From the NCBI RefSeq assembly GCF_029439455.1, contig NZ_JAQFVG010000248.1, positions 36,477 through 100,476 on the forward strand: a DNA stretch of 64,000 nucleotides, read 5' to 3'. Origin of the DNA: Caballeronia sp. BR00000012568055 (GTDB taxonomy: Bacteria; Pseudomonadota; Gammaproteobacteria; Burkholderiales; Burkholderiaceae). This document shows, one piece after another, positions 1-64,000 of this stretch; position 1 is the stretch's first letter; the number at the start of each line of letters is the position of its first letter. The notes below the pieces were generated by a model. It made no database searches, was not told the DNA's origin, and worked only from the letters and a program-made list of their open reading frames with translations. The translations under genes and the position numbers were made by a program.

Positions 1-1
1 G

Positions 2-394
2 TACAAGAACGCGCTCAAGCGGCTGATCCGCAATCGCAAGCAGGCGCTGTATCGCGAGATCGGCATCGCGATGGAAGAAAAGGAGGACGTGAATCAGGTC
101 GATTACTACACCATCCTCGATCTCGAATATATGGGAACGCGCGCGCACGGGCGCGAGTTCGTCGATTGGGTATTGAAAAATACTCAGCCATCCGAAATGT
201 TATTCGAGCTGGCGAAGGAAGCGCGCGTGGTGCTGTTGCCGGGGAAGGGCTTCGGCACGCCGCATCCGTCGGGACGTGTGTCGCTGGCCAATCTGAACGA
301 AAGCGACTATATGCAGATCGGCAAATCGATCCGGAAGCTGATGGATCGTTATGTCGAGCGATACAACAAAGAGGCCGGAAAGAAATCGAAGTAG
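2..394 (+). CDS. aspD: Aspartate 4-decarboxylase / aspartate aminotransferase, C-terminal part
   Basis: The reading frame enters from outside the window at base 2 and ends at a TAG at 392-394, so only about 130 C-terminal residues are visible. The segment with LLPGKGFGTPHPSGRVSLAN followed by an NESDY/IGKSIRKLMD tail matches the end of the PLP-dependent bifunctional aspartate aminotransferase/aspartate 4-decarboxylase family (about 530 residues), which converts aspartate to alanine and CO2. The PLP lysine and most of the fold lie upstream of the window. A strong hairpin follows directly. The family call rests on remembered similarity of this tail. Confidence 0.8.
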   Translation, partial: YKNALKRLIRNRKQALYREIGIAMEEKEDVNQVDYYTILDLEYMGTRAHGREFVDWVLKNTQPSEMLFELAKEARVVLLPGKGFGTPHPSGRVSLANLNESDYMQIGKSIRKLMDRYVERYNKEAGKKSK

Positions 395-400
395 AAGTAA

Positions 401-430
401 AAACGGGCCGCTTCGAAAAGCGGCCCGTTT
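401..430. terminator. Bidirectional rho-independent terminator
   Basis: A perfect inverted repeat (AAACGGGCCGCTT, loop CGAA, AAGCGGCCCGTTT) lies between the convergent aspD and porin genes. A-rich sequence on one side and T-rich on the other let it work for both transcripts. Confidence 0.85.
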
Positions 431-465
431 CGTTTCAAGCGAATCTCAAGCTTTAAGCGCGATGC

Positions 466-1632
466 TTAGAACTTATGACGGATGCCCACGCGGAATGCGA
501 GCTGGTTGTCTTCGCCGTTACCCGACACGCCGAAGTAGCTCGTTGCCGAACCGATCTGCGCTTGCAGGTCGCCGTTCGCGCTGTTGTGGCCAGCAGCACG
601 TTGGTACACGCCGAGCACATACACGTCGGTACGCTTGGACAGCGCGTAGTCGGCGCTCAGGTCAACCTGATGCCAGTGACCGTTGCCCGAACCGTTGAAG
701 CCCATGTACGTGTAGCCAGCGCCTGCCGTGATAGCCGGCGTGATCGCGTACTTGCCGCCGATATCGAACGAGTTCAGCTTGGTGCTGCCCAGCGTGATCG
801 GGGAGATCAACGTGTTCGTCCACAGACCGAAGACCGTGGCTGCGCCGAACGTGTAGTTCGCGCCGATACCGAACGTGCGCAGATCCTTCACGTTGGTGAT
901 GACGTCGTTGGCCAGATTGGTCGTGAAGGCCGGCGTCGACGAACCCGGATAGTGGATGTCCGTGTACGCTGCGCCGATGCCCAGCGGACCCGCCTTGTAG
1001 TTCAGGCCGAAGCTGTAGGCACGCGAGGAGCCAGCCGTCGTCGAACCGGCGAATGCGCCAGCCTGGTTCGAGAAGCCGTACATCGCGCCGAACGTCACGC
1101 CGTAGAAGCTCGCGCTGCTGAACTTCACGGAGTTGTTGATACGGCTCGACGTCAGTTGGTCGATATCGTTGATGTGGTAAGCGTAGTTGCCCGCGACGGT
1201 CTGGCCGCCGATCGAGTATGCGCCACCGAGGTAATCGGTCGAGAACGAGTATTGACGGCCGAAGGTCACCGAGCCGACGTCGTTCTTCGAAATACCGACA
1301 TATGCCTGACGGCCGAATTCAGCGCCGCCCTGGCCCAGCGTGCCGTTGCCGCTGTTGAAGCCGTTTTCCAACGTGAAGATGGCCTTCAGACCGCCACCGA
1401 GGTCTTCTGCGCCCTTCAGGCCCCAACGGCTGCCTTGCGCAACGCCGTCGTCGTACTTGAACAGGCGATTGCCGCCGCCCGTACCGGCCGGTGCGGACGC
1501 GCTGTTGTTTGCGTAGCTGATACCGGCATCGATGATGCCGTACAGGGTCACGCTGCTTTGTGCGTGAGCGGAGGTTGCGGCGAGGGCGGCAAAGGCGGCG
1601 AGCGCGGCGGTCGCCAAAAGATTCTTCTTCAA
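466..1632 (-). CDS. Gram-negative porin (Burkholderia OmpC-like)
   Basis: A 388-residue outer-membrane porin for diffusion of small hydrophilic solutes. It starts with a signal peptide (MKKNLLATAALAAF... ending AHA-Q), then the SSVTLYGIIDAGISY first strand typical of Burkholderia porins. Inside are alternating Gly/aromatic beta strands, the ENGFNSGNG and GRQAYVGISKNDVGSVTFGR stretches, and a C-terminal RHKF whose final Phe is the usual BAM insertion signal. The start codon is TTG at 1632; GGAG stands about 8 bases upstream and no in-frame ATG is close. Length is normal for the family. It is monocistronic, with its own terminator shared with aspD. Confidence 0.93.
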   Translation of the reverse strand: MKKNLLATAALAAFAALAATSAHAQSSVTLYGIIDAGISYANNSASAPAGTGGGNRLFKYDDGVAQGSRWGLKGAEDLGGGLKAIFTLENGFNSGNGTLGQGGAEFGRQAYVGISKNDVGSVTFGRQYSFSTDYLGGAYSIGGQTVAGNYAYHINDIDQLTSSRINNSVKFSSASFYGVTFGAMYGFSNQAGAFAGSTTAGSSRAYSFGLNYKAGPLGIGAAYTDIHYPGSSTPAFTTNLANDVITNVKDLRTFGIGANYTFGAATVFGLWTNTLISPITLGSTKLNSFDIGGKYAITPAITAGAGYTYMGFNGSGNGHWHQVDLSADYALSKRTDVYVLGVYQRAAGHNSANGDLQAQIGSATSYFGVSGNGEDNQLAFRVGIRHKF

Positions 1633-1874
1633 AACAAGCTCCGTGAGTTGGTTCGCGGTGTGTGGTCGTTGTTTTCGTCAGCGTATGTCTGCGATGCGTC
1701 GCGCTCTTTTGGCGCGTGGCAGCGACGGGCCGGAATGTAACTTTTGCTTAAGACAGAACCGTGACAGAGCTTTCTACGTGCTTGCGTTGTGTCGCGAGTG
1801 CAACAGGGCTAGCGCAACGGCAGCGCTTGTGCATGTGACGTATCCTCGGGTTTTCTTTCACCGCGAGAGATGTT

Positions 1875-2244
1875 ATGGACGAGCAGGGAATACTCGATCT
1901 GGAAGCGCGTTTGAAGGACGCGATGCTGGCATCGAATGTGGAAGCGCTAGACACCTTGCTCGCCGACGATCTCTCTTTCGTCGATGCGACGGCCAAGCTC
2001 TGGAGCAAGGCCGATGATCTGAACGGGCATCGCTACGGCGTGCAGCGGATCGATCGGCTGGACGTGGAGGAGCAGAGCGTGCGCGTGTACGGCGCGTTCG
2101 CCGTCACGGTGACGCGCGTAGCGATATCCGGTACTTTCGCGGGCGCGCCGTTCGCGGGCAGCTTGCGCTACACGCGAACGTGGGGGCGAAGTCGGCGGGG
2201 CGTGGAAAGTCGTGGCCGCGCAATGCGGCCTAGTGTCTTTCTAG
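1875..2244 (+). pseudogene. SnoaL/DUF4440 (NTF2-like) protein, frameshifted at a G run
   Basis: The N-terminal 100 residues (MDEQGILDLEARLKDAMLAS, LDTLLADDLSFVDATAKLWSK, then VYGAFAVTVTRVAISG) look like a small NTF2-fold protein of the DUF4440 type. At the GGGGG run (2182-2186) the frame departs into Arg/Pro-rich nonsense that would run to 2336 and overlap the next gene by 85 bases. Removing one G gives a normal ending, TWGEVGGAWKVVAAQCGLVSF, stopping at TAG 2242-2244, six bases short of the convergent gene. So this is either a real one-base insertion or a homopolymer sequencing error. Function is unknown; relatives include isomerases and cyclases. Confidence 0.75.
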
Positions 2245-2250
2245 ACCTTT

Positions 2251-3366
2251 TTACGCCGATAGTAACGACCCCGTGCGAAACGCCTTCGCGCCCGCGATGC
2301 GCGCCACCTCCAGTCCCGCCGTGGCGAAGCGGGTGATGTGGCGCGCGTACATCACGCCGGACGTGGTGCACTTGAGCGTGGTCACGGTATCGGTGAGCGG
2401 ATCGACGACATCGGCGATGGCTTCACCCGCTTCGATGTACGCGCCGACCTGCGCGCGGAACACCAGCACGCCGGACACGGGCGCGACGATCGGCTCCGCG
2501 CCCGCGAGCGGCGTGGCCGGATGCGCGAGCGGTGGCAAGTCGGGCACGGGCGCATCGATCACGCCGCGCCGGATCAGATAATTGACGATGCCCTGCGCGT
2601 CCTTCTCCGCCAGTTCGTACGACACATCGTGCTGGCTGCGCAATTCCACCGTCACGGAGATGCCGCCGTTCGGGATCGGATAGCGCTCGCCGTGCTTCTG
2701 ACGCAAATCCGACCAGCAGAAGCTGTGAATCTCGTCGAACGGATTGCCGACGGAGTTCAGCGCGAGCAGCGATGCCTGGGCATCGAGGTAACGCGCCAGC
2801 GGCTCCACTTCTTCCCAGATATCCGGATTCGTGTACAGATGCAGCGCGGCGTCCAGATCGCAATGCAGATCGAGCACGACGTCGGCATCGAAAGAAAGCT
2901 TTTGCAGCGCGAGGCGCAGCGATTCGAGTTCGGTCGACGGTTTTTGCTCGTCGAGCACTTCTTTCATGGCGGCGCGCACGGCGAGCTTGTTGGCGTCCGC
3001 ATCCTTCGACAAACGCGCTTCGATGCGCGGCGCGATCAGCGCGGCGAGATCGTGGAAATTGCGGTTGAAGTTGTGGCCGCTGTTGGTTTCGAAACGGCCC
3101 ATCAGCGTGCCGTGCAGATGCTGGCTCAATCCGATCGGATTCGGCACCGGCACGACGACCACTTCGCCGCGCAGTTTCCCCGCCGCTTCGAGTTCCGCGA
3201 GATGGCGACGCAGCCGCCACGCGACCAGCATGCCGGGCAGTTCATCGGCATGTAGCGAGGATTGGATGTAGATTTTCTGGCCGCCGCCGGGACCGTAATG
3301 AAAGCTGGTGATAGTGCGCGACGTGCCGAGCGACGGCGAGATAAGTTGATGCGTTCTGGTTTGCAT
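2251..3366 (-). CDS. Succinylglutamate desuccinylase/aspartoacylase family deacylase (M14-like)
   Basis: A 371-residue zinc-dependent deacylase of the AstE/aspartoacylase group. Visible zinc ligands are His39 and Glu42 in SLHADELPG and His168 in VVLDLHCD. The substrate-binding GHNFNRNF region follows the expected PVPNPIGLSQ segment. The last 100 residues form a barrel-like domain (GAEPIVAPVSGVLVFRAQVG) found in the longer members of the family. The substrate is an N-acyl amino acid, but which one cannot be read from sequence; DoeB-type acetyl-diaminobutyrate deacetylases are close relatives. It stands alone here with no ectoine or arginine catabolic genes beside it. Confidence 0.85.
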   Translation of the reverse strand: MQTRTHQLISPSLGTSRTITSFHYGPGGGQKIYIQSSLHADELPGMLVAWRLRRHLAELEAAGKLRGEVVVVPVPNPIGLSQHLHGTLMGRFETNSGHNFNRNFHDLAALIAPRIEARLSKDADANKLAVRAAMKEVLDEQKPSTELESLRLALQKLSFDADVVLDLHCDLDAALHLYTNPDIWEEVEPLARYLDAQASLLALNSVGNPFDEIHSFCWSDLRQKHGERYPIPNGGISVTVELRSQHDVSYELAEKDAQGIVNYLIRRGVIDAPVPDLPPLAHPATPLAGAEPIVAPVSGVLVFRAQVGAYIEAGEAIADVVDPLTDTVTTLKCTTSGVMYARHITRFATAGLEVARIAGAKAFRTGSLLSA

Positions 3367-3508
3367 GATTTTCGCGCGCAGGCGAGTGCGCGTGGCTTGC
3401 TGCGGGAATCACGCCGCGAACGTCTCCTTTCGCGGCGCGGTGATAAGCATTCGATCTTAGCCGAATTTCGGCGGCGCCAGATTCAGGCCGGGCGTATCGC
3501 AAAAGAAA

Positions 3509-3540
3509 ACGGGCTCCGCGCCTTGCCGCGCGGAGCCCGT
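3509..3540. terminator. Rho-independent terminator between deacylase and binding-protein genes
   Basis: ACGGGCTCCGCG pairs with CGCGGAGCCCGT around an 8-base loop, with an A-rich left flank and TTTC on the right. On the minus strand it closes the transcript of the binding-protein gene. Confidence 0.8.
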
Positions 3541-3560
3541 TTCGAATGAAGCGGTAAGAC

Positions 3561-4355
3561 TTAGCTGCCGTACACGTCGAAATCGAAGTACTTCTTCTCG
3601 ATCTTCTTGTACGTGCCGTCCTTGATGATGTCGGCAATCGCCTTGTCGATCTTCGTCTTCAGATCGGTGTCTTCCTTGCGCAGACCGATGCCCGCGCCGT
3701 TGCCGAGCGTCTTCGGATCGTCGATATCCTTGCCTGCGAAGTCGTAGCCCGCGCCGCGCGGCGTCTTCAGGAAGCCGATTTCGGCCTGCACCGCGTCTTG
3801 CAGCGCCGCGTCCAGACGGCCCGAGATCAGATCGGCATAGACCTGATCCTGGTTCTGGTACGGCGTGACCGTCACGCCTTTGCTCGCCCAGTAGGTCTTG
3901 GCGTAGGTTTCCTGAATCGTGCCTTGTTCGACGCCGACGTTCTTACCTTTCAGGCTGTCAGCCGTCGGCATGATGCCGCTGCCTTTCTTCGCGACCAGAC
4001 GCGTCGGCGTATTGAACAGCTTGCTCGAGAAAGCGATCTGCTCGGCGCGTTGCGGCGTCATGGACATCGAGGAGAGCACGCCGTCGAACTTCTTGGCCTT
4101 GAGCGCGGGGATCATGCCGTCGAAGTCGTTTTCGACCCACACGCACTTGGCTTTCAGGCGCGAGCAGATTTCATTGCCGAGATCGATATCGAAACCGACC
4201 AGCTTGCCGTCCGATCCTTTCGACTCGAACGGAGGATAGCTGGCGTCGACACCGAAGCGGATCGTCGAATAGTCCTTCGCCTGAGCGGCGGTGACGGCGG
4301 TGAGCGACGTAGCGGCGAGGAGGGACATCGTGAGTGCCGCGAGCAGTTTCTTCAC
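3561..4355 (-). CDS. Periplasmic lysine/arginine/ornithine/histidine-type ABC binding protein
   Basis: A 264-residue bacterial type 3 solute-binding protein. The start is GTG at 4355, with TGGAG about 8 bases upstream. It has a signal peptide (MKKLLAALTMSLLAATSLTAVTAAQA), then RFGVDASYPPFESKGSDGKLVGFDIDLG, which is the ligand-pocket signature of the HisJ/ArgT group, and the MIPALKAKKFDGVLSSMSMT segment. No permease or ATPase gene lies next to it, so its transporter must be encoded elsewhere or it serves as an orphan receptor. Flanking hairpins suggest a monocistronic transcript. The exact amino acid bound is not determinable here. Confidence 0.9.
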   Translation of the reverse strand: MKKLLAALTMSLLAATSLTAVTAAQAKDYSTIRFGVDASYPPFESKGSDGKLVGFDIDLGNEICSRLKAKCVWVENDFDGMIPALKAKKFDGVLSSMSMTPQRAEQIAFSSKLFNTPTRLVAKKGSGIMPTADSLKGKNVGVEQGTIQETYAKTYWASKGVTVTPYQNQDQVYADLISGRLDAALQDAVQAEIGFLKTPRGAGYDFAGKDIDDPKTLGNGAGIGLRKEDTDLKTKIDKAIADIIKDGTYKKIEKKYFDFDVYGS

Positions 4356-4503
4356 TGTTTTAACTCCAGAAGGTGGTCAGTTCAGCCCGATCGGTCTCGA
4401 ATCAGGCGTCCGGTGCGTGGATGCGCGCCGGATGGCATTCCGTGGATCGTGTCCGTTCAGAATCGGCAGAAGGTTACCAAGCCAAAAATGCGCGGCACCT
4501 AGT

Positions 4504-4528
4504 AAAAGCCCCGATAGCAGGGGCTTTT
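4504..4528. terminator. Rho-independent terminator
   Basis: AAAAGCCCC and GGGGCTTTT form a hairpin with a 7-base loop. On the minus strand it follows the exporter gene and carries a T run; on the plus strand it also has trailing T residues. Confidence 0.8.
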
Positions 4529-4573
4529 TAGAAGTTTTCCTCGTTTTGGCGCGCTGTCTTGCTCACCGTTTGC

Positions 4574-6176
<1,603 letters not shown>

Positions 6177-6881
6177 ATGACGTGGATAGGCTCGTCAATT
6201 GAAACCATGAACAACGAAGTTTTCGACGCTGCTGGCGCGTCGCCGAAAAAGCCGGGACGCCGCCCCGGACGCCCGAGCGGCGGGCAGGGCGCGGAGGCGC
6301 GCGCACATTTGCTGGACGTGGCGCTGGCGTTATTTGCGCGGCAGGGCATCGGTGAGACGACGCTTGGCGCGATTGCGCGCGAGGCCGGCGTGACGCCGGC
6401 GATGGTCCACTACTACTTCAAGACGCGCGAGCAGTTGCTGGACATGCTTATCGACGAACGATTCGTGCCGTTGCGCACCGAATTGGCGAGCGTCTTCCAG
6501 CATGCCGATGCCGAACCGGTCGCGACGCTGCGCGCGTTCGTGGAAAAGCTCGCGGCGACGGTGGAGCGGCATCCGTGGTTCGCGTCGTTGTGGATACGCG
6601 AGGTAATCAGCGAAGACGGGCTGCTGCGTCGCGGTATGGCCGAGCGCTTCGGCGATGAACGCAAGGATCACGCGCTCAAACGCATTCAGGCGTGGCAGCG
6701 CGACGGCAAGCTCAATCCGGAGCTGGGGCCGTCGCTGGTGTTTATGTCGCTATTCGGGTTGACCGTGTTGCCACTGGCGACGGCGCGCTGGCGCGATGAA
6801 CGCGAGCGCTCGGTGACGACGGAGCAGATCGCGAAACATGCGGTGGCGCTGTTGATGCATGGGATTCGGCCGTTTCAGTGA
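6177..6881 (+). CDS. TetR-family transcriptional repressor beside the DHA2 exporter
   Basis: A 234-residue TetR regulator. A basic leader (KKPGRRPGRPSGGQG) precedes the DNA-binding helices LLDVALALFARQGIGETTLGAIAREAGVTPAMVHYYFKTREQLLDMLIDERF. The rest is the helical ligand domain. The start at 6177 has AAAAGG about 8 bases upstream; a later ATG at 6207 is possible but has no ribosome site. The divergent exporter is the obvious target: the repressor would release on binding an exported compound. The ligand is unknown. Confidence 0.9.
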   Translation: MTWIGSSIETMNNEVFDAAGASPKKPGRRPGRPSGGQGAEARAHLLDVALALFARQGIGETTLGAIAREAGVTPAMVHYYFKTREQLLDMLIDERFVPLRTELASVFQHADAEPVATLRAFVEKLAATVERHPWFASLWIREVISEDGLLRRGMAERFGDERKDHALKRIQAWQRDGKLNPELGPSLVFMSLFGLTVLPLATARWRDERERSVTTEQIAKHAVALLMHGIRPFQ

Positions 6882-6960
6882 AAGCGCAGGCGAACCGGTG
6901 AAGATCCAACCCCATGGTTAAAATTCGTCCCTCGACGCCCACGCCCACCGAGGAGCCTCC

Positions 6961-8358
6961 ATGGCAGCACCCCACCCGGTCACCGCCGCGAGCATTTCCG
7001 CCCGCCTCGACCGCCTTCCCGCCACACGCTCGGTCTGGAAGCTGATCGCGCTGCTCAGTCTCGGCTTCTTCTTCGAACTCTACGATTTGCTGTATTCCGG
7101 CTACGTCGCGCCGGGGCTCGTCAAAAGCGGCATTCTGACGCCGACGACCACCAGCTTCTTCGGTTTCACCGGCGTCGCCAGTTTTATCGCGGCGCTGTTC
7201 GCAGGCTTGTTTATCGGCACGATTGCGTGTGGTTTTCTGGCCGACCGATTCGGTCGCCGCGCGATCTTCACGTATTCGCTGCTCTGGTACACGGCGGCGA
7301 ATCTCATCATGGCATTTCAGGACAGCGCCGCCGGACTCAACTTCTGGCGCTTCGTTGCGGGCGTCGGGATCGGCGTGGAATTGGTGACGATCGGCACGTA
7401 TATCTCCGAACTCGCGCCGAAGCATATTCGCGGGCGCGCGTTTGCCTGCGAGCAGGCGATCGGATTCATGTCGGTGCCCGTGGTGGCGTTTCTCGCTTAC
7501 TTGCTGGTGCCGCAAAAGCCGTTCGGTTTCGATGGCTGGCGCTGGGTCGTGCTGATCGGCGCCAGCAGCGCGCTGTTCGTCTGGTGGATGCGTCGCTCGC
7601 TGCCGGAAAGCCCGCGCTGGCTCGCGCAGAAAGGCCAACTCGATGTCGCCGATCGCGTCATGCGCGAGCTCGAAGCGAAAGTGGAGCGCGAATACGGCAA
7701 GCCGCTGCCTGCGCCCGTGATTGTCGAAAACGCGAAGCAAAGCGAGTCAAAAGGCCGTTTCGCCGATATGTGGAAGCCGCCGTACGGCCGTCGCGCCACG
7801 ATGATGATCATCTTCAACGTGTTCCAGACGGTCGGCTTCTACGGCTTCGCGAACTGGGTGCCGACGCTGTTGATCCGGCAAGGCATCACGGTCACATCGA
7901 GTCTGATGTATTCGAGCATCATCGCGATTGCCGCGCCGATCGGGCCGATCATCGGGCTTGCGATCGCCGACAAGATCGAGCGCAAAACCGCCATCGTGCT
8001 GATGGCGGCGCTGTATATCGTGTGCGGCCTGTTGTTCAGCCAATCGAGCGATGCGGCGTTTCTCATCTTGATGGGCGCGGGGCTGACGCTTTCATCGAAC
8101 ATCATGTCGTACAGTTTTCATGCGTATCAGGCCGAGCTTTTTCCGACCGGCATTCGCGCCCGCGCAGTCGGTTTCGTGTACTCGTGGAGCCGCTTTTCCG
8201 CGATTTTCACGTCGTTCATCATCGCGGGCGTGCTGAAGGGATTCGGCACGACGGGCGTGTTCGTGTTTATCGCGGCGGCGATGCTGATCGTGATGGCGGC
8301 CATCGGCATCATGGGACCGAAGACGCGGGATATCGCGCTGGAACAGATTTCGCGATAA
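6961..8358 (+). CDS. MFS transporter, metabolite:H+ symporter type
   Basis: A 465-residue, 12-helix MFS importer. It carries the loop 2-3 signature CGFLADRFGRRAIFTYSLLWY, the PESPRWLAQKGQ motif after helix 6 that marks the sugar/metabolite porter branch, and a second AELFPTGIRARAVGFVYSWSR signature before helix 11. The long central loop (residues about 225-270) is typical. The substrate is probably a sugar, polyol or organic acid, and neither neighbour gives a pathway clue. It follows the TetR gene by 79 bases and precedes the ferritin-like gene by 96 bases, so it may be its own unit. Confidence 0.88.
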   Translation: MAAPHPVTAASISARLDRLPATRSVWKLIALLSLGFFFELYDLLYSGYVAPGLVKSGILTPTTTSFFGFTGVASFIAALFAGLFIGTIACGFLADRFGRRAIFTYSLLWYTAANLIMAFQDSAAGLNFWRFVAGVGIGVELVTIGTYISELAPKHIRGRAFACEQAIGFMSVPVVAFLAYLLVPQKPFGFDGWRWVVLIGASSALFVWWMRRSLPESPRWLAQKGQLDVADRVMRELEAKVEREYGKPLPAPVIVENAKQSESKGRFADMWKPPYGRRATMMIIFNVFQTVGFYGFANWVPTLLIRQGITVTSSLMYSSIIAIAAPIGPIIGLAIADKIERKTAIVLMAALYIVCGLLFSQSSDAAFLILMGAGLTLSSNIMSYSFHAYQAELFPTGIRARAVGFVYSWSRFSAIFTSFIIAGVLKGFGTTGVFVFIAAAMLIVMAAIGIMGPKTRDIALEQISR

Positions 8359-8454
8359 AGCAGTGACCACGCCGCATGCTGCGGCCAGTCAGCGAATTTG
8401 CGTGTCATATGCCAGAATCCGCAGAACGTTCCAAGACGCGGCCAATATTCGAAT

Positions 8455-9348
8455 ATGTCCGACACGCTCACCCCTGTCGAAGCAGATCATGCGATGCGCA
8501 ACTGGACGTACCGCTCGGAAGGTCAGATTCCGATCGGGTCCGCGCTGCACAAGCGTATGTTCTGCGAGATGCTGCTGACGACGCATAACCCGTACAAACC
8601 GGCCGTGATTGACTGGCCGAAGCTCGCACCCGCAGCGCTCAAACGCGTGACCTCGCTGCCGATCTGGGATATCGCGGTGCAGACGGAAGGGCGCGCGTCG
8701 ATCCGCGTGCTGACCTTCGCCGAAACCATCACCGATCCGCAACTGCGCGACGCGCTGCGCATGAACGGCGGCGAAGAGGCGCGGCATAAAGTGGTGCTGT
8801 CGAAACTGGTCGAGGCGTATGGCATCGAACTCGCGCCGGAGCCGCCGTATCCCGCACCGGACGATCCGCTTCGCGCGTGGATGCTGACGGGCTATAGCGA
8901 GTGCATCGACAGTTTCTTCGCGTTCGGGCTATTCGAAGCGGCGCGGCAGTCGGGTTATTTCCCCGAAGAACTGGTCGAGACCTTCGAGCCGGTGATTCAG
9001 GAGGAAGCGCGCCACATTCTGTTTTTTGCCAATTGGGTGGCGTGGTATCGGCGGAGTTTGCCGTGGTATCGCAAGCCGTGGTTTATGGCGAAGACGGCGA
9101 GCGTATGGTTTTCGTTGATCCGCGATCGTATTTCGCTGGCGCGCGGCTTCGATAAAGGCGGCGCGGCGCAGGACGCCAATTTTCCCGCCAACGTCGGCGA
9201 TTCGCTGTCCGATGTATCGGCGCATTCGCTGATTTCGCTCTGTCTCACCGAAAACGATCGTCGCATGGGCGGCTACGACGCGCGATTGCTCCGTCCGACT
9301 ACTGTGCCGAAACTTGCGCGTCTGGCGCTGCGTTTCATCAAGAAATAG
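8455..9348 (+). CDS. Ferritin-like diiron-type protein of unknown function
   Basis: A 297-residue soluble helical protein with two EEARH motifs (E107-H111 and E183-H187) plus upstream acidic residues (E90 in LTFAE, E149 in GYSEC). This is the two ExxH pattern of a carboxylate-bridged diiron centre in a ferritin-like fold. That suggests an oxygenase or oxidase rather than iron storage, but no substrate can be named. ATG 8455 (MSDTLTPVEADHAM) is chosen over a TTG at 8398, whose leader looks non-coding. Its stop overlaps the stop of the convergent TetR gene by 11 bases. Confidence 0.75.
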   Translation: MSDTLTPVEADHAMRNWTYRSEGQIPIGSALHKRMFCEMLLTTHNPYKPAVIDWPKLAPAALKRVTSLPIWDIAVQTEGRASIRVLTFAETITDPQLRDALRMNGGEEARHKVVLSKLVEAYGIELAPEPPYPAPDDPLRAWMLTGYSECIDSFFAFGLFEAARQSGYFPEELVETFEPVIQEEARHILFFANWVAWYRRSLPWYRKPWFMAKTASVWFSLIRDRISLARGFDKGGAAQDANFPANVGDSLSDVSAHSLISLCLTENDRRMGGYDARLLRPTTVPKLARLALRFIKK

Positions 9349-10057
9349 GTTTTCCCTGCGCTTCATAACGGCGCGACGCTTCCTCCACGTCCTGCCGAAA
9401 CTGCGCGAGTGCGGCTAACTTCACATCCGGCGGCTGCAAGGCCGCCCACAAGACTTCCACCAATTCATTCGCCGTCGTGTCGATCTGAGTCTGACTCAGG
9501 CGACGCTTCGCGAGCGTCGCGTCCCAGAGGACGTGTTCCATCGGACCGAAGACCATCGAGCGCAGCAGACGCAGCGGCACGTCGCTGCGGACGTGGCCGA
9601 GCGCCTGGCCGCGCGCGAGCACGTCCATCAGCGGGGCGGTGTAGCGGCGTTGCAGTTCCGTCAGCGTCTCCGACAGATCGTGCTGCTTCGATCGCCCTTC
9701 CGATAACACCAGCGCGCACAGTCCCGTGCCATTCACCAGCATCAGCCGTAAATGCGTTCTGACAATAAACGCAAACTGTTGCCGCACCGTGCCTTCACGC
9801 GGCAGGCCGGTCTCGAACGCATCGATGATTTCGTCGTACCAGTCGGCGATCACACGTGCGCACAACTCGCGCTTGCCGCTGAAATAGCTGAACACGGTGG
9901 CTTCGGAAATGCCCGCGCGCTGGGCGATTTCCGCGCTGGTCGCGGCGTCGTAGCCTTTTTCGGCGAACACGTCGCGCCCGGCTTGCAGAATGTCCTTCAC
10001 GCGTTGCTGTGATTTGACGCCCGCAGGCGTGCGGCGGCTGGAAGTGTGCGTGGACAT
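9338..10057 (-). CDS. liuQ: TetR-family regulator, probable LiuQ controlling leucine/isovalerate catabolism
   Basis: A 239-residue TetR protein with a basic leader (SSRRTPAGVKSQQRVKD) and a clear helix-turn-helix: GRDVFAEKGYDAATSAEIAQRAGISEATVFSYFSGKRELC. It is divergent from isovaleryl-CoA dehydrogenase with 155 bases between, and that gap carries two near-identical inverted repeats. In beta-proteobacteria the liu genes are known to be controlled by a TetR regulator called LiuQ, so position and family both support the name. The inducer would be a branched-chain acyl-CoA or related intermediate; that is inference. Confidence 0.72.
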   Translation of the reverse strand: MSTHTSSRRTPAGVKSQQRVKDILQAGRDVFAEKGYDAATSAEIAQRAGISEATVFSYFSGKRELCARVIADWYDEIIDAFETGLPREGTVRQQFAFIVRTHLRLMLVNGTGLCALVLSEGRSKQHDLSETLTELQRRYTAPLMDVLARGQALGHVRSDVPLRLLRSMVFGPMEHVLWDATLAKRRLSQTQIDTTANELVEVLWAALQPPDVKLAALAQFRQDVEEASRRYEAQGKPIS

Positions 10058-10092
10058 GGCTCGAATACGCGGCGAATGCGCGGCAAATAAAT

Positions 10093-10108
10093 GTGAGCGT
10101 AGCTCAAA
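10093..10108. promoter_or_regulatory. Operator-like inverted repeat, copy 1 (liuQ/liuA gap)
   Basis: GTGAGCGTAGCTCAAA contains the perfect dyad TGAGC-GTA-GCTCA. It shares its outer bases with a second copy 79 bases downstream, as expected for paired sites of a TetR dimer between divergent genes. Confidence 0.6.
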
Positions 10109-10171
10109 AACCTATTGACGGCTAGGCGATTTGAGCGTGAAATGGCCGCAATCACGCTTTCAAGCTGAATT

Positions 10172-10187
10172 GTGAGCGACACTCAAA
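10172..10187. promoter_or_regulatory. Operator-like inverted repeat, copy 2 (just upstream of liuA)
   Basis: GTGAGCGACACTCAAA repeats copy 1 with a changed centre and has the dyad TGAG-CGACA-CTCA. It ends 25 bases before the liuA ATG, where a repressor would block initiation. A third half-site, TTGAGCGTGA, lies at 10131-10140. Confidence 0.6.
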
Positions 10188-10212
10188 TTATTGCCTCTGG
10201 AGGAGACAGTCC

Positions 10213-11394
10213 ATGAGCACCGTACCGGGCCTCAATTTCGCGCTGGGCGAAGATATCGACATGTTGCGCGACACGCTCGTCAACTTCGCGTCAAAGGAAA
10301 TCGCGCCGCGCGCCGGTGAAATCGATCGCACCGATCAGTTTCCGATGGACCTGTGGAAGAAGCTCGGCGATCTCGGCGTGCTCGGCATGACCGTCTCAGA
10401 AGAATATGGCGGCGCGAATCTCGGCTACACCGCGCATATGGTCGCGATGGAAGAGATTTCGCGTGCATCGGCGTCGGTCGGGTTGTCGTATGGCGCGCAT
10501 TCGAATCTGTGCGTGAACCAGATTCATCGCAATGGCACGGAGGCGCAGAAGCGCAAATATTTGCCGAAGCTCGTGTCCGGCGAACACGTCGGCGCGCTGG
10601 CGATGAGCGAGCCGAACGCGGGATCAGACGTCGTCAGCATGAAACTGCGCGCGGTCGAAAAGGGTGATCACTACGTGCTCAACGGCACCAAAATGTGGAT
10701 CACCAACGGCCCGGATTGCGACACGCTCGTGGTCTATGCGAAGACGGATATCGAAGCGGGCGCGAAGGGCATTACCGCGTTTATCGTCGAAAAAGGGATG
10801 AAGGGATTCAGCGTCGCGCAGAAGCTCGATAAGCTCGGCATGCGCGGCTCGCATACCGGCGAACTCGTGTTCGAGAACGTCGAAGTGCCGAAGGAGAATA
10901 TCCTCGGCGCGTTGAACGGCGGCACGAAGGTGCTGATGAGCGGTCTCGATTACGAACGCGCTGTGCTCGCGGGCGGGCCGACCGGCATCATGCTCGCGTG
11001 CATGGACGCGGTCGTGCCATATATCCACGATCGCAAGCAGTTTGGGCAGTCCATCGGCGAGTTTCAGTTGATCCAGGGCAAGGTCGCGGATCTTTATACG
11101 ACGCTGCAAGCGTGTCGCGCGTATCTCTTCGCCGTCGGCCGTCAGCTCGATACGCTCGGTTCCGGTCACGTGCGGCAAGTGCGCAAGGACTGCGCGGGCG
11201 TGATTCTCTACACCGCCGAAAAAGCCACGTGGATGGCGGGCGAAGCGATTCAGATTCTCGGCGGCAACGGCTATATCAACGAGTATCCGGTCGGCCGCTT
11301 GTGGCGCGATGCCAAGCTCTACGAAATCGGCGCGGGCACCAGCGAAATCCGCCGCATGCTGATCGGCCGCGAACTGTTCGCCGAAACGGCCTGA
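10213..11394 (+). CDS. liuA: Isovaleryl-CoA dehydrogenase
   Basis: A 393-residue FAD acyl-CoA dehydrogenase oxidising isovaleryl-CoA to 3-methylcrotonyl-CoA in leucine breakdown. Signatures are [21 protein letters not shown] (FAD/substrate), [31 protein letters not shown], and the C-terminal [33 protein letters not shown]. The catalytic Glu is E248 in [14 protein letters not shown]; a Glu at this place, rather than near the C terminus, is diagnostic of isovaleryl-CoA dehydrogenases. A strong GGAGGAGA ribosome site precedes the ATG. It is the first gene of the liu operon, 10 bases ahead of liuB. Confidence 0.95.
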
Positions 11395-11404
11395 GGACGC
11401 GTTT

Positions 11405-13012
11405 ATGCCGATCATCGAATCGAAACTGAATCCGCGCGGCGAGGAATTCCGCACCAATGCGCAGGCGCTCGAAGCGCTCGTCGCCGATCTCAAAGAGAAG
11501 GTCGCGAAGATCGCGGAAGGCGGCGGGCAGGCGGCGCGCGATCGTCATGTGTCGCGCAACAAACTGCTGCCGCGCGACCGCATCGCCCAATTGCTCGATC
11601 CGGGCACGCCGTTCCTCGAGCTCTCGCAACTCGCCGCCTACGGCATGTATAACGACGATGCGCCGGGCGCGGGCATCATCACGGGCATCGGGCGCATCGC
11701 GGGGCAAGAGTGCGTGATCGTCTGCAACGATGCCACCGTCAAGGGCGGCACGTACTATCCGGTGACCGTAAAGAAGCACTTGCGCGCACAGGAAATCGCC
11801 GAAGAAAACCGCTTGCCGTGCGTGTATCTGGTCGATTCCGGCGGCGCGAATCTGCCGAATCAGGACGATGTGTTTCCCGATCGCGAGCACTTCGGCCGCA
11901 TCTTCTACAACCAGGCGAACATGTCGGCGCAGGGCATTTCGCAGATTGCCGTGGTGATGGGTTCGTGCACGGCGGGCGGCGCGTATGTGCCTGCCATGAG
12001 CGATGAATCGATCATCGTGAAGAATCAGGGCACGATTTTTCTGGGCGGTCCGCCGCTGGTAAAAGCCGCGACCGGCGAAGAAGTCAGCGCCGAAGATCTC
12101 GGCGGTGGCGATGTGCATACACGTCTGTCCGGCGTAGTCGATCATCTCGCACAGAACGATGCGCATGCGCTGGGGATTGCGCGCAGTATCGTCGGCAATC
12201 TGAATCGCGTGAAGACGCCGCCGCTGGCGTTGAAAGAACCGTTGCCGCCGCGTTATGAGGCGCAAAGCGTCTACGGCGTGATTCCCGTCGATACACGCAA
12301 GCCCTTCGATGTACGCGAAGTGATCGCACGCATTGTCGATGATTCCGCGTTCGATGAATTCAAGGCGCGCTACGGCACCACGCTCGTGTGCGGCTTTGCG
12401 CATATCTGGGGACATCCGGTCGGCATCATCGCGAACAACGGCATCTTGTTCAGCGAGTCGGCGTTGAAGGGCGCGCATTTCATCGAACTGTGCTGTCAGC
12501 GTAAAATTCCGTTAGTTTTCCTGCAGAACATCACGGGCTTTATGGTCGGTCGCAAGTACGAGAACGAAGGCATCGCGCGTAACGGCGCGAAGATGGTGAC
12601 GGCGGTCGCGACGGCCAAGGTGCCGAAATTCACGGTCATCATCGGCGGGTCGTTCGGTGCGGGCAATTACGGCATGTGCGGACGCGCGTATTCGCCGCGT
12701 TTCCTGTGGATGTGGCCCAACGCGCGCATCTCCGTGATGGGCGGTGAACAGGCTGCGTCCGTGCTGGCAACCGTGCGTCGCGATGGCATCGAAAAGAAGG
12801 GCGGCGCGTGGTCGAAGGAAGAGGAAGAAGCCTTCAAAGCGCCGATCCGCGATCAATACGAAGTGCAGGGCCATCCGTACTATGCGAGCGCGCGCCTGTG
12901 GGACGACGGAGTGATCGATCCCGCGCAAACGCGCGACGTACTGGGCCTCGGCTTAGCCGCGACGATGAATGCGCCAATTAAAGAAACGCGCTTCGGCGTG
13001 TTCAGGATGTGA
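11405..13012 (+). CDS. liuB: Methylcrotonoyl-CoA carboxylase, carboxyltransferase (beta) subunit
   Basis: A 535-residue acyl-CoA carboxyltransferase that moves CO2 from biotin to 3-methylcrotonyl-CoA. N- and C-terminal crotonase-like halves are visible: the N half with [43 protein letters not shown] and [20 protein letters not shown]; the C half with [42 protein letters not shown] and [13 protein letters not shown]. These match MccB rather than propionyl-CoA carboxylase beta. It works with the biotin subunit encoded 4 bases downstream. Confidence 0.95.
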
Positions 13013-13016
13013 TGCG

Positions 13017-15005
13017 ATGTTCAGCAAAATACTCATAGCGAATCGCGGGGAAATCGCGTGCCGTGTGGCGGCGACGGCGAAGCGTCTGAATATCGGCAGC
13101 GTGGCGGTGTATTCGGATGCGGATGCCAAAGCCAAGCACGTCGATGTGTGTGATGAAGCGGTGCACGTGGGCGGTTCCGCTGCATCGGAAAGTTATTTGC
13201 GCTACGAGCGCATCGTGGAAGCGGCGAAAAAGACCGGCGCGCAGGCCATTCATCCGGGCTACGGATTTCTTTCGGAAAACGAAGCATTCGCGGACGCGTG
13301 CGAAAAAGCGGGGCTCGTGTTTATCGGACCGCCCGTCGAAGCGATTCGCGCGATGGGTTCCAAAGCCGCAGCGAAAGCGTTGATGCAGTCGGCGTCCGTG
13401 CCGCTGGTGCCGGGTTATCACGGTGACGATCAGGACGCCGAGTTGTTGCAGCGCGAGGCGGATCAGATCGGTTATCCGGTGCTGCTGAAGGCGAGCGCGG
13501 GCGGCGGCGGCAAGGGCATGCGCGTGGTCGAAAAGAGCGAGGATTTTGCGGCGGCGCTGGCATCGTGCAAGCGCGAGGCGGCGTCGAGCTTCGGTAATGA
13601 TCGCGTGTTGATCGAAAAGTATTTGCTGCGGCCGCGTCACGTGGAAGTGCAGGTTTTCGCGGATCAGCACGGTAACGCCGTCTATCTTTTCGATCGCGAT
13701 TGTTCCGTGCAGCGTCGCCATCAAAAGGTGCTGGAAGAAGCGCCCGCGCCCGGTTTGCACGATGAAACCCGTCGCGCGATGGGCGAAGCCGCAGTCGCCG
13801 CTGCGCGCGCGGTGAATTACGTCGGCGCGGGCACGGTCGAGTTCATCCTGACGCAGGACGGCCAGTTCTACTTCATGGAGATGAACACGCGCCTGCAAGT
13901 GGAGCATCCGGTCACCGAAATGATCACGCGGCTCGATCTTGTCGAGTGGCAATTGCGCGTAGCGGCGGGCGAACCCCTGCCCTTGACGCAAGCGCAATTG
14001 AAAGTCGATGGCCACGCGATCGAAGCGCGCATCTACGCTGAAAATCCGTCGCGCGGATTCTTGCCATCGACGGGCACGCTCAAGCATTTGCGCATGCCGC
14101 ACGCGGTGGAATTCACCATCGACGGCGATGTACGCGTGGACAGCGGCGTGCGTCAGGGCGATGCCATCACCCCGTTTTACGATCCGATGATCGCCAAGCT
14201 GATCGTGCATGGCCGCGATCGTCAGGACGCGCTGGCACGCATGGCGCGTGCGCTGGCGGAATGCGAAATCGTCGGACTCCATACTAATGTGGAGTTTCTG
14301 CAACGCATCGTGAAAAGCGAGCCGTTTTCTACGGGCGATCTGGATACGGGCTTGATCGAACGGCATCGCGATACGCTGTTCGCGCCGTCATCGGTATCGC
14401 GGAAAAAGGCGCTTGCTTTGGCGAGTGCCGCGCTGCTCACGCGCGAAGGCGGCGAGGCGCACGGCCATTCACCGTGGGATGCGCTCTCGCACTGGCGCAT
14501 GGCGGGCGGCTATAGCCAGGACCTGAACTGGCGCGCAATCGATACAGACGAAACGCTGAAAGCCGTATTCACCAAGGATTCCGAAAGACGTCTGCAACTG
14601 AATGGCGACAGCGCGCGCTTCGGGTGGTCGCATAGCGGCGAGACATCGTTCACGGTGCAACTGGACGACGCGCTCATCAAAGGCCACGTCTTCACGGATG
14701 GCGACACCTTCCACGTCTTCTACGAAGGCGCGGCGTTCGCGTTCGAATGGCAGAACCTGATGGCGCACGCAGGCGACACCGAACACGAAGGCCGCCTTAC
14801 CGCACCGATGCCCGGCAAGGTCGTCGCCGTGCTGGTGGAAGCAGGCGCAACCGTCGATAAAGGCGCGCCGCTGATGGTGATGGAAGCGATGAAGATGGAG
14901 CACACGATCGTGGCTCCATCGGCGGGAAAGATTGGGGAGATTCTGTTCGGCGTAGGCGATCAGGTCGCCGATGGCGCGCAGTTGCTGGTACTCGAAGCCG
15001 CTTAA
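13017..15005 (+). CDS. liuD: Methylcrotonoyl-CoA carboxylase, biotin-containing (alpha) subunit
   Basis: A 662-residue biotin-dependent carboxylase subunit. The order is a biotin carboxylase domain (FSKILIANRGEIACRV, ATP-grasp loop KASAGGGGKGM, MEMNTRLQVEHPVTE), a connecting domain, and a C-terminal biotinyl domain in which K626 of VMEAMKMEH is the biotin attachment site. I use ATG 13017 (MFSKIL) rather than the longer frame from 12969, because it follows the liuB stop by 4 bases and matches the family start. An enoyl-CoA hydratase gene often lies between the two subunits in this operon; here it is absent. The stop overlaps that of the convergent OmpA lipoprotein gene. Confidence 0.95.
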   Translation: MFSKILIANRGEIACRVAATAKRLNIGSVAVYSDADAKAKHVDVCDEAVHVGGSAASESYLRYERIVEAAKKTGAQAIHPGYGFLSENEAFADACEKAGLVFIGPPVEAIRAMGSKAAAKALMQSASVPLVPGYHGDDQDAELLQREADQIGYPVLLKASAGGGGKGMRVVEKSEDFAAALASCKREAASSFGNDRVLIEKYLLRPRHVEVQVFADQHGNAVYLFDRDCSVQRRHQKVLEEAPAPGLHDETRRAMGEAAVAAARAVNYVGAGTVEFILTQDGQFYFMEMNTRLQVEHPVTEMITRLDLVEWQLRVAAGEPLPLTQAQLKVDGHAIEARIYAENPSRGFLPSTGTLKHLRMPHAVEFTIDGDVRVDSGVRQGDAITPFYDPMIAKLIVHGRDRQDALARMARALAECEIVGLHTNVEFLQRIVKSEPFSTGDLDTGLIERHRDTLFAPSSVSRKKALALASAALLTREGGEAHGHSPWDALSHWRMAGGYSQDLNWRAIDTDETLKAVFTKDSERRLQLNGDSARFGWSHSGETSFTVQLDDALIKGHVFTDGDTFHVFYEGAAFAFEWQNLMAHAGDTEHEGRLTAPMPGKVVAVLVEAGATVDKGAPLMVMEAMKMEHTIVAPSAGKIGEILFGVGDQVADGAQLLVLEAA

Positions 15006-15541
15006 TTCTTTTTAGCCTTTTTGGGTGTACCGAGCAGCGTATCCTCGCTCTCGGTACGCACCAGAATTTCCACCCGCCGATTCGATGCACGGCCCTGCGG
15101 CGTATCGTTATTCGCGATGGGCCGCAGGTAAGCCACGCCCTTCGTCGTGATGCGCTCAGCGGGCACGCCGCGCGCAATCAGCGCCTTCGCCACCGACTCC
15201 GCCCGCGCACGCGACAACTCCATGTTGTACGACAGCGTGCCGTCGTTGTCCGTGTGGCCTTCGATCAGAATCGGCTTCATGCTGCGTTTGAGCACGTCGG
15301 CGGCGCGGTCGAGCATGGGCAGGCTGTCGCGGCGCACGTTGGCGTCGTCGGTATCGAATAAAGGCGCGTCGGGCAGGCGCATTTCCACGCCGCCTCTCAC
15401 CTGAATCATGGTGATGCCGGCCTGCGCGTTCAACTGCTCTTCCTTCGATCGATTCAAACCCGACGAACATCCCGTGACCAGTGTGACGAGTGTCATCGAG
15501 GCACTCATCGCCACTACCTTCTCCATTGCTTTCGACGTCAT
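15002..15541 (-). CDS. OmpA-family outer-membrane lipoprotein
   Basis: A 179-residue protein with a lipoprotein signal peptide ending VTG-C24 and a C-terminal OmpA/Pal peptidoglycan-binding domain. The domain shows FDTDDANVRRDSLPMLDRAA, ILIEGHTDNDGTLSYNMELS, the LSRARAESVAKAL helix and ASNRRVEI; the Asp and Arg that contact diaminopimelate are present. It likely tethers the outer membrane to the cell wall. AGGGA precedes the ATG by about 8 bases. It is convergent with liuD (4-base overlap) and divergent from the AI-2E permease gene. Confidence 0.88.
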   Translation of the reverse strand: MTSKAMEKVVAMSASMTLVTLVTGCSSGLNRSKEEQLNAQAGITMIQVRGGVEMRLPDAPLFDTDDANVRRDSLPMLDRAADVLKRSMKPILIEGHTDNDGTLSYNMELSRARAESVAKALIARGVPAERITTKGVAYLRPIANNDTPQGRASNRRVEILVRTESEDTLLGTPKKAKKN

Positions 15542-15721
15542 GCTGCATTTCCCTGCTGAAGTGCTGAGCCACGATTATAGGGAGCGCGAAGCGAAGCGAT
15601 GTAAAGAACATTGCCTGACCGCCGGCACACGACTTGGAATGATTCGTGCACGCTTACAATGCAGGCGGCTATACAACGCGCTTACACGTACAGCTTTCCC
15701 TTTTCTTTCGATACTCACTCT

Positions 15722-16813
15722 ATGCCGATTCACTCGCGCAACGAAACATCCACCGATCCGAACGATCGCAAGCACCGGCTGCAACGCGTGGCGTCCGCAT
15801 CGCTGTATGCGGTGTTGATGCTGGTCGCGCTCTATACCGCGCGCACGTTCATTCCTGCCGTGGTGTGGGCCGTCGTGATCGCGATTGCATTGTGGCCGGC
15901 GTTTCGCTGGCTCGAACGGCGTCCGTTCTTTCACACGCGCAATACGCTGCTCGCGTTTCTGCTGACCGCCGCGTTGGCCTTGTTGTTCGTGGTGCCGTTC
16001 GCGGTGGGCGCGGCGCAGACCATCAGCGAGGCGCACGACATGATTCGCTGGTTCCACGGCGTGCTCGAAAACGGCGTGCCGGTGCCCTCGTTCATCGATC
16101 AGTTGCCGATGGGCTCGCAGCAGATCGCGCATTGGTGGCAGGACAATCTGGCCAAGCCGCTGGAGTCGTCGCCAGCGGTGAAGAATCTGCACAGCGCGAC
16201 TGTGGTCGCCATGACGCGGCATTTCGGTGGCCGCGTGGTGCATGGCTTCATCATCTTCGGCTTTATGCTGATGACGCTGTTCTTTATGTTTCAGGCCGGT
16301 TCGAAGCTCGGCGCGCAATTGCTGGCGGGATCGCAGCGTGCGTTCGGCTCGGACGGCGCGGCGCTGGTGCGGCGCATGGCGGATTCGGTGCGCAGCACGG
16401 TGGTCGGGCTGGTGGTGGTCGGATTGGGCGAGGGCGCGTTGCTCGGTATCGCGTATGCGGTGACGGGCGTGCCGCACGCCACGCTGCTCGGCATGCTCAC
16501 CGCCGTTGCCGCGATGCTGCCGTTCTGCGCGCCGATCGTCTTTCTCGGCTCGGCGCTGTGGCTGGCTGCGCAAGGCTCGATGATCGCGGCAGCGTGCGTG
16601 GCCGTGTTCGGCCTGATCGTCGTGTTCGTGTCGGAGCACTTCGTGCGGCCGGTGCTGATCGGCGGCTCGACGCGTCTGCCGTTTCTGCTGGTGCTGTTCG
16701 GGATTCTCGGCGGCGCGGAGACGTTCGGGCTGATCGGCTTGTTTATCGGCCCGGCGCTGATGACGGTGCTGGTCGTGCTGTGGACCGACTGGGTGCGGAC
16801 CAGCCGCAACTGA
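15722..16813 (+). CDS. AI-2E family (PerM/UPF0118) membrane transporter
   Basis: A 363-residue inner-membrane protein of the AI-2E exporter superfamily. After a hydrophilic start (MPIHSRNETSTDPNDRK) come helices such as VLMLVALYTARTFIPAVVWAVVIAIALWPAF and LLAFLLTAALALLFVVPF. A soluble segment with HDMIRWFHGVLENG follows, and the C-terminal block GLVVVGLGEGALLGIAYAVTGVPHATLLG leads to FVRPVLIGGSTRLPFLLVLFGILGG. The frame runs upstream to 15611 but the hydrophilic ATG at 15722 fits the family. The substrate is unproven; members have been linked to AI-2 export and to sodium/proton exchange. Confidence 0.85.
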   Translation: MPIHSRNETSTDPNDRKHRLQRVASASLYAVLMLVALYTARTFIPAVVWAVVIAIALWPAFRWLERRPFFHTRNTLLAFLLTAALALLFVVPFAVGAAQTISEAHDMIRWFHGVLENGVPVPSFIDQLPMGSQQIAHWWQDNLAKPLESSPAVKNLHSATVVAMTRHFGGRVVHGFIIFGFMLMTLFFMFQAGSKLGAQLLAGSQRAFGSDGAALVRRMADSVRSTVVGLVVVGLGEGALLGIAYAVTGVPHATLLGMLTAVAAMLPFCAPIVFLGSALWLAAQGSMIAAACVAVFGLIVVFVSEHFVRPVLIGGSTRLPFLLVLFGILGGAETFGLIGLFIGPALMTVLVVLWTDWVRTSRN

Positions 16814-16820
16814 AAGCGGG

Positions 16821-17129
16821 TTAGCCGCGTTCCTGCACGCAGACCCACGGCGATGTGACGACCGCCCACAGTTCGGGATCGCGCGCGGCGAGGTCGGTGG
16901 CGGTTTCGGCCTGCATGCGTTCGATCAGACCGCCCGACAGCCATTGCGAGACTTGCTGCGTGTCGTCATTGGCGACGGCTTCGGCAACGCTCACGAGGTC
17001 GAGATCGCCCTTGACCCAAATCAGCTTGCCCTGAGCGAAAAATCGTTCGAGTTCCGACCAGCCTATCTGGGCGGTCTCGCCGAGCAATTTGGCGTAAAGC
17101 GGGCTGGGATTCGAAGCGGCGTCGGTCAT
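16821..17129 (-). CDS. DUF2288 family protein
   Basis: A 102-residue soluble protein matching DUF2288: PLYAKLLGETAQIGWSELERFFAQGKLIWV, then LDLVSVAEAVANDDTQQVSQWLSGG and TDLAARDPELWAVVTSPWVCVQE. No catalytic residues are evident and the function is unknown. It converges with the AI-2E permease gene, 7 bases apart, and stands alone. Confidence 0.8.
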   Translation of the reverse strand: MTDAASNPSPLYAKLLGETAQIGWSELERFFAQGKLIWVKGDLDLVSVAEAVANDDTQQVSQWLSGGLIERMQAETATDLAARDPELWAVVTSPWVCVQERG

Positions 17130-17146
17130 GGCGAGATAAAAGGCAA

Positions 17147-17183
17147 AAAGCGTCCGACACTATAGCGTAGTGCCGGACGCTTT
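17147..17183. terminator. Long hairpin terminator downstream of pcaHG
   Basis: AAAGCGTCCG and CACTA pair with TAGTG and CGGACGCTTT, with single mismatched bases between the two stem parts. T runs follow on both strands. On the minus strand it ends the pcaHG transcript. Confidence 0.85.
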
Positions 17184-17198
17184 CTTTTTTACATGCAA

Positions 17199-17789
17199 TC
17201 AGAGATCGAAGAACACCGTCTCGTTCGGTCCGCGCAGATGCATGTCGAATCGATAGATCGTGCCGTTCGATCCTGTTTCGCGCTTCGCGATCAGCGTATG
17301 GCGGCGCTCGGCCGGCACGCTTTGCAGCACGGCGTCCTTCGCGTTCGCGGCGGCTTCATCGTCGAAATAGATGCGGGTGTAGCTGTGCAGCAGCATGCCG
17401 CGCATCAGCAGAATCACATCGATGTGCGGCGCGGCGTCGTCGGCGGTGGCGCCGGGTTTGATCGTATCGACGATATAGCGCAGCTTCGGGTCCGTGCCCG
17501 TGCCTACGCGCGCAAAACCGCGAAAGCCCGACTCGCGCGCTTCTTGCGCCGTCTGCACGTAGCGGCCATTCGAATCCGCCTGCGCGACTTCGATCAGCGC
17601 GTCGCCGATCGGCTTGCCTTCCGCGTCGTACACGTTGCCAACGATGGCGATATGCTCGCCCGGCACTTCGCGATCCGCCGCCGATGCCGTGAACAGGCTC
17701 TTCAGATCGAAGTTGTATTGCTCCGGCACGAGGCCGTAGGCGAAGTACGGTCCGACCGTTTGCGACGGGGTTTGTTTGTATTGAGTCAT
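17199..17789 (-). CDS. pcaG: Protocatechuate 3,4-dioxygenase, alpha subunit
   Basis: A 196-residue alpha subunit of the intradiol ring-cleavage dioxygenase, which opens protocatechuate to 3-carboxy-cis,cis-muconate. TPSQTVGPYFAYGLVPEQYN at the N terminus, VYDAEGKPIGDALIEVAQAD and GFRGFARVGT are typical. The iron ligands are in the partner PcaH, as expected. The start at 17789 gives the family length; a longer open frame upstream is an overlap with pcaH in another frame. pcaH lies 5 bases upstream, so the two subunits are co-translated. Confidence 0.95.
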   Translation of the reverse strand: MTQYKQTPSQTVGPYFAYGLVPEQYNFDLKSLFTASAADREVPGEHIAIVGNVYDAEGKPIGDALIEVAQADSNGRYVQTAQEARESGFRGFARVGTGTDPKLRYIVDTIKPGATADDAAPHIDVILLMRGMLLHSYTRIYFDDEAAANAKDAVLQSVPAERRHTLIAKRETGSNGTIYRFDMHLRGPNETVFFDL

Positions 17790-17794
17790 GTCGA

Positions 17795-18496
17795 TCACTC
17801 CGTCGGCGTCTGGTCGGGACCGCGCAGCACGATATCGAATTCGTAGCCGAGCGCGTAGTTTTCCTGCGTCGTATCGATCGAGAACTTGGAGACGAGACGC
17901 TGGCGCGCCTGTTCGGGAATGCCCTGATAGATCGGATCGAGGTCGAGCAGCGGATCGCCGGGGAAGTACATCTGCGTCACCAGACGCGAGCCGAAGTAAT
18001 CGCCGAACAGCGAGAAGTGGATGTGATTCGGACGCCACGCGTTGGTGTGATTGCCCCACGGATACGCGCCCGGCTTGATCGTCATGAAGCGATAACGGCC
18101 TTCGTCGTCGGTCAGGCAGCGGCCCGCGCCGAGGAAGTTCGGGTCCAGCGGCGCGTCGTGCTGATCGGCCTTGTGGACGTATCGGCCAGCGGCGTTCGCC
18201 TGCCACACTTCGACCAGCGTGTTGCGCACCGGGCGGCCGCCTTCGTCGAGCACGCGTCCCGTCACGATGATGCGCTCGCCCAGCGGCTCGCCGTTCTTCG
18301 CGGCATTGCGCGTCAGATCGTTGTCGAGTACGCCGAGATCCTCCGCGCCGTAGACCGGCACGCGGCGATTCTTGAGGTTTTCCTTCAGCGGGATCAGCGG
18401 CAGGCCAGGACTGCGCAGCACCGACGAACGGTAGCCCGGCGACAGATACGGCGGATGCGATTCCCAATCACGCGGCGTGAGGATGGGCGAAGTCAT
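17795..18496 (-). CDS. pcaH: Protocatechuate 3,4-dioxygenase, beta subunit
   Basis: A 233-residue catalytic subunit. All four non-haem Fe(III) ligands are present at the spacing known for the Pseudomonas enzyme: Y106 (GRYVHK), Y145 (GAYPWGN), H158 and H160 (PNHIHFS). The N-terminal PPYLSPGYRSSVLRSP segment is characteristic. With PcaG it feeds the beta-ketoadipate pathway, but no pcaB, pcaC or pcaD gene is adjacent in this window. It is divergent from a LysR gene that is probably pcaQ, across a 117-base promoter region. Confidence 0.96.
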   Translation of the reverse strand: MTSPILTPRDWESHPPYLSPGYRSSVLRSPGLPLIPLKENLKNRRVPVYGAEDLGVLDNDLTRNAAKNGEPLGERIIVTGRVLDEGGRPVRNTLVEVWQANAAGRYVHKADQHDAPLDPNFLGAGRCLTDDEGRYRFMTIKPGAYPWGNHTNAWRPNHIHFSLFGDYFGSRLVTQMYFPGDPLLDLDPIYQGIPEQARQRLVSKFSIDTTQENYALGYEFDIVLRGPDQTPTE

Positions 18497-18568
18497 ATCG
18501 ACTGTCTCCTGATGTTTTATGGGGTTGATTTGGGATGTTTCTGATGGCTACTTTATATAAGGCCCGAA

Positions 18569-18605
18569 GTTATGGAAAATGATGTTTCGTGCGACTTTGC
18601 ATAAC
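18569..18605. promoter_or_regulatory. Possible PcaQ-site region between pcaH and pcaQ
   Basis: GTTATG (18569-18574) and CATAAC (18600-18605) form a 6-base inverted repeat about 25 bases apart in the divergent promoter region. Known PcaQ sites in rhizobia use ATAAC-type arms, but the spacing there is shorter, so this is only a candidate. Confidence 0.25.
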
Positions 18606-18613
18606 GAACGCTC

Positions 18614-19552
18614 ATGGATACCGACTTCACCAATACGCGCGTCAAGTTTCGACATCTCCAGTGTTTTCTGGCGGTTACGCAACTCGGCAGCGTGCAGCGC
18701 GCCGCCGATAGTCTTTCCATCACGCAGCCCGCCGTTTCCAAAACAATCGGCGAGCTCGAATCCATTCTAGGCGTGCGTTTGTTCGAACGCGGACGGCGCG
18801 GCGCGGTGCCGACGCGCGAAGGCCGATTGTTCGCGCCGCATGCGAGCGCGTGCGTGGCGTCGCTGCGCGAGGGCGTCGATATGTTGCTGCGCGAGCGTGG
18901 CGAGGTGCCGGGATCGCTGTCGATCGGCGTGTTGCCGACGGTCGCGACCGTGTTGCTGCCGCCTGCGTTGGCCGCGTTCAGGCAGCAATGGCCGGCGGTA
19001 TCGCTGAGCGTGTGGACGGATTCGAATGCGCAGCTGCTTGAAAAGCTGAAGAGCGGCGATGTCGATCTGGTGGTCGGGCGCTTGTCGGAACCGGAAGCGA
19101 TGCACGAGCTGTCGTTCGAGCAGATTTATCGCGAGCCGCTGGCGGTTGTCGTGCGGCGCGAGCATCCGCTGACCTTCGAGACGCCGCTGACGCCCGCGTT
19201 GCTGGCGCGCTTTCCTGTCGTGGTGCCGCCGTTCGGCACGCTGATCCGGCAATCGGCGGAAAGCGTGCTGACCGCGTTCGGCGCGCATGCGCTGACGGCA
19301 TTGATCGAAACGCTGTCGGTATCGCTCGGGCGCGCGCTGGCGCTGAAGAACGATGCCGTGTGGTTCGTGCCTGCGGGCGCGGTGGAACACGACATCGCGC
19401 TGGACTTGCTCACTGCGTTGCCGATGCCCTTCGCCGGCACCGATGAACCCATCGGTTTGATGCGCCGCAACGACGCCGCGCGCACGCCGGTAGAAGAAAC
19501 GCTCGTCGATGCCTTCCGCGAAGCGGGCCGAGCGCGCGTCGCGAGCAAATGA
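18614..19552 (+). CDS. pcaQ: LysR-family activator of pcaHG
   Basis: A 312-residue LysR regulator. The helix-turn-helix is RHLQCFLAVTQLGSVQRAADSLSITQPAVSKTIGELESILGVRLFERG, and the GRRGAVPTREG wing after it is typical of the PcaQ/GbpR branch. A full effector domain follows. Its position, head-to-head with pcaH, fits PcaQ, which in characterised systems activates pca genes in response to beta-carboxymuconate pathway intermediates. The name rests on context plus this N-terminal sequence. Confidence 0.85.
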   Translation: MDTDFTNTRVKFRHLQCFLAVTQLGSVQRAADSLSITQPAVSKTIGELESILGVRLFERGRRGAVPTREGRLFAPHASACVASLREGVDMLLRERGEVPGSLSIGVLPTVATVLLPPALAAFRQQWPAVSLSVWTDSNAQLLEKLKSGDVDLVVGRLSEPEAMHELSFEQIYREPLAVVVRREHPLTFETPLTPALLARFPVVVPPFGTLIRQSAESVLTAFGAHALTALIETLSVSLGRALALKNDAVWFVPAGAVEHDIALDLLTALPMPFAGTDEPIGLMRRNDAARTPVEETLVDAFREAGRARVASK

Positions 19553-19766
19553 CCGATGCGTGATCACGGCTCGTAACTTGCTGAGGGAGTATTTACTGCG
19601 CACAATTTTCGCGAAAGAAATACTATGACGATAGGCGGCAACACCACCACCGAGATGCAACGATCGCACGCGGCGAAGGTCTGATGCGACATTGCTCACG
19701 GTTCCGAATGTCGCCTGATGGTCCACTGAAGTTCCACGGAAGCCTAAAGCCGAGCCCGCTTGCAAG

Positions 19767-20135
19767 ATGAAGACAGTACTGCTCGTCGACGACGACCCCG
19801 ACACCATCGAAGCCTGGACCCTCTGCATGCGCGACGAGGATTGCACCGTCCTGTGCGCCTTCGACGGCAACGGCGCGCTGTCGATTCTCGGCGAACAGCG
19901 CGTGGATATCGTCGTATCCGACTGGATGATGCCGGGGCTTGGCGGCGCGCTGCTCTGTCAGACCATGAAGAACGACTCGGCGCTTTCGCACATTCCTTTC
20001 CTGATGATTTCCGGGCATCCGAATCCGCCTGCGTTCGTTAGCTACGACGGGTATCTGCGTAAGCCGGTTGATATGGAAACGCTGATTTCAGCGGTCAATC
20101 GGCTGTGCGCGGCGAAGAAGCGGCCGCTTTATTGA
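19767..20135 (+). CDS. Single-domain response regulator (CheY-like)
   Basis: A 122-residue stand-alone receiver domain: acidic pocket D8-D10, phosphoacceptor D52 in VVSDWMMPG, S82 in LMISGHP, and K99 in YLRKPVD. There is no output domain, so it must act by protein contact or as a phosphorelay link. No histidine kinase is adjacent. Its TGA overlaps the stop of the convergent LysR remnant by 7 bases. Confidence 0.88.
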   Translation: MKTVLLVDDDPDTIEAWTLCMRDEDCTVLCAFDGNGALSILGEQRVDIVVSDWMMPGLGGALLCQTMKNDSALSHIPFLMISGHPNPPAFVSYDGYLRKPVDMETLISAVNRLCAAKKRPLY

Positions 20136-20388
20136 GCTTGTCGAGCTTCGGCCATCAGCCAGTCTTTGAGTGCGACGAGGCGCGGCAGCGCCGCTGATTC
20201 CTCGCGATACACCACGTAGTAAGCCAGCGCCGACTGCATCGAATAATTGGGAAACAGGCGGATGAGACGACCGGCGGCGATATCAGCGGATGCCATCACG
20301 CTGCGCGCCAACGCGATGCCGTTGCCATCGATCGCCGCCTGAAGCACGGCGGCGGAATTGTTGATCTTCATGGGCGTCGGAAAATATC
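20129..20388 (-). pseudogene. LysR-family regulator, C-terminal remnant
   Basis: About 80 residues survive: PTPMKINNSAAVLQAAIDGN, GIALARSVMASADIAAGRLI, then RLFPNYSMQSALAYYVVYRE, ending LVALKDWLMAEA. This is the end of the effector domain of a GcvA-like LysR regulator (normally about 300 residues). The helix-turn-helix and most of the effector domain are missing. Homology ends abruptly near 20375-20388, exactly where the tail of a short-chain dehydrogenase starts on the other strand. The fragment has a normal stop but no credible start. Confidence 0.75.
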
Positions 20389-20625
20389 CGCATCAATACG
20401 GTCGCGCCCGCCGTAGTGGAAACGCCGGTCTACGGCACCTTCATGAGCGACGAGCAAGTGAAAGCCGCGCTGCCGACCTTCAACGCGTTCCATCCGCTTG
20501 GACGCAATGGACAACCCGCCGATATCGCCGAGGCGATCTTGGTCCTCGCCTCGGAACGGGCGTCGTGGATTACGGGAACCGTTCTGCCGGTGGATGGCGG
20601 CGTGATGGCCGGACGTCACGCCTGA
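20383..20625 (+). pseudogene. Short-chain dehydrogenase/reductase, C-terminal remnant
   Basis: The frame reads NIRINTVAPAVVETPVYGTF, then FHPLGRNGQPADIAEAILVL, then SERASWITGTVLPVDGGVMAG. This is the last third of an SDR, covering the VNTVAPG substrate loop and the C-terminal GTVLPVDGG. The Rossmann GxxxGxG motif and the catalytic Ser-Tyr-Lys are gone. It begins where the LysR remnant ends, so one deletion appears to have fused the two. An internal ATG at 20416 could start a 69-residue peptide, but it would not be an enzyme. Confidence 0.78.
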
Positions 20626-20646
20626 CGCAACACGCTGGCCGATGCC

Positions 20647-21360
20647 TCAGCGCAACTCGGCCAGCGCCTCGTCCATCTGCGCCTGCGCCATGCGATTCAA
20701 CTCCTGCGGAATCTCGCAGTCGAGCGGCAGACACGGCGTAACGATCACGCGGATATGGCCGCCGCGATCCGGCCAGCCTTTCGCGGGCCAGACGCGTCCG
20801 GCATCGTGGACGACGGGCACGACCGGCACCTTTGCGGCGCACGCCAGCCGCACGCCGCCCGACGCGAGCCGGAGCGGTGCATCGTGGGCGACGCGCGTGC
20901 CTTCGGGGAAGATCACCACCACATCGCCTTTCTTGAGACGCGCGGCGCATTCGCGCGTGACCGCCTGATGCGCCTGCCGGATCGATCCGCGATCCAGACT
21001 CACCATATCCAGTCCGCGCAACACCCAGCCGAAGAACGGAATCTTCATCAGCTCGTGCTTGAAGACGAAGCTGATCCGGCGCGGAAACAGCGCCATAAAC
21101 GACAGCGTTTCCCACGTCGATTCGTGTCGCGACAACACAATGCACGGTCCGTCCGGCAAATGCTCCAGACCTTCGATCGAACACGTCACGCCGGTGATGA
21201 CGCGCATCATGAAGACCATCGCGCGGCACCAGAGCCGGGCGAGGGTGTATCGGCCATTGCGTCCGACGAATGGGAATAGCGGAAGAATCAGGATTGACCA
21301 GAGCGTGCCGCTGCCGAGCAGGTAGGTGGCGAATAGCCATTTGACGAGGGTGCGGCGCAT
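20647..21360 (-). CDS. Lysophospholipid acyltransferase (PlsC-like)
   Basis: A 237-residue membrane acyltransferase making phosphatidic acid from lysophosphatidate. An N-terminal membrane helix (FATYLLGSGTLWSILILPLF) precedes motif I SRHESTWET, an HX4E variant of the usual HX4D, then RGLDMVSLDRGS (motif II-like), VIFPEGTR (motif III) and VPVVPV (motif IV). ATG 21360 (MRRTLVKW) is chosen because the helix follows at once; an upstream in-frame ATG at 21402 adds 14 residues and cannot be excluded. Another plsC is likely elsewhere in the genome, so this may be a paralogue. Confidence 0.88.
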   Translation of the reverse strand: MRRTLVKWLFATYLLGSGTLWSILILPLFPFVGRNGRYTLARLWCRAMVFMMRVITGVTCSIEGLEHLPDGPCIVLSRHESTWETLSFMALFPRRISFVFKHELMKIPFFGWVLRGLDMVSLDRGSIRQAHQAVTRECAARLKKGDVVVIFPEGTRVAHDAPLRLASGGVRLACAAKVPVVPVVHDAGRVWPAKGWPDRGGHIRVIVTPCLPLDCEIPQELNRMAQAQMDEALAELR

Positions 21361-21504
21361 GGAAATCGGCGAATGTGACGGTAAAAAGTAATCCGCAAGC
21401 ATAGCCTATGCAGGCTTGGTCACGCTTTCGTAAGGCTTCATGCGCGGGCCTCTGAGCGATGCAACAATGAGGCCCAGCGAAATGTCGGCAAAGGAACCGG
21501 AACG

Positions 21505-22482
21505 ATGGAACAAACACCCGTGGATTTCGAAGATGGCCTGCTCGATGTCGGTGATGGCCACAGGATTTACTGGCGCGCGCAAGGGCCGCGTCATGCGCCG
21601 GTGATGCTCGTCGTGCACGGCGGGCCGGGCGGCGCGATGGACATCAAATGGGCCGATGCACTCGAAGCGGATAAATGGCGCGTGGTGTTTTTCGATCAGC
21701 GAGGCTGCGGCAAGTCCGAGCCGTTCGGCAAGCTCGAACACAATGGGATCGATGCGCTCGTCGGCGATATGGAAAAGTTACGCGAGGCGTTGAATATCGA
21801 GCGATGGGCGATTTTCGGCGGCTCGTGGGGCACCACGCTTGGGCTGGCGTACGGCGTCGCGCATCCCGAGCGATGCACGGGCTTCCTGCTGCGCGGCGTG
21901 TTTCTCGCGCGGCGCGAGGATATCGACTGGTTTCTGTGGGATGTGCGGCGCGTGTTCCCGGAAGCGCACCGCGCGTTTCTCGATGCGATCGAAACCGCGT
22001 GCGGCAAGCGCCCGAAGACCGCGCAGGAGATTCTGGCGCTGACCGAAGCGCCGCTTGCCCGTTTCGACGATGCCGGCACGAAACTCGCGCGCGCGTGGAC
22101 GAACTACGAGACGACGCTGTCGGTCGTCAACAAGCCGGAGAAGGAAAAGGACGCGCCGGACGAGGAGAAGCGCCCGAGCGCCGAAGCCAACTCGGCGGCG
22201 ATATCGATGGCGCTGCTCGAGCGTCACTACATGGCCAACGAGCTTCCGCCGATGCCTCTGCTGCCGCTGGTCGCGCGTATCGCGCATTTGCCGTGCAGGA
22301 TCGTGCATGGACGCTTCGACGTGGTGTGTCCCGCCGATCAGGCGATCGCGCTCGCGGCGCATTGGCCCGGCGCGGACTTGAGCGTGGTGAATGCGGCCGG
22401 GCATTGGACCTTCGAGCCGGGCAATATCGCTGCGTTGAAAATCGGCGCGAAGGCGTTGGCCGAAGCAATCGGCAAGGCCTAA
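21505..22482 (+). CDS. pip: Proline iminopeptidase (prolyl aminopeptidase)
   Basis: A 325-residue alpha/beta hydrolase releasing N-terminal proline from peptides. HGGPGGAMD forms the oxyanion hole, DQRGCGKSEP is the family signature, and S107 in GGSWGTTLGLAYG is the nucleophile. The acid is in VHGRFDVVCP and the base is His in AAGHWTFEPG. An insertion rich in Lys and Glu (NKPEKEKDAPDEEKRPSAEA) sits in the cap domain. It converges with the EAL gene, overlapping it by 4 bases. Confidence 0.92.
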   Translation: MEQTPVDFEDGLLDVGDGHRIYWRAQGPRHAPVMLVVHGGPGGAMDIKWADALEADKWRVVFFDQRGCGKSEPFGKLEHNGIDALVGDMEKLREALNIERWAIFGGSWGTTLGLAYGVAHPERCTGFLLRGVFLARREDIDWFLWDVRRVFPEAHRAFLDAIETACGKRPKTAQEILALTEAPLARFDDAGTKLARAWTNYETTLSVVNKPEKEKDAPDEEKRPSAEANSAAISMALLERHYMANELPPMPLLPLVARIAHLPCRIVHGRFDVVCPADQAIALAAHWPGADLSVVNAAGHWTFEPGNIAALKIGAKALAEAIGKA

Positions 22483-23780
22483 AGAATCGCGGGCGCGGCT
22501 TCGACCAAACGTCGCCAGTCGAGATCGACGCCCGCGACAATCGTGCGTCCCGCGCGCTGCGTGGCGATCGTCAGCGTGACGCACAGTGACGATCCCGTCA
22601 CCGACAGATACGGCGCGCTCGCAATCACTTCCTGCGGCTTGGCGTGGGCATCGACGAAATACGGGCGATTGTCCCAGCGCCCGGTCGATGCATCCGCGAT
22701 CGGCGCGAAGCGTTCGCTCGGCGCTTTCGCGCCCGCGCCCGGCAGCGCGGGCATGAACTCGCGGCCACCCTGATCGAGAAAGAAGCAACTGATCGTGCAC
22801 GGCAGCGCGAGCAGATCGGCGCACGCCGCTTCTGTGCTCGCGCCGGACGAAAGCCGTCGCGCGGCGGTCGAAAGATTTGCGCGATAGGGCATCAGCACGA
22901 GATCGGTGGCAAGGCGCTCGGTGCGTCGGATTTGCGCGAGCGTGTCGTAGACGTGCTCGAAAAGCGGCGTCGCGATGTCGCGCGGCGCAAGACTCGCGGC
23001 TGGCTTGCCGAACAGAAAGCCTTGCACGAAGTCCACATTCGAGCGCGCGGCGAGCATCAGATCGTCGCTGGTTTCGATGCCTTCCGCCACCACGAACATG
23101 CCCGCCTCGTGCAGCAGATCGACGAGCCGGGGCATCAGCGCATCGCGCAGATGGCCGCGCGACTGCGCTTTCACCAGACTGCGATCCAGCTTGACGATAT
23201 CCGGCTTGAGCGTCAGTAATCGGTCGATATTGGAATGGCCCGCGCCGAAGTCATCGACGGCAACGAGAAAGCCCTGCGCGCGGTACGCCCGCGTCGCGCG
23301 CGCCAGATCGATCACGTCCGAGCCGCCTGACTCCAGCACTTCGATCACCAGCCGCTCGGGCGTGAGACCGGCATCGCGTGCGAGCGAGGCGAGGCGCGTG
23401 GCGTAGCCGGGATCGGTGAAAGTCGATGGATTGATATTGACGAACAGCCATTGCGCATCGGGCAAACGCGGCGCGGCGTTACGCAGATGCGTGTGATGGC
23501 TCATGCGATCCAGTTCCGCGAGCCTGCCGGAAATGATCGCGCGGCCGAACAGATCGAAGGGCGTAATGGTCGCGCCATCGGCGGATGTGCCGCGCAACAG
23601 CGCTTCATAGCCGACTTCGCGCTGATGCGGCAGGCTGTAGATCGGCTGAAGGTGTGTGGAAAGCGCAATGCCGTCGATCACCTCGTTCGCCTGCGGTAGC
23701 ACGGTCAGCACGCTCGCACCGCTATCCGCGCCAGCACGCGCGATGCGTCCGCTGGCGACGGAACGAAGAGTGGGAGACAC
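22479..23780 (-). CDS. EAL-domain c-di-GMP phosphodiesterase with C-terminal sensor-like domain
   Basis: A 433-residue protein. Its EAL domain keeps the motifs of active enzymes: YEALLRG, FVNINPS, LVIEVLE, VAVDDFGAGHSNIDRLL, IVKLDRSL, FVVAEGIET and VDFVQGFLFG. The C-terminal 150 residues (ISCFFLDQGGREF, then WDNRPYFVDAHAKPQEVIAS, then SVTGSSLCVTLTIA) resemble a PDC/Cache-like sensing domain, but no membrane helices flank it, so it is likely cytoplasmic. There is no good ATG; I use GTG 23780, though the frame extends to a GTG at 23876. It probably lowers c-di-GMP in response to a small ligand. Confidence 0.85.
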   Translation of the reverse strand: MSPTLRSVASGRIARAGADSGASVLTVLPQANEVIDGIALSTHLQPIYSLPHQREVGYEALLRGTSADGATITPFDLFGRAIISGRLAELDRMSHHTHLRNAAPRLPDAQWLFVNINPSTFTDPGYATRLASLARDAGLTPERLVIEVLESGGSDVIDLARATRAYRAQGFLVAVDDFGAGHSNIDRLLTLKPDIVKLDRSLVKAQSRGHLRDALMPRLVDLLHEAGMFVVAEGIETSDDLMLAARSNVDFVQGFLFGKPAASLAPRDIATPLFEHVYDTLAQIRRTERLATDLVLMPYRANLSTAARRLSSGASTEAACADLLALPCTISCFFLDQGGREFMPALPGAGAKAPSERFAPIADASTGRWDNRPYFVDAHAKPQEVIASAPYLSVTGSSLCVTLTIATQRAGRTIVAGVDLDWRRLVEAAPAIL

Positions 23781-24030
23781 GGGTCGATGAACGGCACGGC
23801 GATAGCAACGCGAGTCGATGGCGATGTGAAGAATATCGACCGATTGTGCGCAAACTTGAGCGCCGCTTCGTTGCACCGCAGGATTTGCCCGCGGGCATCG
23901 CGCGTCCTATTGTGATTGATGATGAATCGAGCGAACCACAGCGAATCGGGCGGGCGGTGATACGATCCGCCTGCAACTAACGACGGGCACGGCGCGTCGA
24001 ATCCTGCAATGACATCCGAGAGAGAAATCG

Positions 24031-24453
24031 ATGGCGCAACAGAAAACCAATCCCAAACTCGAACAGGCGCTGACGCGCGGTGACCTTGCGATTCGTCAGG
24101 CGAATTCAGGACGCGCCACCGCAGTGCTGCGTGCGCTCGGCAAGATGATCATCGAGGCTTCGTCCACGATAGGCGTGGAGGCGCATGTCGTCATCCATGA
24201 CGGCGACAAGATCTACGATCCCGCCGACGGTATCTGGCCGCAGCAGCTGCTGATATCGCTGGACGGTCCGGTCGAAGAAAACGATCCGGACGAAATTCGC
24301 ACGGTCACCTTGCTGGCGGATACACCATCGACCATTTTCCGCTGCGAATGGCAGCGCGCCGATGGCAATATCGGGCGGCAGGAAGGGCGGCCACTCGCAA
24401 TGGTCGCGTTTATCACCGACGTGGATATTCCGTGGCTCGATGAAGAGGAATAA
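24031..24453 (+). CDS. Conserved Burkholderia hypothetical protein (DUF5594-like)
   Basis: A 140-residue acidic soluble protein (MAQQKTNPKLEQALTRGDLA at the start, FITDVDIPWLDEEE at the end). It has no signal peptide or membrane segment. I recall similar proteins in Burkholderia annotated as DUF5594, but no function is known. AGAGAGAA precedes the ATG. A hairpin terminator follows, so the transcript is monocistronic. Confidence 0.7.
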   Translation: MAQQKTNPKLEQALTRGDLAIRQANSGRATAVLRALGKMIIEASSTIGVEAHVVIHDGDKIYDPADGIWPQQLLISLDGPVEENDPDEIRTVTLLADTPSTIFRCEWQRADGNIGRQEGRPLAMVAFITDVDIPWLDEEE

Positions 24454-24518
24454 ATCCCGGTTTTAAACAATTCGATTCACTGGCCGGACATCTTTTGGTG
24501 TGTTGCTGGGAAACAAAT

Positions 24519-24556
24519 AAGCGGATTGCCCGTTGAATATGGCGTCCGCTTTTTTG
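24519..24556 (+). terminator. Rho-independent terminator
   Basis: AAGCGGA pairs with TCCGCTT across a 19-base loop and is followed by TTTTTG. It closes the DUF5594-like gene. Confidence 0.65.
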
Positions 24557-25000
24557 TTTCTTTCTTACCGGAAAGGCATCGCATTCCACGCACTTTCGGT
24601 TTGAATAGTTGTGCGAAGCGCAAACGTTGACGTGGCCCCTTTTATTTAATGAATTCCGGCATTTGCGGCATATTCCGCGCGGACGTACTCACGGCTATTC
24701 TCCGAATTGCCTCTCGCGCAATCTTGGTGTCTGCTGGTCCTCGTTTCTTTTCAATGCTTTAAACGCACGCATATCCCTGTCCCAACGTAGTTTTTTCGGT
24801 TGCAGCGGCTACACGGCGAATGGCTCCTGGATTAGAGGATTTCCTCCATTCTTTTAGCCTGAAATTTGCTGAGAAACAGCGGCAAGCGCGCACCCCGTTA
24901 TTTGACTTCGTGAGAGGCTCGTTTCGCCGTGTGGGGCATAACCCGACCCGCCCATAACACACGGCAACTTCCTAATCGCCAAGAAAAATGGGGTTTACAA
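24557..25000 (+). other. Long AT-rich leader without genes, upstream of the FeeM-like gene
   Basis: These 444 bases hold no credible coding frame and are clearly more AT-rich than the surrounding genes. Near the 3' end are two hairpin-capable elements: AGAGGA-TTT-CCTC at about 24834-24847, and an imperfect stem joining GTGTGGGGC (24930-24938) to the GCCC...CACAC near 24952-24964. The gene's ribosome site (GGGG, 7 bases before the ATG) follows. A regulatory leader RNA or a multi-site promoter is plausible but unproven. Confidence 0.4.
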
Positions 25001-25780
25001 ATGGAACGTCTTAACCTTGCCACGTTTGCCGCCGCTAACCACGCAGAAACACCGGCGCCGCGTCCTGCTCTGACAGTCGTGCCCGCACTTCAGAAATCCG
25101 AACGCATGCCGTTTACTATTCGTATCGTCCAGGACGATGTCGGATTTGAAAAGGCAGTTGCAATCAGACGCGCGGCTTATCACCGGCATCTGCCCGAATT
25201 CGCCGAAAAGATGGAAATCGAAGCCGCCGACACGCGCGACGGCACGGTCGTTCTGCTCGCGGAATCGAAACTCGATGGCGCGCCGCTCGGCACCATGCGC
25301 ATTCAGACCAATGCGTACGGACCGCTGGCGGTCGAGCAGTCGGTGAATCTGCCGGAGCCGTATGCGTCGAGCCGGCTCGCGGAAGCCACGCGGCTCGGCG
25401 TCGCGGGCGGCATGGTGGGACGTGTGGTGAAGGTGGCGTTGTGCAAGGCGTTGTGGATGTTCTGCGAGCTGCACGAGATTGATTACATGGTGATCACGGC
25501 GCGTTCGCCGCTGGATCGTGAATACGAGGCGATGCTGTTTCAGGACGTGTTCGGCCTGAACGAGTATCGGCCGATGGCGCATGTCGGTAATCTGCCGCAT
25601 CGCGTGCTGGCCAAGGATGTGGCGGCGGCGCGGCAGCGTTGGGAAGAAGCGCGTCATCCGTTGTTCAACTATATGGTTCACACGCATCACCCGGATATCG
25701 ATTTGCAATCAGTAGATTTATCTTTTGACTGGGAAACGGTACGATGCCCTGAGGCTGCTCTGATGGCCTACGGACGGTAA
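25001..25780 (+). CDS. FeeM-like N-acyl amino acid synthase / GNAT-fold acyltransferase
   Basis: A 259-residue protein. After a variable leader (MERLNLATFAAANHAETP), residues about 35-200 read as the FeeM/autoinducer-synthase branch of the GNAT fold. They include IRIVQDDVGFEKAVAIRRAA, the GTVVLLAESKLDGAPLGTMR strand pair with its Gly-Thr-Met-Arg turn, EATRLGVAGGMVGRVVKVAL and a CELHEIDYMVITARSPLDRE strand. Known FeeM proteins join a long-chain acyl group from acyl carrier protein to an amino acid. Here neither acyl donor nor acceptor can be read. The next gene downstream, on the same strand, is a GGDEF/EAL protein. Confidence 0.65.
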   Translation: MERLNLATFAAANHAETPAPRPALTVVPALQKSERMPFTIRIVQDDVGFEKAVAIRRAAYHRHLPEFAEKMEIEAADTRDGTVVLLAESKLDGAPLGTMRIQTNAYGPLAVEQSVNLPEPYASSRLAEATRLGVAGGMVGRVVKVALCKALWMFCELHEIDYMVITARSPLDREYEAMLFQDVFGLNEYRPMAHVGNLPHRVLAKDVAAARQRWEEARHPLFNYMVHTHHPDIDLQSVDLSFDWETVRCPEAALMAYGR

Positions 25781-25815
25781 TACCGAGTTCGTTTCAAGGA
25801 AAGTAATAGCGAAAA

Positions 25816-25837
25816 GCCGGACCCAAAGCGGTCCGGC
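25816..25837. terminator. Hairpin between the FeeM-like and GGDEF/EAL genes
   Basis: GCCGGACC and GGTCCGGC form a perfect 8-base-pair stem with a 6-base loop. There is no T run on the plus strand, so it may weaken read-through or protect the upstream mRNA end rather than terminate cleanly. Confidence 0.4.
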
Positions 25838-25936
25838 AGGCCAAAAACGACGAGGCGGGGTTTTATTTATGGCTCCGCTTGGCTTGCCGACCGCGCTTTT
25901 CCGAGGCAAGCGGCGCAAACGGGGGTTTTTCCAGGT

Positions 25937-28906
25937 ATGGCGTCGGGTATTCCAAATTCCTTGTCGAGAATGAAACGCACGGGTTCGTGGATCGACGGCG
26001 CGTTGTACGCGGTCGCCGTGTACGCCGTGCCGTTTCTGATCGCGCTCGGCACCATCGCCACGCTCTATTTTCTGCCGCGCCAGTATGAATCGCGCGGCTC
26101 GCTGCCGTTGCCGATGCGCGTGGTATCGGATCATGCGGATACGCTCGATCCCGCGCGGGCGCTCGAAGCATTGCAAGGCGCTCAGCCTGTCAAAAGTTAC
26201 AGCACGCGGCTGTCGGAAAAGCCCGTGTGGTTCAGTTTCACGTCGCCCAGTATGAGCGCGCAATCGCAGACGGTCGTCGAGTTACCGTCGCGTCATGCGC
26301 AAACGCTTGCATGTTGGGACGCCAATACCTTGCGTCCGCTCGGCCGCGCCGACCGCGATTCCACGAGCGGCGAGATGAAACCGGTCAAAGCGGGCTTCTT
26401 CATTCTCGTCGGCGTGCTTCACGAGCCGGAATCCATCGTCTGTCGCGGCACGTATTCCGGTCCGGCACAGGTCAACGCCTTCGCGTGGGACTGGCAGGGA
26501 CTGCGCAATTCATCGCTCGATTTTCAGGAAAGCTCGGGTTTGATCGCGGGCGGTTTGCTCACGCTCGCAGTGTTCGTGTTCGTCACGGCGCTGATCAATC
26601 ACGAATGGACGTACGTGATTTTCGCGGTATGGCTGGTCGGCAATCTGCGTTTGTGCGCGAACGCCATGGGCTGGGACATGCAATGGCTCGGCCGTCTGTT
26701 GCCATCGGAATATATGAATGCGCTGCGGCAGGTGACGTTCGCCGCGTATTACTTATTGACTGCCGCGCTGTTCCAGCAGTTGTTCCGCCGCGAATTGCGC
26801 GTGGTCGGATACCGGTGGCTGTTGCGCGTGATCCAGTACACCGGGCTCGTGCTGCTCGCCGCCGCCTTCGCGCTGCCTTATTCGATGTTCATTCCCGTGT
26901 TGTGGGTGATCGCGGGATTCGGCATTTTCGTGCTGCTATTCTTCCTCACGCGACTCGTGTGGTTGACGCGTTCGCGCACGGTCATGTGGTACGTGGCATC
27001 GCTTGCGATTGTGCTGTTCGCGACGTTCTCGGAAGTGCTGGGCGCGGCGTTTGGACTGAAGGTGCTGGTCGGCGGCGTCAATACGGTGATGGCGGCGTTG
27101 TCGTCGAGCATGATGGCCGCATTCGCCATTGCCGAGCAGATGCGCGCCGAGCGCGACTTCCGGCGTCAGGCGCAAATGGAATTGCGGAATACTTATGAAG
27201 TCACGCCGATCGGCCTGTTTACGCTCGATGCCGACGGCCACTTTATCCGCGCCAATCCCGCTTTGCGTTCCATGCTGGAATTGCAGAAGGCCGACTACAA
27301 GCTGCGCCACTGGAACGACTACTTCGAGCCGGGCGCGTGGGGCGCGTTGCAGGCGCTGGCATCGAAGGGAAGCGATGGTGAGCTGGAAATGGGCGGCTCG
27401 GTGTCGCGCGGCACCGGCGAGCGGCGCTACTTATTAAAGGCGATTCGTTCGAACGGCTGGATCGAAGGATCGCTGCAGGACACGACGGAGCGCTCCAAGG
27501 CGGTCGAGCGGCTGCGCTTTCTTTCGGAGCACGATCCGTTGACGGGTTCGCTGAACCGGCGCGGCATCGAAAAGGCCATTGCCGGTCAGAGCGATGATTC
27601 GCTGCCCTGGGCGCTCGCCTATATCGACCTCGACCGTTTCAAGCTGGTCAACGATCTTTTCGGTCACCGAAGTGGCGACGAAGTGCTGCGGCAAGTCGCG
27701 GCGCGCACGCGGGCGCATTTCGCGCGCAATTATCCGGTCGGGCGGATCGGTGGCGACGAGTTCGTCTGCGTGATGAACGATACATCGATCGAAGACGCGA
27801 TCACGCAATGCCGCGAACTGATCTCCATTTTGAGCGATGCGCCGTATCAGGTCGGCAATCGCGCGTTTCAGGTCAAGGCGTCGATCGGTCTGGTCGAATG
27901 CGCGCGCGGCGTGCGTGTGCAGGATGCGTTGTCGCATGCGGATCGCGCGTGCCGTGAGGCGAAGAAGGTTGCGCATACGCATCTGGTGACGTATCGCAAG
28001 GGCGCGGCGGCGTTCGAGGAGCGCGCGGAAGAGTTGAGGCTGGTGGAAACGCTCGGGCGCAATCGCCTGCCGCCGGGCCTGTTTCTGGTGATGCAGCCGA
28101 TCATGTCGCTGTCCGCGCCGACCGAATCGCTGAACTTCGAAGTGCTGTTGCGCATGAAGGCGCCCGACGGCACCACGCTGCCCGCAGGCAAGGTGATCGT
28201 GGCGGCGGAAGAGTCGGGCAATATCGCGGCGATCGACCGATGGGTGATTTCGACGCTGCTCGAATGGATCGAGGCGCATCGGCATGAATTGAAGAACACG
28301 CAGTTTATTTGCGTGAATCTCTCCGGCGGTTCGCTCAACGACGAGCAATTCATGGAGGATATCTTCGCGTTATTCGCGCGTTATCCGTCCACCGTTCATT
28401 ATCTTTGCCTGGAAATTACCGAGAGCGTCGCGTTGCACGATCTCGAGAATACGCAACGCTTTATCGCGCGCGTGCACGATATGGGCGGCAAGATCGCGCT
28501 CGACGACTTCGGCGCGGGCTACACGTCGTTCAAATATCTGAAGGCGCTGTCGGCCGATGCGCTGAAAATCGACGGCGAATTCGTGCGTTCGATGTGCGCG
28601 CATCCGGCGGATATCGCCATTGTCGAAGCCATCGTGGCGCTCGCACGCAATCTCGGTATGCGCAGCGTGGCGGAGTGGGTCGAGGATATCGATACCTTGC
28701 GCGCGTTGCAGGAAATCGGCGTGGATTACGTGCAGGGCTATCTGATTGCGCGCCCGCAGGATTCATCGGCCATTATCGCGGCGCAGTCGGCCGCGAGCTT
28801 CGTGAAGGACGCGGAGGTGGTCAGTTTCGTCGAATGTCTGTCGGAGCCGACGCAGGCCGCCATCTACGACTACGAATGGCGCGCGCGTGCTGCGGGCACG
28901 CACTGA
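25937..28906 (+). CDS. Membrane-bound GGDEF/EAL c-di-GMP protein with 7TM sensor and PAS domain
   Basis: A 989-residue protein. One N-terminal helix (about 23-45) is followed by a periplasmic domain (about 50-200), then roughly seven helices (about 205-400) like 7TM-DISM receptors. A PAS-like domain follows (YEVTPIGLFTLDADGHFIRA...), then GGDEF with an intact RIGGDEF motif at 605-609 and EAL. The EAL motif reads EVL (735-737) and the later EGVE motif reads EWVED, while DDFGAG (D856, D857) and the VDYVQGY Gln are kept. The inhibitory RxxD site before GGDEF is absent (ARNY instead). So cyclase activity is likely and phosphodiesterase activity possible but altered. It may share a transcript with the FeeM-like gene. 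Confidence 0.9.
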   Translation: MASGIPNSLSRMKRTGSWIDGALYAVAVYAVPFLIALGTIATLYFLPRQYESRGSLPLPMRVVSDHADTLDPARALEALQGAQPVKSYSTRLSEKPVWFSFTSPSMSAQSQTVVELPSRHAQTLACWDANTLRPLGRADRDSTSGEMKPVKAGFFILVGVLHEPESIVCRGTYSGPAQVNAFAWDWQGLRNSSLDFQESSGLIAGGLLTLAVFVFVTALINHEWTYVIFAVWLVGNLRLCANAMGWDMQWLGRLLPSEYMNALRQVTFAAYYLLTAALFQQLFRRELRVVGYRWLLRVIQYTGLVLLAAAFALPYSMFIPVLWVIAGFGIFVLLFFLTRLVWLTRSRTVMWYVASLAIVLFATFSEVLGAAFGLKVLVGGVNTVMAALSSSMMAAFAIAEQMRAERDFRRQAQMELRNTYEVTPIGLFTLDADGHFIRANPALRSMLELQKADYKLRHWNDYFEPGAWGALQALASKGSDGELEMGGSVSRGTGERRYLLKAIRSNGWIEGSLQDTTERSKAVERLRFLSEHDPLTGSLNRRGIEKAIAGQSDDSLPWALAYIDLDRFKLVNDLFGHRSGDEVLRQVAARTRAHFARNYPVGRIGGDEFVCVMNDTSIEDAITQCRELISILSDAPYQVGNRAFQVKASIGLVECARGVRVQDALSHADRACREAKKVAHTHLVTYRKGAAAFEERAEELRLVETLGRNRLPPGLFLVMQPIMSLSAPTESLNFEVLLRMKAPDGTTLPAGKVIVAAEESGNIAAIDRWVISTLLEWIEAHRHELKNTQFICVNLSGGSLNDEQFMEDIFALFARYPSTVHYLCLEITESVALHDLENTQRFIARVHDMGGKIALDDFGAGYTSFKYLKALSADALKIDGEFVRSMCAHPADIAIVEAIVALARNLGMRSVAEWVEDIDTLRALQEIGVDYVQGYLIARPQDSSAIIAAQSAASFVKDAEVVSFVECLSEPTQAAIYDYEWRARAAGTH

Positions 28907-28912
28907 ACGCGT

Positions 28913-29122
28913 TTATACAGCTTTGATCTCGTTCAGCACCTTGCTCGCCGCAATCGGAATGCGCGCGTCATTCCACTGCGCAAGCCATTCAATCTCCTTG
29001 CGCGTGAAATAACCCGGCTGATTGCGCAGCGCGAACTGCAATGAATCGACGATGTGATCGCGAATAATCTGCGGCGCGCTGTCGTCATTGACGATCGCGT
29101 GGAGGGCTTCGAGTGTGCTCAT
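28913..29122 (-). CDS. Small conserved hypothetical protein
   Basis: A 69-residue soluble protein beginning MSTLEALHAIVNDDSAPQII and ending NDARIPIAASKVLNEIKAV. The mix of helices looks like a real small globular protein and codon use matches its neighbours, but I recognise no family. It converges with the GGDEF/EAL gene, 6 bases apart. Confidence 0.55.
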   Translation of the reverse strand: MSTLEALHAIVNDDSAPQIIRDHIVDSLQFALRNQPGYFTRKEIEWLAQWNDARIPIAASKVLNEIKAV

Positions 29123-29314
29123 GATGCGGTTTTGTCGTTCGCGTAATGCGTGAATGGGAAGTCCTCGTCGAACTTAATCGATCAAAATTCCGGAAAAATA
29201 TTGCGACGCGCGGTGTTGTGCGCGCGTCGGCGAGAGCGAAACTCTGCTTGCTAAAATCGGCGGACACGGCTTTACTAAATAAAAACGTTCGATTTAATCG
29301 ACGGGGACACGCCC

Positions 29315-30529
29315 ATGAGCACGTCTGATCGATCCGCGCGCGCCGCCGCGACGCATTCGGTCGGTTCCAATCAACTCGGCATGCGCCAGTTCAACGAGCG
29401 CATCGTTCTGCAGGCGATTCGCCTGCACGGCGCGTTGCCGAAGGCCGATATCGCGCGCTTCACGCGCCTTTCCATGCAGACCGCTTCGCTGATCGTCGAT
29501 CACCTGATCGAAGACGGACTGCTTGCGAAAGATCCGCGGACGCGGGTGCGCGGGCGCATCGGGCAACCTTCGGTGCCGATTTCATTGCGCGCGGACGGTG
29601 CGTTTTTTATCGGCGTGAAAGTGGGGCGACGCAGTCTCGACGTGCTCTCGATGGACTTTGCCGGTGCAATCCGCGCGCGCGAAACGCTTTCCTACGCTTA
29701 TCCCGATCCCGACGTGCTGTTTCCTGCGCTCGAAGCGCGGCTCGGCCGTGCGGTCGAATCGCTCGGCGAGGGCGCGCGCAATCTTGCGGGTATCGGCGTG
29801 GCTGCGCCGCTGTGGCTCGGCGGCTGGCGCGATTTCTTCGATACCCCGCCCGACGTGCTCGCCGCCTGGAACGATATCGATATCCGCGCGCGTATCGAAG
29901 CGCTGACGGAACGGCCGGTCGAATTCGCCAAGGACACGACGGCCGCGTGCGCTGCCGAACTGGTGATGGGACAAGGGCGCGGCCTGCGCAACTTTTTGTA
30001 CGTGTTTATCGGCACGTTTATCGGCGGCGGTCTGGTGATCGATGGACGTTTGCACGCCGGACCGGGCGGCAACGCCGGCGCGATCGGTTCCTTGCCGATG
30101 CCGGGCAGCGCGGGCCAATTGCTGAATGTCGCGTCGGTCTATGTGCTGGAGAAAGCGTTCGCGTCGGTAGGCGCGCCCGCCGAAGCAGCCCACGACGCGC
30201 GTGCGCTCTCTCCCGATTTGCGCGGCCTGTCCGACGACTGGATGCGCGAAACGTGTCCGGCGATTGCGGGAAGTATCGCGTCGGCGTCGGCCTTGCTCGA
30301 TCTCGAAGCGGTGGTGATCGACGGCGAAATCGATCGTGCGCTGTTGCGCGATGTCATCGGCCGAACGGATGAGGCGCTCGGCGTTTTCGACTGGCAAGGT
30401 ATGACGCGCCCGTGTCTGATCGAAGGTCTGATCGGCCCCGACGCCCGCGCAATGGGCGGCGCGATCCTGCCGCTCTATGCGCATTTCGCGCCGAAGCACG
30501 AGCTTTTCCTGAAACCGCTCGACGCATAA
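29315..30529 (+). CDS. ROK-family transcriptional regulator
   Basis: A 404-residue NagC/XylR-type protein. The N-terminal winged helix is RQFNERIVLQAIRLHGALPKADIARFTRLSMQTASLIVDHLIEDGLL. An actin/hexokinase-like ROK fold follows, with GIGVAAPLWLGGW, FAKDTTAACAAELVMGQG and the phosphate-binding loop YVFIGTFIGGGLVIDGRLHAGPGGNAGAIGS. The cysteine cluster that binds zinc in many ROK proteins is missing here. No sugar genes adjoin it, so its regulon is not evident from position. Confidence 0.88.
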   Translation: MSTSDRSARAAATHSVGSNQLGMRQFNERIVLQAIRLHGALPKADIARFTRLSMQTASLIVDHLIEDGLLAKDPRTRVRGRIGQPSVPISLRADGAFFIGVKVGRRSLDVLSMDFAGAIRARETLSYAYPDPDVLFPALEARLGRAVESLGEGARNLAGIGVAAPLWLGGWRDFFDTPPDVLAAWNDIDIRARIEALTERPVEFAKDTTAACAAELVMGQGRGLRNFLYVFIGTFIGGGLVIDGRLHAGPGGNAGAIGSLPMPGSAGQLLNVASVYVLEKAFASVGAPAEAAHDARALSPDLRGLSDDWMRETCPAIAGSIASASALLDLEAVVIDGEIDRALLRDVIGRTDEALGVFDWQGMTRPCLIEGLIGPDARAMGGAILPLYAHFAPKHELFLKPLDA

Positions 30530-30531
30530 AC

Positions 30532-30563
30532 AAACGCCTCGCCGGAACATCGACGAGGCGTTT
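30532..30563 (+). terminator. Rho-independent terminator after the ROK gene
   Basis: AAACGCCTCG pairs with CGAGGCGTTT, followed by further T residues. It starts 3 bases after the ROK stop codon. Confidence 0.85.
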
Positions 30564-30583
30564 TTCGAAACGATGCGTTCGAA

Positions 30584-30835
30584 TCAGCTGCGTTTGCGGA
30601 TCATTCCCCAGAGGAACAGCAAGATGATCGCGCCGACGACCGATGCGATCCATCCCGCCGGCTGCCCCGGCTGATACCAGCCGAAGAAACGCCCGATATA
30701 CCCCGCGACCAGCGATCCGAGAATGCCGAGCACGATGGTCATGATCCAGCCCATGCTGTCGTCGCCGGGCTTGATGGCGCGCGCGATAAGGCCGACGATC
30801 AGCCCGACGATCAAAGTACCGATAAATGCAAGCAT
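30584..30835 (-). CDS. GlsB/YeaQ/YmgE family stress-response membrane protein
   Basis: An 83-residue inner-membrane protein with three hydrophobic helices and the family glycine pattern: MLAFIGTLIVGLIVGLIARA, then IKPGDDSMGWIMTIVLGILG, then SLVAGYIGRFFGWYQPGQPA. The start at 30835 has AAGGAG 7 bases upstream; the longer frame to 30907 is not supported. Relatives are general stress proteins of unclear mechanism. Confidence 0.9.
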   Translation of the reverse strand: MLAFIGTLIVGLIVGLIARAIKPGDDSMGWIMTIVLGILGSLVAGYIGRFFGWYQPGQPAGWIASVVGAIILLFLWGMIRKRS

Positions 30836-31063
30836 GCGGTTGCTCCTTCTGAAAAATGCTGCTTTTTGGCTGCGTGTGTGTTGAATCCGGGGAGCATCCC
30901 GGTGCATTCAAAGTAGCACGCGCGAATGGGTTTGGGTATGACAGCGGCATCGGCCGGATATAGGCCGAATGGCCAGGGTATTTGCACGCGCCGTGCCCGC
31001 GCCGTGTATCGAAACGCAGCAAGGTAAAATTCGATGCTTCGTCTCACCGAATTCCGCCTTGCC

Positions 31064-31555
31064 ATGACCGATTCCGATTTCCCATCCGCCGATAACGACG
31101 TCATCCACGAAGACCGCCTCTGGCGCGACGACGGCTGGACTGCGCGCGTGATCAAGAACGAAGACGACGACGGCTGGGCCGTCGAAATGATCCAGGAGGG
31201 CGAAGCGGAACCCGCGCTGGTCGGCCCGTGGACGATGGGCCGCGACAAGAAGAACCCCAAGCCGCTCGATGCCAACGCGTTTCGCACACTGGTGAAAACG
31301 GCCTCGGAAGTATTGCGTCGGCATGAACAACAACGCCACGCGATGCTGCACAAGAACGTGACCATCGACGTGGACGGCGAAGACGTGACGATCACACTCG
31401 ATATCGTTCCCGACGACGACGATCCGCACGCCAACCTCAAAGCCTTCGATCCCTACGGCACGCAACTCGCGCATGTGCGCGTATCGCCGGCATTCAAGCT
31501 CAACAAAGCCAGCGCCGAACGCTGGGCGGAAAACGAGTACGCCAAGCCGAACTGA
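31064..31555 (+). CDS. Conserved acidic hypothetical protein
   Basis: A 163-residue soluble, very acidic protein (NEDDDGWAVEMIQEGEAEPA, later TLDIVPDDDDPHANLKAFDP). MTDSDFPSADNDVIHEDRLW is the probable start at 31064; an in-frame ATG lies at 31034. The even hydrophilic composition suggests a cytoplasmic protein. I recognise no family. A bidirectional hairpin follows. Confidence 0.65.
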   Translation: MTDSDFPSADNDVIHEDRLWRDDGWTARVIKNEDDDGWAVEMIQEGEAEPALVGPWTMGRDKKNPKPLDANAFRTLVKTASEVLRRHEQQRHAMLHKNVTIDVDGEDVTITLDIVPDDDDPHANLKAFDPYGTQLAHVRVSPAFKLNKASAERWAENEYAKPN

Positions 31556-31570
31556 GCGACAGCCAAAAAA

Positions 31571-31602
31571 AATGCCGCCCTGTTGTCACACACGGCGGCA
31601 TT
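31571..31602. terminator. Bidirectional rho-independent terminator
   Basis: AATGCCGCC pairs with GGCGGCATT, with an A run before and T-rich sequence after. It separates two convergent genes. Confidence 0.85.
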
Positions 31603-31625
31603 TGCTTTTGCGCTTTCGCAGCGCC

Positions 31626-33425
31626 TTATTTCACGACGAACTCGATACGGCGATTGGCGAAACGACCGCTTGCCGTCGCGTTGTCAGCGACAGGATTTGC
31701 GTCGCCGTGGCCGGTGGCGGTCAGCGTCTGCGACGGCACGCCCGCACGCACCAGGAAGCCGCGCACCGATTGCGCGCGTTCTTTCGACATTTCCAGCTTG
31801 ACCGGCTCGGTGCCGACGGAATCGGAGTAGCCCGCGATTTCGAGATTGACCATCGAGCCCTTCGCCGCGCAGCTCTTGAGCAATTGCGCGGTCTCGCCGA
31901 GCGTCGAGTAGGCGTTCTCCGGAACGGTCGCGCTGGAGCGCGCGAAGTTGACCACTTGCAGGTCGAGCACCTTGGTCAGCTTGTCGCCGGAGCAGGCGTC
32001 GTCGGTCGCGAGCAGGACTTTCATCGCGCTGCGGAACGACTGCGTAGCGCTGGCGACCGCGCTGTCGGCATCGAACGAACTTACCTGGAACATACCGCCC
32101 AGCGCCGCTTTCAGCCGATTCAGCCAGCCGAGCGAGGAGTTGGCGGCGGTGCCGCTCAACTCGATCTTCGATCCGGATGCCGTTACTTCTGCGCCGGGGA
32201 CGGCCATCAGCGGCACGAAATCCTTCAGGCGCGACAGCCACGCGGCGGGCGACGTACCCGGCACCACCGAAATATTAGCGACGTATTTCTTCTCGAAGCG
32301 ATGCGTAAGTGCGGCGATCAATTGTTGCTTCTCCGCCTCCGTGCCGACCGTGGCTTCGACGGTCGGAACACCGGCGGCGCTGACATTGAAGACCAGCTTC
32401 GCGTCGTTGGAATTGCCTGCCGGAGCCGCACTCGCCGATGCGGCCACTACGGGAACTGCCGCCGCCGTTTCACTGGCCGTGACAACGGCTTGCGCGGATT
32501 CATCGGAGGGCGCGGACGCGACGGGCTGTACTTCCGGAGCGACCGGCGCGGTTACCACCGGCGGATTCAGGCTGACGCTGTCGGTACGCGTGAAGCCGTG
32601 GTAGTACACCAGCGCGAGAATGGCGGCGAGCACTGCGAACAGCAGCCAGACCCATTTGTTCGAACGTTTCGGCGGCGTCTTGCGGACCGCCTGGCGCGGC
32701 GGCTGTGCAGCGGGCGCGGCCGATTCGTCAGGCGCCGGCACGGTTGCCTTGGCCTTTGGCGACACGTTCCCGACCGTTCCCGCAGCGTTCGCGTTTGCGT
32801 TTGCGTTCGCCGCATCCTGGCGCTCTTCGAACACGGAACCGACGGCGTCCAGGCGCGCGATGATGCTATTCGTGAACCCGTCCGTGTTGGTCACGCCGAT
32901 CGCCGTTGCTACGGCGTTGCTCATGGAGGCTTTGATCTCGCCCACCTGGTCGCGCAGCAACAGCGGCAACTGCGCCAGTCCCCATTGCGCCAGCAGGAAA
33001 TGCCGTTTGACGATGCCGAACAACACCGCCGCGACAACGCCCGCGAGCGCGGATGTCGCTTGCGTGGGCACGCCGGTTTCTGCTGCGACGGCATCGGTCA
33101 GCAGATCCATGCGGTGACCGGAGACGAGCGCGTACAGCGAATGACCGTTGGCTTCGAGATGCTTGAGGCCGCCGGTGGTCGAAATCAGCTTGTCGAGCTG
33201 ATCGACGATATGAGCGTTTGTCTCGGGCAACATGACGGTATTGAACAGCGAGCGCGCGCCCGGCGCGAGCGATGCGCGGTCCATCATCATGGCGACGACG
33301 CCGGGAGCCGTGCGCGAGGCGATTTGCCGGACGATTTGCCCCGGAATGCCGAACTGTTGCGCGAGCTGTTCCCCAATGCTTTCTGAGATCGTGGAGTTGA
33401 CCGCCTGGACCAGATTGATACTCAT
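31626..33425 (-). CDS. DUF937-OmpA fusion protein (envelope-spanning)
   Basis: A 599-residue protein with four parts. Residues about 1-180 are a DUF937-like helical domain (NSTISESIGEQLAQQFGIPG...). A Pro/Ala-rich linker leads to one membrane helix (NKWVWLLFAVLAAILALVYY, about 280-300). Residues about 350-470 contain one or two BON-like folds (AAGVPTVEATVGTEAEKQQL; PGAEVTASGSKIELSGTAAN). A C-terminal OmpA domain ends it (VNFARSSATVPENAYSTLGE, LEIAGYSDSVGTEPVKLEMS, RFANRRIEFVVK). The order predicts DUF937 in the cytoplasm and OmpA on the cell wall. ATG 33425 is preceded by AAGGA; the frame also allows a TTG at 33434. Confidence 0.85.
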   Translation of the reverse strand: MSINLVQAVNSTISESIGEQLAQQFGIPGQIVRQIASRTAPGVVAMMMDRASLAPGARSLFNTVMLPETNAHIVDQLDKLISTTGGLKHLEANGHSLYALVSGHRMDLLTDAVAAETGVPTQATSALAGVVAAVLFGIVKRHFLLAQWGLAQLPLLLRDQVGEIKASMSNAVATAIGVTNTDGFTNSIIARLDAVGSVFEERQDAANANANANAAGTVGNVSPKAKATVPAPDESAAPAAQPPRQAVRKTPPKRSNKWVWLLFAVLAAILALVYYHGFTRTDSVSLNPPVVTAPVAPEVQPVASAPSDESAQAVVTASETAAAVPVVAASASAAPAGNSNDAKLVFNVSAAGVPTVEATVGTEAEKQQLIAALTHRFEKKYVANISVVPGTSPAAWLSRLKDFVPLMAVPGAEVTASGSKIELSGTAANSSLGWLNRLKAALGGMFQVSSFDADSAVASATQSFRSAMKVLLATDDACSGDKLTKVLDLQVVNFARSSATVPENAYSTLGETAQLLKSCAAKGSMVNLEIAGYSDSVGTEPVKLEMSKERAQSVRGFLVRAGVPSQTLTATGHGDANPVADNATASGRFANRRIEFVVK

Positions 33426-33596
33426 CGACTGCAATCCTTTTTTGCGTATGCGCCAATGACAGGCGCATGTGAACCGCGCATTTTATATGTCAAGGTATCC
33501 TGAAAAGAGGCTGCAATATTTATTGACGAAATCAACGCCTTTAGTTCGATTTGCGTCATTTTTTACAGTTACTTCGATAGACGCGCCAACGTCGAT

Positions 33597-33833
33597 TCAA
33601 CGTGCGCGCGGCGACGTATCTTTGAAGAAGCTGATCAGGCGCTTGCCCGCGATTGCAAGCCACGACGGCTCGCCCGGCGTCTGCCCGTGATTGCGCACGT
33701 CGAGCGCGATGACCGACAGCAGTGAATGCGACCGAACGAAGTTGCGGTACGATGCATCGAGCGGTGAAGTCCAGACGCACGCACGGCAGTCATGCTTGGA
33801 GCACGAATTGCAGGGAGGTTGATCGCGGTTCAT
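33597..33833 (-). CDS. Small protein with a CxxC-x4-CxxC motif, unknown function
   Basis: A 78-residue protein starting MNRDQPPCNSCSKHDCRACV, so four cysteines are spaced like a zinc knuckle or Fe-S site near the N terminus. The remainder is basic and unremarkable. ATG 33833 has AAGGA about 7 bases upstream. I recognise no family; overlap with other frames is minor. It could still be a chance frame. Confidence 0.45.
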   Translation of the reverse strand: MNRDQPPCNSCSKHDCRACVWTSPLDASYRNFVRSHSLLSVIALDVRNHGQTPGEPSWLAIAGKRLISFFKDTSPRAR

Positions 33834-33962
33834 GGAATGTCCTTGAAAAGTATCCATGAATGATGTTCGATCTATCGACGAGAATCGATCAGAGACCTCT
33901 TATTGAACTTTGAATTTCAGAATAGTAAATGGCGACGCGGCCTATTTTTGAGGAGACAGACC

Positions 33963-34259
33963 GTGCATTACCTGCTGATTTATGAACTGTGTTCGGACTA
34001 TCTCGAACGCCGCGCGCAATTCCGCGATGCGCATCTGGCGCTGGCGTGGCACGCGGCAGAGTGTGGCGATATCGTGCTGGCGGGCGCGCTCGATGCGCCC
34101 GCCGACCGCGCCATGCTGCTATTCGATACCGACTCGGCGGAGATCGTCGAGAAATTCGCGCGCAACGATCCGTACGTGGTGAACGGACTCGTTGAGCGAT
34201 GGGAAGTGCGCAAGTGGAACACGGTCGTGGGCGAAAGCGCGGCCACGCCCGTGCGCTGA
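33963..34259 (+). CDS. YciI family protein
   Basis: A 98-residue YciI-like ferredoxin-fold protein: HYLLIYELCSDYLERRAQFRDAHLALAW, GDIVLAGALDAPADRAMLLFD, FARNDPYVVNGLVERWEVRKW. The His-Asp pair proposed as catalytic in YciI (in RDAHLALAWH and NDPYV) is present. The start is GTG at 33963, set by a strong GAGGAGA ribosome site. Substrate is unknown. Confidence 0.82.
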   Translation: MHYLLIYELCSDYLERRAQFRDAHLALAWHAAECGDIVLAGALDAPADRAMLLFDTDSAEIVEKFARNDPYVVNGLVERWEVRKWNTVVGESAATPVR

Positions 34260-34269
34260 ACGCCGAAGA

Positions 34270-35247
34270 TCAGGCGTCGGCGGTTTCTTCAGCGGGACGG
34301 TCACGCCGCCGTGCCGCGCGATACAGCGTGGTGAGCGTATCGTCCATTTGCTGCGTGCGCTCGAAGAGATCCGCGAGCCATTCGACGAACGCCGACACGC
34401 GCGGCGTCGCCTGACGCGACTTCAGGAACGCGACCGATACCTTCATCGGCGGCGATGTCCATTCGGGCAGCACTTCCTGCAATTGTCCCGAACGAAGGTA
34501 AGGCTGCGCCGCGATTCGCAGCGGCTGAATCAGCCCCAGTCCTTCGAGACCGCACGCGAGATAGGCGTGTTCATCGGTGACTTGCACGAAGCCGCGCATT
34601 CTCATGTTGACCGCTTCGCCGTTCACGTCGAAATCGAAGTCGGCGGGGCGGCCGGTTTTCTCGGACACGCAATTCACCGCGATGTGCTCCGCGAGTTCAT
34701 CGACGGTGGCGGGAATGCCGTTCTTTTCCAGATACGCGGGACTCGCGCACGTGACCTGTTCGAGCACGCCGAGACGTCGCGCGATCAGACCGGAATCGGG
34801 CAATTCGCCGAGCTGCACGCTGCAATCCACGCCGTCACCGACCAGATCGACATTGCGCGAACTGATGCCGATCGACAATTCGATCTGCGGATAGCGCGCA
34901 TGAAATTCCGGCAGCGCGGGCACGACGATACTCGTCGCGACCGTATCCGGCATTTCGACGCGCAGCCGTCCGCGCAAGCGCTCTTCGCCTGCATGAAAGC
35001 CGGATTCGAGTTCGTCGATATCGGCAAGAATCTGCGAGCAACGCTCGTAATACGCCGCGCCATCGACGGTGAGATTCAGGCGGCGCGTGGTGCGGGCGAG
35101 CAGTTGCACGCCCACCAAAGCTTCGAGTTGCTGCACGGTCGTCGAAACACTCGCGCGCGGCATGCCGAGTGATTCGGCTGCGCGCGTGAAGCTGTTCGAA
35201 TCGACGACACGCGTAAAGACACGCATGGCATGGACGCGATCTAGCAC
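34270..35247 (-). CDS. LysR-family transcriptional regulator
   Basis: A 325-residue LysR protein with the helix-turn-helix AMRVFTRVVDSNSFTRAAESLGMPRASVSTTVQQLEALVGVQLLARTTRRLNLT and a full effector domain. The start is GTG 35247 (VLDRVHAM), because AAAGGAAA stands 6 bases upstream; longer in-frame starts to 35319 have none. It belongs to the large group with the RASVSTTVQQLE recognition helix. No divergent partner gene lies upstream, so its target is unclear. Confidence 0.86.
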   Translation of the reverse strand: MLDRVHAMRVFTRVVDSNSFTRAAESLGMPRASVSTTVQQLEALVGVQLLARTTRRLNLTVDGAAYYERCSQILADIDELESGFHAGEERLRGRLRVEMPDTVATSIVVPALPEFHARYPQIELSIGISSRNVDLVGDGVDCSVQLGELPDSGLIARRLGVLEQVTCASPAYLEKNGIPATVDELAEHIAVNCVSEKTGRPADFDFDVNGEAVNMRMRGFVQVTDEHAYLACGLEGLGLIQPLRIAAQPYLRSGQLQEVLPEWTSPPMKVSVAFLKSRQATPRVSAFVEWLADLFERTQQMDDTLTTLYRAARRRDRPAEETADA

Positions 35248-35393
35248 GTTGGGTTTCCTTTGGACGATGATTGAGCCGCTTGTGCGAAGAGAAAAAACGC
35301 ACATCGGCGATGACATCATCGTAAGGATTGGTGTGCCATACGTGAATACACAAAACTGGAGGATTCTTGCCTGATTCTTTTTGGCGCGCTTTT

Positions 35394-36659
35394 TCAGAGC
35401 GTGGGCATTTCTCCGCGCAGTCTTCCTGCCACGCTTGCGAAGTTGGTGCCGGAAGGCGCTTGATACAGCCGCAAACCCATCTCGGGCAGGATGGACAACA
35501 GATGATCGAAGACATCACCCTGAATGCGTTCGTATTGCGTCCACGCGGTGGTCGCGGTGAAGCAATAGACCTCGATCGGAATCCCCTGCGACTCCGGTTC
35601 CATCATGCGCACCATGATGGCCATGTCCTGGCGAATCTCCGGATGCCGCTGCAAATAGGCTAACCCGTACGCGCGAAACGTGCCGATATTGGTCAGCCTG
35701 CGCCGGTTCGCGGGTTCGTTCGCCAGTTCGCCGAGATTGCGATTGGCCTGTTCCACTTCGGTCTGTTTCTGTTGCAGATAGTCGTGCAGCAGACGAAAGC
35801 GCAGCAAGCGTTCGGTTTCATCGTCGGTGAGAAAGCGCACGCATTGCGCGTCGATACGCAAGGTGCGTTTGATGCGCCGTCCGCCCGATTCGAACATATG
35901 CCGATAGTTGCGGTAACTCTCGGAAAAGAGCTTGTACGTAGGCACCGTTGTCACGGTGTTGTCCCAGTTCTGCACCTTCACCGTGTGCAGTGCGATGTCC
36001 TTGACGAAGCCATCGGCGGACGCTTGCGGCATCTCGATCCAGTCGCCAATGCGCAGCATATCGTTAGATGTGAGCTGCGTACTCGCGACCAGTGACAACA
36101 ATGTGTCCTTGAACACGAGCAGTAATACAGCGGACAGCGCACCGAGGCCGGAGAGCATCCACAACGGCGAGCGGTCGATCAGAATCGACAAGACGAGCAC
36201 GCCGCACACGAGCGCCAGCGCGAGCTTGCCGATCTGGATATAGCCTTTGATCGAGCGTGTCTGCGCTTCCTTGCTCGATGCATAAACATCCTGCCACGCG
36301 GACAACGCGCTGCCCGCCGCGAAGAAGATGCAGACCCACGCGCCGCCGTGCGCTACGCGTTCTATCGGCATGGACCATTTGCCGATATGCGGTACGTCGT
36401 CGATCCCCAACGCGATCGCCGCAAACGGCACCGCGTACCACACGCGGTGATACGCACGCCGCCGGATAAACGCCTGATCCCAGTTCGTATGTCCCGCCAG
36501 CACCAGCAGCCGATGCGCGATAAACAGCACGATGCGCGCAACCACCCATTGCAGAAACAGCGCGGTGAGCACGAGTATCACGAGGCCGAGCACGAGTTGC
36601 GCCCACGGATGCGTGGGCCAATGGTCCTGCAATTGATCGGATAGAAAATCGAAGTTCAT
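35394..36659 (-). CDS. MscS-family mechanosensitive channel (YbdG-like)
   Basis: A 421-residue small-conductance mechanosensitive channel. Helices occur at about 20-40, 75-95, 105-125 and 145-160. They precede the pore-lining stretch LSGLGALSAVLLLVFKDTLLSLVAS and the MscS beta domain GDWIEMPQASADGFVKDIALHTVKVQNWDNTVTTVP. The C-terminal insertions after the beta domain are typical of the YbdG branch. It would release osmolytes at mild hypo-osmotic shock. ATG 36659 is chosen over the upstream Arg-rich frame. Confidence 0.9.
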   Translation of the reverse strand: MNFDFLSDQLQDHWPTHPWAQLVLGLVILVLTALFLQWVVARIVLFIAHRLLVLAGHTNWDQAFIRRRAYHRVWYAVPFAAIALGIDDVPHIGKWSMPIERVAHGGAWVCIFFAAGSALSAWQDVYASSKEAQTRSIKGYIQIGKLALALVCGVLVLSILIDRSPLWMLSGLGALSAVLLLVFKDTLLSLVASTQLTSNDMLRIGDWIEMPQASADGFVKDIALHTVKVQNWDNTVTTVPTYKLFSESYRNYRHMFESGGRRIKRTLRIDAQCVRFLTDDETERLLRFRLLHDYLQQKQTEVEQANRNLGELANEPANRRRLTNIGTFRAYGLAYLQRHPEIRQDMAIMVRMMEPESQGIPIEVYCFTATTAWTQYERIQGDVFDHLLSILPEMGLRLYQAPSGTNFASVAGRLRGEMPTL

Positions 36660-36770
36660 AGGTGTTTTTGATGTGTTGCCAAAGACAGCGTGAAGGCAGC
36701 GTGAGCGGTATTGTGCCTGCCAATGCACCAGATGCGCTCACGCCCGCGTTCCTATCGAAAACCCCAGTTC

Positions 36771-36832
36771 GATGAAAATGAATTTTTTTCGGCGAGCATT
36801 CTGGGTAAATATACTTTCATCGCGATTATCGC
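36771..36832. promoter_or_regulatory. Candidate operator region upstream of the RpiR/peptide operon
   Basis: GATGAAA (36771-36777) and TTTCATC (36815-36821) form an exact inverted repeat, immediately followed by the palindrome GCGAT-T-ATCGC (36822-36832). All lie just before the RpiR gene, whose product may regulate itself and the operon. Confidence 0.35.
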
Positions 36833-36853
36833 AATGAGGGTGTCGATACGCTC

Positions 36854-37777
36854 ATGTCCGACGTGGATGAGTTGATTTCCGTACGCATCGCGGCAGCCAT
36901 GCCGACGCTCACGCCCATTCATCAGCGCATGGGCGCGTTCGTGCTGGCGAACCTGTTTCGCGCGGCCACCATGAGAATCGACGAACTCGCCGATGCGGTC
37001 GGCGCGTCGGTGGCGACCGCGAATCGCTTCGCGCGCACGCTGGGTTTTACGGGTTATCCGGCGTTTCGCGAGGCGCTGGTGCGCGGTTTCGAGGCCACCA
37101 TCGCGCCGGTCGAGCGGCTGCGTTCGGCGCTGCAAACGCCTGCCAGCGCGGCCGAAGTGTTCGACGCATCGCTGGCGCAGGCCGCGTCGAATCTTCAGCT
37201 TGCGCAGACGAGCATCGACGGAAACAAGGCTCAGGCTATGGTCGATGCCATTCTCGCCGCGCGTCGTGTGTTCGTGCTCGGTTACGGCGCGAGCGCGTTT
37301 CTCGCGGGACTGATGGAGCATGGCCTGACGCCGTATTGCGCGAACGTTCAGTCGCTTGCGTTGATGGGCGGGCCATCGCACGCGGCGCGGCGCTTGTTCA
37401 CGGCATCGAAAGACGACGTGCTGGTGGCGATTGCATTCCCGCGTTATGTCGATGACACCATCACGCTCGCAAAACAAGCGCGCGATCATGGCTTACGTGT
37501 GCTGGCGCTGACGGACAGCGTGGCATCGCCGCTGGCGCATGTTGCAGATCTTGTGCTCGCCGTGCGCGCGGAACGCCGGCTTGCCGCGAATTGCGACACG
37601 GCCGTGCTGGCCGTGATCGAAGCCCTGTGCGATGCAGTCGCGCATCGCGCCAAGCGTTCCGTGGAAGCGGCCGCGGGCCTCACCGAATTCGTTTTGCCTT
37701 GGCTGGTCACATCCGCACACACAACGCGACGTTCTACTAACAAACGACATCAACACACGGAGCCGCGCGAATCATGA
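36854..37777 (+). CDS. MurR/RpiR-family transcriptional regulator
   Basis: A 307-residue regulator with an N-terminal RpiR helix-turn-helix (ANLFRAATMRIDELADAVGASVATANRFARTLGFTGYPAFREALVRGF) and a C-terminal SIS domain (QAMVDAILAARRVFVLGYGASAFLAG; DDVLVAIAFPRYVDDTITLA). SIS domains usually bind phosphosugars, and in MurR a cell-wall sugar phosphate. Its stop overlaps the asparaginase start by 4 bases, so it is the first gene of the peptide-catabolic operon and its likely regulator. Confidence 0.9.
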   Translation: MSDVDELISVRIAAAMPTLTPIHQRMGAFVLANLFRAATMRIDELADAVGASVATANRFARTLGFTGYPAFREALVRGFEATIAPVERLRSALQTPASAAEVFDASLAQAASNLQLAQTSIDGNKAQAMVDAILAARRVFVLGYGASAFLAGLMEHGLTPYCANVQSLALMGGPSHAARRLFTASKDDVLVAIAFPRYVDDTITLAKQARDHGLRVLALTDSVASPLAHVADLVLAVRAERRLAANCDTAVLAVIEALCDAVAHRAKRSVEAAAGLTEFVLPWLVTSAHTTRRSTNKRHQHTEPRES

Positions 37778-38739
37778 GCATCAAGCCGGTCATAGCGATT
37801 CACGGCGGCGCGGGCACGATCGTGCGCCAGGCCATGAGCACCGAAGCGGAAACGCGCTATCACGCCGCGTTAAATGAGATTCTAAGTGCAGGTCAAAACG
37901 TATTGGCCGATGGCGGCAGCGCGTTGGACGCCGTCACCGAAGCCGTGCGTCTGCTCGAAGATTGTCCGTTGTTCAATGCAGGCCACGGCGCAGTGTTCAC
38001 CGCAGCGGGCACGCACGAACTCGACGCCTCCGTGATGGACGGCGCGACACTCGAAGCCGGTTCCGTCTGCTGCGTCACGCGCGTGAAAAACCCCGTGCTT
38101 GCCGCGCGCCGTGTGCTCGACGCCAGCGAACACGTGATGTTCACCGCAGCGGGCGCGGAAGCGTTCGCGCAATCGCAAGGACTCGAATTCGTCGATCCAT
38201 CGTATTTCCATACGGATGCGCGCTACCAGCAATGGCTCAACGCGCGCGGCACGTCGGGCACCATGCTCGATCACGACGCCATGACCAAGTTCGCCTTCGA
38301 CAACGATCCAATCGATCCGCGCAAGAAACTCGGCACAGTGGGCGCGGTTGCTTTGGATGCGCATGGCCATCTCGCCGCCGCAACATCGACGGGCGGCATT
38401 ACGAACAAGCAAGCGGGCCGCGTCGGCGATGCACCGTTGATCGGCGCAGGCTGTTACGCGAACGATGCAACGTGTGCGGTTTCGACCACGGGTACGGGCG
38501 AAATGTTTATCCGCATGCTCGCGGCGTACGACGTGTCGGCGCAAATGGAATATCGCTGCGTGAGTCTTGAAGAAGCATCGAACGATGTGGTGATGAACAA
38601 ACTTCCACGCATAGAAGGGCGCGGCGGTCTGATCGCCGTCGATGCGAAGGGCAACGTCGTGCTTCCGTTCAATACGGAAGGCATGTATCGCGGTTATGCG
38701 CGCGTGGGCGACACGCCCGTCACGGCAATCTATCGATGA
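37774..38739 (+). CDS. iaaA: Isoaspartyl peptidase / L-asparaginase (plant type)
   Basis: A 321-residue N-terminal-nucleophile hydrolase that cuts isoaspartyl dipeptides and asparagine. HGGAGTIVR at the N terminus, the self-cleavage site [12 protein letters not shown] with nucleophile T188, and the substrate loop [25 protein letters not shown] are all present. In Escherichia coli iaaA also lies directly upstream of gsiABCD, and here it overlaps gsiA by 4 bases (ATGA). The product would be aspartate plus the second amino acid of the imported dipeptide. Confidence 0.94.
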
Positions 38740-40631
38740 CGATTCAACTGCCCGAATCCCGCGTGATCGACGTGCGTGATTTGTCCGTCACGTTCCGCAC
38801 GCGCGCACGCACTGTCGAAGCAGTCCGAAATATTTCTTTCACGGTCGATCGCGGTGAAACGCTGGCGATCGTCGGTGAATCGGGATCGGGTAAGTCAGTG
38901 ACATCGCTGGCGTTGATGCGATTGGTCGAGCATGGCGGCGGCGCGATTGCATCGGGCAGTATCGCATTCAGGCGACGCAACGGGCAGACGATCGACCTTG
39001 CGCAAGCGTCATCGGCAACGATGCGCGGCGTGCGCGGCGCGGATATTGCCATGATCTTTCAGGAGCCGATGACATCGCTCAATCCGGTGTTCACGGTCGG
39101 CGATCAGATTGCCGAAGCCATCGCGTTGCATCAGCACAAGAGCCATGCAGAAGCACGCAAGGAAGCGCTGCATCTTCTGGATCTCGTTCGTATTCCAGAA
39201 TCGAAGCGCGTGTTTGCGCGTTATCCGCATCAGCTATCAGGCGGTATGCGGCAACGTGTGATGATCGCAATGGCGCTATCGTGCAGACCAGCGCTTCTCA
39301 TTGCCGATGAACCCACCACCGCGCTCGACGTCACGATACAAGCGCAGATTCTGCAACTCGTGCGCGGCTTGCAGGACGAGATGAATATGGGCGTGATCTT
39401 TATCACGCACGATATGGGCGTGGTCGCGGAAGTAGCGGATCGCGTGCTGGTGATGTATCGCGGAGAGAAGGTGGAAGAAGCGCCTTCCGGTACGCTTTTC
39501 GGAGCGCCGAATCATCCGTACACCAAAGCTTTGCTCGCAGCCGTTCCCACTTTAGGCGCGATGCGTGGCACCGATCGCCCCGCGAAATTTCCCATTCTCG
39601 AAGTGGAGCCTGCCGAAATCGCGCCCGACGATGCAAGCGCGTTACGTCCATCGGAAGCGGTAGAAAAGGAACCGCAACCCGTGGTCGATGAAACCATCGC
39701 GCCGATCCTGCGCGTGCGCGATCTCGTCACGCGATTCCCCGTAAAAAGCGGCTTGTTTGGAAGAATCACGGCATCGGTGCATGCGGTCGAACGCGTGAGT
39801 TTCGATCTGCGTCAGGCCGAAACGCTCGCGCTCGTCGGTGAATCGGGCTGCGGAAAATCGACTACTGGGCGCTCTTTGCTGCGTCTGGTGGAAAGCCAGA
39901 GCGGTTCCATTGAATTCGATGGACGCGATATCAGCAAGCTCCAGGGCCCCGAACTTCAGGCGCTCAGACGCAATATCCAGTTCATTTTTCGGGACCCTTT
40001 TGCATCGCTCAATCCGCGTTTGACCGTGGGCTTTTCGGTGATGGAACCGCTGCTCGTGCATAACGTGGCGAGTGGCAAGGAAGCGCAGGCGCGCGTCGAT
40101 TGGCTGCTCGACAAAGTCGGCTTGCCGCCCGAAGCGGCGCAACGTTATCCGCATGAGTTTTCGGGCGGACAGAGACAACGTATCGCGATTGCGCGTGCGT
40201 TGGCGTTGAATCCGAAAGTGGTGATTGCAGATGAATCCGTGTCCGCGCTCGATGTCTCCGTGCGCGCGCAAATCGTCAATCTGATGCTTGATTTGCAGCG
40301 TGAACTGGGCGTCGCGTATCTATTCATCTCGCACGATATGGCCGTGGTGGAGCGCGTGAGCCATCGCGTCGCGGTGATGTATCTCGGGCAGATCGTCGAG
40401 ATCGGGCCGCGTGCAGCGGTGTTCGAAGCGCCGCGTCATCCGTACACGAGAAAGCTGATGGGCGCGGTGCCCGTCGCCGATCCATCGCGGCGACATGCCA
40501 GACGCATGCTCGCCGCCGATGAAATTCCGAGCCCGATTCGCAGGCTCGGCGATGAGCCGATCGTCGCTAAGCTCGTCGCCGTGGGACCGGATCATTACGT
40601 CGCTGAGCATCATGTGGGCGGCGCTTACTAA
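38736..40631 (+). CDS. gsiA: Dual ATPase subunit of a peptide/glutathione ABC importer
   Basis: A 631-residue protein with two fused ABC ATPase domains. Walker A motifs are GESGSGKS in the first half and GESGCGKS in the second; both halves carry the LSGGMRQR / FSGGQRQR signature and a Walker B with DEP/DES. Each half has the oligopeptide-transporter C-terminal motif ([18 protein letters not shown]). It powers import through the two permeases downstream. The fused form is the GsiA/DppDF type. Confidence 0.93.
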
Positions 40632-40663
40632 GGTTTACTAAGAGCAACTTCGAGGAGTTAAAG

Positions 40664-42214
40664 ATGCCGTCTTTGTACTTACGTAACGTGCTGGCAGCAG
40701 GTGCATTCGCAACCTTCGCCGCCCTTGCTCCGGTCTCGTCATTCGCGCAGACCACAGCCGTGATGGCCGTCGCCTCCACCTTCACGACGCTCGATCCCTA
40801 CGATGCCAACGACACGCTCTCGCAAGCGGTCGCAAAGTCCTTTTATCAGGGTCTTTTTGGTTTCGACAAGGACATGAAGATTCAGCCGGTGCTCGCCACG
40901 AGCTACGAAGCAAGTCCCGATGCCAAGGTCTACACCATCAAGCTGCGGCAAGGCGTGAAGTTCCAGGACGGCACCGACTTCAACGCGGAAGCGGTAAAAG
41001 CCGTATTCGATCGCGTCACCGATCCGGCCAACAAGCTCAAGCGCTATAACCTCTTCAACAAGATCGAAAAGACCGAAGCGATCGATCCGTACACGGTGAA
41101 GATCACGCTGAAGATTCCGTTCTCCGCGTTCATCAACGTGCTGGCGCATCCGTCGGCGGTGATGATCTCGCCGACAGCATTGAAGAAGTACGGCAAGGAC
41201 ATTGCGTTTCATCCGGTCGGCACGGGACCGTTCGAATTCGTCGAATGGAAGCAGACGGACGATCTGAAGGTGAAGAAGTTCGCGGGCTATTGGAAAAAAG
41301 GCTACCCGAAGATCGACATGATCGACTGGAAGCCAGTGGTCGATAACAACACGCGCGCCGCGTTGATGCAAACCGGCGAGGCCGACTTCGCGTTCTCGAT
41401 TCCTTTCGAACAAGCCGCCACGCTTAAGGCCAGCCCGAAGGTCGATCTGATCGCCGCGCCTTCGATCATTCAGCGTTATATCAGCATGAATACGCTGCAA
41501 AAGCCCTTCGATAACCCGAAGGTGCGCGAGGCGCTCAACTATGCAATCAACAAGGAAGCGCTCGTGAAGGTTGCGTTCGCGGGTTATGCAGTGCCGTCCG
41601 AAGGTGTGGTGCCGCCGGGCGTGGATTACGCGACGCCCAAACTCGGCCCCTGGAAATACGATCCCGCGAAGGCGCGCGAGTTGCTGAAAGAAGCTGGTTA
41701 TCCTAACGGTTTCGAGACGGTGCTCTGGTCAGGCTACAACCATACGACCGCGCAGAAGATCATTCAGTTCGTGCAGCAGCAACTCGGACAAGTGGGCGTG
41801 AAGGCATCGGTTGAAGCGCTGGAAGCAGGGCAGCGCGTTCAGCGTATCGAAAGCGCGCCGGACCCGAAGACCGCGCCGGTGCGCATGTTGTATATCGGCT
41901 GGTCGTCATCGACGGGCGAAGCGGATTGGGCGATTTCACCGCTGCTGAGCGGCGGCGCATTCCCGCCGAAGCTATTTAATACGGCGTACTACAAGAATGA
42001 TAACGTCGATGAAGACCTGCAAAAAGCGCTCGCCACAACGGATAGAAGCGAGAAAGCCAAGCTCTACGAAGACGCGCAAAAGCGCATCTGGGCCGATGCC
42101 CCGTGGATTTTCCTCGTCACGGAAAAGGTCGTGTATGCGCGCAGCAAACGCCTGTCGGGCGCATACGTGATGCCCGACGGCTCGTTCAGTTTCGACGATA
42201 TCGCCATCAAATAA
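40664..42214 (+). CDS. gsiB: Periplasmic peptide-binding protein of the Gsi-type importer
   Basis: A 516-residue family 5 solute-binding protein. A signal peptide ([20 protein letters not shown]...SSFAQ) precedes [52 protein letters not shown] and [23 protein letters not shown]. These match the GsiB/DppA binding proteins. GAGGAG stands upstream of the ATG. Specificity for glutathione versus other peptides cannot be read. Confidence 0.92.
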
Positions 42215-42217
42215 ACG

Positions 42218-43138
42218 ATGCTGACCTTTCTCGCCAAACGCCTGCTCGGACTGCTGCCGACGCTGTTTATCGTCGCGGTGCTGGTGTTCTTCTTCGTCCA
42301 CATGCTGCCGGGCGATCCGGCGCGTCTTGCAGCAGGCGCGGAAGCGGACGAAGCAACCGTTGCGCTGGTGCGTGCCGATCTCGGTCTCGATAAGCCCTTG
42401 CCGCAGCAACTCGTGAGCTTCTTCGGCAAGGTCGTGCATTTCGATTTCGGCACGTCCACGCGCAGCAAGCGACCTGTATCGACGGAGATTGGCGAGCGTT
42501 TCATGCCGACCTTATGGCTCACGCTTGCGAGCATGGCGTGGGCGGTCGTGTTCGGCATGGCGATCGGCATTGTGTCGGCGGTGTGGCGCAATCAATGGCC
42601 GGATCGATTGGGCATGACATTGGCCGTATCGGGCATCTCGTTTCCGGCCTTCGCGCTCGGCATGCTGCTGATGGAAATTTTCTCGGTGAAACTGGGCTGG
42701 TTGCCGATCGTCGGCGATGGCACGTGGAAGGGTTATATCCTTCCGTCGCTGACCTTGGGCGCGGCCGTCGCTGCGGTGATGGCGCGCTTCACGCGGGCAT
42801 CGTTCGTCGAAGTGCTGGGCGAAGACTTCGTGCGCACCGCGCGCGCGAAGGGCGTGCATGAGCCGATGGTCATCGTCAAACACTGCCTGCGCAACGCCAT
42901 GATTCCCGTCGTCACGATGATGGGCCTGCAATTCGGCTTTCTGCTAGGCGGTTCGATCGTGGTGGAGAAAGTGTTCAACTGGCCGGGTCTCGGCCGCCTG
43001 CTCGTCGATGCCGTCGAGATGCGCGACTATCCGGTGATTCAGGCGGAAGTGCTGCTGTTTTCGCTGGAATTCATCGTCATCAATCTGATCGTGGATGTGT
43101 TGTACGCGATCATCAATCCGACTATCCGCTTCAAGTGA
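42218..43138 (+). CDS. gsiC: Peptide ABC importer permease (GsiC type)
   Basis: A 306-residue inner-membrane permease. It has [37 protein letters not shown] at the N terminus and the EAA loop [34 protein letters not shown]. The ending [21 protein letters not shown] is typical of DppB/GsiC proteins. It begins 3 bases after the gsiB stop. Confidence 0.94.
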
Positions 43139-43145
43139 GGATGCG

Positions 43146-44036
43146 ATGAGCGCGACCACGCACGCAGCAGTGACGACCACGCAGCAAATCCGCACGCCGT
43201 GGACCGAGTTCTGGCGCAAATTCAGACAACAACATGTGGCGATGATCGCAGCGGTATTCGTGCTGTTGCTGATCGTGATCGCGATCATCGCGCCGCTGAT
43301 CGCGCCATACGATCCGGAGAATTATTTCGATTACGACGCGCTCAATGCGGGTCCGTCCGCCGCGCACTGGTTCGGTGTCGATTCGCTCGGCCGCGATATT
43401 CTCAGCCGCATACTCGTCGGCAGCCGCATCTCGTTGACGGCGGGTTTGCTGTCAGTGGTGATCGGCGCGGTGATCGGCACGTTCTTCGGCTTACTCGCGG
43501 GCTATTACGAAGGATGGTGGGATCGCATCGTCATGCGTATTTCCGACGTGTTATTCGCGTTTCCCGGTATCTTGCTGGCAATCGGCGTGGTGGCGATTCT
43601 CGGCAATGGCATGGTCAACGTCGTATGCGCCGTCGCAATCTTCAGTATTCCTGCGTTCGCGCGCCTCGTGCGCGGCAATACGCTTGTGCTCAAACATCTC
43701 ACGTATATCGAGGCGGCGCGCAGCATTGGCGCGTCCGACTGGACGATCATCGCGCGACATATTCTGCCGGGCACGATTTCATCGGTGGTTGTGTACTTTA
43801 CGATGCGTATCGGCACGTCAATCATCACGGCGGCGAGTCTCTCGTTCCTCGGACTCGGCGCGCAGCCGCCGACGCCCGAGTGGGGCGCGGTGCTCAACGA
43901 AGCACGCGCGGATATGGCAATGGCCCCGCACGTCGCCATCTTCCCGAGTCTGGCGATCTTCTTCACGGTGCTTGCCTTCAACCTGCTCGGCGACGGCCTG
44001 CGCGATGCGCTCGGTCCGAAGCTCGACCGGCCATGA
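43146..44036 (+). CDS. gsiD: Peptide ABC importer permease (GsiD type)
   Basis: A 296-residue permease. The N-terminal [64 protein letters not shown], and the EAA loop [23 protein letters not shown] are typical of DppC/GsiD. ATG 43146 fits the family start; the frame is open further upstream. The stop overlaps the next start by ATGA. Confidence 0.94.
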
Positions 44037-45004
44037 GTTCGATCACCGATGTGCCCGGCGTCACGGTCGGTCACTGCACGCTCGATGCAGGCGCGATTCA
44101 AACCGGCGTCACGGTAATTCGTCCGCATCCGCATGACGTGTATCGCGCGAAAGTGCCGGCTGCATCGTGCGTGATAAACGGCTTCGGCAAGAGCGTCGGC
44201 TTGTTGCAAGTCGATGAACTCGGCGTGCTCGAAACGCCGATTGCGCTGACGAATACGTTCAGCGTGGGCACGATTGCGCAGGCGCAGATTCGCGCGGCTA
44301 TTGAAGACAATCCGCAGATCGGGCGCGAGTGGGCGAGCGTGAATCCGCTGGTGTTCGAATGCAATGACGGCTATCTCAACGATATGCAGGCGTTCGCGGT
44401 CGAGCCGAAGCATTACGCAAACGCGCTCGCTTCGTGCAGCAAAACATTCGAACGCGGCGCGGCAGGCGCGGGGCGCGGCATGTCGTGTTTCGAACTCAAA
44501 GGCGGAATTGGTTCGGCATCCTGTGTAGATGTGTTATCAAACAACACGTACACAGTAGGCGCACTCGTGCTGGCCAACTTCGGCAAGCTGCCGCAACTCA
44601 CAATCAAAGGCGATCCAGTCGGACAGCGGCTTCACGCATCGAGCGATAAAGCGCCTGAGCAAGGCTCGATCATCATGATCCTCGCCACCGACGCGCCGCT
44701 CGACGCGCGTCAACTGCGCCGCCTCGCGATGCGTTCCGCCGCCGGTCTTGCGCGCACTGGTTCGAGCTTCGGCCACGGCAGCGGCGATATCGCGCTGGCG
44801 TTTTCGACGGCGTACACCGTGCCGCACGATTCCACGTTCATCACAATCCCGCCGCTTATCAACGACATGCATCTCGATCCGCTATTCAACGCCGCCGCCG
44901 ACAGCATCGAACACGCGATCCTCGATGCCTTGTACAGCGCCGAAACGGTGACCGGCCGCGACGGGCATCGACGGATATCACTCAGGGAAGCCATGAAGTC
45001 ATGA
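44033..45004 (+). CDS. P1-family aminopeptidase (DmpA/BapA type)
   Basis: A 323-residue self-cleaving N-terminal-nucleophile peptidase: [68 protein letters not shown] and [23 protein letters not shown]. Relatives split between Gly and Ser/Thr in the GGIGSAS region to make the active alpha and beta chains, and act on L-amino-acid esters, D-amino acid amides or beta-peptides. It overlaps gsiD (ATGA) and the DppA-type gene, so it is cotranscribed and likely digests what the importer brings in. Confidence 0.9.
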
Positions 45005-45822
45005 AAGTGCTGATTTCCGTAGATATCGAAGGGATCGCGGGCGTGTTTCATCCCGAGCAGGCGCGCCCCGGCAATCCCGAATACGAACAGGCGCGCCGCT
45101 GGATGTCGCTCGAAGCGAACGCAGCCGTGCAGGGCGCATTCGATGGCGGCGCGTCGCAAGTCTGGGTCAATGATTCACACGGCGGCTTTCGCAATCTGCT
45201 GCCCGATCTGATCGACTCGCGCGCGCGTCTCGTGCTCGGCAAACCGCGCACGCTCGGCATGATGGCGGGACTCGAGGCATCGCCGGAATGTGTGTTCATG
45301 GTCGGTTATCACGCACGCGCGCAGAGTCGCGGCATTCTCGCGCACACGGTCAACAGCACGGCGTTCGCGCGCGTGATGCTCGACGGCGAAGAGGCGGGCG
45401 AAGCGGCGCTGTACGGCGCGCTCGCGAAAGAACGCGGCGCGCGCGTCGCGCTCTTGACGGGCGACGACGTCTTCGGCGCGGAGACCTTGCCCGCGTTTCC
45501 CGGCGCGCAATTCCTCTGCGTGAAGACCGCGCACGGCTATTCGAGCGGTATCACGGAAACCCCCGCGGCCGCCTGTGAGGCGATTCGCCGCGCGGCACAG
45601 GAGAGCATGGAAACATCACGTTCGATGACCCCGCCGCACGCAACGAGCCAGGCGCATCGCTGCGAAATCCGCGCGCAATCGACCGCGTTCGCTGATCTGT
45701 TTTGTCAGTGGCCGACGCTCGAACGCATCGACGCGGTCACGCTCGCTTTCGATGCCCCGAGCGCCGAACATATCGTGCGTACAATCAATTGCCTTTCGGC
45801 AATGTCTTTCATGTTGCGATGA
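45001..45822 (+). CDS. dppA: M55 D-aminopeptidase (DppA type)
   Basis: A 273-residue zinc peptidase like Bacillus DppA, which releases N-terminal D-amino acids. Zinc and catalytic residues line up: D8 and E10 (SVDIEGIAGV), H60 (NDSHGG), H104 (VGYHAR), H115 (GILAHT) and E134 (EEAGE). ATGA overlaps the preceding gene, making it the last gene of the operon. With the isoaspartyl peptidase and the P1 peptidase it gives three peptidases for unusual peptide bonds beside one importer. Confidence 0.92.
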   Translation: MKVLISVDIEGIAGVFHPEQARPGNPEYEQARRWMSLEANAAVQGAFDGGASQVWVNDSHGGFRNLLPDLIDSRARLVLGKPRTLGMMAGLEASPECVFMVGYHARAQSRGILAHTVNSTAFARVMLDGEEAGEAALYGALAKERGARVALLTGDDVFGAETLPAFPGAQFLCVKTAHGYSSGITETPAAACEAIRRAAQESMETSRSMTPPHATSQAHRCEIRAQSTAFADLFCQWPTLERIDAVTLAFDAPSAEHIVRTINCLSAMSFMLR

Positions 45823-45880
45823 ACGCATCAAGTGTCGTTAAAATGGTGTTCTTGCTGCAACACGATCGCAGGCGACGTTC

Positions 45881-46099
45881 ATGCACGACGTAAAGCTGGC
45901 ACATAACGACGACACCGCGCTCGATCCCGCCGATCCGCAACTGGTCATGCGCGGTTCGCTGTTCATCGACGGTCACGAAGCGGGCTGTTGGGAAGCGCGG
46001 CGCGACGGCACGTGGGCCGCGCATCGGAAGCATGAGCAGAACTGGATCGTCGAGTCGAGCAAAGCGGCGCTGATCGAGCGGCTGGCTCATGCGGCCTAA
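45881..46099 (+). CDS. Small conserved hypothetical protein
   Basis: A 72-residue soluble protein (MHDVKLAHNDDTALDPADPQ... DGHEAGCWEARRDGTWAAHR...). The composition is balanced and it sits between two well-defined genes, so it is probably real, but I know no family. Its stop codon is the first TAA of an 11-base tandem repeat. Confidence 0.6.
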   Translation: MHDVKLAHNDDTALDPADPQLVMRGSLFIDGHEAGCWEARRDGTWAAHRKHEQNWIVESSKAALIERLAHAA

Positions 46100-46140
46100 G
46101 CGTGAAATAAGCGTGGCCTAAGCGTGGAATAAGCGTGACT
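46097..46140. repeat. Four tandem 11-base repeats
   Basis: Units TAAGCGTGAAA, TAAGCGTGGCC, TAAGCGTGGAA and TAAGCGTGACT follow each other exactly, then another TAA. The first TAA is the stop codon of the upstream gene. The array sits 28 bases before crcB. Confidence 0.85.
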
Positions 46141-46168
46141 TAACCCTTCAAACCAAGGTTGTCTACCG

Positions 46169-46546
46169 ATGTATCTGTCGATCATCGCCGTGGGGATTGG
46201 CGGCGGGCTGGGCTCGCTGGCGCGTTGGGCGCTGGGCCTGCGCCTCAATACGATTTTTCCGAATCTGCCGCTCGGCACCTTTGCCGCCAATGTCATCGCC
46301 GGATACATCATCGGCGTGGCGGTCGCGTTCTTCGCGCGCTTTCCCGATATCTCCGTGGAGTGGCGTCTGTTCATCATCACAGGGCTGATGGGCGGCCTGT
46401 CAACGTTTTCCACATTCTCGGCGGAAGTGGTCGCGCATCTTCAGCAAGGGCGTTTCGGCTGGGCGCTGACGGAAATCGCGGCGCACGTGGGCGCGTCCTT
46501 GTTGATGACCGCGCTCGGAATCGCCACGGTCGCAGCAGCGAGCTGA
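46169..46546 (+). CDS. crcB: Fluoride channel CrcB/Fluc
   Basis: A 125-residue four-helix inner-membrane protein that expels fluoride as a dual-topology dimer. [45 protein letters not shown] and the pore motif [16 protein letters not shown] are conserved. No fluoride riboswitch is recognisable in the 69 bases upstream, which are mostly the 11-base repeat array. Confidence 0.94.
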
Positions 46547-46632
46547 ACAATTCGTTCGCGATCCGAAGAATATCCGCGTAGTATCGCGTTCTCGTTTTCT
46601 TTTGTGCGTTCATCCACGATCAACGCTCCTCA

Positions 46633-46659
46633 CCGCGCATCCGACGCGGCTTTTTTTTC
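46633..46659 (+). terminator. Rho-independent terminator after crcB
   Basis: CCGCG and CGCGG form a short stem followed by C and eight T residues. Confidence 0.75.
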
Positions 46660-46683
46660 TATTGCAATACAGAAGGTGATGAA

Positions 46684-47157
46684 ATGCCCGAGCTTCCGCT
46701 TTTCGAAATCCGACCATACCGGGCGAGCGATCTCGATGAAGTAATCGAACTATTCGTCCGCTCGGTGCGAGAGATCGCCTCGATGGACTATACGCAGCCG
46801 CAGATCAAGGCGTGGGCGAAGGTGGACCGCGCCGAGTGGGAACAGGCGCGCATGAGCCGGCCGACGTGGGTCGCGATCAAAGACGGCCAGATTGCCGGTT
46901 TTATCGACCTGCAATCGAATGGTTTGATCGACATGTTGTTCGTGCATCCCGAGTTTCAGCGGCAGGGCGTAGCCACGGCGCTGCTCGCGCGCGTGGAAGC
47001 CGAAGCCGGCGAAGCGGATATGCCGGTGCTGCACACGTATTCCAGCCTGACCGCGCAAACGTTTTTCGAAATCAGCGGCTTTACCTTGCTGCTCGCGCGC
47101 AGTGTGGTGGTGCGCGGTGAACGCTTCGTGCAATGTGTCATGGAAAAGCGCCTTTAA
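46684..47157 (+). CDS. GNAT-family N-acetyltransferase
   Basis: A 157-residue GNAT protein: FEIRPYRASDLDEVIELFVRSV at the N terminus, then the core DMLFVHPEFQRQGVATALLARVEAEA with the acetyl-CoA loop QRQGVA. The ending matches the YafP-type group of small acetyltransferases. Substrate unknown. It lies just upstream of hutH but a hairpin terminator separates them. Confidence 0.88.
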   Translation: MPELPLFEIRPYRASDLDEVIELFVRSVREIASMDYTQPQIKAWAKVDRAEWEQARMSRPTWVAIKDGQIAGFIDLQSNGLIDMLFVHPEFQRQGVATALLARVEAEAGEADMPVLHTYSSLTAQTFFEISGFTLLLARSVVVRGERFVQCVMEKRL

Positions 47158-47170
47158 GACGATCGTGCTC

Positions 47171-47178
47171 GTCTAGAC
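47171..47178. promoter_or_regulatory. HutC-like half operator, site 1
   Basis: The palindrome GTCTAGAC sits in the context CTCGTCTAGACAGGATG, which resembles site 2 upstream of hutH in its TAGACAGGATG part. Confidence 0.35.
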
Positions 47179-47181
47179 AGG

Positions 47182-47221
47182 ATGCGGGATAGCTCCAGGG
47201 CGCATTAGGAATATCCCGCAT
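47182..47221 (+). terminator. Rho-independent terminator after the GNAT gene
   Basis: ATGCGGGATA pairs with TATCCCGCAT over a 20-base loop, followed by TTCCTCTT. Confidence 0.6.
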
Positions 47222-47264
47222 TTCCTCTTGTTTCGCTGTCTTTGCCCGTTTAGACTGAGGTCTG

Positions 47265-47279
47265 ACTTGTATAGACAGG
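47265..47279. promoter_or_regulatory. HutC operator, site 2 (upstream of hutH)
   Basis: ACTTGTATAGACAGG is close to the CTTGTAT-ATACAAG type of HutC site known from pseudomonads. It ends 7 bases before the hutH start and overlaps a possible -10 element (TATAGA), so HutC binding would block transcription in the absence of urocanate. Confidence 0.6.
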
Positions 47280-47286
47280 ATGAAAC

Positions 47287-48816
47287 ATGATGATGCTCAC
47301 GCCCGGAAAGCTCACGCTGCCGCAATTGCGCCAGATCGCACGCGGTTCGGACCCGCTGCAACTCGATCCGGCGAGCTTTGCCGCTATCGACGCAAGCGCG
47401 CAAGCGGTCGCGGCAATTGCCGCCAAGGGCGATCCGGCGTACGGCATCAACACGGGTTTCGGGCGGCTCGCCAATACGCATATTCCCGCTGATCAGCTCG
47501 AACTCTTGCAGCGCAATCTGGTGCTGTCGCACGCCGTGGGCGTCGGTGAGCCGATGTCGCGTCCGGTCGTGCGTTTGCTGATGGCGCTCAAACTGTCGAG
47601 CCTCGGGCGCGGTCATTCCGGCATCCGCCGCGAAGTGATCGACGCCCTCATCACGCTGTTCAATGCCGACGTGCTGCCGATCATTCCGGTGAAAGGCTCG
47701 GTCGGCGCATCGGGCGATCTCGCGCCGCTCGCGCATATGTCCACGGTGCTGCTGGGTCTGGGTGAGGTGACCATTCGCGGCGAACGCGCCAGCGCTATCG
47801 ACGGTCTCGCCGTTGCAGGTCTCAAGCCGTTGACGCTGCAAGCCAAGGAAGGTCTGGCGCTGCTCAACGGCACGCAGGCATCCGCCGCGCTCGCGCTTTA
47901 TAACCTCTTTGCAATCGAAGACTTGTTCCGCACCGGCCTGGTCGCGGGCGCGCTGTCGGTGGATGCCGCCGCCGGTTCCGTCGTGCCGTTCGACGCGCGT
48001 ATTCACGAATTGCGCGGCCATCGCGGTCAGATGGATGCGGCGGCGGCGTATCGAACGTTGCTGGAAGGCTCGGGCATCAACCTGTCGCACGCCGATTGCG
48101 AGAAGGTGCAGGACCCGTACAGTCTGCGCTGCCAGCCGCAGGTAATGGGCGCGTGTCTCGATCAGATGCGCCACGCGGCCGATGTGCTGCTGATCGAATC
48201 GAACGCGGTTTCGGATAATCCGCTGATTTTCCCCGACACCGGCGAAGTGCTGTCAGGCGGAAATTTCCACGCAGAACCCGTCGCTTTCGCCGCCGATAAC
48301 CTCGCGCTCGCCGCAGCGGAAATCGGCGCGCTGGCCGAGCGCCGTATCGCCTTGCTGATCGATGCCACCTTGTCCGGCCTGCCGCCGTTCCTCGTGCGCG
48401 ACGGCGGCGTGAATTCCGGCTTTATGATCGCGCATGTGACGGCGGCGGCGCTCGCGTCCGAGAACAAGACGCTGGCGCATCCGGCTTCGGTGGATTCGCT
48501 GCCGACATCGGCGAATCAGGAAGATCATGTGTCGATGGCAACCTTTGCCGCACGCAAGCTCGGCGATATCGCCAGCAATACCGCGAATATTCTCGCCATC
48601 GAATTGCTGGCAGCGGCGCAGGGCGTCGATCTGCGCGCACCGCATCAGACCAGCGCGCGTCTGGCCGAGGTGATGAAAACCTTGCGCGCGCACGTGGCAC
48701 ACTACGACCTTGATCATTACTTCGCGCCGGATATCGCCGCCATCGCGACGCTCGTGCAGGACGGCGAGATTGCGAAGCACAGTCCGTTCGCGTTCACGTC
48801 GGAAATTCGTGGATGA
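47287..48816 (+). CDS. hutH: Histidine ammonia-lyase
   Basis: A 509-residue enzyme deaminating histidine to urocanate. The self-made MIO cofactor comes from A141-S142-G143 in [16 protein letters not shown]. The catalytic loop [12 protein letters not shown] with Y53 and the [19 protein letters not shown] region are present. Three ATGs in a row (47287, 47290, 47293) make the exact start uncertain. It is followed by hutC with a 4-base overlap. No urocanase, imidazolonepropionase or hutG gene follows. Confidence 0.96.
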
Positions 48817-49508
48817 GCACGCCTGCCTATCAGGAAATCAAGGACTATATTCTTCGACGCATTCACGGCGGCGAATGGCGCGAGGGCGATCAGGTGCCCT
48901 CCGAAAACGAATTGGCGCGCGAGTTCAAGGTCGCGCGCATGACGGTCAACCGCGCGTTGCGTGAGTTGACCGCCGAGCAGGTTCTCACGCGCGTGCAGGG
49001 CGCGGGCACTTTCGTCGCGCAGCCGAAATATGCATCGACACTTGTGGAGATTCGGAGCATTTCGGATGAGATCGCGGCGCGTGGGCATCGGTATAGCGCG
49101 AAGGTGCTGCATCTCGGCGCATCGATTGTCGATGAAACTCTGGGCGCGGAAATGCACCTGGCGCACGGCAGTCCGGTGTTTCACTCGCGCGTGCTGCACT
49201 TCGAAAACGACGAACCCGTGCAGATGGAAGAGCGCTACGTGAACCCGGTGCTTGCGCCCGAGTACGCGCGCCAAGACTTTACGACCATCACGCCGAATCA
49301 GTATTTGATGGTCGCCGCGCCCTTGCAGCGCGTGGAATATCGCATCGAAGCATCGATGCCGACAGCGGAAATTCGCCAGGCGCTGGCGATGGCCGAGCAC
49401 GAACCGTGTTTGCTGCTGCATCGGCGGACATGGTCACGGGACGCGGTGGCGTCGGTGGTGAACCTCTGGCATCCGGGCGACCGGCATCAGTTCACCGGGC
49501 ACTTCTGA
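48813..49508 (+). CDS. hutC: HutC repressor of histidine utilisation (GntR family)
   Basis: A 231-residue GntR/UTRA regulator. The winged helix is [53 protein letters not shown]. The UTRA ligand domain shows [23 protein letters not shown] and [22 protein letters not shown], and the C terminus with [16 protein letters not shown] is typical of HutC. The known inducer is urocanate. Cotranscribed with hutH, it probably binds the sites upstream of that gene. Confidence 0.93.
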
Positions 49509-49842
49509 GCGTCGCGCCGGCAATTCTGTCGTGAAGGTGGCGGTTTGCTGGCGAATCGGTAATGACGGGTTTGGGAGTCTTCCACCGCGTGTCGCCTTCA
49601 GTCGGATAAAAATATATAAAAATCAAATGCTTAGTGCGTGATCGCACGCCAGGGCTCCTCACGCACACGAAATGCATTATTGCAACGCCGACAAATATAT
49701 TTCGTGCAAATTGGGGTTTTCCCCGAGACCTTCGCCTCCTAAACTTGTCTTCAAGCGAAACGAAATAAGAAACCGCTTAAAGACTTAAAGCGAATTTCTT
49801 CTTCCGGTTTCGATTTCAAAACAAGACTACTGGAGGTTCATC
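49509..49842 (+). other. Gene-free region between hutC and the DUF4148 gene
   Basis: No coding frame is credible here. Three hairpins can be seen: GTGCG-TGAT-CGCAC (49634-49647), GGGG-TTTT-CCCC (49713-49724) and GAAACCG...CGGTTTC (49769-49811), the last close to the ribosome site of the next gene. The region is AT-rich around 49605-49705. Urocanase and other hut genes, which often follow hutC, are absent. Confidence 0.5.
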
Positions 49843-50163
49843 ATGTTCAAGGCACTCGTTCCGGCACTCGTCATTGCTTCGGCTCTGGCCGCTCCGACTT
49901 TCGCGTTCGCACAAGACAACAGCAACGGCCCGGTGACCCGCGCCGAAGTCCGCGCCGATCTGGTTCGTCTGGAAAAGGCCGGCTACAACCCTTCGACGGA
50001 TCGCGTCGATTATCCGAAGAACATTCAGGCAGCTGAAGCCCGCGTGAATGCGGATCAAGGCAATACGAGCTACGGCGGTTCGACGGCCGGTACGTCGGCA
50101 TCGGGTCCGGCGCGTGCCAACCTGAATATGTCGGACCGTAATTCGGTTTACTTCGGTCATTAA
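49843..50163 (+). CDS. DUF4148 exported protein
   Basis: A 106-residue periplasmic protein with a signal peptide (MFKALVPALVIASALAAPTFAFA-Q). The DUF4148 core follows: NGPVTRAEVRADLVRLEKAGYNPSTDRVDYPKNIQAAEARV. The C-terminal half is Ser/Gly/Thr-rich and probably disordered. Such proteins are abundant in Burkholderia and of unknown function. GGAGG stands 7 bases before the ATG. Confidence 0.9.
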   Translation: MFKALVPALVIASALAAPTFAFAQDNSNGPVTRAEVRADLVRLEKAGYNPSTDRVDYPKNIQAAEARVNADQGNTSYGGSTAGTSASGPARANLNMSDRNSVYFGH

Positions 50164-50310
50164 GTTTTTCGACGTGCCGAAGTTGCAAGAGCAAGTCGCA
50201 GTGTAGGGTGTAGTAAGCAGTTGTAGGCAGTTGGCAGTTCAGCAGAAAGGGCAGTTGTTGCGAGAGAAGCAGGTGCAGTAGCTGTTGTAGCTGTAGCAGT
50301 ACCGCAGTAG

Positions 50311-50348
50311 AAACGCCAGCAGCCAGAATGAGGCCGCTGGCGTTTTTT
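50311..50348. terminator. Rho-independent terminator shared by DUF4148 and VOC genes
   Basis: AAACGCCAGC pairs with GCTGGCGTTT and is followed by a run of T. The last bases overlap the stop codon of the convergent VOC gene. Confidence 0.85.
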
Positions 50349-50763
50349 ATGCCGATGCCTTCGGCGCCTGAATCATCTTCCAGCCGTTGCCCGCCGGATC
50401 GCGGAAGCCCGCATCGATGCTGCCATAGCGATCCATCGGCTCCTGCGTGAACTCGACGCCGCGCGTTTTCAGTTGCTCGTATGTCACGCGACAATCGGCG
50501 ACGGCGAGCACCAGCGGCGGCATCGCGCCTTTGGCGACCATCGCGCGGAGCGTTTGCGCGGTGGCATCGTCGTGAATCGGCGCGCCGGGCGCGAACAGGC
50601 CGAGTTGAAACGACGGCTGTTCCGGATGCACGACGGTAAGCCATCGATACGGCCCGTTCTTCACATCCGTATGCACACGAAAACCGAGCTTATCGACATA
50701 AAACGCGAGCGCTTCGTCCTGGTCATCGACGTAAAGACCGACCACGCTGATACCTTGGTTCAT
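50347..50763 (-). CDS. VOC (glyoxalase/bleomycin resistance) family protein
   Basis: A 138-residue vicinal-oxygen-chelate protein: GISVVGLYVDDQDEALAFYVDKLGFRV, PYRWLTVVHPEQPSFQLGLF, VEFTQEPMDRYGSIDAGFRDPAGNGWKMIQ. The fold is clear; the metal and substrate are not. It overlaps an upstream AraC-family gene by 4 bases, a pairing seen often in proteobacteria. Confidence 0.88.
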   Translation of the reverse strand: MNQGISVVGLYVDDQDEALAFYVDKLGFRVHTDVKNGPYRWLTVVHPEQPSFQLGLFAPGAPIHDDATAQTLRAMVAKGAMPPLVLAVADCRVTYEQLKTRGVEFTQEPMDRYGSIDAGFRDPAGNGWKMIQAPKASA

Positions 50764-51242
50764 GACACCTCCTCAGTTGATGGCGGAAGTGTAGTGCTCG
50801 CGTCGCCGCACCGCTTCTCCAAAACTGCGATGGTGAGATCCGGCCGTTGCGCGGCTTTCAGCACGCACGCCGGCACGCGATCGATCGACGTCATGTCTCC
50901 GCGCGATGCCGTACGCATTTCGCCCGGACTTTTTCCCGTGATATCGCGAAAAATGCGCCCGAACGTGCCGAGACTTTCCCAGCCCGTGGAGAACGCAATC
51001 TGCGTGATGCCGAGGTCGGTATCGCGTAACAAAGTAGTAGCCTGTTCGATACGCCGCGTCAGCAAATAGCGATGCGGCGGCAAGCCGAACGCCCGCTTGA
51101 ACGACCGCGCAAAATGGCTTGCCGATACACCGCTCACTTCGGCCAGCCGCTCGACCGGCCACGCCTCATGCGAGGCCGCATCCATGCGATCTTTCGCACG
51201 CAACAAGCGACGCAAGAGCTTCGGATCTTCGAGCGCCGTCAT
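50760..51242 (-). CDS. AraC-family transcriptional regulator (short form)
   Basis: A 160-residue protein whose helix-turn-helix pair is at the N terminus (WPVERLAEVSGVSASHFARSFKRAFGLPPHRYLLTRRIEQAT; GITQIAFSTGWESLGTFGRIFRDITGKSPGEMR). About 45 residues follow with no known effector domain. It is cotranscribed with the VOC gene (ATGA overlap). A RutR-like TetR gene lies 7 bases upstream on the same strand, so all three may share a transcript. Confidence 0.86.
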   Translation of the reverse strand: MTALEDPKLLRRLLRAKDRMDAASHEAWPVERLAEVSGVSASHFARSFKRAFGLPPHRYLLTRRIEQATTLLRDTDLGITQIAFSTGWESLGTFGRIFRDITGKSPGEMRTASRGDMTSIDRVPACVLKAAQRPDLTIAVLEKRCGDASTTLPPSTEEVS

Positions 51243-51249
51243 CTTCTTT

Positions 51250-51963
51250 TCAACGATTCGACTTCGCGCCGCAAGCGCGAATCACAAGCCGCACGACTTC
51301 TTCGGTCTGCTCATCAAAACCCTTGCTTGTTAGCGCGCGTTTGCCTTTGAGCGCGCGAATCTGCGCGTCGAAATCCGCGTAATGCTGCGTGATGGCCCAG
51401 ATCATGAACATGAACGTTTGCGGATCGACCGGCGCAAGCAGGCCGCGCTCGATCCAGTTTTGAATCACGGTGACGCGTGTGTCGAGCCACGGCTTCACGC
51501 GCTCGTTGAGAATGTCCTGCATATGATGCGCGCCGTGAATGATCTCGCTCGCCCACACTTTCGAACCAAGCGGCCGGCGGCGCGATAACTCCATTTTTGC
51601 GCGCACATATCCGCCGATCGCTTCGACCGGATCGTCGCTGCATTCGAAGGTATCTGCCGCGCGATGCCAGTCCTCGAACAAGTCTTCCAGCACCCGCCGA
51701 TACAGCGCGAGCTTGGTCGGAAAGTAGTAATGCAGATTGGCTTTCGGCAGTCCGGCGCGCTCGGCGATCATCGCGGTACTCGCGCCTTCGAGGCCTTTTT
51801 CAGCAAATACGGCTTCCGCGCACAGCAGCAGTTGCGCTTCGTTGGTCTCGCGTATCTGCGCCTTGCGCCGCCGCAATGGTGGCGTCGGCGCTTCGCTTTC
51901 GGTGATATTTGCAGGCGCTTCGTCGTGTTTCATCGTCATGTCCGAATGCTTGGTGAGCCGCAT
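51250..51963 (-). CDS. TetR-family regulator, RutR-like, of the pyrimidine degradation locus
   Basis: A 237-residue TetR protein: RRKAQIRETNEAQLLLCAEAVFAEKGLEGASTAMIAERAGLPKANLHYYFPTKLALYRRVLEDLFEDW, then YVRAKMELSRRRPLGSKVWASEIIHGA and MFMIWAITQHYADFDAQIR, which resemble RutR. RutR senses uracil or thymine in enterobacteria. Here it is divergent from the pyd genes with a 26-base palindrome in the gap, a strong case for local control. GAGG precedes the ATG. The exact ligand is inferred. Confidence 0.85.
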   Translation of the reverse strand: MRLTKHSDMTMKHDEAPANITESEAPTPPLRRRKAQIRETNEAQLLLCAEAVFAEKGLEGASTAMIAERAGLPKANLHYYFPTKLALYRRVLEDLFEDWHRAADTFECSDDPVEAIGGYVRAKMELSRRRPLGSKVWASEIIHGAHHMQDILNERVKPWLDTRVTVIQNWIERGLLAPVDPQTFMFMIWAITQHYADFDAQIRALKGKRALTSKGFDEQTEEVVRLVIRACGAKSNR

Positions 51964-52116
51964 CGTGCCTCATTCGCAGCGGTAATGCACGCCGCATTGC
52001 AGCGCTGATCCAGTGTGGTGCATCGCGATGCTGCAACGCAATGGCGTGCGCCTCGCTCTGTGCGCCCGCTCCCACGGACTTTTGAAAAGACATTGCGTTG
52101 CTTATTTTAATCGGCT

Positions 52117-52142
52117 AAAACCTGTCCAGTCGGACAAGTTTT
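52117..52142. promoter_or_regulatory. Near-perfect 26-base palindrome, candidate TetR operator
   Basis: The arms AAAACCTGTCC (52117-52127) and GGACAAGTTTT (52132-52142) are inverted repeats with one mismatched pair around a 4-base centre. It lies 84 bases before the amidohydrolase start, between the RutR-like regulator and its probable operon. Confidence 0.65.
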
Positions 52143-52225
52143 GCAGAGAAAAAAGCATGCGCCACGACGCGTGCGCGAAAGCAGGTTCCCTCACAGTCGA
52201 AGTCCTGTCGTAAGGAGCGAGGCGA

Positions 52226-53494
52226 ATGAACGTGGTTTCGGATGCAATCAGAGAGGCTGGTCTCGATACGTCCATCAAGGTCAACGGTCAGCGGCTGTGG
52301 GACAGCCTGATGACGATGGCGAAGATCGGCGCGACCCCGAAGGGCGGCGTCTGCCGTCTCGCATTGACCGATCTGGATAAGGAAGGGCGCGATCTTATCG
52401 TTAGTTGGGCGAAGGAAGCCGGCTGCACGGTAAGCGTCGATCAAATGGGCAACGTCTTTATGCGCCGCGCGGGCCGCAATCCGGACGCGCTGCCGGTCAT
52501 GACCGGTCCGCATGCGGATTCGCAGCCGACGGGCGGACGTTTCGATGGCATTTACGGCGTGCTCGGCGGTCTCGAAGTGATTCGGACTCTGAACGATCTG
52601 TCGATCGAAACCGAGCATCCGGTCGAAGTCGTGATATGGACCAACGAGGAAGGATCGCGTTTCGCGCCTGCCATGGTCGCATCGGGCGTATTCGCGGGCG
52701 TGTTTTCGCTCGATTACGGCCTGTCGCGTAAAGATGTCGATGGCAAGACTATCGGCGAGGAATTGAAGCGAATCGGCTATGCGGGCGATGTGCCGTGTGG
52801 CGGGCGCAAGCTGCATGCGGCGTTCGAACTGCATATTGAACAAGGGCCGATTCTCGAAGCGGAAGACAAGACGATTGGCGTCGTCACGGATGCGCAAGGC
52901 CAGCGCTGGTATGAAATCACGCTGACGGGACAGGAGGCGCACGCCGGTCCTACGCCGATGCCGCGTCGCAAAGACGCCTTGCTTGGCGCGGCGCGCGTGG
53001 TGGATCTGGTGAATCGCATTGGATTGGATAACGCGCCGCTTGCCTGCGCGACGGTCGGCATGATGCAGGTGCATCCGAATTCACGCAACGTGATTCCGGG
53101 CCGCGTATTCTTCACCGTCGATTTTCGCCATCCTGATGATGCCGTGCTCGCACGCATGGATGCCGCGTTGCGAGAAGGCGTTCAGCGTATCGCTGGTGAA
53201 ATTGGTTTGGATACCGAACTAGAGCAAATTTTCTACTACGAGCCGATCAAGTTCGATGCCGCGTGTGTTGCGTCCGTGCGCGCGGCGGCGCAGCGCTTCG
53301 GCTATTCGCATCGCGATATGGTTTCAGGCGCAGGACACGATGCGTGTTATCTCTCGAAAGTCGCGCCGACATCGATGGTGTTCGTGCCTTGCGTCGATGG
53401 CATCAGTCATAACGAAATCGAAGACGCATCGCAGGAATGGATCGAAGCTGGCGCGAACGTGCTGCTTTACGCCATGCTCGAACGGGCTTCTTAA
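52226..53494 (+). CDS. pydC: N-carbamoyl-beta-alanine amidohydrolase (beta-ureidopropionase), M20 family
   Basis: A 422-residue zinc-dependent amidohydrolase of the hydantoinase/carbamoylase group. Metal-site motifs are GPHADSQPTGGRFDGIYGVLGG, WTNEEGSRFAPAM, ELHIEQGPILEAEDKTIGVV and VSGAGHDACYLSKVAPTSMVF. The position, heading a set with dihydropyrimidine dehydrogenase and dihydropyrimidinase, points to the last step of reductive uracil/thymine breakdown, giving beta-alanine, ammonia and CO2. AAGGAGCGAGG is a strong ribosome site. Confidence 0.93.
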   Translation: MNVVSDAIREAGLDTSIKVNGQRLWDSLMTMAKIGATPKGGVCRLALTDLDKEGRDLIVSWAKEAGCTVSVDQMGNVFMRRAGRNPDALPVMTGPHADSQPTGGRFDGIYGVLGGLEVIRTLNDLSIETEHPVEVVIWTNEEGSRFAPAMVASGVFAGVFSLDYGLSRKDVDGKTIGEELKRIGYAGDVPCGGRKLHAAFELHIEQGPILEAEDKTIGVVTDAQGQRWYEITLTGQEAHAGPTPMPRRKDALLGAARVVDLVNRIGLDNAPLACATVGMMQVHPNSRNVIPGRVFFTVDFRHPDDAVLARMDAALREGVQRIAGEIGLDTELEQIFYYEPIKFDAACVASVRAAAQRFGYSHRDMVSGAGHDACYLSKVAPTSMVFVPCVDGISHNEIEDASQEWIEAGANVLLYAMLERAS

Positions 53495-53581
53495 GCGCTT
53501 CTGTTTTATCGATTGATCGAACCGTCCGCACGCTTTAGTGCGGACGGAGAGCACGAATACGTCCTTAAAAAAGGAACGCGT

Positions 53582-54877
53582 ATGACCCACAAAACCATCG
53601 CCTGCGAATTCGCGGACGTCGCGCCTTTGCTCGATGCAAGCGCCGCCGCTGCCGCAGCAAGCCGCTGTCACTATTGCTACGACGCGCCCTGCATTCAGGC
53701 ATGTCCCACGCAAATCGATATTCCCGGTTTTATCCGCAAGATCGGCAACGGCAATTTAAAAGGCGCAGCTGTCGATATTCTTTCGGCGAATCCGCTTGGC
53801 GGCGCGTGCGCGCGCGTATGCCCGACCGAGATTCTGTGCGAAGGTAGTTGCGTGCGCAATCATGAGGGCGACGAGGCGGTGAGTATCGGCAAATTGCAGC
53901 GGCATGCAGCCGATTGGGCGATGGCGCGCGGCGAACCGCTGTTCAGGCGTGCGCCTGAAACGGGGCGACGTATAGCGATTATCGGTGCAGGTCCGGCGGG
54001 ACTCGCGTGTGCATCGAAACTCGCTTTGGCAGGCCATCAAGCCATTATTTTCGATGCGCGCGCCAAACCCGGTGGTCTCAACGAATACGGTATCGCGGCT
54101 TATAAAGTGGTCGAAGACTTTGCGCAGCGCGAGATCGAATGGCTTTATTCGATGGGCGGCATCGAAATAAAAACGGGGCTTGCGCTCGGCCGCGACTTTA
54201 CGCTCGATGAATTGCGCAAGCAGTATGACGCGGTGTTCATCGCGTTCGGTTTGGGCGGCGTGCGTGAACTCGCACTGGATGGCGAGTCATTGCAAGGCGT
54301 GATGAACGCGGTCGATTTCATCGAACAAGTGCGTCAGGCGGATGATCTCGAGCGCGTGCCGGTCGGACGTCGCGTGGTCGTGATCGGCGGCGGCAATACA
54401 GCCGTCGATGCCGCCGTGCAGAGCCGCAAACTTGGCGCGACTTCGGTGACGATGGTGTATCGGCGTGGCGTGAAGAATATGGGCGCGACATGGGCCGAAC
54501 AGGAGTTCGCGCAGACCAATGGCGTGACCATCGTCACGCATGCGAAGCCGGTGCGATTGATCGGCGAAAAGGGCTTGATTCAGGGCGTGGAATTCGAACG
54601 CGATAACGAACGCTTCGTGATTGAAGCCGATATGGTGCTGAAAGCGATCGGACAAACGCTCGTTCCGATTGGTGTCGATAAAGAATTGCTGACGCTCGAC
54701 GGCAGCCGCATTGTCACCGATGAAAACCGTCAGACCACGCTCGCGAAAGTCTGGGCCGGGGGCGATTGCGCCACGCACGAAGGACTCGATCTCACCGTGC
54801 AAGCCGTGCAGGACGGCAAGCTCGCGGCGGCGTCCATCGATGCATCGTTCGAACTGACGGCCATCAAAGCCGCCTGA
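53582..54877 (+). CDS. preT: NAD-dependent dihydropyrimidine dehydrogenase, flavoprotein subunit PreT
   Basis: A 431-residue subunit like the small subunit of glutamate synthase. Fe-S cysteines occur in CHYCYDAPCIQACPTQIDI and GGACARVCPTEILCEGSCV. The FAD site is IIGAGPAGLACASKLALAGH, the NAD site VIGGGNTAVDAAVQSRKLG, and the C-terminal flavin motif VWAGGDCATHEGLDLTVQAVQDGKLAA. ATG 53582 follows AAAAAGGAACG. It passes electrons from NADH to PreA, reducing uracil and thymine. Confidence 0.95.
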   Translation: MTHKTIACEFADVAPLLDASAAAAAASRCHYCYDAPCIQACPTQIDIPGFIRKIGNGNLKGAAVDILSANPLGGACARVCPTEILCEGSCVRNHEGDEAVSIGKLQRHAADWAMARGEPLFRRAPETGRRIAIIGAGPAGLACASKLALAGHQAIIFDARAKPGGLNEYGIAAYKVVEDFAQREIEWLYSMGGIEIKTGLALGRDFTLDELRKQYDAVFIAFGLGGVRELALDGESLQGVMNAVDFIEQVRQADDLERVPVGRRVVVIGGGNTAVDAAVQSRKLGATSVTMVYRRGVKNMGATWAEQEFAQTNGVTIVTHAKPVRLIGEKGLIQGVEFERDNERFVIEADMVLKAIGQTLVPIGVDKELLTLDGSRIVTDENRQTTLAKVWAGGDCATHEGLDLTVQAVQDGKLAAASIDASFELTAIKAA

Positions 54878-54895
54878 TAAAAGGAGACCACGAAC

Positions 54896-56194
54896 ATGGC
54901 CGATCTTCGCTGCAATATCGCTGGCATTACCTCACCGAATCCGTTCTGGCTTGCGTCTGCGCCGCCGACCGATAAAGCCTACAACGTCAATCGCGCATTC
55001 GAAGCGGGCTGGGGCGGCGTCGTATGGAAAACGCTCGGACTCGATCCGCATGTGGTGAATGTGAGTTCGCGTTACGGCGCGGTGCAATGGAACGGACAAC
55101 GTATCGCAGGACTGAATAATATCGAGCTGATTACGGATCGTCCGCTCGATGTGAATCTGCGCGAAATAGAACAGGTTAAACGCGACTGGCCCGATCGCGC
55201 AATGATCGTCTCGTTGATGGTGCCGTGCAACGAGCAAGACTGGAAATGGATTCTCGCGCAAGTGGAAGACACCGGCGCGGATGCGGTCGAACTGAATTTT
55301 GGCTGTCCGCATGGCATGAGCGAGCGTGGCATGGGTTCAGCGGTGGGCCAAGTGCCCGAGTATGTCGAGATGGTCACGCGCTGGGTCAAGGAGAGCACGA
55401 AAATGCCGTGCCTCGTGAAGCTCACGCCGAATATCAGCGATATTCGCATGAGTTCGCGCGCGGCCTTCAAGGGTGGCGCGGACGGTGTGTCGCTCATCAA
55501 CACGATCAATTCGATCGTCGCGGTCGATCTCGATCAGATGGCGCCGATGCCAACCGTCGATGGCAAAGGCACGCACGGCGGTTATTGCGGCCCTGCAGTC
55601 AAGCCGATTGCGCTGAATATGGTGGCCGAAATCGCGCGCGATCCCGAAACGCCGGGCCTGCCGATATCGGGTATAGGCGGAATCTCGTCGTGGCGCGATG
55701 CAGCCGAATTCATGGTGCTCGGTGCAGGCAGCGTTCAAGTGTGTACCGCCGCCATGCACTACGGATTCCGAATCGTTTCCGATTTTGCAGATGGCCTCTC
55801 GAACTGGATGGACGAAAAAGGCTACGCCACGCTCGACGATATTTGCGGCCGCGCCGTGCCGAACGTCACCGACTGGAAATATCTCAACCTCAAATACGAC
55901 ATCAAGGCGCGCATCGATCAGGACAAGTGCATTCAGTGTGGACTGTGTCATATCGCTTGCGAAGACACATCGCATCAGGCCATTCTCAAAGAAAAGGACG
56001 GCAAGCGTCATTTCGAAGTGGTCGATTCGGAATGCGTGGGCTGCAATCTGTGCATGCACGTATGTCCGGTCGAACAATGCATCACCATGGAACGTGTCGA
56101 TGCCGGCGAATATGCCAACTGGACCACGCATCCGAACAATCCCGCGCGCGTAGACGCGGAAGAAACTGCAAACAAAGCAAAAGCAGCAGCATAA
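54896..56194 (+). CDS. preA: NAD-dependent dihydropyrimidine dehydrogenase, pyrimidine-binding subunit PreA
   Basis: A 432-residue subunit with a dihydroorotate-dehydrogenase-like barrel (ITSPNPFWLASAPPTDKAYNVNRAFEAGWGGVVWKTLG; VELNFGCPHGMSERGMGSAVGQ; ISGIGGISSWRDAAEFMVLGA). The C-terminal ferredoxin domain has two 4Fe-4S cysteine sets, CIQCGLCHIACED and CVGCNLCMHVCPVEQC. It catalyses the first, reductive step of pyrimidine degradation with PreT, whose gene ends 18 bases upstream. Confidence 0.96.
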   Translation: MADLRCNIAGITSPNPFWLASAPPTDKAYNVNRAFEAGWGGVVWKTLGLDPHVVNVSSRYGAVQWNGQRIAGLNNIELITDRPLDVNLREIEQVKRDWPDRAMIVSLMVPCNEQDWKWILAQVEDTGADAVELNFGCPHGMSERGMGSAVGQVPEYVEMVTRWVKESTKMPCLVKLTPNISDIRMSSRAAFKGGADGVSLINTINSIVAVDLDQMAPMPTVDGKGTHGGYCGPAVKPIALNMVAEIARDPETPGLPISGIGGISSWRDAAEFMVLGAGSVQVCTAAMHYGFRIVSDFADGLSNWMDEKGYATLDDICGRAVPNVTDWKYLNLKYDIKARIDQDKCIQCGLCHIACEDTSHQAILKEKDGKRHFEVVDSECVGCNLCMHVCPVEQCITMERVDAGEYANWTTHPNNPARVDAEETANKAKAAA

Positions 56195-56245
56195 AAAACG
56201 AAGCGCTCGTCATTCGAACCCACTACTGGAACTGGAGTGCATCCG

Positions 56246-59204
<2,959 letters not shown>

Positions 59205-59277
59205 ACATGATCGACACGATGCCCCTTGCATGCCGACATGCGCGGGGTATCGGCACATTTGCGCGCCTGCAAGCATA

Positions 59278-60030
59278 ATGGCGCGCATGCGAAACACTCT
59301 CGCGCTTGCCGCGCTCCTCTTCGTTTCATCCGCCGCGAGTGCCGCGAATCCCAACGCGCTCTGGCAGATCGTCCACGACTATTGCGAGCCGGCCGCCGAA
59401 GGCGAAGCGGTTCAGCAGAAGTGCGCCGACGTGAATCTCGCGGACGGTTATGCGGTGCTCAAAGACCTCGTAGGCATCGCGCAATATCTGTTGATTCCGA
59501 CCGCGCGCGTGAGCGGCATCGAAAGTCCTTTGTTGCTGGATGCGAACGTGCCGAACTACTGGCGCGCGGCGTGGCAATCACGCACTTATGTCGATGCGAA
59601 ACTCAAGCGCACGCTGCCGCGCGATGAAGTCTCGCTCGCGATCAACTCGGCCAGCGGACGCACGCAGAATCAACTGCATATTCATATCGATTGTCTGGCC
59701 GCGGACGTGGCGCGCACGCTGCGTGAAGTCGGACCGACGATCGGCACAGAATGGAAGCCGCTGCCGGTGCGATTGCGCGGGCATATCTACAGCGCCATGC
59801 GTATCGACGACGCCGACCTCGACCATACCGATCCGTTCAAACTCGTCGCACCGTATGCCGCGCAACGCGGCGAAACGATGGGCGCGCAGACCTTGATGCT
59901 CGTCGGCGCATACCGAAGCGATGGCGCGCCCGCGTTCTATTTGCTCAACGATCACGTTCAGCCGGGAGACTGGGCGTCATCGGAAGAGTTGCAGGATCAC
60001 ACCTGCGCATTGGCCGAACGGCCGAGGTGA
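59278..60030 (+). CDS. cdh: CDP-diacylglycerol pyrophosphatase (Cdh)
   Basis: A 250-residue exported HIT-like hydrolase cleaving CDP-diacylglycerol to CMP and phosphatidate. A signal peptide (MRNTLALAALLFVSSAASA) precedes NALWQIVHDYCEPAAEGEAV, GYAVLKDLVGIAQYLLIPTARVSGIESPLLL and SLAINSASGRTQNQLHIHIDC, where the HIHID histidines are the catalytic set. The exact ATG (59278 or 59287) is open. Confidence 0.92.
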   Translation: MARMRNTLALAALLFVSSAASAANPNALWQIVHDYCEPAAEGEAVQQKCADVNLADGYAVLKDLVGIAQYLLIPTARVSGIESPLLLDANVPNYWRAAWQSRTYVDAKLKRTLPRDEVSLAINSASGRTQNQLHIHIDCLAADVARTLREVGPTIGTEWKPLPVRLRGHIYSAMRIDDADLDHTDPFKLVAPYAAQRGETMGAQTLMLVGAYRSDGAPAFYLLNDHVQPGDWASSEELQDHTCALAERPR

Positions 60031-60149
60031 TAAATCTCGTGGCTTGTTGAAGAATGAAATGACACGAACGGTTCGGAGTTCGGATGAAAAAACATTCGAA
60101 TTTCAGAGTTTTCGGAACTTGTCACTTCACTTTTTGGCGACCACAATGA

Positions 60150-60551
60150 ATGCACATCTACATCACGTTTGATCCGGTGAAGGACGCGGTGAATCGCGCT
60201 CAGCATGGCATATCGCTAGGCGTTGCGCGCGAGATCGCATGGGACGACGCCGTCTGTTGGGACGATGAGCGTCAAGATTATGGCGAGGTTCGAGAAGTGG
60301 GTTTGGGCCCACTTCAGGGCCGGACTTTTTGCGTGGTTTTCACGCGCAGGAATGATGCGCTGCGCATTATCAGTTTGCGTCGCGCGAATGACAGGGAGAA
60401 GAATCAATATGAACGAAGCATGGTGGAACTACGAACCGGGCTCGCCGGAGGAAGAAGCGGCGATCCAACGCGGCATAGCGATGGACCCCGACACATACGA
60501 CCTTTCCGATCCGAACATCGTGCTAAAACCCTTCCGCCGGTGGAGGACTGA
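60150..60551 (+). CDS. brnT: BrnT-family ribonuclease toxin, copy 1
   Basis: A 133-residue protein. The first 88 residues are a normal BrnT RelE-like toxin: ITFDPVKDAVNRAQHGISLG, FCVVFTRRNDALRIISLRRANDREKNQYE. BrnT cuts mRNA and is held by BrnA. The frame does not stop there but runs 45 residues further, overlapping the antitoxin gene for 143 bases. The ATG is offset by 4 bases from an upstream ATG (60146) that opens an 8-codon frame. Confidence 0.82.
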   Translation: MHIYITFDPVKDAVNRAQHGISLGVAREIAWDDAVCWDDERQDYGEVREVGLGPLQGRTFCVVFTRRNDALRIISLRRANDREKNQYERSMVELRTGLAGGRSGDPTRHSDGPRHIRPFRSEHRAKTLPPVED

Positions 60552-60585
60552 TCTACCGGGCTGCGAGGTCGAAGAGGGAGGCTGA
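60409..60585 (+). CDS. BrnA-like antitoxin lacking its DNA-binding half, copy 1
   Basis: A 58-residue protein: MNEAWWNYEPGSPEEEAAIQ, then RGIAMDPDTYDLSDPNIVLK. The EEEAxIxRGIxxDPxTY start matches the N-terminal, toxin-binding part of BrnA antitoxins, which normally continue into a ribbon-helix-helix domain to about 90-100 residues. That domain is missing here. It starts inside the toxin frame and has the same length as copy 2. Confidence 0.68.
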   Translation: MNEAWWNYEPGSPEEEAAIQRGIAMDPDTYDLSDPNIVLKPFRRWRTDLPGCEVEEGG

Positions 60586-60722
60586 AACTCGCGCATTAGC
60601 CATTCGGTCTAGGTGTAAAACAGAGTGGTTTGCTGAAGAATGAAGTGGCGGAAATATTTCGGATGACGAAGGTTATTCGATTAATTCGGCGTCTTCAATT
60701 CATTCTTCGGCGACCACAATGA

Positions 60723-61127
60723 ATGCACATCGAGATAACGTTTGATCCGGTTAAAGACGCGATGAATCGTATCCAGCATGGCTTCCCACTTGATCTCGCC
60801 CGCGAGATCAAGTGGAATGAACTCATGTATTGGGTGGATGAACGTCGCGATTATGGTGAGGTCCGGGAAGTCGGCTACGTGCCGTTTCTGGACACTATTT
60901 TTTGCGTGGTATTCACGCGTAGACATACCGCGCTGCGCATTATCAGCTTGCGTCGCGCGAACGACAGAGAGAAAAATCGCTATGCACGAAATCTGGAAAA
61001 ACATTCAGCCCAACTCGCCCGAGGAAGAAGCCCGAATCCAACGGGGAATCGACATGGACCCGACAACCTACGTCCTTACCGACGAGGAGTTCCAGCAACT
61101 AAGGCCATTCCGGATTCGACCGAGTGA
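60723..61127 (+). CDS. brnT: BrnT-family ribonuclease toxin, copy 2
   Basis: A 134-residue BrnT protein (EITFDPVKDAMNRIQHGFPL; FCVVFTRRHTALRIISLRRA; NDREKNRYA). As in copy 1, the frame runs on past the usual end, here 45 residues (NLEKHSAQLARGRSPNPTGN and so on) across 146 bases of the antitoxin gene. Residues common to both extensions (GRS, PT, GP, RP) hint that the extra frame is kept, though this may only reflect constraint on the antitoxin frame. Confidence 0.82.
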   Translation: MHIEITFDPVKDAMNRIQHGFPLDLAREIKWNELMYWVDERRDYGEVREVGYVPFLDTIFCVVFTRRHTALRIISLRRANDREKNRYARNLEKHSAQLARGRSPNPTGNRHGPDNLRPYRRGVPATKAIPDSTE

Positions 61128-61158
61128 GGCTTTCGACGTGTTTCCCGAAACGAGTTAG
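60982..61158 (+). CDS. BrnA-like antitoxin lacking its DNA-binding half, copy 2
   Basis: A 58-residue protein: MHEIWKNIQPNSPEEEARIQ, RGIDMDPTTYVLTDEEFQQL, RPFRIRPSEAFDVFPETS. The LTDEEFQQLRPF segment is a good match to BrnA just before its ribbon-helix-helix domain, which is again absent. Its start lies inside the toxin frame. The stop overlaps the stop of the convergent hypothetical gene by 4 bases. Confidence 0.7.
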   Translation: MHEIWKNIQPNSPEEEARIQRGIDMDPTTYVLTDEEFQQLRPFRIRPSEAFDVFPETS

Positions 61159-61469
61159 GACGCGGCACGTACCGCCGTCCGGTGCGGAAACACCCGAGGC
61201 ATCACACAATCGACGTGTGCCTCGGGCAGCACGCGCCTCAACGTGCGTAACGTAAAAGCCACGTCCTCCGTTGCAACGTCGAATTCGAGGCGCAGCGCGC
61301 AAGCTTCGCGCTGCGCCGCGCTGACATATAGACCGAGTGGCGAGTGGAACAATTGGCGCATGCGTTCTTGCAAGATATCGTCGTCGGCGAATTGGGCGCG
61401 GGCGAGCATGCGCACGCGCTGACAAGCGCCGTGATGATGACCTGCAGCCCAGGCGAGTGACATATCCAT
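61155..61469 (-). CDS. Conserved hypothetical protein
   Basis: A 104-residue protein (MDMSLAWAAGHHHGACQRVR... LPEAHVDCVMPRVFPHRTAV). AAGGAG 7 bases before ATG 61469 supports this start over the longer frame to 61505. Histidines and two cysteines could bind metal, but I recognise no family. It converges with the second antitoxin gene. Confidence 0.6.
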   Translation of the reverse strand: MDMSLAWAAGHHHGACQRVRMLARAQFADDDILQERMRQLFHSPLGLYVSAAQREACALRLEFDVATEDVAFTLRTLRRVLPEAHVDCVMPRVFPHRTAVRAAS

Positions 61470-61585
61470 GATCGTGCTCCTTCTCGTTGTTCTGAAGGAA
61501 AGCATAAGCCGCGCCGAATCAAGGCCCCGCTAAGACTGGCGTCACGCGTATAAAAAACGCGTTAATCCTGGCGTGACACGCAGTG

Positions 61586-62860
61586 TCAATCGAACCCCGG
61601 AAAAACCGCATCGTCCGGACCGATCGACGCAGGCGATTTCCACGTTGCATCGCGCATCGAATGGCCGACCTGATGCTCGACGCCCAGCAGTGTCGCGAAG
61701 ATTGCCATGCGAACTGCAATGCCGTTGTCGGTTTGCCGAAAGATTGCGAGGCGCGAGTCGTGGTTGAGGTCGGTGGCGAGATCGTTCGCGCCGGGGCGGC
61801 TGTCGCGTGGCAGCGGGTGCATGATCATGGTATCGCGTCCGCAGACTTCGTCAACGAGCGCCTGATTGATCTGGAAGTCCGGCGTATAGCCTTCGATCGA
61901 CTCGTCGGCGAATCGCTCTTTCTGGATGCGCGTGGCGTAGACCACATCGGCGCCCGCGAGTCCTGCACGCAGGTCGGTGGTTTGTTCGATCACGTGATCG
62001 CCATGTGCGAGGCGATCGATAATGTACGACGGCATTTCCAGCGAGCGCGGCGACACGAGCGTGAATTTGAGGCCCTTGTATAGCGACAGCAACTTGGCGA
62101 GCGAATGCACCGTGCGACCGTATTTCAGATCACCGACCATCGCGATATGCGCGCCATCGACGATCTTGCCGAGCCGCGAAAACTCGCGCTGAATGGTGTA
62201 GAGATCGAGCAGCGCCTGACTCGGGTGTTCGCCGGGACCATCTCCCGCGTTGATCACGGGAATGTTGGTCGCGCGCGCGAATTCGGCTAGCGAACCTTGC
62301 TCGGGATGCCGCACGACAATGGCGTCCGCATAACCGCTGATTACGCGGCTGGTGTCGTAGATGGATTCGCCTTTTGCCATCGACGAGAAGGTGAAGCCGG
62401 TTGTGTCGCAGACCGAACCGCCGAGGCGGCAGAACGCGGAGCCGAAGCTCACGCGCGTACGCGTACTCGCTTCGAAAAAGAGATTGGCGAGCACCGCGCC
62501 TTCGAGCACGCGCGTAATTTTCCGGCGACGCGCGATGGGTTGCATCATGTCTGCGGTGCGGAACAGCGCTTCGGCGGAATCACGCGAGAACTGGTCGATG
62601 GAGATCAGTTGCGGCCGGCCTTCGAATTCGATCGGATGATATACGCTCTGCGTAGCGCCTTCGCCAGCGGGCATGCCGTTGAGGATTTCGCCGACATACC
62701 GCGCCGCGATTTCCGGCATCGCGCGGGATTCGGGCGAATCGTCCGGCAAGAGCCACGTGTCGAGCGCACGCCGCGTTACGCCGATGCGAGAAGCGAACGC
62801 ATCGCGGGTCATGTTCAGACGCCGCATGGCGTCGCGAAGGACGGTTTGTTGTTGGCTCAT
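61586..62860 (-). CDS. pyrB: Aspartate carbamoyltransferase with N-terminal helix-turn-helix domain
   Basis: A 424-residue protein. Residues about 5-60 (VLRDAMRRLNMTRDAFASRIGVTRRALDTWLLP) look like an XRE-type helix-turn-helix. Residues from about 80 form a complete ATCase: carbamoyl-phosphate motif STRTR (132-136), SGYADAIVVRHPEQGSLAEF, PGEHPSQALLDLYT, MVGDLKYGRTVHSLAKLL and HPLPR. Typical catalytic chains are about 310 residues, so the extra 75-80 residues are a real addition, seen in some Burkholderiaceae. It is probably a second ATCase beside the main pyrB of the genome, and it could regulate DNA. Confidence 0.9.
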   Translation of the reverse strand: MSQQQTVLRDAMRRLNMTRDAFASRIGVTRRALDTWLLPDDSPESRAMPEIAARYVGEILNGMPAGEGATQSVYHPIEFEGRPQLISIDQFSRDSAEALFRTADMMQPIARRRKITRVLEGAVLANLFFEASTRTRVSFGSAFCRLGGSVCDTTGFTFSSMAKGESIYDTSRVISGYADAIVVRHPEQGSLAEFARATNIPVINAGDGPGEHPSQALLDLYTIQREFSRLGKIVDGAHIAMVGDLKYGRTVHSLAKLLSLYKGLKFTLVSPRSLEMPSYIIDRLAHGDHVIEQTTDLRAGLAGADVVYATRIQKERFADESIEGYTPDFQINQALVDEVCGRDTMIMHPLPRDSRPGANDLATDLNHDSRLAIFRQTDNGIAVRMAIFATLLGVEHQVGHSMRDATWKSPASIGPDDAVFPGFD

Positions 62861-62896
62861 GGAACGCTCCGGTATGTACGCGGAGCGTATATTAGG

Positions 62897-63316
62897 TCAC
62901 TCGCCGATCAGATGCAAGACGAGTTCGCGCTGATGCTGCTCCGTGCGATGCTCGAACACGTAAATGCCCTGCCACACGCCGAGCACCATGCGCCCGGCTT
63001 CGACGGGAATCGAAAGCTGAACGGTGGTGAGGGCGGTGCGCAGATGCGCGGGCATATCGTCGGGGCCTTCGGCGTCGTGTACGTAGCGGCCCGGCGATTC
63101 CGGCGCGACCGCTTCGAAATAGCGTTCGAGGTCGGTGCGCACGTCGGGATCGGCGTTTTCCTGAATCAGCAGCGACGCCGAGGTGTGTCGGCAGAACAGT
63201 GTCAGCAGGCCGGTGCGGATATCCTGAAGATCGATCCAGTTTTCGATCTCGCGGGTGACTTCGTGCAGGCCGCGCGAGCCTGTCGCGAGCGTCAGGTGGT
63301 GGAGTGCCTGTTTCAT
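62897..63316 (-). CDS. yjbQ: YjbQ family (secondary thiamine-phosphate synthase) protein
   Basis: A 139-residue UPF0047 protein: LHHLTLATGSRGLHEVTREIENWI, GLLTLFCRHTSASLLIQENADPDVRTDLERYF, and GRMVLGVWQGIYVFEHRTEQHQRELVLHLIGE. The TSASL and nearby His residues are the conserved site. Members have weak thiamine-phosphate synthase activity; the native role is unclear. Confidence 0.92.
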   Translation of the reverse strand: MKQALHHLTLATGSRGLHEVTREIENWIDLQDIRTGLLTLFCRHTSASLLIQENADPDVRTDLERYFEAVAPESPGRYVHDAEGPDDMPAHLRTALTTVQLSIPVEAGRMVLGVWQGIYVFEHRTEQHQRELVLHLIGE

Positions 63317-63398
63317 GTCGGTCTTGGTTCGGAAATGAATGATACATCGGACAGTGTATCGGCTTGGCGGGTCAACGGTTTGTCGAAAGGTGGCGAGG

Positions 63399-63863
63399 AT
63401 GAAAGGCTATTTTCTATTCGGCGCACTCGCGATCGCACTCCCGGCCATCGCTGGCGACGCCGCACGCCTCAACCACGGCGACGATCCTTTCATCCACGTA
63501 TCGAACGCGATTCCAAACTGCGCCACGCCGCGCGGTCCGTTCGAAACCGATCAGGAATGGCTGGACGAAGCGCATTACCGCATCGAACGCGGCAATAGCT
63601 GCTGGATTGCCGGTCGATGCCGCCTGTCGAACGGCTATCTCTATGACAAGGAAATTGCGGAAAGCGTGACGCGGCGGCTGAACTCGCTGAACGCATCGCT
63701 GCAATGGCGCGATAAAACCAGCCTCTGGCTCACCATCCAGCGCCGCTTCATTTATGTCGATGGCTGCGTCGCGCGCGATTTCGACCGCGCGCATTTCGTC
63801 TCCGCGCTGGGCGAAACCGCCGATGTCGAACGCGTGATCGATCGCACCACGATCCATCCGTGA
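63399..63863 (+). CDS. Exported BON-like protein
   Basis: A 154-residue protein with a signal peptide (MKGYFLFGALAIALPAIAGD). Two cysteines lie in NSCWIAGRCRLSNGYLYD. The C-terminal segment (KEIAESVTRRLNSLNASLQW; IQRRFIYVDGCVARDFDRAH; DVERVIDRTT) has the pattern of a BON domain. ATG 63399 has AAGGTGGCGAGG upstream. It is probably periplasmic; function unknown. Confidence 0.75.
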   Translation: MKGYFLFGALAIALPAIAGDAARLNHGDDPFIHVSNAIPNCATPRGPFETDQEWLDEAHYRIERGNSCWIAGRCRLSNGYLYDKEIAESVTRRLNSLNASLQWRDKTSLWLTIQRRFIYVDGCVARDFDRAHFVSALGETADVERVIDRTTIHP

Positions 63864-63884
63864 GATTTGGCCTAAGCTGGAAGC

Positions 63885-64000
63885 ATGAGCAAGAGACTGT
63901 GTCGTTTCCTCAGATGCGCGCTGCTCGCGTTCGTTATCGGATGTGCAGCGCAGAAGGCGAATGCCGCCGCGCCCGTCGTGGTGATTCCGCTGTCGGGCGC
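63885..64000 (+). CDS. NfeD-type membrane serine protease, N-terminal start (partial)
   Basis: Only the first 38 codons are in the window: MSKRLCRFLRCALLAFVIGC, a signal/anchor, then ANAAAPVVVIPLSG. The VVVIPLSG beginning of the mature part resembles NfeD/ClpP-class membrane proteases. The gene runs off the right edge. The call is tentative. Confidence 0.5.
   Translation, partial: MSKRLCRFLRCALLAFVIGCAAQKANAAAPVVVIPLSG

Follow-up and report, generated by a model that had tools for sequence, protein, structure and literature searches.

What becomes of a type II toxin-antitoxin module without autorepression at the DNA level is a good open question, and the locus described here raises it in two consecutive copies. 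In the BrnTA system of Brucella abortus, according to the accessible text of two reports (PMC11980606, PMC10714953), the antitoxin BrnA carries a C-terminal ribbon-helix-helix (RHH) and controls its own operon. Within the window, i.e., the whole analyzed stretch of 64,000 nucleotides from Caballeronia sp. BR00000012568055, two BrnT toxin frames are each overlapped by the gene of a short antitoxin. The initial annotation had proposed two BrnT genes with two 58-residue partners, and all of these elements were confirmed at their positions by Pfam and by the reading frames. The locus comprises the following features:

59230..60030, plus strand: cdh, CDP-diacylglycerol pyrophosphatase gene, upstream flank and marker of the place (Pfam CDH, 8.9e-82)
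60039..60144, plus strand: long imperfect hairpin 1, filling the cdh-brnT1 gap (fold z -4.26; stability reached by none of 200 shuffles)
60119..60147, plus strand: promoter-like TTGTCA-N17-CACAAT, a consensus match and no proof of function
60150..60551, plus strand: BrnT1 toxin frame, 133 aa (Pfam BrnT_toxin at residues 7-83, 68.9 bits, cut-off 34.5)
60393..60398, plus strand: AGGGAG, Shine-Dalgarno-like, of antitoxin 1 (computed anti-SD duplex -8.2 kcal/mol)
60409..60585, plus strand: short antitoxin 1, 58 aa, with a BrnA-like N-terminal segment and without RHH
60625..60717, plus strand: long hairpin 2, 5' of brnT2 (fold z -6.58)
60723..61127, plus strand: BrnT2 toxin frame, 134 aa (Pfam BrnT_toxin at residues 7-83, 53.9 bits, cut-off 34.5)
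60966..60971, plus strand: AGAGAG, Shine-Dalgarno-like, of antitoxin 2 (computed anti-SD duplex -3.6 kcal/mol)
60982..61158, plus strand: short antitoxin 2 (AT2), 58 aa, with a BrnA-like N-terminal segment and without RHH
61155..61505, minus strand: downstream convergent frame of 116 aa without assigned function, between brnTA and pyrB
61586..62860, minus strand: pyrB, aspartate carbamoyltransferase gene, second marker of the place

Toxin frames and short antitoxins

Both window toxins score above the curated cut-off of PF04365 (BrnT toxin), and the test for the BrnT fold was positive as well. The two units represent a diverged tandem duplication (75% identity over 300 nt, 573 bp apart). Tandem copies of the module were also found in the genomes G035 (L033) and G023 (L025); in the BrnT tree, each copy of one genome groups with its counterpart in the other. 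At a contig end, the window genome carries a further locus (L003, G000:C112) with a cut-off BrnT piece and an 85-aa RHH antitoxin (PF14384, 4.2e-20).

The window BrnT frames continue 50-51 codons beyond the Pfam end, and the far end of the BrnT1 frame is an out-of-frame reading of the antitoxin 1 gene. An overrun of about 45 codons past the normal end had been noticed before; it is real, with a surplus of about 42 codons, since 15 of the 25 units with short antitoxins found within the genus (short units, see below) stop 6-9 codons after the domain. The further claim that this extension defines the layout of the module was not sustained. Extensions of at least 36 codons also occur with RHH antitoxins (4/4), are found in only 6 of the 25 short units, and appear at chance-level frequency. 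A functional extension, e.g., a coupled toxin-antitoxin layout, could appeal to the frame being open over at least 36 codons in 11 of the 30 loci next to cdh, including both window units and all four RHH loci, with 7.4 expected. Without the RHH loci, however, 7 extensions were seen versus 6.5 expected (26 loci, including G044), the expectation being calculated with random synonymous codons given the residues of each antitoxin, and most of the extension is of low confidence in the AlphaFold model. On the basis of this control a functional role was rejected as extremely improbable, and the extension most plausibly represents a GC-rich gene read out of frame.

The initial annotation had further held that the antitoxins keep the N-terminal segment of BrnA and lack the RHH, and both points were borne out. 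AT2 shares 64% identity over 33 residues with one RHH orthologue (E 1e-14, a single comparison), and we infer that the N-terminal segment common to short antitoxin and BrnA represents the toxin-binding part. Two tested RHH antitoxins of the orthologous place matched BrnA_antitoxin PF14384 at ~3e-22, unlike the two window antitoxins, three other short ones, and the partner in G044, for which no match was obtained at E up to 1. With the limits applied, no NCBIfam, PADLOC family, or PHROG was matched by the window antitoxins, any Pfam match stayed below the respective cut-off (best for AT2: DUF7883, E 0.22, 11.9 bits, cut-off 27), and a single-sequence protein search with AT2 returned AT2 itself as sole match. 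Judged by sequence only, the features of a DNA-binding, autoregulating antitoxin were not found, with the RHH lacking and the operator-like palindrome TGTANNTACA (see below) absent in 25/25 short units. The short antitoxin should consequently neither dimerise nor bind DNA via an RHH.

A frameshift or premature stop ahead of a hidden RHH was rejected, as the short antitoxin genes leave hardly any space up to their downstream neighbour. In 18 of the 25 short units 3-13 nt separate the stops of the antitoxin gene and the convergent gene, and in window unit 2 the two overlap by 4 nt. Of the other six short units, four precede a further unit or antitoxin match, and in two the distance is 48 and 68 nt. 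Purifying selection acts on both genes: nine hand-picked, pooled pairs of loci with short antitoxins gave dN/dS values of 0.19 (BrnT) and 0.155 (antitoxin), with G023/G035 used twice, once per copy. Within the antitoxin the same pairs gave 0.068 for the conserved core and 0.32 for the tail, and nine columns are invariant among 24 aligned sequences. The low dN/dS in toxin, antitoxin, and core shows the short antitoxin to be maintained as a protein. The identical length of the two window antitoxins had been taken as an argument against random decay; random decay can indeed be dismissed (22 of 58 genomes, core dN/dS of 0.068), whereas the equal length of 58 aa looks coincidental, since the 25 short units span 47-61 aa.

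Lys16 and His17 are reported to be important for the RNase activity and toxicity of BrnT. Mapping of the BrnT columns showed that 22 of 24 short units retain the histidine and that 22 of 24 have glutamine in place of the lysine. Of the RHH-type BrnT elsewhere in the genus, 28 of 54 likewise lack the catalytic lysine; its loss is not specific to short units and was rejected as a sign of detoxification.

Chromosomal place and ancestry

The initial annotation had suggested searching for other BrnT genes with 58-residue partners, and this search showed that the layout is no local oddity. Among 58 Caballeronia genomes, 43 had a BrnT match, amounting to 93 matches in total. Toxin and partner were read at 92 of them, the one left out being a near-identical second copy in G051. 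Of these loci, 25 have a short partner, 65 have an RHH-type motif in the partner, and two are without recognisable partner. The 25 short units (partner of 47-61 aa, without RHH) are distributed over 22 of the 58 genomes; they do not include the two loci without recognisable partner, the broken module of G003 and G009:C616, the partner frame of which belongs to another BrnA type and stops at 60 aa. Wherever they were named, among 120 of 529 matches listed, short antitoxins were called “hypothetical proteins”.

All 25 short units occupy the same place, with cdh adjoining, the 116-aa frame on the opposite side, and pyrB next to it wherever the stored sequence reaches. Four further genomes have an RHH partner of 89-91 aa beside cdh (G051, G001, G014, and G053); pyrB is also present in G051 and G001, and the stored flanks of G014 and G053 showed cdh only. 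The partner beside cdh in G044 has 91 aa, shares 42% identity with the RHH form in a gapless alignment, and matches no Pfam family. The remaining units with recognisable partner have RHH-type motifs and no adjoining cdh. In a BrnT search of 398 genomes of the family, every match of at least 69% identity among those listed was a short unit of the cdh place; the other matches listed had at most 63% identity, including the short units of G038 (62%) and G026 (61%). Plasmid origin of the module was rejected, with the short antitoxin of G024 as query yielding no match in the plasmid collection.

The 116-aa frame follows all 25 short units as well as the unit of G044, and the stored flanks of the four RHH loci did not show it. 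At L101 (G054) and L103 (G056), brnTA is deleted between cdh and this frame. As it is retained in both genomes after the deletion, the frame is not tied to the module. In the G054 relic a hairpin of reduced stability remains, together with what looks by eye like part of the antitoxin end. In several genomes of 3.5-5.1 Mb (G003, G005, G015, G026, G044, and G050), the cdh match is in pieces or has internal stops; these are perhaps reduced symbiont genomes. One stop each was seen in the cdh match of G039 and G049.

Since four RHH-bearing BrnA and the diverged RHH of G044 also adjoin cdh, a single loss of the RHH is probable, with the short form retained since. In the tree of the flanking genes, rooted with the RHH loci, G044 branches first (support 90), followed by all short loci together with the broken G003, an order that fits a single RHH loss. 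In the BrnT tree a branch (97/94) sets the RHH units apart, and the long G044 branch stays unplaced; a single origin of the short form was recovered in 46% of the bootstrap trees. The initial annotation had named homologues continuing into an RHH, with a frameshift or stop here, as evidence against its reading. Such RHH homologues do exist at the orthologous place; they likely represent the ancestral form, and no local frameshift is involved.

Operator-like palindrome and upstream hairpin

In RHH units elsewhere in the genus, the palindrome TGTANNTACA was found within 60 nt 5' of the toxin ATG in 24 of 50 cases exactly and in 39 of 50 with up to one mismatch, compared with a shuffled expectation of 0.11 exact sites and 3.3 with up to one mismatch. 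In 20 of the 24 exact cases the site continues into TACAAT, which resembles a -10 box and is located near the ATG; two exact copies 34-35 bp apart were noticed in 5 of the 50 units. Three of the four RHH orthologues beside cdh also have the exact site, the brnT start of the fourth (G053) being unreadable. Based on its place and symmetry, we infer that TGTANNTACA is the BrnA operator. Neither an exact site nor one with a single mismatch was detected in any of the 25 short units, and G044 has none. The totals of RHH units vary (56, 51, 50, and 40) with the exclusion of loci lacking a clear ATG, sufficient upstream sequence, or an antitoxin start at the standard offset.

Promoter-like sites differ in their spacing. 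In 21 of the 25 short units 1-2 nt separate the best site, which is of the TTG-N17-ACAAT type, from the toxin ATG; in the window, the -10 box of the site at 60119..60147 ends 2 nt before the ATG of brnT1, and TGTANNTACA is absent there. In RHH units elsewhere (e.g., L047 and L071), the distance from a -10-like box to the ATG is 3-7 nt in 31 of 51 cases (a set including the broken G003 locus), a spacing that would fit leaderless toxin messages. Window unit 2 has no site of the TTG-N17-ACAAT type and may depend on transcription from unit 1. As the sole plus-strand promoter-like site falls within the 3' arm of the hairpin, the module's own transcript might lack the hairpin.

The gap between cdh and brnT of the short loci folds into a hairpin of ~100 nt, which in the window ends 5 nt 5' of the brnT1 start. 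A fold z below -2 was obtained for 25/25 short units (median -4.2), G044, 1/4 RHH orthologues, and 23/56 other RHH units, and for 4/25 short units with a control stretch inside brnT. With regard to the 23 of 56 other RHH units, a stable upstream fold as such is not exclusive to the short units. The hairpin of the short loci is, however, a single homologous element, because a covariance model matches solely in the gap after cdh. This model, R1, was built from alignment A2 of 21 rows, on which the pair counts were made as well; A2 omits G002, G044, G026, unit 2 of G000, and G038, the 26-row alignment A1 having aligned the most diverged rows poorly.

In total 24 of the 58 genomes were matched by R1, namely 21 of the 22 short genomes, the broken G003, G044, and the relic of G054; the short unit of G038 and the four RHH orthologues were not matched. 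Hairpin 1 scored 90.5 bits as part of the training set and hairpin 2 scored 37 bits outside of it, further matches outside the training set being those of G002, G003, G026, G044, and G054. Weaker matches on the opposite strand represent the same hairpins. With strict filters and E 0.1, no place other than the cdh gap was found in the 58 genomes, and the cdh loci of six genomes outside the clade (L121-L125 and L128, without brnTA) had no hairpin match. A repeated mobile element was rejected on these grounds and because the window genome outside the locus yielded four DNA matches only (14-19 nt, E above 1). A known RNA family was likewise rejected, as an Rfam search of 59900-61400 returned only a chance-level match at 61252-61318. 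Hairpin gain and RHH loss were not one step, because G044 has the hairpin together with a diverged RHH.

Conservation of the pairing was evaluated against substitution nulls, in which the number of substitutions on each branch was kept and their positions were randomised. The observed pairing of 89.0% compares with 68.6% under random placement and 74.1% with site rates kept (reached in 0/300 each), and the mean folding energy of -39 with -25 and -27 in two nulls (60 each). Eight pairs changed on both sides versus 3.4 in shuffles (1/500 as high). Slid versions of the structure gave a covariation score of at most 0.075 compared with 0.137, and at most 53.5% paired cells compared with 89.6%; the both-sides count was equalled by one slid version (8 at +2; 7 at -1, versus 8), so this measure is not distinctive there. 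The covariation term of RNAalifold is small (-0.52 kcal/mol), and the structure was derived from the same sequences that were used to test it. The weakest hairpins are those of the G054 relic (-26.3), where the deletion also removed part of the end of the 3' arm, and of the broken G003 (-25.6), with -31.2 or better elsewhere, including -38.3 in G026 (L030) despite internal stops in its brnT.

The hairpin likely acts as RNA. Changes from Watson-Crick pairs to G-U outnumber those to A-C by 37:14. As proof of an RNA this asymmetry is weakened by the control with third codon positions of brnT, which are similarly strand-biased (C>T and A>G 114 versus G>A and T>C 69; Fisher p 0.12), a simulation with this bias reaching the observed G-U share in 39 of 500 runs. 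The computed median opening energy in short units is 14.6 kcal/mol at the toxin start versus 5.6 kcal/mol at the antitoxin start, with the toxin start being harder to open in 25/25. The corresponding values are 4.4 versus 7.6 in RHH orthologues (toxin harder in 1/4) and 11.1 versus 8.4 in other RHH units (30/40). The median Shine-Dalgarno pairing is also stronger at the antitoxin starts (-6.5 versus -4.2). Taken together, a message covering the hairpin should translate the antitoxin better than the toxin.

Proposed control and relation to known systems

The genome comparison shows loss of the RHH at a fixed place with both genes conserved, loss of the operator-like site, a conserved hairpin exclusive to this place, and a predicted burial of the toxin start. 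A reading with slightly better than even chances is that this is a working BrnT module in which autorepression at the DNA level was replaced by control at the RNA level, hiding the toxin start. The short antitoxin would be the toxin-binding N-terminal half of BrnA and should neutralise the BrnT RNase. The common ancestor of the short-form Caballeronia would have lost, at cdh, the RHH half and the probable operator near the -10 box, with the hairpin of ~100 nt between cdh and brnT presumably already present at that time. The conserved hairpin 5' of the toxin may then have taken over the control of the module: provided that it is transcribed and acts as RNA, in messages entering from cdh it would bury the weak ribosome site of the toxin and lower toxin translation, while the antitoxin would be translated from its own open site inside the brnT end. 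With a buried toxin start and an open antitoxin start, an excess of antitoxin would be set by translation and not by autorepression at the DNA level.

A role of the hairpin apart from toxin translation is rather unlikely; it would then act as DNA, in the form of a cruciform or of an operator for some unrelated regulator, or would terminate or stabilise the cdh message. The hairpin starts directly after the cdh stop, hosts the promoter-like site in its 3' arm, and gained no RNA proof from the strand test; yet no T run follows it in the sequence, the six cdh loci outside the clade that lack brnTA lack a hairpin match too, and two of the three loci with a broken or missing module (G054 and G003, not G026) have the weakest hairpins. 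We consider it improbable that the module is decaying, with the BrnA end lost by chance and the frames being relics. Some genomes have indeed lost it (G003 broken, G026 with stops in brnT and a second antitoxin match behind, G054 and G056 with deletions), and glutamine stands at the catalytic lysine position in most short units. Against this, both genes and especially the antitoxin core have low dN/dS values, the short form persists in 22 genomes with nine invariant antitoxin columns, and the lysine is equally missing in many RHH-type BrnT of the genus. Regulation in trans, by another DNA-binding BrnA or a third gene, is quite improbable: the window genome does have another BrnTA with an RHH antitoxin at the contig end, but the operator-like palindrome is missing in every short unit, and the neighbouring 116-aa frame stays where brnTA is deleted.

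Next to hiding of the toxin start within an otherwise working module, a more far-reaching rewiring, to which we assign a small chance, would have the antitoxin made by default and the toxin only conditionally. With the -10 box this close to the toxin ATG (1-2 nt in 21 of the 25 short units), transcription from the module's own promoter should begin inside codon 2 or 3 of brnT, resulting in an antitoxin-only message. The toxin would then come only from read-through transcripts of cdh, the hairpin of which hides the toxin start. If true, the switch would be a change in read-through or in hairpin opening, in place of antitoxin proteolysis and operator release.

Replacement of the control layer is directly testable, because RHH, diverged-RHH, and RHH-less loci adjoin the same gene within one genus. 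The operator-like site and the upstream hairpin change along the same tree as the RHH state.

Compared with the BrnTA of B. abortus as far as described in the text available, the Caballeronia module is without RHH and operator-like site and has a conserved upstream hairpin. A 2:2 complex is reported for B. abortus, and for BrnT with the short antitoxin a 1:1 stoichiometry would be expected. BrnT-BrnA fusions carry an RHH in 31 of 33 cases and an HTH in two, according to the available part of PMC11980606. The nearest case is Aave_1720-Aave_1719 of Acidovorax citrulli, which shares a BrnT-like toxin and an antitoxin with a BrnA-like N-terminus; the antitoxin did not bind the promoter in EMSA (PMC10714953). 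It differs in having 107 aa and being itself an RNase, and the accessible text of this report mentions neither an upstream hairpin nor loss of an RHH half. In the omega-epsilon-zeta system, toxin and antitoxin play no part in transcriptional control, and in PaaR-PaaA-ParE the PaaA-ParE complex represses partly, with PaaR being needed for full control, as the accessible portions of PMC4803016 and PMC3920265 report. Both are regulated by a third protein, whereas no third gene tied to the Caballeronia module was found. The BrnT-like toxin gene also precedes the antitoxin gene in RelS-RelI of Mycobacterium tuberculosis (PMC13284704, available text); RelI differs by a putative HTH and by showing no similarity to known antitoxins in the search reported there. 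The literature search, with thin coverage of subscription papers, returned no RHH-less BrnA and no such hairpin. Within the literature searched, the Caballeronia short-antitoxin module is a BrnTA variant without match.

With these short forms, a set of likely antitoxins escapes models keyed to the RHH. A few short antitoxins were seen in other genera (e.g., P0056, Pandoraea terrae), several of which resemble truncated RHH forms. One further protein of 103 aa (P0040) contains, by eye, two consecutive BrnA-like N-terminal segments and no RHH.
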